Position numbers and translations under genes: made by a program
Notes under the pieces: generated by a model
What the model was told of the DNA's origin: nothing
Database searches by the model: none
What the model saw: only the letters and a program-made list of their open reading frames with translations
NCBI GenBank assembly: GCA_023265025.1
Contig: JAHFUP010000055.1
Span: forward strand, 1 to 35,718
From: Acidimicrobiia bacterium
GTDB lineage: Bacteria > Actinomycetota > Acidimicrobiia > Acidimicrobiales > AC-14
Reading direction: 5' to 3'
Length of the DNA: 35,718 bases
Shown: one piece after another, positions 1 through 35,718 of the stretch
Position numbering within the stretch: the first letter of the stretch is position 1
How the letters are laid out: every line of letters starts with the position of its first letter

Positions 1-1
1 G

Positions 2-130
2 GTCAAGGGCATCGACATCCTGCGGGCCATCCGCAGCTTCGACCCCTGCATGCCCTGCACCACCCACATGGACACCGGCAAGGGCATCATCACTCGGGAG
101 ATCAACTCCTGCGGCTGCACCCTCGAGTAA
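2..130 (+). CDS. [NiFe]-hydrogenase large subunit, C-terminal fragment
   Basis: Partial gene: only the last 42 residues lie in the window, and the 5' part is beyond the left edge. The fragment contains SFDPCMPCTTH (about residues 12-22), which matches the DPCxxCxxH/R signature carrying the two C-terminal cysteines that bind the Ni-Fe centre. A tail of 20 residues follows the His. In this enzyme family a tail at this point is normally removed by a maturation protease once nickel is inserted. The tail here is unusual in carrying CGC near its end. The DPCMPCTTH form is compatible with actinobacterial high-affinity H2-oxidising enzymes (group 1h/5), but 42 residues cannot settle the group. The small subunit and maturation genes should lie to the left. 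Two strong hairpins follow the stop, so this is probably the end of its operon. Confidence 0.85.
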   Translation, partial: VKGIDILRAIRSFDPCMPCTTHMDTGKGIITREINSCGCTLE

Positions 131-166
131 CCCCCCCACGTTCCTCGACGTCCCGCCGCAGCGACA

Positions 167-194
167 CCGGGCCCCCCTCCACAGGGGGGCCCGG
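167..194 (+). terminator. Terminator hairpin after the hydrogenase gene
   Basis: A perfect 12-bp stem: CCGGGCCCCCCT at 167-178 pairs with AGGGGGGCCCGG at 183-194, with a four-base loop CCAC. It lies 36 nt after the hydrogenase stop. A short T-containing stretch follows (CGCTATTTCG) but no long T tract, which is common in high-GC genomes. Confidence 0.75.
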
Positions 195-245
195 CGCTAT
201 TTCGCCTTCGGAAGCGAAGCTTCCTCGGCGAGGGAGCCGCGCTTC

Positions 246-270
246 AGCCCGCCGGCGGAGCCGGCGGGCT
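246..270 (+). terminator. Second terminator hairpin in the same gap
   Basis: A perfect 11-bp stem: AGCCCGCCGGC at 246-256 pairs with GCCGGCGGGCT at 260-270, with loop GGA. It is followed by TTTCGCCGTTT, a weak T tract in the plus direction. It sits between the convergent hydrogenase gene and the oxidoreductase that ends at 345, and may stop transcription from both sides. The rest of 131-344 is rich in smaller GC palindromes, with no coding signal I trust. Confidence 0.65.
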
Positions 271-344
271 TTCGCCGTTTCCTCTGGCCGGCAGCCGGAT
301 CGGGGCCGCCTTCGGCGGCGTCCTGCGGCCGCCGGCATGCACCT

Positions 345-1184
345 CTACCCGAGCTGCCTCAATGCTTCGGCTAGCGGCTCCAGGATCGCCGGCGTGTGCG
401 GGGGTGGGAGCTGGATGATCCCGAGGTCGAGGCCGGCGTCGGCGAGAGCGGTGGCGTCGTCGACGAGGGGGGCGATGTCGCCGCTGGGACCGAGGCGGAG
501 GTGGGTGGAGGTGGTGATCTCGCCGATGTCGCGGCCGATGTCGGCGCAGTGGGCGCGCAGGACCGCCATCTTGTGCTCGAAGACGGGCACACCGCCGCCG
601 GGGAAGTTCCAGTGCTGGGCGTACCGGGCCACGGCCCGCAGGGTGCGGCGCTCACCGCCGCCACCGATGCACAGCGGCGGATGCGGCCGCTGGATGGGCT
701 TCGGCTCGCAGCGCGCCGCCGTCAGCCGGTAGTGCTTCCCGTCGAAGTCGGTGTGCTCGTTGATCAGCAGGCTCAGGATCACCTCGCACGCCTCGTCGAA
801 GCGGTCGAACCGCTCGGCCAGGGGCGGCAGGTCGATGCCGTAGGCGTTGCACTCGAGCTCGTTCCAGCCGGCGCCGAGGCCGAGCTCCAAGCGGCCGTTG
901 GAAATGATGTCGAGGGTGGCGGCCATGTTGGCCAGCACCGCCGGATGGCGGTAGACGCTGCCGGTGACAAGCACTCCGACCCGCAGGCGGGTGGTCGCCT
1001 GGGCCAGGGCGGTCAGGGTGGTCCAACCCTCCAGGCACGGCCCGTTCGGGTCGGAGAAAATTGGATAGAAGTGGTCGAACGTCCAGCCCGACTCGAACAG
1101 GTCGATGTCGTCGGCCGCCTTCCAGACGGCCAGCATGTCCGCCCAAGTCGTGTTCTGCGGCGAGGTCTTGATGGCGAAGCGCAT
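345..1184 (-). CDS. LLM-class F420-dependent oxidoreductase
   Basis: A 279-residue protein of the luciferase-like monooxygenase (TIM-barrel) superfamily, of the kind usually annotated as a probable F420-dependent oxidoreductase. Family hallmarks visible are the N-terminal strand RFAIKTSPQNTTWADML, the block FDHFYPIFSDPNGP, GVLVTGSVYRHPAVLANMAATLD, and GRLELGLGAGWNELE. These line the cofactor and substrate pocket in this fold. The substrate cannot be told from the sequence. The ATG at 1184 is supported by an AGGA about 7 nt upstream. It is divergent from pdxH with a 32-nt gap, so both promoters must share that short space. A second, clearly related enzyme lies at 9031-9795. Confidence 0.88.
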   Translation of the reverse strand: MRFAIKTSPQNTTWADMLAVWKAADDIDLFESGWTFDHFYPIFSDPNGPCLEGWTTLTALAQATTRLRVGVLVTGSVYRHPAVLANMAATLDIISNGRLELGLGAGWNELECNAYGIDLPPLAERFDRFDEACEVILSLLINEHTDFDGKHYRLTAARCEPKPIQRPHPPLCIGGGGERRTLRAVARYAQHWNFPGGGVPVFEHKMAVLRAHCADIGRDIGEITTSTHLRLGPSGDIAPLVDDATALADAGLDLGIIQLPPPHTPAILEPLAEALRQLG

Positions 1185-1216
1185 GGTGGAGTCCTACCAC
1201 CGGCCAGAATCAGCGC

Positions 1217-1798
1217 ATGACCGGGCTGGCCGAGGGCGACGTCGACCCGGATCCGATCGTGCAATTCCGGGCCTGGCACGCCGGCGCCGGCGCCCCGCCG
1301 GAGGTGGCGGTGGCCACCGCATCGGCCGACGGCGTCCCGTCGGTGCGGATGGTGCTCCTGAAGTCGGTCGACGAGCGGGGGTTCGCGTTCTTCACGAACT
1401 ACGGGAGCGCCAAGGCCCGGGATCTGATCGCCAACCCCCGGGCGGCGCTGCTGTTCTTCTGGGCGCCCGACCGCCAGGTGCGGGTCACGGGGCCGGCGGC
1501 GCTCGTCGACCCGGCGGAATCGGACGACTACTGGCGCGGCCGCCCCCGCGGCAGCCAACTGGGGGCGTGGGCGTCACACCAGAGCGAGGTGATCGACGAC
1601 CGGGCCGCCCTGGAGCGCCGGCTCGTCGAGGCCGACGCTCGGTTCCCATCGGAGGTGCCCCGGCCGCCGTTCTGGGGCGGCTTCCGGGTCGTGCACGAGA
1701 CCGTCGAGTTCTGGAACCACCGTGACAACCGCCTCCACGACCGCCTCCGCTACCGCCGTGACGGCGCCGGCTGGGTCATCGAGCGGCTCTCGCCCTGA
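1217..1798 (+). CDS. pdxH: Pyridoxamine 5'-phosphate oxidase
   Basis: 193 residues. It oxidises pyridoxamine- or pyridoxine-5'-phosphate to pyridoxal 5'-phosphate using FMN and O2, the last step of vitamin B6 salvage in the cytoplasm. Family features are present in order: the substrate/FMN block SVRMVLLKSVDERGFAFFTN, the central RAALLFFW strand, SRQSE-like residues rendered here as GAWASHQSEV, and the diagnostic C-terminus FWNHRDNRLHDRLRYRR followed by W.IERLSP. The length is close to usual for compact bacterial PdxH. The start ATG gives a complete N-terminus. It is divergent from the F420-type oxidoreductase and convergent with the helicase gene, from which a two-part hairpin separates it. 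Confidence 0.92.
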   Translation: MTGLAEGDVDPDPIVQFRAWHAGAGAPPEVAVATASADGVPSVRMVLLKSVDERGFAFFTNYGSAKARDLIANPRAALLFFWAPDRQVRVTGPAALVDPAESDDYWRGRPRGSQLGAWASHQSEVIDDRAALERRLVEADARFPSEVPRPPFWGGFRVVHETVEFWNHRDNRLHDRLRYRRDGAGWVIERLSP

Positions 1799-1807
1799 GC
1801 CTGCACC

Positions 1808-1847
1808 GGTGACGATCGGACAGGCCATAGCCTGTCGAACCGTCACC
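1808..1847. terminator. Bidirectional two-tier hairpin between convergent genes
   Basis: The outer stem is GGTGACG at 1808-1814 with CGTCACC at 1841-1847. The inner stem is GACAGGC at 1819-1825 with GCCTGTC at 1830-1836, with loop CATA and a symmetric 4x4 internal loop. It fills the 52-nt gap between the pdxH stop and the helicase stop, so it probably ends transcription from both strands. There is no T tract. Confidence 0.7.
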
Positions 1848-1850
1848 AGT

Positions 1851-4430
1851 TCATGTTGAGGCCTCCAGCACGGCGAGGATGTCCTCGCCGTAGCGCTCCA
1901 GCTTGAGGGGGCCGATGCCGGGGCAGCGGGCCAGTTCCCCCAGCGTGGTGGGCATCCGCTCGGCGATGCCCTTGAGGTGGGCGTCGCTCATGATGATGTA
2001 GGGCGGCATCTTGTCCCGGCGGGCGATCGACGTCCGCCACTCCTTCAGCGCGTCCCACGCCGGCGACTCCCCGGCGGCGGGAACCTCAGTCCCGGGCCGG
2101 ACCTTGGGCGCCGACGCCTCCCTGACCGCGGCCAGCACTGCGGTGCCTTCCAATTCGTCGAGGAACGGCGAGGGCGCGGCCTCGTCGCCGAGGACGACGA
2201 CCGACCGCGCCGCCCGGGTGATGGCGACGTGGAAGAGCCGCCGCTCCTCCTCGATGTCCTCGGCCAGTCGGTGCGGGAACAGCTCGGCCGAGGCCCCGAA
2301 GACCACGACGTTCGGCCACTCCCGGCCCTTGACCTTGTGCACCGTCGACAGGTGGACGCACGGGCGCCCGTCGGCGTCGGGCGGCGGCGTAAGGGCCCGG
2401 CGCAACCACGACTCGAAGCCGCCCGGATCGGGGAGGAGGGTGGCGAGCTGCTCAAGGGCCCACAGGTCGTCGCCGTGGGCCGAGCGGTCGGCGGTGCCGC
2501 GGGAGGTGTCGAGGGCATTCATGGCCCGGTCGAGTCCGATTCGCCGGCGGATGGTGTGCAGCACGCCGGCCGTCGTCGCCCCGGCGCCACTCACCGCGTC
2601 GACCAACAGCTCCAGCTCGTCGGCGTAGGTGTGGACCCGCTCGGCGTCGTCGCCCGACAGCCAGTCGCCCAGGCTGCGGAGGTCGGCGATCGACGTCCGG
2701 GGCCGCCGGCCCATCATCTCCAGCACGTTGCGGGCGATCTTGCGCGACGGCCGGCGCACGGTGGCGGCCACGTCCTCCCGGGAGAAGTCGCCGGGCGACA
2801 GCCCGATGCGCAGATACGCCAGGGCGGCGGCAATGCCGGTCCGGCCGAGCAGCTCGGTGCCCACCGCCCGGTTGCAGGGGATGCCGGACTGGGCCAGCAG
2901 GACCTGGATCGGCAGCAGCACGGCGTTGACCCGGGCGAGCACGGCGATGTCCTCGGGCTCGACGTCGTGGTCCAGCCACGCCACCACCCGGTCGCGAGCC
3001 GCCTTGGTGAGGTCGTCGACCGGCACGGGCTGGACCACCAGGGCGCCGTCATCCTCGGCCCGCCCGGGCGCCGGCGCCACGTCCTTCGGGATGCGCCGGC
3101 GGTTGTAGCCGAGGAGCGTCTGCGCGCCACGCACGATGGCCGGCGGGCAGCGGTAGTTCACCCGCAGGTCGTAGTTGGTCGACCCGGGGAACCACCGCTC
3201 GAAGTCGATGAGGAAGCCGGGGTCGGCGCCGGCATAGCCGTAGATGACCTGGTCGTCGTCGCCCACACCGAACACCGACGCCGCCGGCCCGGCCAGCAGC
3301 CGCAGCAGCAGCACGTGGGCCGGCGTGAGGTCCTGGAACTCGTCGACCAGCAGCGTGCGGCACCCAGCCCGGGCTCGGGCCCGGATGTCGGGGTCGGTGA
3401 GCAGCAGCTCGACCGCCCGGTAGATCTGCTCGTCGAAGTCGACCGCGCCCCGCTTGGCCAGGGCGGCCCGGTAGGCGTCGAAGGCGACGGACACGCCGGC
3501 GGCGTCGGGGAACCGGGTCTCGGCCGCCACGGGGTCGAGCAGGCCGAGCCGGATGGCGGACAGGGCCTCGAGGTAGGGCGCCACCAGGTCGGCGTTGGCC
3601 TTCCGGGGGATCTTGACCAGCGACTGGACGATGTTGCGGACCTCGCGCTCCTCGACCACCGTCACCCGACCGCCCATCTGGCAGATGAACAGACCGAGCG
3701 AGTTGAGCGTACGAATGGTCGGCCGCAAGCCCGCGGTCCGCTCCCGCAGCTCGTCGGCCGCCTTCACGTTGTAGGCCACTGCGGTGAGCAGGTCGGGCTC
3801 GTGGTTGCGGTCGGCCAGCAGGTGGCGCAGTCGCTCGGTGAGCACCCGGGTCTTGCCGGAGCCGGCGGGGGCGATGATCCGCGCCGGCCCGCCGGCGTGG
3901 GCGACGGCGGCGAGCTGGTCGGGCGCCAGCGCCGCGGCCGGCGGCGAGTGGCGGGCGAGGGTCAGCCGGCCGGCGTCGATCGAGTCGCGGTGAAGGACGG
4001 CGTGGTCGAGCGCCAGCACCTGGCGCGGACCGCCGTCGCACCACGCCGGCGTGCCGTCAGGCAGCACGACGTCGGCCGGGCCGCCCACCTCGGCGCCCAG
4101 CCGCGACGCCCGCACGCCGTGCCACCACACCGGCTCGCCGGCCCGGGCGTCGTAGGTGTTGGCCCACACCAGGAAGTGCAGCCGCTCCCGGACGAAGTCG
4201 AAGCCGGGCCCCAGCTCGTACGGCGGCCGGGAGGTCGTCTCCGGCGCCTTCAGCTCGCCGGCGTCGATACCCAGCTCGACGACGACCGGCCGGCGCTGCG
4301 ACCAGGCCTCGTGCAGCGGGCCGGCGGCGCGCTCGTCGTCGACCCAGACCCGGGGGACCTCCTCCCATCCCGCGGGCACCTCGGCGCCCGGCAGGACGAC
4401 CAGCCCGCGACCCAGGGCGGCCGGCGTCAT
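1851..4430 (-). CDS. UvrD/Rep-type SF1 helicase with HRDC domain
   Basis: 859 residues. An ATP-driven 3'-5' DNA helicase/translocase of superfamily 1A, likely in repair or replication restart. Visible motifs: Q motif near residue 172, Walker A APAGSGKT (187-194), Walker B VDEFQD, motif III GDDDQVIYGYAG, motif IV LRVNYRCP, motif V STVHKVKGREWPNVVVFG, and motif VI FHVAITRA. The last ~70 residues form an HRDC domain (DKMPPYIIMSDAHLKGIAER, then a helix-hairpin-like CPGIGPLKLERYG). HRDC is also found in mycobacterial UvrD2. Unusual is an N-terminal extension of ~165 residues, with the segment VWWHGVRASRLGAEVGGPAD, which I do not recognise. The frame stays open far upstream, but that part is the shadow of the neighbouring genes. 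The ATG at 4430 overlaps the methyltransferase stop in ATGA, implying translational coupling. Confidence 0.9.
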   Translation of the reverse strand: MTPAALGRGLVVLPGAEVPAGWEEVPRVWVDDERAAGPLHEAWSQRRPVVVELGIDAGELKAPETTSRPPYELGPGFDFVRERLHFLVWANTYDARAGEPVWWHGVRASRLGAEVGGPADVVLPDGTPAWCDGGPRQVLALDHAVLHRDSIDAGRLTLARHSPPAAALAPDQLAAVAHAGGPARIIAPAGSGKTRVLTERLRHLLADRNHEPDLLTAVAYNVKAADELRERTAGLRPTIRTLNSLGLFICQMGGRVTVVEEREVRNIVQSLVKIPRKANADLVAPYLEALSAIRLGLLDPVAAETRFPDAAGVSVAFDAYRAALAKRGAVDFDEQIYRAVELLLTDPDIRARARAGCRTLLVDEFQDLTPAHVLLLRLLAGPAASVFGVGDDDQVIYGYAGADPGFLIDFERWFPGSTNYDLRVNYRCPPAIVRGAQTLLGYNRRRIPKDVAPAPGRAEDDGALVVQPVPVDDLTKAARDRVVAWLDHDVEPEDIAVLARVNAVLLPIQVLLAQSGIPCNRAVGTELLGRTGIAAALAYLRIGLSPGDFSREDVAATVRRPSRKIARNVLEMMGRRPRTSIADLRSLGDWLSGDDAERVHTYADELELLVDAVSGAGATTAGVLHTIRRRIGLDRAMNALDTSRGTADRSAHGDDLWALEQLATLLPDPGGFESWLRRALTPPPDADGRPCVHLSTVHKVKGREWPNVVVFGASAELFPHRLAEDIEEERRLFHVAITRAARSVVVLGDEAAPSPFLDELEGTAVLAAVREASAPKVRPGTEVPAAGESPAWDALKEWRTSIARRDKMPPYIIMSDAHLKGIAERMPTTLGELARCPGIGPLKLERYGEDILAVLEAST

Positions 4431-5095
4431 TCCGCCTTCCGGCCCACCAGGAGATGGTGGGGATGCGGGTAGCCCCGGTGGATGGGCCGGTCCGTCACCG
4501 TGAGCCCGCCCCCGGCCATGGCCGTGGCCATGTCGGCCGGCGGAAGGAACGTGAAGTCCTCCCCCTCGGTGATGCCGAGGATCTTGACCGCGGCCGTCTC
4601 CTGCAGCACGTTCCACCGGGCCTTCCAGCGGGGGACGAGCGCCATCTCCTTGACCGCCAGCACCCCTCCCGGCGCCAGCGCCCCGGCGCACGACCGCAGC
4701 AGCGAGCGCTGGTCCTCGGCCGAAAGGAGATAGAGCACGTCCACGATGCCGATGCCGTCCCACGGGCCGTCGGGCAGCTCGCCGCCGGTCACCACCTGGA
4801 ACCGCACCGAGAGGCCGTCGGCCGCGCCCCGGGCCACGGCCAGCTTGTCCTCGTCGACGTCGATGCCGATGACGTGGCGGTCCGGCGATTCGAGGGCCAG
4901 GAACAGCGACAGCAGCCCATGGCCGCACCCGACGTCGAGGATGCGGCCCGCCGCCGGCAGCTGGGCGGCGACAGCCGGGAGGGGGCAGGTCGCCCACCGC
5001 ACGGCCACATGGGCCCGAGCCATCGCCGGCGCCGTCCGGTAGGTCGAGAGCACCTGCCGGCGGGGGCTCCCGGACGCGAACCGCCCGTACGTCAC
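4427..5095 (-). CDS. Class I SAM-dependent methyltransferase
   Basis: 222 residues. The SAM-binding motif I RILDVGCGHG is at about residues 51-60, the acidic ribose-binding loop is VIGIDVDEDKLAVARG, and motif II is WDGIGIVDVLYLLS, followed by LAPGGVLAVKEM. This is a Rossmann methyltransferase. The substrate is unknown; the last ~60 residues probably help recognise it. I chose GTG at 5095 because it overlaps the deacetylase stop in GTGA, and the residues upstream in this frame are non-native. It also overlaps the downstream helicase by ATGA. The deacetylase upstream suggests a glycan or glycolipid substrate, but coupling to a helicase is odd, so that is inference only. Confidence 0.82.
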   Translation of the reverse strand: MTYGRFASGSPRRQVLSTYRTAPAMARAHVAVRWATCPLPAVAAQLPAAGRILDVGCGHGLLSLFLALESPDRHVIGIDVDEDKLAVARGAADGLSVRFQVVTGGELPDGPWDGIGIVDVLYLLSAEDQRSLLRSCAGALAPGGVLAVKEMALVPRWKARWNVLQETAAVKILGITEGEDFTFLPPADMATAMAGGGLTVTDRPIHRGYPHPHHLLVGRKAE

Positions 5096-5964
5096 TTCCG
5101 GGGCGGGCACGCCGGCAGGTCGGCGTAGGTGGCCAGGCGGAAGCCGGCGGACGCCACCGCCCGCTTGGCGACCGGCCCGACCAGGGCGGCCAGCTCGTCC
5201 TCCCAGCGGTAGCCCCACCAGTACCGGCCACGGTCGATGTCGTCGCCCTCGCCGGGATGCACGGTCAGCTCGACCGCCTCGTGGCCGTGGCGGGCCAGAC
5301 GGCCGAGCACGGTGGGCAGGAGCCGGTCGTCGAGGCGGCCGGCGCACTCGATGCCCACGGCGTCGAGGGGGAATCGCAGGCCGGCCCGCCGGGCCCGCCG
5401 GGCCAGGCGGGCGCCGAGCACGGTGACCCCGATGGCGACGGGAGTCCGGGCCCGGAAGCGGGGCACCCGGACGGCGGGGATCGCGTACTTCGTCGCCAGG
5501 TCGATGACCACCGAGCAGACCGACGGCCAGAGCTGGAGGTGCTGGTGGGCGTCGAGGTGAGTGATGCGCACGCCGAGCTCCTGGACCGACTCCAGCTGGG
5601 CGGTGAACTCCAGGCGGAGCTCCTCGGGGTCGATCCGCCCGGTCACGGCCCGGGTGATGAAGGCGCCGTAGGTCTCGCACAGGTGGCCGCGCTTGCCGAC
5701 CAGCGAGGGGATCTCCCGGGCGCTCAGCAGGGGCGGGTCCTCCCCCACTGCGGCCAGGTGGACGCCGACGCCGAGCTCGTCCTCGTCGGCCAGCCAGGAC
5801 GCCACCTTGGGATAGGCCGGTCCGATGGCGATGGCCGACGTGCTGGTGACAATCCCCTCCCGGTGGGCGTGGAGGATGCCCCGGGAGATCCCCTCGGTGA
5901 GGCCGTAGTCATCGGCGTTGACGATCAGCAGCTGGGGCAACGGGGCGTCCTTGGTCGTCGTCAT
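5092..5964 (-). CDS. ChbG/YdjC-family carbohydrate deacetylase
   Basis: 290 residues. The family removes acetyl groups from N-acetylated sugars in a divalent-metal site. Visible signature parts: the N-terminal LLIVNADDYGLTEGI (Asp18, Asp19) that starts the metal site, TSTSAIAIGPAYPKV, the GVHLAAVGEDPPLL strand with its His, THLDAHQHLQLWP supplying further metal His residues, and ELTVHPGEGDD near the C-terminus. I chose the ATG at 5964 (MTTTKD), 16 nt after the mannosyltransferase stop and with CAGG upstream; the open frame before it is mostly within the neighbour. The same family includes HpnK-like proteins of lipid glycoside pathways. With a GT-C glycosyltransferase before it and a methyltransferase overlapping its stop, a role in a glycolipid or lipid-linked sugar is plausible. 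Confidence 0.87.
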   Translation of the reverse strand: MTTTKDAPLPQLLIVNADDYGLTEGISRGILHAHREGIVTSTSAIAIGPAYPKVASWLADEDELGVGVHLAAVGEDPPLLSAREIPSLVGKRGHLCETYGAFITRAVTGRIDPEELRLEFTAQLESVQELGVRITHLDAHQHLQLWPSVCSVVIDLATKYAIPAVRVPRFRARTPVAIGVTVLGARLARRARRAGLRFPLDAVGIECAGRLDDRLLPTVLGRLARHGHEAVELTVHPGEGDDIDRGRYWWGYRWEDELAALVGPVAKRAVASAGFRLATYADLPACPPRK

Positions 5965-5980
5965 GAGAGCCTGTCGGTAA

Positions 5981-7195
5981 TCACGAGAGGTAATAGCCGG
6001 TGCCGAAGACGGCGGTGAGGACCACGAGGCCCACACCGCTGGCCGGGAGGAGGACCCGCCGGAATCCGGGGCGCTCGGCCAGCAGCTCGCCCAGCACCGC
6101 GAAGACGGGGAAGGCGGCCAGCAGGTAGCGCGCCATCCCGAAGAAGTTCTTGGTCGACAGGGCTGAAAGCCCGATCAGGAGCGCGGTGTAGACGCCGTAG
6201 CCGGGTCCGAACCGGCGGAAGACCCGGGGGACCAGGCAGGCCGCGGCGACGGTGAGGACCGGGTGGGCCATGAACAGGATCCACGCCCGGGGGCTGCTCA
6301 GGTCGGCGACGTCGCGGAAGAACTGGAACTTCAGCCACGTCTCGGGGCCCGCCCCCTGGTGCCAGGCCGACTGGGCGGTCGCGAAGGCAAACGGGTCGTC
6401 GAACCTGACCCACAGGTACAGGCACCATCCGACGAGACCGAGCCCGGCGACCAGCACGCCGGCGTCCGCCCGCCGGGCCCGGCTCCAGTCGACGCCGATG
6501 CGCCGGCCGGTCAGCCGGATGGCGCCCCGGCGCTCGAGCGCCCGCACCGCCAGCCCCACGACCAGGACCACGCCGAGCGGTCGGGCGGCAGTGGCGACGG
6601 CCCCGGCCAGGCCGGCGAGGAGCGGCCGGTCCATCTCCAGCAGGAGGAACGCTCCGAGCAGGGCGGCGATGAAGAGGGCGTCGGCGTAGACGACGCCGTA
6701 GAGGTAGAACGCGTAGGGGTACAGCAGGAAGGCGAGGAGGGCAGCCCACGCCGCCGGCGGCGAGAGCCGCGACCGCAACCAGACCGCGAGCAACGCGGCC
6801 ACGGCGATGCCGGCCAGCAGGGTGACGAGGATGCCGGCGACGTAAGTATCGTCCGCGACCACTTGGGCGCCCCGGACGACGAGCGGGTAGGCCGGGAAGA
6901 ACGCCACCGACGACTGCTCGCCGGCGACGAAGGAGTACCCCTTCGACGCGATCTCGTGATACCAGCCCGAGTCCCACTGGGCCCAGCCGGCGAGCCACGA
7001 CGGCCCGGTGAAGGCCGGCGCCAGGTGCGGCCCCGACGCCTCCGGCAGATGCGGCCTTGCGAGGCCCATCACCAGGAACAGCACGGTCGCGATGCCGAGG
7101 AACACCGCAGCCGCCTGCCACGCATGTGGTTGCCCGGCCTGGGCAGGGACCTCCGCCGGTGACAACCGGGCGGGGGCGGGTCGGTTGGACAGCAT
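5981..7195 (-). CDS. PIG-V-like GT-C mannosyltransferase (membrane)
   Basis: 404 residues from ATG 7195. A polytopic membrane protein with about ten hydrophobic segments. The luminal-loop motif WAQWDSGWYHEIASKGY resembles the WDxxxY motif of GT-C enzymes that use polyprenyl-phosphate sugars and of the PIG-V (GPI mannosyltransferase 2) family. VAFFPAYPLVVR and YPYAFYLYGVVYADALF are also typical. It likely transfers mannose or another hexose outside the membrane from a lipid-linked donor. The frame can start at GTG 7315, but the added 40 residues are Pro/Gly-rich, without a spaced ribosome site, and would run towards the divergent gene, so I prefer 7195. It heads the run with the deacetylase, methyltransferase and helicase. 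A paralogue is at 23152-24411. Confidence 0.82.
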   Translation of the reverse strand: MLSNRPAPARLSPAEVPAQAGQPHAWQAAAVFLGIATVLFLVMGLARPHLPEASGPHLAPAFTGPSWLAGWAQWDSGWYHEIASKGYSFVAGEQSSVAFFPAYPLVVRGAQVVADDTYVAGILVTLLAGIAVAALLAVWLRSRLSPPAAWAALLAFLLYPYAFYLYGVVYADALFIAALLGAFLLLEMDRPLLAGLAGAVATAARPLGVVLVVGLAVRALERRGAIRLTGRRIGVDWSRARRADAGVLVAGLGLVGWCLYLWVRFDDPFAFATAQSAWHQGAGPETWLKFQFFRDVADLSSPRAWILFMAHPVLTVAAACLVPRVFRRFGPGYGVYTALLIGLSALSTKNFFGMARYLLAAFPVFAVLGELLAERPGFRRVLLPASGVGLVVLTAVFGTGYYLS

Positions 7196-7356
7196 TCGAT
7201 CCAGTGGTTCTCCGGGCGCGTCGGGATACCGACCGGCGCGCAACTTACCACGGGGCCCTCCCGGGGCACCGGATCCGGGCCGGGCCGTACCCCTTTCCGG
7301 CGTCGGGGCGGTCACCCCTTCGAGACGCCCCCTACCGACGCCCCGGGAGAGACAAC

Positions 7357-7845
7357 ATGCTGGTGAACACCCTCTTGGGGAGCCTGGCCGCCAAGATCGC
7401 CGTCGCGGTCGGCCTGGCCACCGCCACCGTGACCGCCGCCGGCGCCGCCGGCGTGCTTCCCGAGCCGGCGCAGCATGCGGTGGCGTCCGTGGTCGGGGCG
7501 ACGACCCCCTTCACCCTTCCCGACTCGGCGGCGTCCGTCGCGGTCCAAGCGACCGGCGGCGTCACGACGCCCACCGTCGCAGGAGCGGTGAACGACGAGG
7601 CCAGCAACGACGGCGAGGCCGACGACACCACCCCCAAGGTGAACCACGGCGCCTGCGTCTCGGTCGCGGCCCACACCGAGGCCGAGCCCGGCACCAAGGG
7701 CAAGACGGTCTCCTCGGTGGCCCGCAGCGACTGCGGCAAGCCCGAGAAGGGCACGTCGACCACCGTCGACACTCCCGGAGCCCAGAGCCCCAACTCGGGC
7801 AAAGGCAGCGCCAGCAGCGGGAAGGGCAACTCGGGCAAGAAGTAG
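7357..7845 (+). CDS. Small secreted or membrane-anchored protein, unknown function
   Basis: 162 residues, family not identified. The N-terminus is hydrophobic (KIAVAVGLATATVTAAGAAG, about residues 13-32), like a signal peptide or anchor. Next comes a short conserved-looking stretch, LPEPAQHAVASVVGATTPFT. The rest is polar, low-complexity Ala/Thr/Ser/Gly sequence with two cysteines (in GACVSV and SDCGKP) that could pair outside the cell. The C-terminus is a Ser/Gly/Lys repeat (GSASSGKGNSGKK). Start ATG 7357 is supported by GGGAGAGAC just upstream; the frame is open further left but without a good start. In other actinobacteria similar Ala-rich proteins occur near sigma/anti-sigma genes, a recollection rather than a proven relation. 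The FNT channel follows 39 nt later and may be cotranscribed. Confidence 0.7.
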   Translation: MLVNTLLGSLAAKIAVAVGLATATVTAAGAAGVLPEPAQHAVASVVGATTPFTLPDSAASVAVQATGGVTTPTVAGAVNDEASNDGEADDTTPKVNHGACVSVAAHTEAEPGTKGKTVSSVARSDCGKPEKGTSTTVDTPGAQSPNSGKGSASSGKGNSGKK

Positions 7846-7884
7846 GACAGGTTCCCTGGTCCACCCGCCCGGGTAGACCTTCCG

Positions 7885-8673
7885 GTGTCGGTCGAGCTCA
7901 ACACGACGTTCCACGCGTCCGTCGACAAGGGCCGTGAGCGCCTCAACCGCTCGTTGCCCGGCCTCCTCGCCACCGGGGCGGTGGGCGGCATCGACGTCAG
8001 CATCGGCCTCTTGGCCCTGTTCACGGTGGAGCACGCCACCGGGAGCGCCCTGCTCGGCGCCCTCGCCTTTGGCATCGGCTTCATCGCCCTGACCCTGGCG
8101 GGCAGTGAGCTCTTCACCGAGAACTTCCTCGTTCCCGTCAACGCGGTCGTCGCCGGCCACGCCACGGTCCGCCAGCTCGTCCGGCTGTGGGCCGGGACGC
8201 TCGCCGCCAACCTGTGCTTCGGCTGGATCATGGGTGGCCTGATCGTGGCCGCCGCACCCGATCTGCGATCCACCGCGCTGGCGAAGGGCACCCACATCGC
8301 CCAGCACGCCATCGGTGGGTCGCTGCTCGCGGCCGCCATCCTCGGCGGCACCGTCATCACCCTGATGACGTGGATGGAGCGGGGGACGCCCTCGGTACCG
8401 GCCAAGCTGGTGGCGGCAATGTCCGCCGCCTTCATCCTGGGCTCGGGCGTGGTCGTCCACGCGGTGGTGAACACCCTGGAGATGTTCGCCGCCCTGCACG
8501 TGGGTGCCCCCTTCGGTTACCTCCGGGTCGCGGAGATCCTCGGGTTTGTGACGTTCGGGAACGCCCTGGGCGGGCTCGGTTTCGTCACCGTCCTCCGCCT
8601 CGTCCAGGTGGGGTCGGGCACGGTGCGCGAGGAACGCAACCAGGCCCCGGAGGCCGAGCGCAGGGCCGCGTAG
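7885..8673 (+). CDS. Formate/nitrite transporter (FNT) family channel
   Basis: 262 residues with six hydrophobic segments, the size and layout of FNT pentameric channels (FocA/NirC relatives) that move small monovalent anions such as formate, nitrite or hydrosulfide across the cytoplasmic membrane. The GSELFTENFLVPV block (about residues 73-85) is the FNT re-entrant-loop signature, usually ELFTGN. The second loop around FGNALGGLGFVTVLR supports the family. The GTG start gives MSVELN; there is no strong ribosome site, so translation may depend on the upstream gene. No formate, nitrite or sulfite enzyme is adjacent, so the anion cannot be assigned. It converges with the VOC gene, with only 4 nt between stops. 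Confidence 0.85.
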   Translation: MSVELNTTFHASVDKGRERLNRSLPGLLATGAVGGIDVSIGLLALFTVEHATGSALLGALAFGIGFIALTLAGSELFTENFLVPVNAVVAGHATVRQLVRLWAGTLAANLCFGWIMGGLIVAAAPDLRSTALAKGTHIAQHAIGGSLLAAAILGGTVITLMTWMERGTPSVPAKLVAAMSAAFILGSGVVVHAVVNTLEMFAALHVGAPFGYLRVAEILGFVTFGNALGGLGFVTVLRLVQVGSGTVREERNQAPEAERRAA

Positions 8674-8677
8674 GCCG

Positions 8678-9028
8678 CTACGGCTGCGGGTGCAGCCCGA
8701 TGCAGAACTCGTTGCCCTCCGGGTCGGCGAACGTCGACCAGGTGATCCCGTACTCCTGGCGGTCGCCGATGAGCGTGGCGCCGAGGTCGAGCACCCGCGC
8801 CACCTCGACGCCGAGGTCGGACGTCCCGAGGTCGAGGTGCATGCGGTTCTTGGCCACCTTCGGCTCGTCGACCTTGATGAACATCAGCCGGGGGCCGACG
8901 GAGCCGTCGCCGCCGAGGATGGCCAGCCACGGCTCGGACACCTCGACGTCGTACCTGGTGACGCCGGCCCAGAACGCGGCCAGCGCCGGCGGGTCAGCGC
9001 AGTCGAAGGTCAGGCTGTGGAGGTGCAC
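8678..9028 (-). CDS. VOC (glyoxalase/bleomycin-resistance fold) protein
   Basis: 116 residues, one complete vicinal-oxygen-chelate unit: HLHSLTFDCADPPALAAFWAGV at the N-terminus, then PRLMFIKVDEPKVAKNRMHLDLGT with a typical metal-ligand His, and the closing strand TFADPEGNEFCIGL. The enzyme fold is clear, but substrates in this family range widely, so no reaction is assigned. The GTG start lies 2 nt after the stop of the upstream F420-type oxidoreductase, indicating an operon. Confidence 0.85.
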   Translation of the reverse strand: MHLHSLTFDCADPPALAAFWAGVTRYDVEVSEPWLAILGGDGSVGPRLMFIKVDEPKVAKNRMHLDLGTSDLGVEVARVLDLGATLIGDRQEYGITWSTFADPEGNEFCIGLHPQP

Positions 9029-9030
9029 GG

Positions 9031-9795
9031 CTAGTCCCGGGCGGCGGCGATGAGGTCCCGGAGCGGTTCGAGGTCGAACGGCGGGCCGGCGCCGAGGATG
9101 AGGTGCTGGGCGCCGGCGTCCAGGTAGCGGTCAACATGGCGGATCTCGCGGGCGTCGTAGAGCATCACCGTACGCTCGATCTCCGCCGGGTCGCGGCCGA
9201 CCCGGGCGCACCAGTCGTCGAGCACCCGGTTCTTGGCCGCGAACGACTCAGCCGGGCCGAAGACGTTCCACATGTCGGCGTACTGGGCCACCAGCCGCAG
9301 CGTGACCTTCTCGCCGCCGCCGCCGACCATGATCGGCAGCTCGCCCAGCGGCGGCGGGCTCAGCTTGGGGAGCCGGGCCCGGATCCGCTTCAGCGACGCC
9401 TCGAGGCCCTTGAGCCGGCTGGCCGCGGTGCCGTAGTCGTAGCCGTACTCGGCGAAGTCGCGCTCCGACCAGCCGGCGCCGATGCCGAGGATCGCCCGCC
9501 CCCCGCTGAGGTGGTCGACGGTGCGGGCCATGTCGGCCAGGAGGTCGGGGTTGCGGTACGGGTTGCCGGTGACGAGCATGCCGAGCATGGCGTGCTCGGT
9601 GTCGACGGCCATGGCCGCGAGCAGCGACCAGCCCTCGAACGAGGCGCCGCGGGGGTCGCCGTAGATCGGGAAGAAGTGGTCCCACGGCCAGATGCTGTCG
9701 ACCCCCATCCGGTCGGCCTCCTGCCACGCCGTCCGCAGCTCGGCCATCGTGGTGTGCTGCTGGTAGAAGTGGAAGCCGACCTTGAAGCGCGCCAT
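9031..9795 (-). CDS. LLM-class F420-dependent oxidoreductase (second copy)
   Basis: 254 residues, same family as the gene at 345-1184. Matching blocks are FKVGFHFYQQHTTMAEL, WPWDHFFPIYGDPRGASFEG, GMLVTGNPYRNPDLLADMART and ILGIGAGWSERDFAEYGYDY, followed by LPIMVGGGGEKVTLRLVAQY. It is divergent enough from the first copy to be an old duplication with probably a different substrate. ATG 9795 (MARFKVGF) aligns with the family N-terminus. The open frame extends further upstream only through a low-complexity GC-rich gap. The VOC gene follows at 2 nt. Confidence 0.88.
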   Translation of the reverse strand: MARFKVGFHFYQQHTTMAELRTAWQEADRMGVDSIWPWDHFFPIYGDPRGASFEGWSLLAAMAVDTEHAMLGMLVTGNPYRNPDLLADMARTVDHLSGGRAILGIGAGWSERDFAEYGYDYGTAASRLKGLEASLKRIRARLPKLSPPPLGELPIMVGGGGEKVTLRLVAQYADMWNVFGPAESFAAKNRVLDDWCARVGRDPAEIERTVMLYDAREIRHVDRYLDAGAQHLILGAGPPFDLEPLRDLIAAARD

Positions 9796-9968
9796 TCCGT
9801 CGACGCTAGATGTTCTCTGGGGCTGAGACTTCGAACGTAACCCAGCCTTCCCGGCGTCGGGTGTGGGGGCGTGCGGGGCCCTGCCCCCCACAGGTGGCCC
9901 GCAGGCGGCTCCGCCGCCGAGGAGCCTGAGTGCCGCCGGAGGCGGCTCGACGACCGGGAGGGGGTGGG

Positions 9969-9995
9969 GGGGGAGGGGGCTTTGGCCCCTCCCCC
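9969..9995. terminator. G/C hairpin in a palindrome-rich gap
   Basis: A 10-bp stem: GGGGGAGGGG at 9969-9978 pairs with CCCCTCCCCC at 9986-9995, with loop GCTTTGG. It lies just beyond the stop of the isomerase-family gene (10001) and probably ends its transcription. The gap 9796-10000 also has smaller palindromes (CCGCCGGAGGCGG-like) and long G runs but no gene. Confidence 0.5.
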
Positions 9996-10000
9996 GCTCA

Positions 10001-10690
10001 TCAGCCCTTCCAGGGGCCGAGTGCCGGCCCGTCAGCGCGACCGACCAGCCACGCCAGCAGTCGCCGGCGGTCCATCTCGACCGCGGCCGGCGCCGGCGAG
10101 CCCTCGGGGATGACCCAGCGCCGGCCGGTGTCGGTGGCCCTGAGGTCGACGCCGGCGCCGTCGGGCAGCCGGGCGGCCACGCCGGCGACGGCCCGCTCCA
10201 GCTCCTCGTCGACGTAGTCGTCGGGCCAGTCGGCGGGGCCGTATCCCAGCGCCAGGTCGACATGGTGGATCTCGACCTCGCGCCGGCGGCGGAAGGGCAG
10301 CTCGGCGAGGGCCCAGACGCCGCTGACCACCCGTCCGTGGCCGTCCCGCCACACGCCCTCGGGGGTCGCCTCCGTCGCCGCCTCCAGCCGGGTCGCGGCC
10401 GTCATCACGTCGTCGACCAGCCCGGCGGCCGGGCGGCCGGCGCCGGCCTCGATGTCTCCGGCCCGCTGCTCGTTGCCACCGGGGTACTGGTCGGCGATCT
10501 CGCCCTGGGCTGCGCCCTCCAGCATGCGGACGAGGCTGTCGGCGTTCCGGGCCAGGTGGGTGAGGACGTGGCCGACGGTCCACCCGGGCAGGAGGCTGGG
10601 CCGGCGGGCGTCGTCGTCGGTGAGCGCGGTCAGCGTCATACCCAGGCGGGCATGGGACCTTTCGATTGCGGCGCGCCCGAAATCCGGCAT
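10001..10690 (-). CDS. Maleylpyruvate isomerase-family mycothiol-dependent protein
   Basis: 229 residues of the DinB-like/MDMPI superfamily. The N-terminal four-helix part has LLPGWTVGHVLTHLARNADSL, where the first metal His lies in GHVLTH. The second pair comes from the HHVDL motif in VEIHHVDLALGYGPADWP. This three-His metal site is where mycothiol is used in characterised members. The C-terminal domain (ERAVAGVAARLP through DRRRLLAWLVGR) is the usual MDMPI C-terminal domain. The specific reaction cannot be assigned. ATG 10690 starts at the family N-terminus; 48 nt separate it from the divergent protease gene. Its presence supports a mycothiol-making actinobacterium. Confidence 0.85.
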   Translation of the reverse strand: MPDFGRAAIERSHARLGMTLTALTDDDARRPSLLPGWTVGHVLTHLARNADSLVRMLEGAAQGEIADQYPGGNEQRAGDIEAGAGRPAAGLVDDVMTAATRLEAATEATPEGVWRDGHGRVVSGVWALAELPFRRRREVEIHHVDLALGYGPADWPDDYVDEELERAVAGVAARLPDGAGVDLRATDTGRRWVIPEGSPAPAAVEMDRRRLLAWLVGRADGPALGPWKG

Positions 10691-10738
10691 CTGGCCGGTA
10701 CTTTGGCAGGGATTTCTCGTCCGTAGGAGGTCCAGCCC

Positions 10739-11563
10739 ATGTCGCCACACCGCCGGCCGGCCCGGGTACTGGCCCTCGTCGCCGCTCTCACCTTCTCCGT
10801 CCTGGCGACCGCCGGCCCTGCCCAGGCCGGGCCGGCGACCGTCGGCCGTCCCCAGCCGGCGGCGGCACCGGCCTCGTCGCTCCTCGTCACCCTCGTCGAC
10901 CTCCTGGCCCGGATCCTCCCGGTGCCGGCGCCGGCGGTGCCCGGGGTCACGCCCTCGCTGGTCACCCGGGTCACCGCGTCCACGGTCAGGGTGAACGGCG
11001 TGGCCTGCGGCGTGCGGCTGGCGGGCAGCGGCTTCTCCACCGCCCCCGACACGATCGTGACCAACGCCCACGTGGTCGCCGGCACAACGGTGACCTCGGT
11101 GCTGCGGCCGGACGGCCGCACGCTGCCCGCCACGGTGACTGCGTTCGACCCGGTCAAGGACGTGGCCGTCCTGTCGGTGCCCGGCCTGGGCGAGCCGTCC
11201 CTCTCCTTGGCGTCGGCGGTCGTCGGCGAAACCGACGCCGTCTTCGGCCACCCGCTCGGGCAGGCGGCGATCGAGGTGTCCCCGGCCGTGGTGACCCGCC
11301 GGGTGACCGGCGACTTCGGCGACATCTACGACCGGCCGGCGGCGCCTCGCCAGATCCTCGTCCTCAACGCCGACCTCCAGCCCGGCGACTCTGGTGCCGG
11401 CCTGGTGAACAGCGCCGGCAAGGTGGTCGGTGTGGCGTTCGCCATATCCAGCGTGCGCCAGTCGACGGCGTTCGCGGTGGCCAGCGAGGACCTGGCGCCC
11501 GTCCTGGCCCGGCCCCGCGGCGGCGCCGTCAGCACCGGGCCCTGTAGTGCCGAGAAGCGCTGA
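10739..11563 (+). CDS. Secreted trypsin-like serine protease (MarP/HtrA-like)
   Basis: 274 residues. A signal peptide runs to about residue 30 (hydrophobic VLALVAALTFSVLA, then AQA). A linker with a short amphipathic segment follows, then a chymotrypsin-fold protease domain from about residue 75. The catalytic triad is visible: His111 in TNAHVV, Asp141 in KDVAVL, Ser218 in PGDSGAGLV. Cys90 and Cys269 are the only cysteines of the mature part and could form a disulfide, as reported for the mycobacterial periplasmic protease MarP. Unlike MarP there is no multi-pass membrane domain, only the signal peptide. The start is firm: AGGAGG lies 8 nt before the ATG. Divergent from the isomerase-family gene. 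Confidence 0.87.
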   Translation: MSPHRRPARVLALVAALTFSVLATAGPAQAGPATVGRPQPAAAPASSLLVTLVDLLARILPVPAPAVPGVTPSLVTRVTASTVRVNGVACGVRLAGSGFSTAPDTIVTNAHVVAGTTVTSVLRPDGRTLPATVTAFDPVKDVAVLSVPGLGEPSLSLASAVVGETDAVFGHPLGQAAIEVSPAVVTRRVTGDFGDIYDRPAAPRQILVLNADLQPGDSGAGLVNSAGKVVGVAFAISSVRQSTAFAVASEDLAPVLARPRGGAVSTGPCSAEKR

Positions 11564-11574
11564 TCGCCTATCCG

Positions 11575-11603
11575 TTGACGTGGCACTGGCCGCGGGTTAG
11601 ACG
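11575..11603 (+). promoter_or_regulatory. Sigma-70-like promoter of the PD40 protein gene
   Basis: TTGACG (-35) at 11575-11580, 17-nt spacer, TAGACG (-10) at 11598-11603, about 38 nt before the ATG at 11641. The -35 is strong and the -10 weak, usual for high-GC actinobacteria. It suggests the propeller gene is transcribed apart from the protease gene. Confidence 0.45.
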
Positions 11604-11640
11604 TATGCAGGGCCGACCGGCCGGTGTGGAAGGGGACGCG

Positions 11641-12549
11641 ATGAAGCGTGCGGGACTCCGGCTGTGCGTTTCGGTCGCGCTCCTGCTGGTGGCGGCGCCG
11701 CCGGCCGATGCGGCACCCTCGCCGTACCTCGGCAAGATCGCCTTCGAGAGCGACCGCCTGGGCCCGACCGACCTGTTCGTGATGAGGCCGGACGGAAGCG
11801 GCGTCACCCGCCTGAACACGCCCGGCGACGGGGCCGACGCCTCGTGGTCCCCGGACGGGAGGCGGATCGCATTCGGTGCCGACGGCAACGGTGACGGCAA
11901 CGTCGACATCTTCGTCATGAACGCCGACGGCACCGGGCTCCAGCAGTTGACCGATGCCGAAGGCCTCGACATCTGGCCGGACTGGACCAGGGGTGGCGGC
12001 GAGCTCGTCTTCACGAGCACTCGCACGGGTGTTCCCAACATCTTCGTCATGAACACCGATGGCAGCGGCCAACGGCCGCTGACGAACGAAGCCAACGCCG
12101 CCAGCCTCACGCCCGTCGTGTCACCGCTGGGCCGCCAGATCGCCTTCACCCGGGCCACCCCGACCGAGCCGCCCAAGATCTGGGTCATGAACGCCGATGG
12201 CACCGGCCAGCGCCCGCTCACCGGCCCGGGCGACTGGGAGGACTCCGACCCGGCCTGGTCCGCCGACGGTCGCGAGATCGCCTTCAGCAGGCTGCGGCCG
12301 GGCCTCGGCTCGGAGATCTTCATCATGGGCGCGGACGGCTCGAGCCCGACGGCGCTCACCAACGTGCCCGGCGCGGACTGGACGCCCACGTTCTCCCCGG
12401 ACAACCGGTACATCGCGTGGACGGCGTCGCGTCAGGGCAACTTCGACGTCTGGGTCATGAACAAGGACGGCTCCGGGAAGACGCGGTTGACGACGGACCC
12501 GGCGTTCGACGGCTTTCCCGACTGGAACCAGGCCCGCCTGACCGGGTAG
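11641..12549 (+). CDS. Secreted TolB-like PD40 six-bladed beta-propeller protein
   Basis: 302 residues: a signal peptide ending near ADA-AP (about residue 24), then six repeats of the PD40/TolB type. Each repeat has the pattern IAF...S...-DIFVMNADGTG-..LT; examples are KIAFESDRL..DLFVMRPDGSG, DIFVMNADGTGLQQLT, NIFVMNTDGSGQRPLT, IWVMNADGTGQRPLT, IFIMGADGSSPTALT and VWVMNKDGSGKTRLT. Six repeats would close one propeller with nothing else attached, so it is probably a binding or scaffold protein outside the membrane rather than an enzyme. The start is ATG 11641, with AAGGGG upstream; an in-frame ATG at 11575 falls on the promoter and lacks a signal peptide. It converges with the dCTP deaminase gene 4 nt later. 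Confidence 0.85.
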   Translation: MKRAGLRLCVSVALLLVAAPPADAAPSPYLGKIAFESDRLGPTDLFVMRPDGSGVTRLNTPGDGADASWSPDGRRIAFGADGNGDGNVDIFVMNADGTGLQQLTDAEGLDIWPDWTRGGGELVFTSTRTGVPNIFVMNTDGSGQRPLTNEANAASLTPVVSPLGRQIAFTRATPTEPPKIWVMNADGTGQRPLTGPGDWEDSDPAWSADGREIAFSRLRPGLGSEIFIMGADGSSPTALTNVPGADWTPTFSPDNRYIAWTASRQGNFDVWVMNKDGSGKTRLTTDPAFDGFPDWNQARLTG

Positions 12550-12553
12550 CCGC

Positions 12554-13720
12554 CTACGGGCTGCCGAGCACCAATTGGTTGTCGGGGCGGGGCAGGAAGT
12601 GCTTCCCCAGCGTCTCCTCCTGCTGCTGGTAGGACGACCCGATCCCCCGCCCGTAGAGCGTCGCCGGCTCCTCCAGCATCCGCTCGAAGGTGAGCTTGCA
12701 CACCCGCTGGCCGTGCTCGATCATGAACGGCACGTCGTGGGCCCGCACCTCGAGCGCGGCCCGTGAGCCCTGGAACAGCCCCGCTTCGGAGTAGCCGAAG
12801 CCCGGGTCGAAGAAGCCGGCGTAGTGGGTGCGCAGCTCGCCACTGGTCGGGTCGTACGCCATCATCTCGGCGGCCAGGTTGGGTGGGATGGTGACCGACT
12901 CGTCGGACATCAGCAGGTAGAACCGCTGCGGGGTGAGCACGACGCGGTCGCCGACCTCGCCCTTCACGTGCTCCCAGTAGGCGTCGGGGTCGAGGCCGCC
13001 GACGCGCGTCATGTCCAGCAGCGGCGCGTTGTCGCGGGCCCGGTAGCCCACCCGCCCGGATCGGTCGCCCTGGAGGTCGAGGCTGAGGAACAGGCCGTCG
13101 TCGACAGCCAGGGCGTCGTCGGCCACCGGCTCGCCCCGGCGGAACAGCAGCGGCTGGCGCCGGTGGAAGTCGCGGAGCTCCTCGTCGGACAGCTCCGGGC
13201 GCCCCACCGACAGCCGGAGCTGGTTGAGGCTGAGGTCCTCCCGCACCCGGATGGCGAAGGACAGCGGCACGACCTCGAGGTACAGGTTGCCCGAGTAGCC
13301 CTCGGCCACCTCGTCGAAGCGGTCGCTGTGGTCGGTGATCACCCGGGTGAAGACGTCGAGCCGGCCCGTCGAGCTCTTGGGGTTGGCCTTTCCGGCGACG
13401 TTCGCCGGCAAGGTCAGCCGCTCCTTCAGGGGGATGAGGTACGGCCGGTTGGTCTCCAGCACGGCACCTTCGCGGTGCAGGTCGAGCTCGTCGATCACGT
13501 AGTCCTTCACCCGCTGCTCGACGGAGTGCCTGCCGGGCAGGAAGCTGCACCGGATCCGGTAGGCCACCTCACCGAGGCGCAGGTCGAGGCTGGCCGGCTG
13601 GATGTTCTCCCGGGGGATGGTGAAGGCGCCGGCAGAGATCAGCCCTGCGTCGATCACCGCGGCCAGGTACTGGCTGGGGAGGACGCCTTCCTTCCCGGGC
13701 GGCAGGATCGGAATGGGCAT
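12554..13720 (-). CDS. dcd: Tandem-domain dCTP deaminase
   Basis: 388 residues, about twice the length of ordinary Dcd. It belongs to the double-domain type (PF06559-like). The first dUTPase-fold unit has IQPASLDLRLGEVAYRI and GKANPKSSTGRLDVFTRVI; the second has MSDESVTIPPNLAAEMMAYD and THYAGFFDPGFGY, ending in a tail with GRGIGSSYQQQEETLGKHF. The enzyme deaminates dCTP to dUTP in the cytoplasm, feeding dTMP synthesis. The SSTGRLD Ser/Arg block in unit one and the Glu-containing second unit together resemble one active site built from both halves. ATG 13720 is 9 nt after the penicillin-binding protein stop, so the two are probably cotranscribed, an unexpected pairing of nucleotide and wall enzymes. 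Confidence 0.85.
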   Translation of the reverse strand: MPIPILPPGKEGVLPSQYLAAVIDAGLISAGAFTIPRENIQPASLDLRLGEVAYRIRCSFLPGRHSVEQRVKDYVIDELDLHREGAVLETNRPYLIPLKERLTLPANVAGKANPKSSTGRLDVFTRVITDHSDRFDEVAEGYSGNLYLEVVPLSFAIRVREDLSLNQLRLSVGRPELSDEELRDFHRRQPLLFRRGEPVADDALAVDDGLFLSLDLQGDRSGRVGYRARDNAPLLDMTRVGGLDPDAYWEHVKGEVGDRVVLTPQRFYLLMSDESVTIPPNLAAEMMAYDPTSGELRTHYAGFFDPGFGYSEAGLFQGSRAALEVRAHDVPFMIEHGQRVCKLTFERMLEEPATLYGRGIGSSYQQQEETLGKHFLPRPDNQLVLGSP

Positions 13721-13729
13721 TGGCGAAGC

Positions 13730-15655
13730 TTACGGTGCCGCGCCCAGGAACCGGGCGGCCAGCGGCGCGGCCACTTGGCCGCCGACACCGCCGCCTTCGA
13801 CCAGCACCGAGAACGCCAAGGAGCCCCGGTACCCGATGAACCAGGCGTGGGTCTTGGCGGGATCGGTCGTCTCGGCCGTGCCCGTCTTGCCCGCCACCTG
13901 GTGGCCCGTGACCGCGGCCCGCGTGCCGGTGCCGGTCCGCACCACCTCGGCGGTCAGGTCCCTGAGGGTGGCGGCCACCTGCGGGTCGAGGGCGATGGGC
14001 TGGCCCGCCGGCGTGTCGGCCAGCAGCCGGGGCGCCCGCCAGCTCCCCGATGCCACGGCGGCCGCCACCGTCGCCATGTGCGCCGGGCTGGCCTCGACGC
14101 GACCCTGCCCGATGGCCTCCGACGCCTTCTCCGCCGCGTCCTTGGGCGCCGGGAACCGGGCGCCGGCGGTGGGGACGCCCAGGTCGTACGTGGCGCCGAA
14201 ACCGAACGACGTCGCCGCGGCGGCGAGGGCGGCGTCGGCCAGGTCGGCCGACAGGGTGACGAAGGCGGTGTTGCACGACTGGGCGAACGCCGAACGGAAC
14301 GTGGTGCCGCCCAACGATCCACCCTCGAAGTTCCGGAACCTCTGGCCGCCCGCCGTGGCCTCCGCCGGGCAGGCGACCGGGGTCTCCGGCCGGGTGCCGC
14401 CGGCCAGCAGCGCCGCCGTCGTCACCACCTTGAACGTCGACGCCGGCGGGTACTGCCCGGCCAGCGCCCGGTTGAACGGCTCGCTCAGCGGCCGGCTGAC
14501 GACCGCCCTGACGTCGCCGGTGGCGGCGTCGACCGCCACGATCGCGGCCGGCGACGTGACGCCGGCCAGGGCGGCCTCGGCCGCCTCCTGGGTGCGACGG
14601 TCGAGCGTGGTCCGCACCGGCTGCGGCGGCGTGCCCGGGAACGTGAAGAGCGTGCGCACGGTCGTGCCGGCGGCGTCGACCGTGCGCACGTCCCCCGATG
14701 GGGTGCCGGCGAGCTGACGCTCGAAGTTGGCCTCCAGCCCGGAGAGGCCGACGTTGTCGCCCACCTGATACGGCTCGCCGAGCTCGGCCAGGCGCTCGGC
14801 GGTGACCTCGTCATACCGGCCGAGCACATGGAGGGCGAAGTTCTCGGCCACTGCCAGCCGGCCGATCGTGCGCTGGAAGAAGATGCCCGGCACCGGCTCG
14901 AGCACCGGGCGAAGCGGGGGGAACCGGTCGGCCCGCACCCGGGCAATCGGCACAAAGTGGTCCGGCTTCACGCCGGGAGCGGCGAGGGCGGCGGTGGTCG
15001 TCGCCGGCACGACGTTGAGGTGCTGGCGAAGCACGGCGTCGACGAGAGGACGGTCGGTGATGCGGTCCGGCTCAAGGCCGATGTCCACGACGTCGCCGAC
15101 GGAGACCAGCGCCGAGCCGTCGGCGCCAAGGATCGGGGCACGGGCCGGCCAGGTGCGGGTGCGGTCGAACCCCTGATCCGGGCCGAGGTCGGGGTGAAGG
15201 GAGGCCGGCGACCACTGCACGAGCCACCGGCCGTCCGTCCGGGCCAACTGCAACATGCCCGGGTAGCTCCACACGCCGAGGCCGGCGAGGGTGAGGTCGG
15301 CGGTGAAGTCGGCGGTCACGATGTCGCCCTGCCGGCGGATGAGCCCAACACCGAGATGGGCCGACGTGACGCGGAGGTCCTCCTGCATCCCGGTGACCAC
15401 CGCGTCGAGCTCCGGGGGTGGGGCCGCGGTCAGCGCCCGCATGGCCGCGACGTCGAAGCGCTCCCAGGCCGACAGGTAGGCGGCCACCTCGCGCCGGGGC
15501 AGCGCCGGCTCCCGGTCCCGCAGGAGGAACCAGCCGGCTCCGGCCGCGCCGGCGACGAGGGCCAGGACCACCCCGACGGTGACGGCGCGCCGCACGCTCA
15601 ACCCAGACCGCCAGGGACCGCCGCGACGAACCGCACGGCCCAATCGTAGGGGCAC
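13730..15655 (-). CDS. Class B penicillin-binding protein (transpeptidase)
   Basis: 641 residues from GTG 15655. Order: a short cytoplasmic tail, one membrane anchor (about 24-45), an NTF2/MecA_N-like domain (about 50-160), a PBP dimerisation domain (about 165-330), then the transpeptidase domain. The catalytic motifs are all present: STFK with Ser406 and Lys409, SCN (460-462), and KTG (590-592). It cross-links peptidoglycan outside the membrane and is a beta-lactam target. The NTF2-like plus transpeptidase layout resembles mycobacterial PbpA/PBP2-like lipoprotein relatives and MecA. The start is uncertain: GTG 15661/15655 lie in a palindrome, and a -10-like box (15648-15643) would favour a start further in, such as TTG 15601 or GTG 15595. 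The open frame beyond 15725 overlaps the divergent gene and is unlikely. Confidence 0.88.
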   Translation of the reverse strand: MPLRLGRAVRRGGPWRSGLSVRRAVTVGVVLALVAGAAGAGWFLLRDREPALPRREVAAYLSAWERFDVAAMRALTAAPPPELDAVVTGMQEDLRVTSAHLGVGLIRRQGDIVTADFTADLTLAGLGVWSYPGMLQLARTDGRWLVQWSPASLHPDLGPDQGFDRTRTWPARAPILGADGSALVSVGDVVDIGLEPDRITDRPLVDAVLRQHLNVVPATTTAALAAPGVKPDHFVPIARVRADRFPPLRPVLEPVPGIFFQRTIGRLAVAENFALHVLGRYDEVTAERLAELGEPYQVGDNVGLSGLEANFERQLAGTPSGDVRTVDAAGTTVRTLFTFPGTPPQPVRTTLDRRTQEAAEAALAGVTSPAAIVAVDAATGDVRAVVSRPLSEPFNRALAGQYPPASTFKVVTTAALLAGGTRPETPVACPAEATAGGQRFRNFEGGSLGGTTFRSAFAQSCNTAFVTLSADLADAALAAAATSFGFGATYDLGVPTAGARFPAPKDAAEKASEAIGQGRVEASPAHMATVAAAVASGSWRAPRLLADTPAGQPIALDPQVAATLRDLTAEVVRTGTGTRAAVTGHQVAGKTGTAETTDPAKTHAWFIGYRGSLAFSVLVEGGGVGGQVAAPLAARFLGAAP

Positions 15656-15673
15656 CGGCACCGGTGCCGGTGC
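15652..15673. promoter_or_regulatory. Perfect 22-bp palindrome between divergent envelope genes
   Basis: GCACCGGCACC at 15652-15662 is followed at once by its exact reverse complement at 15663-15673. A TACGAT -10-like box points right at 15692-15697 and another points left at 15648-15643. The palindrome could be a repressor or activator site controlling both genes. Chance GC self-complementarity is possible given the GGC/ACC repeats. Confidence 0.45.
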
Positions 15674-15724
15674 GGGCCCGGGGTCAGCAACTACGATGCG
15701 GGAAGCCCGGCGAAAGGGAGGCCG

Positions 15725-16753
15725 ATGGCCGACGAGGAGACGCAGGGACAAGTAGACACGTCGTGGTGGGGGCCCGAGGGATCCACTGAGTCGTCGGAGC
15801 CGTCGACCGGCTTCGACGAGCCGTTGATCTGGCCCGAGTCACTGGCGTGGGACGGGCCGGCCGAGGGTGGAGCGGGCGCGCCGATGGTTCCCCTCCCCGA
15901 GGTCGCCCTCAACGGTGAGTTCGTCCTCCCCCCGCGGCCCACGACCGACTTCGGCTCGCTGCCGGACCTCGACGTCGACTGGGAGTTGTTGGCCGCGGAG
16001 CCCTCCACCGAGCCGCCGGCCGACCCCGACGCCACCGTCCACCGCGATGACCCGCTGGGCGGCCTCGGCGGCGGTGCGGGGTCGCCGGCGCCCCCGGTGG
16101 CCGCCGCGCCGCCGGATTCGATCTGGGCCGGCGGCGCCTGGCCGGATCCCGGCGACGCCGTCCTCGTCGCCACGACGATGGCGCCGGCCGTCTACGCCGA
16201 GACCGAGCGGGGTGCCGGGGGCTCGCGCTGGCGGCGGTTCGGGGTGCGCGGTGGCAACGCCGCGGTCATCGCCCTTATCTCCCTCGTGAGCCTGGTCCTG
16301 CTCGGCATGTTCCTTTCGGTCCGTGGACGGGGCGACGACGTGCCGACCGACGTCTCCCAGCAGCGCCCGCCGGGCGACGAGATCGCCGTCACCGGCCCGC
16401 TGAACACCGTCCCGTTCAGCCCCACCACGTCGCCCCCGGGCAGCATCAACATCGCCGCGCTGGTGCCGGCGACCGAGACCACCGACACGTCGAGCGCGCC
16501 GGCGACGACCGTGGCGGCCACCCGCTCCACCGCGCCGGCAACGACGGCCGCCCCGACCCAGCCGACCACGGCGACCACGGCGGCGCCGGCGACCACCACC
16601 ACGGCATCGCCGGCGACCACCACGCCGGTGGACAGCACCCAGCCGTCGACCACCCGGCGGACCACGACGTCATTCACGTTGCCGCCGTACCCGACGACCT
16701 CGGTGCCGTCGAGCACGCCGACGTCGTTCCCCTTTACGATCCCGTCGTTCTAA
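15725..16753 (+). CDS. Single-pass membrane protein with Thr/Pro/Ser-rich exterior
   Basis: 342 residues, no recognised family. Residues 1-175 are acidic and Pro/Trp-containing and should be cytoplasmic (WWGPEG, LIWPESLAW, DVDWELLAAEPSTEPP). A basic stretch (RWRRFGVRGG) precedes one membrane segment, AAVIALISLVSLVLLGMFLS, at about 178-198. The last ~140 residues are nearly all Thr, Pro, Ala and Ser (TTAAPTQPTTATTAAP and similar), like a glycosylated stalk. The start is supported by AAGGGAGG 4 nt before the ATG and a TACGAT box further up. It is divergent from the penicillin-binding protein gene and overlaps the SpoIID-like stop by 4 nt, so it sits inside a wall-biogenesis block. Function as an envelope-spanning linker is a guess. 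Confidence 0.75.
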   Translation: MADEETQGQVDTSWWGPEGSTESSEPSTGFDEPLIWPESLAWDGPAEGGAGAPMVPLPEVALNGEFVLPPRPTTDFGSLPDLDVDWELLAAEPSTEPPADPDATVHRDDPLGGLGGGAGSPAPPVAAAPPDSIWAGGAWPDPGDAVLVATTMAPAVYAETERGAGGSRWRRFGVRGGNAAVIALISLVSLVLLGMFLSVRGRGDDVPTDVSQQRPPGDEIAVTGPLNTVPFSPTTSPPGSINIAALVPATETTDTSSAPATTVAATRSTAPATTAAPTQPTTATTAAPATTTTASPATTTPVDSTQPSTTRRTTTSFTLPPYPTTSVPSSTPTSFPFTIPSF

Positions 16754-18339
16754 GTCGCCGGCGGCGCATCGTCGGGGGCCGGTAACCCGGCCGCGGCCGC
16801 CCGCCGGCGGCCAATCCGGTCGGCGGCGGTGCCCCAGGTGGCCAGCAGCAGCACGGCCAGGCCGACCCACGGCGCCCGCCCCAGCGACTCGGAGGCGACA
16901 ACCGACGCGGGGAAGGCGGCCGGGGGCTGGTCGGCGCGCGGCTCACCGGGCAGCCCCGGCAGCCCGGTCTCGAGCACCCGGGTGGCGAGCGGCTCGCCGT
17001 CGACAGAAGGCTCGGCGACCTCGATTCGGAGGGTGAACAGCGTCGAGCGGAGATCCATCTCGGCCCAGAACCGGTGGGCGTCGACCGTCATGGGGCCGTT
17101 GGCGCCCTCGAAGGTGATCTCGAGCGGGCGGCCCGACGGGCCGGTGCGCGTTACCGCCACGGCGGTCACCTCGCCGCGGTAGCCGAAGCGGGCACCGGCC
17201 TGTTGCAGTGGGATGGTCGTGGCCCATAGCTGCGGGTCGGCGACGGTGTAGGTGACCGGCTTCAGGTACGGCACGTCGGGACTGCCCGCGCCGAAGCCCT
17301 CCTGGGCCGTCGCCGAAACCCCCCCGGCGCTCGCCGAGTAGACGGTCTCGGCCAGGGCACCCTTGTAGGTGAGCACCTGGCCCTTGGTGGCGTTCGCCGC
17401 CGCAGTGGTCGACGGGTGCTCGTTGCCGGCGCCGATGTAGACCTGGCACTGCTGGTCGTCGCAGAGCGTCCGACCCGCGGCCGCGGCCCGCAGGGCGAAG
17501 GTTCGGGCCGCGATGGCCTGGGCCTGGAGGGCGGCGGCCGGCCAGCCCGCCGGCACCTCCCCGAGGCCGCGGAGGTACACCTCGACGTCGAGCTCGTTGG
17601 TCACCTGGAGCCCGGGCCCGCCGGCGGCGGCCACGACGGTGCCGCGGTAGCTGCGGCCCGGCCCGGGCAGGTGCACGACCGAGTCGCCCTTGGGGACGGC
17701 CCACAGTGCCCGCCCGGAGAAGGCGTCCTTCTGGGTGGCTGGCACCGCCCCGGCGGCACCGCCGGCCGGCGGCGCCGTCGTCGGCGGCGCGGTGGTCGGG
17801 ATCAGCGCCTGGAGGAGGGGATCGAGCAGCCCGGGGACGGTGGTGGTCGTCGGGACGGTGGTCCCAGGGGCGACCGTGGCCGGCGGCGCGGTCGTGGCCG
17901 GCGCGGCCCGGTTGATGGCGGCGCCGGCCAGCGGCGTGGCCTTGTACTTCCCGCCCTCGACGGCGATGGCGACGCTCCCGCCCGGGCTCACCGTGACCGG
18001 GAAGCCGGCCGACTGGGGGCCCGACGGCGCGTCGCGCACCTCGCCCCCGCCAGGCAGGACCACGACCACCGACCCCGGCGACTCCAGGACGCCGACCCGC
18101 ACCGTGGCGCTGCGACGGGCGATCGCCGTCCCCGGATAGAACCGGCTGAGGATCGCCGCGGCCGACGAGCCGGCGGCGGCCATGGCGTAGGCGCCGTCCT
18201 GCGGCATCCCGACGCCGTGGCCGAAACCCTTGCCCTCAATGACCAGCACCGGCCCGACCTCGGCATGGGCCGGCGCCGCGCCGAGCAGGGGAACCGATGC
18301 CAAGAGCGCGGCGACAGCACCGAGGAACCTGCGAGGCAT
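16750..18339 (-). CDS. SpoIID/LytB-domain cell-wall protein
   Basis: 529 residues. A signal peptide ends at AHA-EV (about residue 26), and GKGFGHGVGMPQDGAYAMA follows, the motif that opens many actinobacterial SpoIID-like proteins. A Thr/Pro linker (about 150-200) leads to the SpoIID domain: LDVEVYLRGLGEVPAGWPAAALQAQAIAARTFAL holds the Glu of the lytic transglycosylase site in GEVP, then AANATKGQVLTYKG and YSASAGG. Near the C-terminus a hydrophobic segment, WVGLAVLLLATWG, followed by Arg residues looks like a membrane anchor. The protein probably cuts or remodels denuded glycan strands. The start ATG is preceded by GAGGG. SpoIID in a non-sporulating type of actinobacterium is common and implies a vegetative wall role. 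Confidence 0.87.
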   Translation of the reverse strand: MPRRFLGAVAALLASVPLLGAAPAHAEVGPVLVIEGKGFGHGVGMPQDGAYAMAAAGSSAAAILSRFYPGTAIARRSATVRVGVLESPGSVVVVLPGGGEVRDAPSGPQSAGFPVTVSPGGSVAIAVEGGKYKATPLAGAAINRAAPATTAPPATVAPGTTVPTTTTVPGLLDPLLQALIPTTAPPTTAPPAGGAAGAVPATQKDAFSGRALWAVPKGDSVVHLPGPGRSYRGTVVAAAGGPGLQVTNELDVEVYLRGLGEVPAGWPAAALQAQAIAARTFALRAAAAGRTLCDDQQCQVYIGAGNEHPSTTAAANATKGQVLTYKGALAETVYSASAGGVSATAQEGFGAGSPDVPYLKPVTYTVADPQLWATTIPLQQAGARFGYRGEVTAVAVTRTGPSGRPLEITFEGANGPMTVDAHRFWAEMDLRSTLFTLRIEVAEPSVDGEPLATRVLETGLPGLPGEPRADQPPAAFPASVVASESLGRAPWVGLAVLLLATWGTAADRIGRRRAAAAGLPAPDDAPPAT

Positions 18340-18404
18340 CCCTCATACTGCCACCCGCACGCCAGCCGGCCGGGGGGAGGCGGAGCAGGTGACTTCCAGG
18401 GCCG

Positions 18405-18788
18405 CTACTTCCGGCGCAGAGAGGCGCCCGTCTTGCAGCTCACGCAGAGGGTCGCTTCCGGCACGACCTCGAGCCGGGCGTGCGGGATGGGCTTGCCGCA
18501 GGCCTCGCACCGGCCGTAGGTGCCGGCCTCGACCCGCCCGAGGGCGGCATCGATCTCGGCCACCCGTTCCTTTGCCTCGCTGGCCACGACGAGCAGCCGG
18601 TCGCGCTCGACGTTGAGGGTGTCGCCCTCGCCAAAGCCGTCCTCGTCGGCCATGTCCTGGTTGGCGCCGTCCTCCGTCAACTCGAGGGCGGTCGCCGTCG
18701 ACCGGGCCACGTCGGCCAGGTAGGACTCCCGACGGGCCAGAAGCTCACGACGCTGGGAGGCGAGGAAATCGGTGGTTGTGGATGTCAT
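18405..18788 (-). CDS. DksA/TraR-family C4 zinc-finger protein
   Basis: 127 residues. A predicted N-terminal helical hairpin (residues 8-90: QRRELLARRESYLADVARST, then ERDRLLVVASEAKERVAEIDAALGRVE) is followed by a four-cysteine zinc finger, C94-x2-C97-x17-C115-x2-C118, with the usual GRCEACGKPIPHARLEVVP. The family binds RNA polymerase in the secondary channel. The acidic tip residues typical of DksA (DxxDxA) appear as DMADEDGFGEGD, around residues 45-56. It may act as a general transcription modulator. It is separated by 65 nt from the SpoIID-like gene downstream, so they might share a transcript. Confidence 0.85.
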   Translation of the reverse strand: MTSTTTDFLASQRRELLARRESYLADVARSTATALELTEDGANQDMADEDGFGEGDTLNVERDRLLVVASEAKERVAEIDAALGRVEAGTYGRCEACGKPIPHARLEVVPEATLCVSCKTGASLRRK

Positions 18789-18868
18789 CGTGGTCTCATT
18801 CTCTCTCTCCCCGCATGTCTACGTGCGAGGACGCTGCAGTGGATTGTCGCCGTGTCCTGGCCTGCGGG

Positions 18869-19609
18869 CTAATCGGCGTCGAGCTCGGCCAGATCGGCGA
18901 CCGCGACGTCGGCGCCGGCATCGAGGAGGGCGGCGGACTGGCCCGCCCGGGCAACTCCGACGACGAGCCCGAAATTCCCCGCCCGCCCGGCGGCCACCCC
19001 CGAGAGGGCGTCCTCGACCACCGCCGCCTTCGACGGATCGACGCCGAGACGCCGGGCGGCCTCCAGGAACGTGGCCGGGTCGGGCTTGCCGGGCAGGTGC
19101 AGTTCGGCGGCGGTGACACCGTCGACGCGCTCGTCGAACAGTTCGAGGGCGCCGGCGCCAGCCAGCACCTCCTCGGCGTTGCGGCTGGCGCTGACCAGGC
19201 CGGTCTTGACGCCCTTCTCCCGCAACTCGCGGATCAGCTTGATGGTCGACTCGTACGGGCGGACACCGTTCTCCCGCACGTCGACAAGGAAGTAGTTGTC
19301 CTTGTCGTTCCCCATGGCGCACACCGTGTCGCGGCCCGGCTGGTCCGAGGGGTCGCCGTCGGGGAGGGTGATCCCCCGCGACGCCAGGAAGCTGCGCACG
19401 CCGTCGTAGCGGTTCTTGCCGTCGACATAGCGCTCGTAGTCCGCGTGGCTGTCGAAGGGCACGAGCTCCTCGCCCGCCTCCTCGGCTCGTTGCTGCAGGT
19501 ACGCGTCGAACAGCTTCTTCCACGCCCTCGCGTGCACGGTGGCCGTCTCGGTGACAACACCGTCCATGTCGAAAATGACCGCGTCAAGGTCGAACAGCGA
19601 AGGCCTCAT
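18869..19609 (-). CDS. HAD-IA hydrolase, beta-phosphoglucomutase-like
   Basis: 246 residues. HAD motif I is FDMDGVVTET, with nucleophile Asp14 and acid/base Asp16; motif II is GLVSASRN, motif III is the Lys in LPGKPDPATF, and motif IV is AVVEDALSGV. The cap insertion (HARAWKKLFDAYLQQ to FLASRGITLPDGD) fits beta-phosphoglucomutase, which converts beta-glucose-1-phosphate to glucose-6-phosphate. The preceding gene is a GH65 phosphorylase that would release that sugar phosphate. The same gene pair is known in mycobacteria (Rv3400-Rv3401). An in-frame ATG at 19618 adds three residues; I prefer 19609 because GGGATGG lies at normal spacing. The upstream stop is at 19623, so the two genes are coupled. 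Confidence 0.88.
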   Translation of the reverse strand: MRPSLFDLDAVIFDMDGVVTETATVHARAWKKLFDAYLQQRAEEAGEELVPFDSHADYERYVDGKNRYDGVRSFLASRGITLPDGDPSDQPGRDTVCAMGNDKDNYFLVDVRENGVRPYESTIKLIRELREKGVKTGLVSASRNAEEVLAGAGALELFDERVDGVTAAELHLPGKPDPATFLEAARRLGVDPSKAAVVEDALSGVAAGRAGNFGLVVGVARAGQSAALLDAGADVAVADLAELDAD

Positions 19610-19622
19610 CGGGGCCATCCCA

Positions 19623-22013
19623 TCACGCCGGGCCGTCCAATGACCAAATCTCGGCCGGCGCGCCGGACGGCGCGACGTCGCCCTGCCGGCGGGCCGTGAA
19701 ACGACCGGCGTCCAGGGTGGTCGCAGGGCCGGCGCCCACTGCGACCAGAGCGGGGCCGTCCAGGTCGAGCTCCATCGCGTCGGTGCGGATCGAGACGGTG
19801 ATCCGCGTCCCCCGCCAGGTGACGGGGAACGTGAGGCCGGTCCACGCCGGCGGCAGCTTGGGGTCGACGCGGATGGCGTCGCCGTCGGCGCGGACCCCGC
19901 CGAAGCCGAACACCGCCGCCTGCCAGAGCCCGCCCATGGTGGCGATGTGCACCCCGTCGGCCGCGTTGCCCATGCGGTTGTCGAGGTCCACCCCGCCGGC
20001 GAGTCGGAAGTACGCCAGCGCGTCGTCGAGCCGCCCCAGCCGGGCCGCGACCAGGGCGTGCATGGCCGGCGACAGGGAACTGCCGTGCGACGTGCGGGGC
20101 TCGTAGTAGTCGTAGTTGGCGGCCTGGGTGTCCGTGTCGACATCGTCCGGGAGCAGCACGCCGAGCATCAGCACGTCGGCCTGCTTCACCACCTGCGTGC
20201 GCCGCAGCCGCTCCACACCGACGACGAGCTCGCCGGTGAACGGCCGGGGCGCCAGGTCGACGGCCCGCACGTCCTCCAGCTTGAAGAAGCCGTCGAACTG
20301 CTCGAAGAGCGAGGTCTCGGGGTCGAAGAGGACGGCCATCCCCCCGGCCACGTCGGCCCAGTGCGCTCGCTCGCCCGGCGTCACGCCGAGCCGCGCCGCC
20401 ACGCCGGTCAGGCGGTCGCACAGGGCGCCGGCGGACCGAAGGTTCCAGGCCGCCATCATGTTCGTGTAGGCGTTGTCGTCGACGCCCTCGTGGTACTCGT
20501 CGGGCCCGATGACCTCGCAGATGTGCCGGCGCCCGTCGTCGCCCGGCGTGGTCCTCGACGCCCAGAAGCGGGCGGTCTCGACCACGATCTCGGCGCCCAT
20601 CTCCTCGAGGAAGGCGTCGTCGCCGGTGACCTGCCAATACTGGAGGACCGACCACGCCACGTCGGCGGCGATGTGGTGCTCCATCACGCCGGTGAGGATG
20701 GTGAGGCGGGTCCCGTCGGGCAACCAGACGAACTCCGGGGTGGTCTCCTCGCCGGTGTCGGCCGACTCCCAGGCGTAGAGGGCGCCGGCGCACCCCATGC
20801 GGGCGGCCTTGTCCCGCGCCGCCGGCAGGGTCCGGTGGCGGTACGCCAGGAGGGCGCGGGCCGTCTCGGGATGGGTCCAGATGTAGAAGGGGACCAGGAA
20901 GACCTCGGTGTCCCAGAACACGTGGCCCCGGTAGCCCGGGCCGCTCAGGGCCCGGGCGCCGATCGAGGCCCGGTCGCTCTCGGGGTCGCCGGCGATGATC
21001 AGGTGGTAGAGGGCGAAGCGCAGGTCGCGCTGGGCCACGGGGCTACCGTCGACCACCACGTCGGCGCCGGCCCAGCGTTCCCGCCACGCCCGCCGGTGGC
21101 GGGCCAGCAGCGCCGGCGGGCCTTGCGCCTCGGCCAGGTGGAGGGCGTCGTGGGCGGGGCCGTCGCGGTCGACGGCCACGAGTCGGGTGGCCCGGCCGGG
21201 GTCGTCGGCCGCGTCCGAGGCCGCGAACCACACCGACGGCCCGCCCCGCCCCTGGAGCCGGATGTCGGCCTCGCCGCCGGTGACCGTCGCCTCGACCGCC
21301 TCCACGGTGCCGGCCGCTGCCGGCACCGGGACGGTCCCCGCCGGCGCCCCCTCGGCCTCCAGGACGTGCAGCCGGCGGTCGGCGAGGGACGCGTACCGGG
21401 CGGTCCGGTAGCCGTCGCCGGCGACATGGAGCACGCCGTGACGCAGGTCCAGCGTGCGGCGTGCTCCAGCGCCATCGACCGGCAGTGCGGTCCACTCCGG
21501 GCCGCGGACGAGCTCGGGCCCGGCCTGTCCAGCCGGGTCCTGCCCGAAGAAGCCGGCGACATAGAAGCCGGGCAGGGACTCCGGGCCGGGCGCCTCCAAC
21601 GACCCCCGGGTGCCCGTGCGGCCGTTGCCGACCGTCAGCCAGGACTCGACCTCCCGCTCCCGGCTCGGGTCGGCGCCGTCCACGTCCAGTCGCCAGGCGG
21701 GGTCGACGACGGGCGAGGGGAAGCCGCCGCGGGACGCCAGGACGGCGTCGATCTCGCCGGCATCGTGGACGACGACGACCGCGCCTTCAGGGGCGCCGGC
21801 GCCCAGCAGCCGCCGGCGGGCCCAGTCGGCGGCATCCGCTTCAGCCGGCGCGGTCACGAGCCGGCCGGGGGCGTCGGCCACGCCAGGCAGGTCGAGCGCT
21901 CCGGTGACGACGACGTCGATGCCCTGCGCCAACACCTGCGCCACCCGCGCCGGCAGATCCGCCGACTCTACCGACGGATCAACCACCATGACTTCGACGG
22001 CTGCCGTCCTCAT
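19623..22013 (-). CDS. GH65 disaccharide phosphorylase with degenerate N-terminal domain
   Basis: 796 residues. From about residue 110 it follows GH65: an N-terminal beta-sandwich (WRLDVDG, SWLTVGNGRTGTRGSLE, PGFYVAGFF), then an (alpha/alpha)6 barrel with GPGYRGHVFWDTEVFLVPFY, and the catalytic block ICEVIGPDEYHEGVDDNAYTN with general acid Glu506. GH65 enzymes phosphorolyse trehalose, maltose, kojibiose or nigerose, giving beta-glucose-1-phosphate in most cases. The phosphomutase just downstream agrees; the exact sugar cannot be told. Residues 1-110 are extra: IDVVVTGALDLPG and APEGAVVVVHDAGEID look like the tail of a shrunken HAD-type domain lacking its catalytic Asp residues. Divergent from the kelch gene with 42 nt between starts. 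Confidence 0.88.
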   Translation of the reverse strand: MRTAAVEVMVVDPSVESADLPARVAQVLAQGIDVVVTGALDLPGVADAPGRLVTAPAEADAADWARRRLLGAGAPEGAVVVVHDAGEIDAVLASRGGFPSPVVDPAWRLDVDGADPSREREVESWLTVGNGRTGTRGSLEAPGPESLPGFYVAGFFGQDPAGQAGPELVRGPEWTALPVDGAGARRTLDLRHGVLHVAGDGYRTARYASLADRRLHVLEAEGAPAGTVPVPAAAGTVEAVEATVTGGEADIRLQGRGGPSVWFAASDAADDPGRATRLVAVDRDGPAHDALHLAEAQGPPALLARHRRAWRERWAGADVVVDGSPVAQRDLRFALYHLIIAGDPESDRASIGARALSGPGYRGHVFWDTEVFLVPFYIWTHPETARALLAYRHRTLPAARDKAARMGCAGALYAWESADTGEETTPEFVWLPDGTRLTILTGVMEHHIAADVAWSVLQYWQVTGDDAFLEEMGAEIVVETARFWASRTTPGDDGRRHICEVIGPDEYHEGVDDNAYTNMMAAWNLRSAGALCDRLTGVAARLGVTPGERAHWADVAGGMAVLFDPETSLFEQFDGFFKLEDVRAVDLAPRPFTGELVVGVERLRRTQVVKQADVLMLGVLLPDDVDTDTQAANYDYYEPRTSHGSSLSPAMHALVAARLGRLDDALAYFRLAGGVDLDNRMGNAADGVHIATMGGLWQAAVFGFGGVRADGDAIRVDPKLPPAWTGLTFPVTWRGTRITVSIRTDAMELDLDGPALVAVGAGPATTLDAGRFTARRQGDVAPSGAPAEIWSLDGPA

Positions 22014-22043
22014 AAGCCCGAGGAGGCTACTCCCCGCTCGCCG

Positions 22044-22049
22044 TACGGT
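22044..22049 (+). promoter_or_regulatory. -10 box implying a leaderless kelch mRNA
   Basis: TACGGT ends 6 nt before the ATG at 22056. Transcription would then begin at or next to the start codon, giving a leaderless message, which fits the absence of a ribosome site. There is no clear -35. Confidence 0.4.
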
Positions 22050-22055
22050 TCACAC

Positions 22056-23087
22056 ATGAGGGTCCCCCGGCTGGCCGCCCTGCTGCTCGTGACGGCCGCA
22101 TGCAACGGCGGGTCGACGCCGGCCGGCGCCCCGGCGCCGACGTCGGGATCGACGCCGCCGTCGACCACTGCGACCTCGACGACCACGGCGGCGCCGGCGA
22201 TCACGACGACCACCACGCCGGCGCCGCCGGCGTGGCAGAACCGGGCCACGGCGCCGACGGCCCGCCAGGAGGTGGCCTCGGCGGTCGCCGACGGGCGGGT
22301 GTGGGTCATCGGCGGGCTCACCGCCGCCGGGGCGTCGGCGCTCGTGGAGAGCTACGACCCGGCCACCGATCGCTGGGCGCCGGGGCCGTCGCTGCCCGTC
22401 GCCCTCCACCACGCGGCGGCGACCGCCTACCGCGGCGAGATCGTGGTGATGGGCGGCTTCGTCGCCGCCGGCGGGCTGTACGACCGGGCGTCCGACCGGG
22501 TCCTGGCACTGCGGGCCGGCGCCTGGGTCGACCTGCCGAGGCTGCGCCGGCCCCGTGGCGCGGCGGCCGCCGCCGCCGTAGGGGACGTGGTCGTGCTGGC
22601 CGGCGGCCGCAACGAGGCCGCCCTCATCGGCCCCACCGAGGTCTTCGACGGGTCGGCGTGGCGGGACGGCGAGGCCATCCCGACCCGGCGCGACCACCTG
22701 TCGGCCGCCTCCGACGGGCGGTCGCTGTTCACCGTCGGCGGGCGGTTCCTCTCACCGGGTGCGCTGTCGGCCGCATTGGAGCGCTTCGACCCCGCCACCA
22801 ACGCGTGGGAGCGCCTGCCGGCGATGCCCACCGCCCGCGGCGGGCAGGGGGCGGCCATGGCCGCCGGGCGGCTGGTGGTCGCCGGCGGCGAGGACCCCAC
22901 GGGCGTCTACGAGGAGGTGGAGGCGTACGACCTGGCCGCCCAGCGGTGGTCGACCCTCCCGACGCTGCCGACGCCCCGCCACGGCCTGGCCGTCGAACGG
23001 GTTGGGAACCAGGTGGTGGCGCTGGTGGGGGGCACGGCCTACGGCGTGGCGCCGTCGGCCGTCGTCCAGGCCCTCGCCCCGATCTGA
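22056..23087 (+). CDS. Kelch-repeat secreted lipoprotein
   Basis: 343 residues. The signal peptide ends in LLLVTAACNGG, with Cys17 as a probable lipid-attachment site; the -3 Thr is not the usual Leu, so the lipobox is imperfect. A Thr/Pro/Ala-rich spacer of ~40 residues follows, then kelch repeats forming a probable six-bladed propeller. Each repeat holds a paired Gly and a spaced Tyr/Phe and Trp: VWVIGGL...VESYDPATDRWAPGPSLP, IVVMGGF, VVVLAGG...VFDGSAWRDGEAIP, LFTVGGR...RFDPATNAWERLPAMP, LVVAGGE...AYDLAAQRWSTLPTLP, VVALVGG. It is likely a surface binding protein. A sequence-specific function cannot be given. Divergent from the GH65 phosphorylase gene. Confidence 0.85.
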   Translation: MRVPRLAALLLVTAACNGGSTPAGAPAPTSGSTPPSTTATSTTTAAPAITTTTTPAPPAWQNRATAPTARQEVASAVADGRVWVIGGLTAAGASALVESYDPATDRWAPGPSLPVALHHAAATAYRGEIVVMGGFVAAGGLYDRASDRVLALRAGAWVDLPRLRRPRGAAAAAAVGDVVVLAGGRNEAALIGPTEVFDGSAWRDGEAIPTRRDHLSAASDGRSLFTVGGRFLSPGALSAALERFDPATNAWERLPAMPTARGGQGAAMAAGRLVVAGGEDPTGVYEEVEAYDLAAQRWSTLPTLPTPRHGLAVERVGNQVVALVGGTAYGVAPSAVVQALAPI

Positions 23088-23088
23088 T

Positions 23089-23146
23089 GTGCATTTCTGG
23101 TCGTGAAAGTCCGACAAGACCGACAGGATCACAACCAGAAATGCAC
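23089..23146. repeat. AT-richer inverted repeat between convergent genes
   Basis: GTGCATTTCTGGTCGTGA (23089-23106) pairs with TCACAACCAGAAATGCAC (23129-23146), 17 of 18 positions. The 22-nt centre contains two similar units, CCGACAAGA and CCGACAGGA. It begins 2 nt after the kelch stop and ends 6 nt before the mannosyltransferase stop, so it may serve as a bidirectional terminator. Base content is plainly lower in GC than its surroundings. Confidence 0.8.
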
Positions 23147-23151
23147 CGGCA

Positions 23152-24411
23152 TTAGCTGACGATCGTGCCCCGGGCGTGGAGCTGGGAGAGCATGACGAGG
23201 GCGATGCCGGAGACGGTCAGCAACGCCCACGCCAGCTTCGGCCGGCGGTAGAGCATGTCCGCCGCCACCGCGAAGCAGGGAAAGGCGGCCAACGAGTAGC
23301 GGCCCATGCCGACGAAGTCCTTGGTCGAGACGGCGGTGGCCACGACGGCGATGGTCACGAAGATCCCATAGCCCCACCCGAGCCGCCGGAACACGCCGGG
23401 GATGAAGGCGGCGGTCATCACCGCCGCCACCGCGTTGATCGTCAGGTGCCCGAAGTGCCCGTTTGTCCATGGCCCGTTCCACATCGCCTTGACCCAGTGG
23501 ACCTTGAACCAGGTGTGGAAGCCGGGTGGCTGGTCCCAGCCGGGCGCGCCGGCGACGTCGAAGAAGGCCAGCGGGCTGCGGAAGCGGAGCCAGAGGAAGC
23601 CGCAGAACGCGACCAGCCCCAGCGGCGCCAGCAGCAGGCCGGCGTCCGCCCGCCGGAGCCGGCGCCAGCCGCCGGGCGTCCGCAGGCGGCCGATGACCCC
23701 GCGGCGCTCCAGGAGCAGCACCCACAGGCCCAGCACCAGCGCCGGCGCCACCGGGCGGGCGGCCGTCGCCACCATGGCGGCCAGGCCCGCCAGCACCGGA
23801 CGGTCGTGCTCCACGGCCAGGAACGCGGCCAGGGCGGCGAGGATGAACAGGGCGTCGGCGTACACCGCCCCCATCAGGTAGAAGGCGAACGGGTACAGCA
23901 GCAGGAGCCCCACCGCCAGGCGGGCCCGGCCCGGGCCGAACTTGGCCAGGCACCAGCGGTGGAACAGCACCGTCACGCCCAGCCCGCACGCCACGGTCAG
24001 CAGGAAGCCGGCCAGCAGCGGCCCGCCGACGAACCAGGCGAGGGCGCGGATGGCCATCGGGTAGGCCGGGAAGAAGGCGACGGGCGACTGGCGTTTGGGC
24101 CGGAAGAACCGGTAGCCGTGCTTGGCGATGCCGACGTACCACCACCCGTCCCACCAGCCGAACGAGTCGACCCACCGGTTGCCCTGCAGCTGGCGGTGGA
24201 AGGGATGGAGCGGTTTCAGGTGGGCGTGGGCGAGGACCGACAGCGCGATGACGACGCCGGCCACCGCCGCGTAGGCGACGACGGGGAACCAGCGGTCCCA
24301 CGGGTCGAGGCCGGGTCGGCGGGGCGCCGCGGTCTCGGGCGCACCGGCGGGCAGAGTTTCGACAGCAGCACGTGCAGGCGCGCTGTCGCGTCGAACCTCC
24401 GTTTCGTACAT
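23152..24411 (-). CDS. PIG-V-like GT-C mannosyltransferase (second copy)
   Basis: 419 residues, a paralogue of the gene at 5981-7195. Shared blocks are the acidic loop motif WWDGWWYVGIAKHGYRF, SPVAFFPAYPMAIRALAW, YPFAFYLMGAVYADALF, ATAARPVAPALVLGLW, and STKDFVGMGRYSLAAFP near the C-terminus. About ten membrane segments. A cytoplasmic N-terminal tail of ~40 residues is Ala/Pro-rich. Inferred role: transfer of a hexose from a polyprenyl-phosphate donor to an exported lipid or glycan acceptor. Here it stands alone, without the deacetylase and methyltransferase of the first copy. The ATG at 24411 is the only reasonable start. The GNAT gene lies 74 nt upstream on the same strand. Confidence 0.84.
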   Translation of the reverse strand: MYETEVRRDSAPARAAVETLPAGAPETAAPRRPGLDPWDRWFPVVAYAAVAGVVIALSVLAHAHLKPLHPFHRQLQGNRWVDSFGWWDGWWYVGIAKHGYRFFRPKRQSPVAFFPAYPMAIRALAWFVGGPLLAGFLLTVACGLGVTVLFHRWCLAKFGPGRARLAVGLLLLYPFAFYLMGAVYADALFILAALAAFLAVEHDRPVLAGLAAMVATAARPVAPALVLGLWVLLLERRGVIGRLRTPGGWRRLRRADAGLLLAPLGLVAFCGFLWLRFRSPLAFFDVAGAPGWDQPPGFHTWFKVHWVKAMWNGPWTNGHFGHLTINAVAAVMTAAFIPGVFRRLGWGYGIFVTIAVVATAVSTKDFVGMGRYSLAAFPCFAVAADMLYRRPKLAWALLTVSGIALVMLSQLHARGTIVS

Positions 24412-24485
24412 CTACGTGGTGAACCCCCCCAGGATCGTTCCGGCGGGGAGAATAGATGGCGCCGGCCGCAAGGGCCACACCGTCG

Positions 24486-25190
24486 TCAACTGGCGGTCGG
24501 AAGGCCGAGGATGAACCATCCCCGGTCGGGGAATCCCGACGCCGCGGCGACACGGGCGGAGGCCGTGTTGGCCCGCCCGTGGAGGTAGATGGGCACGCCG
24601 CCCCGCCGGAGGATGTCGCCCGCGGCCCGGCCCACGAGGGCGCGGGCGAGGCCCCGTCCGCGCCAGGGCTCCTCGGTGGCGACCGCCAGCTCCTGGCCCA
24701 GGTCGTCGTGGCGCTTGATGCCCAACCCGGCGACGTACTGCCCGTCCTCCCGCACGAGGAGCACCCTTCCCCCGAACGGCCGCAGCCACGCCGGCAGGTC
24801 CGGATCCGTGGCCGGCACCCACTCGCCGATGGGGTCGACCTCGACCGGCGCGAGGCAGTACCGGTAGACGCCCCGGCCCACCACACCCCCCGGCTGCCCG
24901 AGCGCGTCGGGCAGCGCCTCGAGCACGTCGTCCAGGGTCGGGCCGGCGCCACGGACGGCGTCCACGCAGTCCGGCGCCACCGAGAGGACCGTGCCCTCGG
25001 GCGTGCTCACGCCGGCGAACGGCCGGACGGCGCCGTCCCAGCCGGGCTCGGTACGGCTGGCGGAGGTGGCGACGGTGACCTCCTCGGTGGGTGGCCACGC
25101 GCCCAGCCACGCACGGAGATGGCGATGGAGACGGTCGACCACCTCGTGTTCGCGGGGGAGTCCGGCTGCAGCGGCGACGTCGGCTTCCAT
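24486..25190 (-). CDS. GNAT-family N-acetyltransferase
   Basis: 234 residues. The C-terminal half is a GNAT domain: GGRVLLVREDGQYVAGLGIKRH (strands 2-3), ELAVATEEPWRGRGLARALVGRAA carrying the acetyl-CoA pyrophosphate loop RGRGLA, and IYLHGRANTASARVAAASGF, the usual final helix and strand. The N-terminal ~120 residues are less conserved and may set substrate choice; they include VAPDCVDAVRG and a VYRYCLAP strand. The substrate is unknown. It lies 37 nt from the end of the SDR gene upstream on the same strand. Confidence 0.82.
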   Translation of the reverse strand: MEADVAAAAGLPREHEVVDRLHRHLRAWLGAWPPTEEVTVATSASRTEPGWDGAVRPFAGVSTPEGTVLSVAPDCVDAVRGAGPTLDDVLEALPDALGQPGGVVGRGVYRYCLAPVEVDPIGEWVPATDPDLPAWLRPFGGRVLLVREDGQYVAGLGIKRHDDLGQELAVATEEPWRGRGLARALVGRAAGDILRRGGVPIYLHGRANTASARVAAASGFPDRGWFILGLPTAS

Positions 25191-25226
25191 GGCCGCACCA
25201 GGATGGCAGCCCCGGTGGCCCTCGCC

Positions 25227-26114
25227 CTACGCGCCGGCGGCGAGCACGTGCTCCCTGTAGTGAGCGCCCCAATCGGGCCTCGCGCCGTCGACGTCGGTGA
25301 AGCCGTACTCGGCCGCCACGCCCCAGCTGGTCAGGACCTTCCCCGTGCGGGCCATCACCCCGGGGTCGGCGGCGAGGGCGGCCACCGCCCGGCCCACGAA
25401 GCGGGGCGTCTCGGAGGCCACGAAGTGCGGATCCTTGGCCACGCCGTCCCGCCAGGTCTCGGCGGTGACGCCGAAGTGGTCGAGCATGGCCTCCGACCGG
25501 AGGAAGCCCGGCGTGATGGCCACCGCGGCGACACCGTGGGGGCGGAGCTCGGTGGCCTGGGCCATGGCCAGGCGGATGACCGACGACTTGGCCAGGTCGT
25601 AGAACAGGCTGCCGCGGTAACCGTCACCGTCGCCGTCGGTCACCTCGACGATGAGGCCGCGACCGCGGGCGACCAGCAGCGGCGCGCCGAAGTGGCTGGT
25701 GATCAGGTGGGTGGTGACAGCCAGCTCCTGCATGCGCAGGCCGTTGGCCAGGTCGTGCTGCCAGAACGGCGTGCCCCACTCGGTGAGGGGATCACCGCCC
25801 CAGATGTCGTTCACCAGCACGTCGAGCCGGCCGTCCTGCTCCTCGCTGACCCGGGCGAAGAGCGCCTCGACCTCGGCCGGCACCGTGTGGTCGACCCGGA
25901 CGGCGATGCCCCGTCCCCCCGCCCCGGTGACCAGCTCCGCGGTCTCCTCGATCGTCTCCGGCCGGTCCATCGGCGACCGCTCATCCCGGGTCGAGCGTCC
26001 CGTGACGTAGACCGTCGCGCCGGCGGCGCCCAGCTCGACGGCAATGCCGCGGCCGGCGCCCCGTGTGCCGCCCGCCACCACCGCCACCGACCCTGCCAGC
26101 TGCCGTTCGTCCAT
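25227..26114 (-). CDS. SDR-family NAD(P)-dependent oxidoreductase
   Basis: 295 residues. The Rossmann glycine motif is AGGTRGAGRGIA (about 14-25), the NAG-like motif is LVNDIWGG, and the active-site pair is Tyr172 and Lys176 in FYDLAKSS. The catalytic Ser position appears as VTDGDGDG (Thr159), a variation that I also associate with the DHRS1-like branch of SDRs. The C-terminal PGFLRSEAMLDHFGV and SETPRFVGRAVAALAADP are typical too. Substrate unknown. The start is ATG 26114, where the message is probably leaderless. A TetR regulator is divergent and most likely represses this gene. Confidence 0.88.
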   Translation of the reverse strand: MDERQLAGSVAVVAGGTRGAGRGIAVELGAAGATVYVTGRSTRDERSPMDRPETIEETAELVTGAGGRGIAVRVDHTVPAEVEALFARVSEEQDGRLDVLVNDIWGGDPLTEWGTPFWQHDLANGLRMQELAVTTHLITSHFGAPLLVARGRGLIVEVTDGDGDGYRGSLFYDLAKSSVIRLAMAQATELRPHGVAAVAITPGFLRSEAMLDHFGVTAETWRDGVAKDPHFVASETPRFVGRAVAALAADPGVMARTGKVLTSWGVAAEYGFTDVDGARPDWGAHYREHVLAAGA

Positions 26115-26118
26115 GACG

Positions 26119-26149
26119 TCAATATAAACGGCTGTTCGGTTACTATCAA
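26119..26149. promoter_or_regulatory. Overlapping divergent promoters with TetR-type operator
   Basis: For the SDR gene (minus): -35 TTGATA at 26149-26144, exactly 17 nt, -10 TATATT at 26126-26121, then 6 nt to the ATG at 26114. For the TetR gene (plus): -10 TACTAT at 26141-26146, then 8 nt to the ATG at 26155. Both messages would be leaderless. The SDR spacer holds the imperfect palindrome AACGGCTGTTCGGTT (26127-26141), a good candidate operator touching both promoters. Confidence 0.72.
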
Positions 26150-26154
26150 CCGGC

Positions 26155-26733
26155 ATGGGCCGGCCCCGCACGACGACCGACGGCGAGGTGCTGGCGGCCG
26201 CCTCGCGGGTGGTCACCCTGCTCGGCCCGTCCGGCCTCACGTTGGCCGAGGTGTCCCGGGAGGCGGGGCTGGCCCCGGCCACCCTCCTGCAGCGGTTCGG
26301 CTCGAAGCGGGGCCTTCTGCTGGCCCTCGCCGCCCGCAGTGCCGCCGGCGTGGCCGAGCCGTTCGACGGGGCCCGGGCCGAGCACCGGTCCCCCTTGGCG
26401 GCGCTCGAGGGTGCCATGCGGGCGATGGTCTCCTTCGCGGCCACGCCGGAGGAGCTGGCCAACCACCTGGCCCTGTTCCAGATGGACCTGCGGGAGCGCG
26501 ACTTCCACCAGCTGGCCCTCGAACACGCCGGGTCGCTCCGGGAGCAGATCCGGTCGCTGCTCGACGAGGCGGTGGCCGCCGGCGAGCTCACGCCATGCGA
26601 CACCGAGCGTCTGGCCCGCGCCGTGCAGGTCACGTTCAACGGGTCGCTGGTCACCTGGGCCGTCCACCGGCAGGGGCCGGTCGAGGACTGGGTGGTCGAC
26701 GACCTGTCCTACCTCCTCAGGCCGGCTCGGTGA
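26155..26733 (+). CDS. TetR-family transcriptional regulator
   Basis: 192 residues. The N-terminal helix-turn-helix runs from about residue 12 to 55: LAAASRVVTLLGPSGLTLAEVSREAGLAPATLLQRFGSKRGLL. The recognition helix is in PATLLQRFGSK. The rest is the helical ligand and dimer domain. It begins at the ATG with a likely leaderless message and is divergent from the SDR gene; by analogy with other such pairs it is the local repressor, released by a small molecule related to the SDR substrate. The last 17 nt overlap the end of the convergent DUF3097 gene. Confidence 0.9.
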   Translation: MGRPRTTTDGEVLAAASRVVTLLGPSGLTLAEVSREAGLAPATLLQRFGSKRGLLLALAARSAAGVAEPFDGARAEHRSPLAALEGAMRAMVSFAATPEELANHLALFQMDLRERDFHQLALEHAGSLREQIRSLLDEAVAAGELTPCDTERLARAVQVTFNGSLVTWAVHRQGPVEDWVVDDLSYLLRPAR

Positions 26734-27541
26734 CGAAGTCGATCAGCCGCTCGACCGCCCCGACCAGCGCCGGCTCCAGGTCGGCGTAGGACCGGACCGC
26801 GGCGCGGAGGCGGGGCCACATGGTGGCGGGATCGACCCTCAGCCGGGCGCACACGCCGGTCTTCCAGTCTTCGCCCCGAGGTACGACCGGCCAGGCCGGG
26901 ATCCCGGCCACCGCCGGCTTGACCGCCTGCCACACGTCGACGAAGGGCGTGCCCGTCACCAGCACATGGGGGTGGGCGACGCCGGCGGCCAGCCGAGCCT
27001 CCTTGCTGCCGGGCACCAGGTGGTCGACGAGCACGCCGAGGCGGGCGCCCGGCGCCGGCCCGAAGGCGGCCACGACGTCGGCCAGGTGGTCGATGCCGTC
27101 GAGGCGCTCGACGACGACACCCTCGACCCGGAGGTCGTCACCCCAGACCTGCTCGACCAGCTCGGCGTCGTGCACGCCCTCCACCAGGATGCGCCCGGCC
27201 CGCGCCACGCGGGCGCGGTGGCCGGGGACCGCCAGCGAGCCCGAAGCCGTCACCGCCGGTGTCGTCGGCTCGGGTCGCGCTCGCGGCCGGACGAGCGTGA
27301 CTGCCTGGCCCTCGACGTCGAAGGCGCCCGGCGCGGCGACGAAGATGCGCTCCAGGCCGCTGGCGCCCCGCAGCACGATGCCGTCGCGCTCCCAGTGGGC
27401 GACCACGCCGGTGAACCCGCTCCCCCGGTGGCGGGCCCGAACGCCGGCGGTGCCGGCGACCTCGGGCCACGTCGCCCGCAGCTTCGCCGGCCCGTCCACC
27501 GGGCCCGAGAGGATCCCGGCCCACGGGTCACGCCTGCTCAC
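26717..27541 (-). CDS. DUF3097-family protein
   Basis: 274 residues from GTG 27541 (VSRRDPWAG). A family nearly confined to actinobacteria, with no known function. Recognisable parts are the N-terminal SGFTGVVAHWERDGIVLRG barrel-like region, IFVAAPGAFDVEGQAVTLVRP, and a TOPRIM-like part, ILVEGVHDAELVEQVWGDDL followed by VVVERLDGIDHLADVV and LGVLVDHLVPGSKE, with acidic residues placed as in TOPRIM metal sites (EG.HD, then DHL). The C-terminus has VSGTPFVDVW-like (VTGTPFVDVWQAVKP) and WPVVPRGEDWKTGV. A nucleic-acid role through the TOPRIM resemblance is inference. The open frame continues into the next gene, but the residues there are its antisense shadow. Confidence 0.82.
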   Translation of the reverse strand: MSRRDPWAGILSGPVDGPAKLRATWPEVAGTAGVRARHRGSGFTGVVAHWERDGIVLRGASGLERIFVAAPGAFDVEGQAVTLVRPRARPEPTTPAVTASGSLAVPGHRARVARAGRILVEGVHDAELVEQVWGDDLRVEGVVVERLDGIDHLADVVAAFGPAPGARLGVLVDHLVPGSKEARLAAGVAHPHVLVTGTPFVDVWQAVKPAVAGIPAWPVVPRGEDWKTGVCARLRVDPATMWPRLRAAVRSYADLEPALVGAVERLIDFVTEPA

Positions 27542-27597
27542 CGCAGTCGACGGTAGACCGCCGGCGCCGGCCCATCGGGGATCTCGTCCAACACCCC

Positions 27598-28299
27598 TCA
27601 GCCGGTAGGACCGAAACGCTCCACCCGGATGGCCGCCGCCGGCACACCGGCGGCCAGCAGCAGGTCCGTGGCCGCATTGGCGAAGCCGGCGGAACCGCAG
27701 ACATAGGCGGTGCCCCCGCGCCACGGTGGGAGGTCGGCGGCCATCAACCGTCCGGGCGGGCGGGCGGCGCCGGCGGGGCCGCGCCTGGTATGGACGACGG
27801 TCACGTCGGGCCCGGGCAGCTCCGAGGCGTACAGCAGGTCATCCGGCGACCGGACCGAAACCACCAGCCGCACCAGGTCCGTCGTGGCCGAGCGGCGGGA
27901 CAGCCGCAGCATCGACATCAAGGGCACGACGCCCGACCCGCCGCCGACCAGCAGCGCCGGCGTCGTGCCGTCCCAGACGAACCAGCCGCCGAGTGGCCCC
28001 CGCACCTCCAGCTCGTCGCCCGGCTCGGCCACCTCGTGCAGGAAGGTGGACACTTCGCCGCCGTCGAGCCGCTCGACGGTGAACTCTCGCTCGTCGCCAG
28101 ACAGGCCGCTCGGGTCCGGCGCGGAGGCGATGGAGTACGAGCGTGACGCGGTGTAGCCGTCGGGCGCGGTCAGGCGGATCACGTAGTGCTGCCCGGCGAG
28201 GTGGGGCGTCGGGTCCTCGAGGCGGAGGCGGAACGTCTTGGCCCGCGCCGTCTCGTCGGTGATGGCGACGATGGTCGCCGCCTGCCAGCTGGTGGGCAC
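27598..28299 (-). CDS. Ferredoxin-reductase-type FAD/NAD(P) oxidoreductase
   Basis: 233 residues from GTG 28299 (VPTSWQAATIV). FAD domain: HLAGQHYVIRLTAPDG and RSYSIASAP (the RxYS FAD motif). NAD(P) domain: ALLVGGGSGVVPLMSMLR, and CGS in TAYVCGSAGFANAATDLLL near the end. There is no iron-sulfur domain, so the partner electron carrier is another protein. It follows the molybdoenzyme gene on the same strand after 199 nt of palindrome-rich sequence. The pairing of a SUOX-like enzyme with this type of flavoprotein occurs in other actinobacteria and suggests electron transfer between them. An upstream GTG in frame is possible but runs into the repeat-rich gap. Confidence 0.85.
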   Translation of the reverse strand: MPTSWQAATIVAITDETARAKTFRLRLEDPTPHLAGQHYVIRLTAPDGYTASRSYSIASAPDPSGLSGDEREFTVERLDGGEVSTFLHEVAEPGDELEVRGPLGGWFVWDGTTPALLVGGGSGVVPLMSMLRLSRRSATTDLVRLVVSVRSPDDLLYASELPGPDVTVVHTRRGPAGAARPPGRLMAADLPPWRGGTAYVCGSAGFANAATDLLLAAGVPAAAIRVERFGPTG

Positions 28300-28498
28300 C
28301 CCTAGTGCCCTGACCACAAACGTTGGCCGCGTTCGTGGGGTTTCCCGTCCGTGGCCGCCGTCGCCGCCGAAGGCGGCCCCTCCGGCAGCGGACACGAGGG
28401 AGGGACAGGGCGGAGGCGGCGCGAGCTCCGCTCGCCCGCCGGAGCACGATCACTTCGACCGAATGGAGTGAGCGAAGCGAACGAATGAGGTCGAGGCA
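28300..28498. repeat. Palindrome-rich intergenic island between redox genes
   Basis: 199 nt without a gene. It is bounded by CTAGTGCC at 28302-28309 and its exact reverse complement GGCACTAG at 28495-28502. Inside are GC hairpins (GCCGCCGAAGGCGGC-like around 28366-28377) and a GAGCGAAGCGAACGAATGAG tract near 28470-28489. The left boundary touches the ferredoxin-reductase start, and the right includes the molybdoenzyme stop. Confidence 0.55.
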
Positions 28499-29113
28499 CT
28501 AGTCGCCCTGGTACCGCTGCTCGAGCCAGGGGTCGCCCCGGTCGTGGTAGCCGTTCTGCTCCCAGAAGCCCGGCTCGTCGTGGTCGAGGAGGCGCAGGCC
28601 GGCGACCCACTTGGCGCTCTTCCAGAAGTACAGGTGCGGCACCAGGAGCCGGGCCGGGCCGCCGTGGTCGGCGGCCAGCGGTTCGCCGTCGACCTCCCAG
28701 GCCACCCACGCCTTGTCGCCGGTGACGTCGGCCAGGGGCAGGTTGGTCGTGTAGCCCGTGTGGGAGAAGGCGAGCACGTGGGTCGCCTCCGGCCGCGGCC
28801 TCGCCACGTCGAGCAGGGCGTCGACCGAGGCGCCCGTGAAGGTCATCCCGAACTTCGACCACGTGGTGACGCAGTGGATGGCCCCCTCGTACGTCGCGTG
28901 CGGAAGCGCCTGCATCTCCTCCCACGTCCAGGTGACCGGCTGCTCGACGAGCCCCTCGATGGCGAACGTCCAGGTGTCGGTCGAGATCCTGGGCGTCGCC
29001 TCGGCGGTCAGCACCGGCCAGTCACCGCCGGTGTCGTACTGCCCCGGCGGCAGGCGGTTGTCCCCGCCGCGCCCGTGTCCGGTGAATCCCCGCGTGAACT
29101 TCGCCATCGCCAT
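28499..29113 (-). CDS. Sulfite-oxidase-type molybdopterin oxidoreductase
   Basis: 204 residues, a single SUOX-fold molybdopterin domain, as in YedY/MsrP-like and small actinobacterial proteins. The molybdenum-ligating Cys is Cys81 in YEGAIHCVTTWSKFGMTFTG. Further family blocks: WTFAIEGLVEQPVTWTWEEM, FSHTGYTTNLPLADV, and DHGGPARLLVPHLYFWKSAKWV. There is no Tat or Sec signal, so it should act in the cytoplasm, unlike MsrP. Two ATGs compete: 29113 and 29107; AGGA lies at better spacing for 29107. It probably passes electrons to or from the flavoprotein downstream. The substrate is unknown. Confidence 0.86.
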   Translation of the reverse strand: MAMAKFTRGFTGHGRGGDNRLPPGQYDTGGDWPVLTAEATPRISTDTWTFAIEGLVEQPVTWTWEEMQALPHATYEGAIHCVTTWSKFGMTFTGASVDALLDVARPRPEATHVLAFSHTGYTTNLPLADVTGDKAWVAWEVDGEPLAADHGGPARLLVPHLYFWKSAKWVAGLRLLDHDEPGFWEQNGYHDRGDPWLEQRYQGD

Positions 29114-29129
29114 GTCCTACACCGTCGGG

Positions 29130-29420
29130 CTACCGGAGCGCCTGCGTCTGGCTCCTTTCCGCCGGCTCCGGCCTGCGGACGGTGAGGTTGGCCCCTGGGA
29201 AGCGGTCCCGTTGGGTGGAGACGAAGGCCTCGACGGCGCGTCGGGCGGCAAGGACCCGGCTCAGGTCGACGGCGACGGTCAGGTTCCCCTGACCCTCGAT
29301 GAGATCGGTCAGGACGCGCTCCAGACGGGCGATCGCCGCGGCGTCAAGTTCCCCCCGAACGGTCACCACGACGGTGCCGAGCGCTCGCCCGATGACCAGC
29401 GTAGGGTCGGCGGCGCTCAT
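29130..29420 (-). CDS. STAS-domain (anti-anti-sigma-like) protein
   Basis: 96 residues, one STAS domain: VVVTVRGELDAAAIARLERVLTDLI, then LTVAVDLSRVLAARRAVEAFV. The Asp-Leu-Ser in VDLSRV sits where anti-anti-sigma factors carry the phosphorylated Ser, and Asp is present before it. In that family the protein binds an anti-sigma kinase and frees a sigma factor. No kinase or sigma gene is in the window. It lies just after the large SARP regulator gene on the same strand, with a 164-nt AT-richer gap between them that could hold its own promoter. A role with that regulator is only suggested by position. Confidence 0.78.
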   Translation of the reverse strand: MSAADPTLVIGRALGTVVVTVRGELDAAAIARLERVLTDLIEGQGNLTVAVDLSRVLAARRAVEAFVSTQRDRFPGANLTVRRPEPAERSQTQALR

Positions 29421-29542
29421 CGGCGCCCGACCCTCCGTGAGAACCCATCGAAGCCGGCGATCATGGTCCTCATTCGACTCCTCTGGCTGCCGCTCAACCG
29501 GGACAATCGACCCGTGGACCCCGCCGTGGCGCCCGCGCGTGA

Positions 29543-29572
29543 AGCATACGCCTTACGAATGCCGGTTGTCTT
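29543..29572 (-). promoter_or_regulatory. Possible promoter of the STAS gene in an AT-rich patch
   Basis: On the minus strand AAGACA (29572-29567), an 18-nt spacer and TATGCT (29548-29543). The patch 29543-29590 is much richer in A/T than its surroundings and starts at the SARP regulator stop. It would leave a leader of about 115 nt. Confidence 0.3.
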
Positions 29573-29584
29573 TTCACTTTTTGG

Positions 29585-32500
29585 TTATCTGAGTCCGCTG
29601 GTCCGGTCCGGGAAGGGGGTGGGCTCCACACCGAGCTCGTCCATGCGGCCGCAGTAGCCCCGGTACATCCGCCGCGCCTCGCCGTGGCGGCCGGCGGCGC
29701 TGAGGGCGGTGACCAGGTGCAGGTGGGCCCGCTCGTCGTAAGGGTCGCGGGCGAGGACCCGCAGCAGGTACCGGGCGGCGCCGTCGTGGTCGCCGGCACC
29801 CAGGGCCAGGTCGGCAAGGGCCATGGCCACCGACACGTAGGCCGCCCGGGTCTCCTCCCGCAGGACAGTGGCCCAGTCCTCGTAGATGTCTTCCTCCAGG
29901 AACTCCCCGGCGTAGGCCGCCTCCGCGGCGCCGAGCCGTCGGGCCGCGGTCGTGGCGTCGCCGGCGGCCACGGCCAGCAGGCCGGCCTCGGCGTCGGCCA
30001 GGAAGCCCTCCACGTCGACGCTGACGTGCTCCAACCGCACCCAGGCCGCAGCCCGGTCGTTGGCGACGAACCGCTCGGCGTCGAACCGCTTCTCCGGATC
30101 GAGCACCGACCGGAGCGTGGAGAGCGTGACCGAGAGCCGGGAGCCGGCCTTCGCCGGGTCCTCGTCAGGCCACAGGAGGTCGAACAGGACGTCACGCGGC
30201 ACCGGATGGCCTCGACGGGCGATCAGCACCTTGAGCAGGTCCCGGGCCTTCCGGGACTGCCACTCGCCACCATGGATCGGCGTCCCCGACCGCTCGACGC
30301 TGAACCCGCCGAGCACCCGCACGGCGAGCGCCGGCCGGGCCGCATTCACCAGGTCGGCGTAGAGGTCGGCGGCCTCGGCGGCCAGGCCGCGGGCGCCCAG
30401 GCGCCGGAGCCGCTGCTCGGCGTCGGCCGCGGCGGCCGGCGCGTCGGGGCCGCCGAGCCGGGCCTGGGCCAGGAGGACCCTCGCCTCGGCCAGCCCGTTG
30501 CCGATCCCGGCCCAGAGCGTGGCCGCCTCGTCGAGGAGGGGGGCGGCGGCGGCCGGGTCGCCGCCGATGCGGGCCTGCAGCTCCAGGGCGTCGGCCAGCG
30601 CCGGCCGGTCGCGCCGGCTGCGGGCCACGCCGCTGGCCTCCTCGGCCCGTGACGCCGCCGCCGCCAGGTCGCCGGTGCGCAGGGCGGCCTCCGCCGCCGC
30701 CACCAGCGCCTTCGGCCGGGCGATCGAGGCGCGCGACAGCGCCTCGGCGGTCAGGCGCTCGGCCTCCGAAGTGTCAGTGTCGGCCACGATCAGGGCCAGA
30801 CCCGCCAGCGCCGGCACCAGTCCCTGGTGGTCACCCGAGGCCGATCCGATCGAGATGGCCTCCTCGTAGTGGGCCCGAGCCAGGGTCTTGTGGCCCTGCA
30901 GGCGGTGGACGGTGCCCAGGTGGGCCAGGGGGTAGGCGGCCATGCGCGACCCGAGTGCCTCGTATCCCGCCCTGGCCGCCTCCAGCTCCCCCATGGCCTC
31001 GTCGAGCCGGCCCAGGTTCAGCAGCACCTCGCCCCGGTTGGCCAGGGCGAGGGCCCGGAACAGGGCGATGCCGGCCAGGTCCGACAGTCGCACCGCCTCG
31101 TCGAGCTCGACGAGCGCCTCCGGATAGGAGCCCTCCTGCAGCAACCGCGACCCGCGGTTGTTCCGGATGCGCACGATCTGGACGTGGTCGTGGGCCGCCT
31201 CGGCGTGGGCCAGCGCCCGCTGGTAGTGGTGCATGGCCCGGCGGTCCCCGTCGATGGCGGCGACCAGCCCCAGCGACGTGTGGACGATGGCCCAGGCCCG
31301 GTCGTCGCCGGTGCGCCCGGCGATCTCCTCGGCCTCGGCGGTCAGGCGCCGGCACCGTTCGACGTCGCCGGTCAACCACGCCGCAGCCGACGCCCAGCCG
31401 AGCACCATGGCCCGCAGGGCCTCGCTGCCGGGACCGGCAAGGGCCCGCTCGTAGATGGCGACCGCCTCGTCGAACTCGCCGCGGTAGTGGTGGACGAGCG
31501 CCCCCACCAGGCCGGCGGCCATGGGCACCGGGCCGTCGCCGGCGAGGGCGGGGCTGACGATCGCCAGTGCGTCGTCGAAGTCGCCGCCGATGAGCTTGGC
31601 GCCGGCGTGGGCGTAGGCCGCCCCGTCGCTCTCGTCCGGGGCGGGACGCCCGGCCATCATCGTGGCGAGGGCCCGGTCGGTCTCGCCCCGCCCCTCCATC
31701 CAGGCCGCCGCCCGCCGGACGACGACGGCGCTGTCGCCGGCCCCGACGGCCAGCCGCGACTGGACGGCCCGGCGGAGCACCGGCGGGACGACGAACGATC
31801 CGTGCCGTTCGGCGTGGGGCACGACCCACAGGCCGTCCCGGGCCAGCACGCTCACCCGGTCCTCGGCGCCGGCACCGACCAGCTCGGCGGCGAGCGCGGT
31901 GGTGAACCGCTCCAGCGACGTGACCGCCCGCAACAGCTCGACCCTAGGGCCGGCGGTCCGGGGCAGGACCTCTTCGGCGAGGTACCCGTCGAGGGTGCTG
32001 CCCGGCTCCGCGGCCTGGTCGACCATTGCCGCCCACCGTTCACGGGGCACCTCCCGCAGCGCCTCGGCGATCATCCGGACGGCAACGGGCCAGCCGGCGG
32101 TCCGGTCGTGCAGCAGGGCGGCGACGTCGGGCGTGGCCTCCGGCCCGAGGACCGCCGTGACCAGCGCCGCCGTCTCCTCCTCCGAGAAGCGCAGGCTGGC
32201 GCCCGGCACGTCGAGGGCCATGCCCTGGGCCCGTAACCGGGCCACCGGGAACGGCGGGTCGGCCCGGGAGCTCAGTACCAGGTGGAGGTGGGCCGGGCCC
32301 TCGCGCACCAGGTCGCCGAGCAGCCGGCAGGCGGCGTCGGAGCCACCCAGCTCCCGGACATCGTCGAGGACCAGGGTGAGATCGGTGTCCAGCTGGTCGC
32401 CCAGCATGGCGACGAGCTGGTCGGCGGCCAGGGCGGCCTGGCCGGCGGAGCCGATGTCGAGGCCCTCGCCCCGCGGCGCCGGCGTGACGGACTCGGGGTC

Positions 32501-32782
32501 GAGCGCCGGCACCCGGGCCCTGGCCGCCTCCAAGAGGCCGCGGGCGAAGGTGGCGGGACCGCGGTCCTCGGGGCCGACGCCGTACCAGGCGCACCCCCGC
32601 GACCGCGCCCACCCGGCCAGCAGCGTCGTCTTGCCCAGGCCGGCGCCGGCGGTGACGAGGGTCAGGCGCCGTTCCCGGGCCTCGTCCAGGCGCGCCTCCA
32701 GCCGGGCGCGGTGCAGCGTTTCCGGGCCGTCCGCCGGCACCATCACCTTCCGGGTGCCGGCGATGCTGCGTCCCTCGGCCAC
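29585..32782 (-). CDS. MalT-like ATPase/TPR regulator with C-terminal SARP (BTAD) module
   Basis: 1065 residues. The N-terminus is a STAND-type ATPase: Walker A AGAGLGKT (45-52), Walker B LTLVLDDVREL, and VLSSRADPP (sensor), as in MalT. A long helical TPR region follows (about 390-800; e.g. AMHHYQRALAHAEAAHDHVQIVR, AVRLSDLAGIALFRALALANRGEVLLNLGRLDEA). From residue 819 an OmpR-type winged helix (LAVRVLGGFSVERSGTPI..., RKARDLLKVLIARRG) is joined to a BTAD (about 920-1055). In AfsR-like proteins the SARP part is at the N-terminus; here it is last. It is probably a ligand-switched activator. The GTG start has GGGGGAGAGGA before it. Direct repeats upstream suggest that it controls itself. Confidence 0.88.
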   Translation of the reverse strand: MAEGRSIAGTRKVMVPADGPETLHRARLEARLDEARERRLTLVTAGAGLGKTTLLAGWARSRGCAWYGVGPEDRGPATFARGLLEAARARVPALDPESVTPAPRGEGLDIGSAGQAALAADQLVAMLGDQLDTDLTLVLDDVRELGGSDAACRLLGDLVREGPAHLHLVLSSRADPPFPVARLRAQGMALDVPGASLRFSEEETAALVTAVLGPEATPDVAALLHDRTAGWPVAVRMIAEALREVPRERWAAMVDQAAEPGSTLDGYLAEEVLPRTAGPRVELLRAVTSLERFTTALAAELVGAGAEDRVSVLARDGLWVVPHAERHGSFVVPPVLRRAVQSRLAVGAGDSAVVVRRAAAWMEGRGETDRALATMMAGRPAPDESDGAAYAHAGAKLIGGDFDDALAIVSPALAGDGPVPMAAGLVGALVHHYRGEFDEAVAIYERALAGPGSEALRAMVLGWASAAAWLTGDVERCRRLTAEAEEIAGRTGDDRAWAIVHTSLGLVAAIDGDRRAMHHYQRALAHAEAAHDHVQIVRIRNNRGSRLLQEGSYPEALVELDEAVRLSDLAGIALFRALALANRGEVLLNLGRLDEAMGELEAARAGYEALGSRMAAYPLAHLGTVHRLQGHKTLARAHYEEAISIGSASGDHQGLVPALAGLALIVADTDTSEAERLTAEALSRASIARPKALVAAAEAALRTGDLAAAASRAEEASGVARSRRDRPALADALELQARIGGDPAAAAPLLDEAATLWAGIGNGLAEARVLLAQARLGGPDAPAAAADAEQRLRRLGARGLAAEAADLYADLVNAARPALAVRVLGGFSVERSGTPIHGGEWQSRKARDLLKVLIARRGHPVPRDVLFDLLWPDEDPAKAGSRLSVTLSTLRSVLDPEKRFDAERFVANDRAAAWVRLEHVSVDVEGFLADAEAGLLAVAAGDATTAARRLGAAEAAYAGEFLEEDIYEDWATVLREETRAAYVSVAMALADLALGAGDHDGAARYLLRVLARDPYDERAHLHLVTALSAAGRHGEARRMYRGYCGRMDELGVEPTPFPDRTSGLR

Positions 32783-32803
32783 TCGTCCTCTCCCCCGTCG
32801 GAG

Positions 32804-32844
32804 AGATTACGCGCCACCCGAACGTCACCCGAATCGCTCCCGAA
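32804..32844. promoter_or_regulatory. Three 11-bp-spaced direct repeats beside a -10 box (SARP operator)
   Basis: CACCCGAA at 32815-32822, again at 32826-32833, and CTCCCGAA at 32837-32844: exact 11-bp periodicity. Read on the minus strand they are TTCGGGAG, TTCGGGTG, TTCGGGTG, followed after 5 nt by TAATCT (32809-32804), a -10 box serving the SARP regulator gene. SARPs bind direct repeats at 11-bp pitch next to -10 boxes, so autoactivation is likely. No clear -10 is seen for the divergent gene. Confidence 0.72.
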
Positions 32845-32919
32845 GGGTCGCCGCGGATGCTGCGCCCGACAACAGAGCGCGGGTGCCCGACCGGGCGCCC
32901 CGGCAGAGGGAGAGCGACG

Positions 32920-33582
32920 ATGACGATGACCATGACCACCACGAGGATCGAGGACGAGGCCGGCCTGTTCGAGCCGACGCGGCCGGTGCAGGACGCCCGC
33001 CGGCGCTGGTTCCGCAGGAGCGTGGCTGGAGTGGCCGTGGCCGGCGCCCTGCTGGGCCTGGCCACGGCCATGATGGGGAACGCGAACTACTCCGACGCCT
33101 ACGTCGGAGGCCAGCTGGAGCGCCAGCGGATCACCTTCAAGGCCGCCGACGCCCCCACCGACGAGGAGCGGAAGGCCCCGTGCGTGGTCGCCAACGCCGG
33201 CAAGCCGCTGACGACCGGCAAGCAGGCCGAGTGCTACGCCAACGACTTCATCGGCACCCACATCCGGGGCATCGGGCGAGGCAAGACCTACGCCGAGTTG
33301 GAGGACGTAAAGACCGGGCTGGTCGCCCGGATCGCCACCGCCCAGGCCAACAGCGACCCTGACCTGCCCAAGCTCCAGAAGGAGCTCGCCGACCTGAACA
33401 TCCAGCGGGACACCCTGTTCAAGGCCGAGATGCTGCGCGGCGCGCTGCTGACGTCGTTCGGCTTCAGCAGCCTGGGCGAGAAGGCCGGCCAAGCCGCCAC
33501 CCTCGCCTACGGCGGCGCCGCCCTGGTGGGCGTCCTGTCGCTGGCCGGGATGGTCTACGGCCGGCGCAGCTCCAAGGCCTGA
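32920..33582 (+). CDS. Two-pass membrane protein, unknown function
   Basis: 220 residues, no family recognised. The N-terminal tail is cytoplasmic and basic before the first membrane segment (about 34-52: SVAGVAVAGALLGLATAMM). Residues ~55-190 should be outside: Cys88 and Cys105 (APCVVAN, AECYAND) could form a disulfide. A GTHIRGIGRGKTYAEL block follows, then a helix likely to form a coiled coil (LPKLQKELADLNIQRDTLF). The second membrane segment is at about 193-213, followed by GRRSSKA. The start ATG follows AGAGGGAGA. It is divergent from the SARP regulator with the 11-bp repeats between, so it is the most likely target of the regulator. The rather even coiled-coil spacing would suit an oligomer. 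No enzyme motif is visible. Confidence 0.8.
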   Translation: MTMTMTTTRIEDEAGLFEPTRPVQDARRRWFRRSVAGVAVAGALLGLATAMMGNANYSDAYVGGQLERQRITFKAADAPTDEERKAPCVVANAGKPLTTGKQAECYANDFIGTHIRGIGRGKTYAELEDVKTGLVARIATAQANSDPDLPKLQKELADLNIQRDTLFKAEMLRGALLTSFGFSSLGEKAGQAATLAYGGAALVGVLSLAGMVYGRRSSKA

Positions 33583-33593
33583 CCCCGCCGCGA

Positions 33594-33646
33594 TGGAAGT
33601 GGGCAGGATTTTCCAGTCCTGGTCCGGAAAATCCTGCCCACTTCCA
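33594..33646 (+). terminator. Perfect 21-bp inverted repeat after the membrane-protein gene
   Basis: TGGAAGTGGGCAGGATTTTC begins at 33594; the 21-bp arm ends at 33614, and its exact reverse complement runs 33626-33646. The loop AGTCCTGGTCC is 11 nt. It begins 12 nt after the stop at 33582 and ends 32 nt before the ABC ATPase gene, so it likely terminates the upstream transcript. Its length, perfection and lower GC also suit a mobile palindromic element. Confidence 0.85.
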
Positions 33647-33677
33647 AGTCGGCTCATTCCGGCGCGACCATGCTCCC

Positions 33678-34681
<1,004 letters not shown>

Positions 34682-34685
<4 letters not shown>

Positions 34686-35494
34686 CAGTGACGACTTTTC
34701 CCGGCGAGTCCGACACCCTGGAGCACCGCTCGAAGGTCGGCTGGGCCATCCAGGACGCCCTGGCCGTCGCCCACCGGAACCTCATCGGCCTGTCCCGGGT
34801 GCCGACCACCCTGGTGTTCTCCACCATCCAGCCCGTCATCTTCGTGCTCATGTTCCGGTACGTGTTCGGCGGCTCCATCGAGATCCCGGGCTACCGCTAC
34901 GTCGACTACCTGATGGCGGGCATCTTCGTGCAGACGGTCACCTTCGGCAGCATCAACACCGGGATCGGCCTGGCCGAAGACCTCTCGAAGGGGCTGATCG
35001 AGCGGTTCCGCTCCCTCGCCATGGCCCGCTCCGCGGTCCTCGCCGGCCGCACCATCGCCGACGCGGTGCGCAACCTCATCGTCATCGTGCTGATGATCAC
35101 CGTTGGCTTCCTGGTCGGCTTCCGGGTCCACACCAACGTGCTCGGCCTGCTGGGGGCCGTGGCGCTGATGCTGCTGTTCGGGTTCGCCATGTCCTGGGTG
35201 ATGGCGCTCATCGGCCTCTCGACCGGGAACGCCGAGGCGGCCCAGGCTGCGTCGTTCCCCCTCATGGCCGTGCTCGTCTTCGCATCGAACGCCTTCGTGC
35301 AGACCCGGACCATGCCCGGGCCGCTGCGGGCCTACGCCGAGCACCAGCCCGTCACCGCCGCCGTCGACGGCGTGCGGGCCCTGCTGAACGGCGGGCCGAC
35401 GGCAGGCAAGGTGTTCACGTCGCTGGCGTGGTCGCTGGCCATCGTGGCCGTCTTCGCCCCGCTGGCCGTGCGCCGCTACCGCAGGGCCTCCTAG
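34682..35494 (+). CDS. ABC transporter permease (DrrB/ABC-2 type)
   Basis: 270 residues, six predicted membrane segments of the ABC-2 family. Typical parts: HRNLIGLSRVPTTLVFSTIQP (amphipathic helix and first segment), VFGGSIEIPGYRYVDYLMAG, a central coupling stretch LAEDLSKGLIERFRSLAMARSAVLAGR, and TGNAEAAQAASFPLMAVLVFASNAFV. The C-terminal block is MPGPLRAYAEHQPVTAAVDGVRAL. Its ATG at 34682 overlaps the ATPase stop. The two form an export system. A convergent gene begins 2 nt after the stop. Confidence 0.9.
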
Positions 35495-35496
35495 CT

Positions 35497-35718
35497 TCAG
35501 ACCTTCCGGATGCCCACGTGGACGTGGTTGTAGTGACCGGCCACCAGCCACAGCACCTGGAAGCGGTAGCCGTTGATCGTCTTGGTCAGGTCGCCGGTGC
35601 CCCAGTTCGGCTCACCGAGCGCGGTCGAGATGCGCTTCGCCGCCTCGTATGTGGCCGGCGTGGGCGCCTGGATGCCACGGACGGCGACATCGATGGCCCA
35701 CGAGTCGGTCCGGCTGAC
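35497..35718 (-). CDS. C-terminal fragment, possible wall-peptidase-like protein
   Basis: Partial: the last 73 residues of a gene that begins beyond the right edge. The frame reads SRTDSWAIDVAVRG at the left, then PATYEAAKRISTALGEPNWG, and ends GHYNHVHVGIRKV. The HVHVG ending with an upstream SWAIDV resembles the D...HxH zinc site of M15/LAS-type and related peptidoglycan peptidases, where Asp and two His residues bind the metal. The match is short and I am not sure of it; another HVHVG-ending secreted protein is possible. The stop is 2 nt from the permease stop, so the genes converge. Confidence 0.5.
   Translation of the reverse strand, partial: VSRTDSWAIDVAVRGIQAPTPATYEAAKRISTALGEPNWGTGDLTKTINGYRFQVLWLVAGHYNHVHVGIRKV

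Follow-up and report, generated by a model that had tools for sequence, protein, structure and literature searches.

The intergenic repeat array and its flanking genes

The window, a 35,718-nucleotide stretch of an Acidimicrobiia bacterium contig, holds two divergent genes separated by a 137-bp intergenic region (32783-32919). The gene on the minus strand (29585-32782) encodes a 1065-residue regulator, assigned by profile, sequence and fold matches, and the gene on the plus strand (32920-33582) encodes a 220-residue membrane protein. A sequence-only reading had placed a SARP-type regulator gene and a divergent gene here, with three 8-bp direct repeats at 11-bp pitch between them and a TAATCT box 5 nt away, and each of these observations held: CACCCGAA begins at 32815 and again at 32826, CTCCCGAA begins at 32837, the start-to-start distances are exactly 11, and AGATTA at 32804-32809 (TAATCT on the minus strand) lies five bases off the array. 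Written as 11-bp units on the plus strand, the array comprises unit 1 (32812-32822, CGCCACCCGAA, core 32815-32822), which is the unit common to the homologue loci described below, unit 2 (32823-32833, CGTCACCCGAA, core 32826-32833), which matches the shared core TCACCCGAA at 9/9 positions, and unit 3 (32834-32844, TCGCTCCCGAA, core 32837-32844). Direct repeats at 11-bp (or 22-bp) pitch are the mark of SARP operators, and here the pitch is exactly 11 over three units.

Such an arrangement is rare. Dinucleotide shuffling of the intergenic region, repeated 20,000 times, never produced a triple of 8-mers at pitch 11 scoring at least 22/24, and triples of that score at any pitch from 8 to 22 appeared in 10 of 20,000. 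The same genome yielded two pitch-11 triples (the window array and G000:C98:10521) in 719,610 bases, a sample that excluded low-complexity stretches and is no neutral draw because it was partly picked for contigs with BTAD genes. Control pitches of 8, 10, 13 and 14 gave 0, 1, 0 and 0 triples in these bases; pitches of 9, 12 and 15 gave 6, 4 and 9, which are probably codon-periodic. The triple at G000:C98:10521-10550 (L190), of CGCGCTGG type and the only other strong one in the 720 kb, precedes a small gene, and the same contig carries a large SARP gene.

The regulator combines a MalT-like NTPase (residues about 12-363), TPRs, a winged helix (about 843-897) and a BTAD domain (922-1056). The BTAD match is clear (66.9 bits, cut-off 22.1) and the Trans_reg_C match slightly below threshold (25.5 bits, cut-off 26.2). 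The NTPase matches PDB 8bob (E 1.5e-17). Neither full-length family describes the protein: the NCBIfam MalT profile scored 131 bits over residues 12-363 only (cut-off 537), and the AfsR equivalog 45 bits over residues 808-1056 only (cut-off 1430). An OmpR-type winged helix followed by BTAD constitutes a SARP module, and the regulator has this order; the C-terminal 254 residues were modelled with a mean pLDDT of 90.9, and along the entire module the model resembles EmbR and AfsR, with TM scores normalised by query length of 0.74-0.78; the module matches both proteins by sequence as well. Large SARPs carry the module at the N-terminus with ATPase and TPRs behind it, an order not found here, where the module occupies residues 812-1065 and the ATPase residues 12-363. 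The published account likewise describes the SARP module at the N-terminus (PMC10972967). Among the open-licence papers covered, none describes this architecture or its operator in its title or the opening of its abstract.

The membrane protein has two hydrophobic stretches (residues 34-53 and 194-213) and no Pfam or NCBIfam match; its start codon was chosen from the upstream AGGGAGAG and from homologue alignments. Neither a sigma-70 consensus promoter nor a terminator-like site was found in 32700-33700. Between this gene and a DrrA-like ABC transporter gene lies an almost perfect inverted repeat of 20 bp (GGAAGTGGGCAGGATTTTCC with its complement, 33596-33646), the core of which occurs once in the examined DNA of this genome. 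Upstream of membrane-gene homologues, DosR-like boxes exceeded plain shuffles in 2 of 20 scored rows; these two, L090 and L093, have palindromes (GGGACTTTGGGCCC and GGGACCTTCGTCCC) that resemble the DosR/DevR consensus.

Recurrence of the array beside homologous regulators

The search covered 60 relatives and then overlapping sets of genomes from the order (397), the phylum (396) and the class (395), giving 25 loci with regulator homologues 33-44% identical to the window's protein, plus one partial homologue in Kribbella (L079). A scan of these loci for TTCGG triples gave matches just beyond the regulator stop codon. Pairs of TCACCCGAA at pitch 11 scoring at least 15/18 numbered five in 26 loci (the window and the 25 homologue loci), namely two overlapping pairs in the window and single pairs in L125, L126 and L127, just past the regulator stop. 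Across the same 26 loci, twelve permuted cores gave none at 16 or above and 0-1 at 15 or above, and pitches of 8, 10, 13 and 14 gave 0-1 each. A weaker copy (14/18) lies just downstream of the regulator at L146, in a genome of the window's own order (G015). The array thus follows the regulator at 3 of 25 homologue loci, with a weaker fourth, and 21 of 25 have no clear array.

A held-out set of 35 genomes, drawn from the family already known for arrays (that of G717 and of L125-L127), supplied 12 new loci, two of them cut before the stop. Four of the 10 readable loci (L217, L218, L221 and L226) carry the array, with scores of 16, 16, 16 and 15, at the regulator stop or up to 60 bases past it; none of the remaining six scores above 12/18. 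In the regulator tree, whose backbone has weak support, the regulators with arrays are scattered, and among them L146 stands nearest to the window's protein; label counts on this tree refer to comparison with the TAAGG rows only. At L141, L144 and L145 the region 3′ of the regulator carries another repeat class, TTTAAG / CTAAGG at 11-bp pitch, in place of CACCCGAA.

All eight homologous arrays (L125, L126, L127, L146, L217, L218, L221 and L226) share one polarity and read into a small gene. Its product has 58-68 residues at seven loci and at least 75, as read, at L221, and begins M/V-x-T/S-x-I/L/V-V-R; three of these proteins were compared with Pfam and had no match. From the last CCYGAA to the small-gene start codon there are 22-24 bases at six loci, 33 at L127 and 50 at L226. 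The small gene (about 58-68 residues, M-D/E-T-F/Y-V-V-R-I/V-W) was seen 3′ of the regulator at nine of the first homologue loci searched (L125-L128, L131, L141 and L144-L146), of which L128 and L131 have the gene without a clear array, and also at L217, L218, L221 and L226. The window's regulator has neither small gene nor array downstream, and no match to the small gene better than E 0.15 was found in the examined DNA of the window's genome.

A promoter-like pattern recurs beyond the regulator gene. Of 36 regions on its 3′ side, nine contain C[GT]AAGG followed after 8-9 bases by [CG]ANNNT (two of the 36 are poor tests, L079 being incomplete and the stop position assigned to L129 uncertain), against a background of 0.0011 per 140 nt of one strand in the window's genome. 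Six of the nine matches have CCGAAGG and three CTAAGG, and each ends 6-7 bases ahead of a start codon, which suggests leaderless transcripts. The strict pattern has no match in L127 or L226 despite their arrays, and upstream of the regulator at L139 it is present without repeats.

Within the window's own genome, scans with two patterns found no second convincing copy of the array. TTCGGGNGNNNTTCGGGNG with one mismatch allowed added two places, the reversed-pattern control giving 2, and TTCGG three times followed by TANNNT matched the window without mismatch and two places with three mismatches (reversed pattern 2). Two genomes of the same genus (G001 and G002) have a membrane-gene homologue adjoining a SARP of a different class, with an N-terminal module, and upstream of it a different 11-bp array of CTACG-type units ending near TAGGTT. 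When three mismatches were allowed, the CTACG pattern matched 1, 1 and 4 times in G000, G001 and G002 and not at all in seven genomes of the same family, and its reversed control gave none in all ten. These operators were considered as sites of the window's regulator and dropped, as they belong with the other SARP class. Descent of the membrane gene together with a SARP neighbour was also set aside: the tree does not join the window protein to the G001 and G002 proteins, and a single inherited arrangement is therefore not claimed. Triple CTACG-type operators near TAGGTT lie beside other SARP genes (L182-L184 on G002:C159, L192 on G001:C35, and L181 at G000:C78:6889-6931), at least seven of them within 51 kb on G002:C159, and by our reading several face an FtsH-like gene, the membrane gene or lipoprotein-like genes.

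Promoters, polarity and the probable target

Each of the two divergent genes has a candidate -10 element. On the plus strand, the intergenic region contains one match to the pattern CCGAAGG, 8-9 bases, [CG]ANNNT, directed toward the membrane gene: CCGAAGG, nine bases and GATGCT (32840-32861), with the proposed -10 at 32856-32861 and a transcript start expected near 32868. The minus strand of the region has no match. Agreement with the pattern is partly circular, because the pattern was written after the window and homologues had been viewed; the homologous arrays and their polarity are free of this circularity. On the minus strand, TAATCT (32804-32809), the only TANNNT of the intergenic region on either strand, would serve as the -10 of the regulator gene, 21 bases ahead of its start codon with a GA-rich leader between, and its -35 region would fall inside the array. 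TAATCT is the better-looking -10 of the two. SARP operators have their 3′-most repeat about 8 bp from the -10; here CCGAAGG stands 8-9 bases from GATGCT on the plus strand, and about 8 bases are obtained on the minus strand too if the heptads are phrased to suit, the register not being fixed.

The array is very probably a SARP operator belonging to the adjacent regulator, a reading that rests on sequence comparison, and on balance we think it probable that through this operator the regulator activates the divergent membrane gene from GATGCT. Once the STAND ATPase was switched on, two or three C-terminal SARP modules would occupy neighbouring 11-bp units, each unit taking one module, and, by analogy with known SARPs, could recruit RNA polymerase to the weak -10. 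The sequence-only reading had instead proposed a self-controlled operator, with the regulator activating its own gene in a positive-feedback switch and the membrane gene as a possible second target. Its identification of a SARP operator beside this regulator agrees with the recurrence of the same unit at homologue loci, held-out ones included; self-control fared worse. None of the 25 homologous regulators has an 11-bp-pitch array upstream, the next best triple scoring 18/24 against 22/24 in the window, or 11/21 against 19/21 when a TANNNT -10 is required. The 18/24 triple, at L135, was rejected, having other letters (CACCTTTC) and no suitable -10. A lack of conserved repeats beside orthologues, which the earlier reading had named as counting against it, is seen at the regulator promoters but not when the whole locus is considered, and none of seven readable array-bearing homologues (L226 left out) has an array at the regulator promoter. 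In front of the regulator gene, L141 and L144 show, by our reading, an 11-bp pair (CTTWGKGAAGTCTTARGG) in addition to their downstream repeats; it may be an autoregulatory site.

Self-activation from TAATCT, with or without the membrane gene, is accordingly a reading we hold to be unlikely, even though TAATCT is the sole intergenic TANNNT and sits close to both array and start codon, and minus-strand heptads with 4-base spacers can end about 8 bases from it, the SARP spacing given in PMC10936776. The pairs at L141 and L144, which belong to another branch, mean that autoregulation may exist elsewhere in the family. Against self-activation, all eight homologous arrays lie 3′ of the regulator and are polarised the other way, reading into another gene. 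The switch finds no support, since the array covers the -35 region of the TAATCT promoter in opposite polarity, and for the same reason repression of the regulator, or no effect, would be likelier than activation, if autoregulation occurs to some degree. The membrane gene, to which the promoter pattern points on the plus strand alone, is more probably the activated target than the regulator itself, and so moves from possible second target to the likelier main one. It adjoins a regulator homologue at none of 26 other loci (the 25 homologue loci and the partial L079), so that the window's target is not conserved with the regulator.

The array might also be a site for some other OmpR-type protein, PhoP or another BTAD regulator, and stand beside this gene for a different reason. 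The repeat unit contains TCACC, as the PhoP repeat does, and BTAD matches number 30 in the genome. The boxes of PhoP and AfsR are likewise described as 11-bp direct repeats that can share a site (PMC10972967). Homologues of this regulator in other families nevertheless have arrays next to them, and TTCGGGNGNNNTTCGGGNG without mismatch occurs, apart from two overlapping places in the window, once in the genome, within a coding ORF (G000:C31:20708), with no other three-unit form, so we consider this explanation improbable. That the repeats have no regulatory function, arising by chance or as a small structured element, seems very improbable indeed: CCCGAAGGG can form a short hairpin and pitch-11 triples are rare rather than absent, but the shuffles, the arrays that repeat this core and pitch at homologue and held-out loci, their near-constant distance to a start codon and the lack of a terminator-like site near the window's array all argue otherwise.

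Relation to known SARP systems

Published SARP operators consist of heptads at 11-bp pitch, sometimes three (PMC10936776; PMC5930380; PMC10972967), bound by side-by-side protomers, one per repeat, at promoters whose -10 and -35 elements are both poor (PMC10936776). Three heptads are described for PimR, for which two are the minimum for binding (PMC5930380), and for several other SARPs (PMC10972967). PimR, a SARP-LAL of Streptomyces natalensis, resembles the present system in its three direct repeats of heptads with 4-base spacers at 11-bp pitch and in fusing a SARP module to a large ATP-binding portion, with one dedicated target gene; however, its module is N-terminal, its heptad is CGGCAAG and its target is an antibiotic-cluster regulator (PMC5930380), whereas the window's regulator has a C-terminal module, with TCACCCGAA as repeat unit and a membrane-protein gene as proposed target. 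AfsR and the afs box share with the window's system the SARP fold, the 11-bp direct repeats, a STAND-type ATPase with TPRs and a poor -10 of the form xAxxxT (CACTGT in the AfsR system, GATGCT here), although the domain order is reversed; R92 and T88, the base-contacting residues of AfsR (PMC10936776), align with T and V in the regulator, so a different repeat sequence is to be expected, as is found. In both sequence and fold, the winged helix and BTAD module is matched best by EmbR of mycobacteria, but EmbR carries a C-terminal FHA domain, where the window's regulator has an N-terminal MalT-like ATPase and TPRs. With MalT the regulator shares a homologous N-terminal ATPase (residues 12-363) and a C-terminal DNA-binding part; MalT ends in a LuxR-type helix-turn-helix, and the window's regulator in an OmpR-type winged helix and BTAD.

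More tentatively, MalT-type regulators with a C-terminal SARP module may form a widespread actinobacterial group with an operator of its own, (NNTCACCCGAA)n followed by CCGAAGG-8/9-[CG]ANNNT, that usually drives one small, perhaps leaderless neighbour gene. In the present genome the operator would have persisted as its target changed to a membrane protein with two TM segments, with the array placed to activate that target and shut down the regulator promoter. The SARPs described in the papers cited here bear their module N-terminally and for the most part govern antibiotic clusters; in this regulator a STAND-type ATPase carries it at the opposite end. With the present reading, the predicted direction of control shifts from self-activation to activation of a neighbour. 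Together with the conserved small gene and the membrane protein, an operator that recurs beside distant homologues would give a precise DNA target for tracing the signal that these sensors detect.
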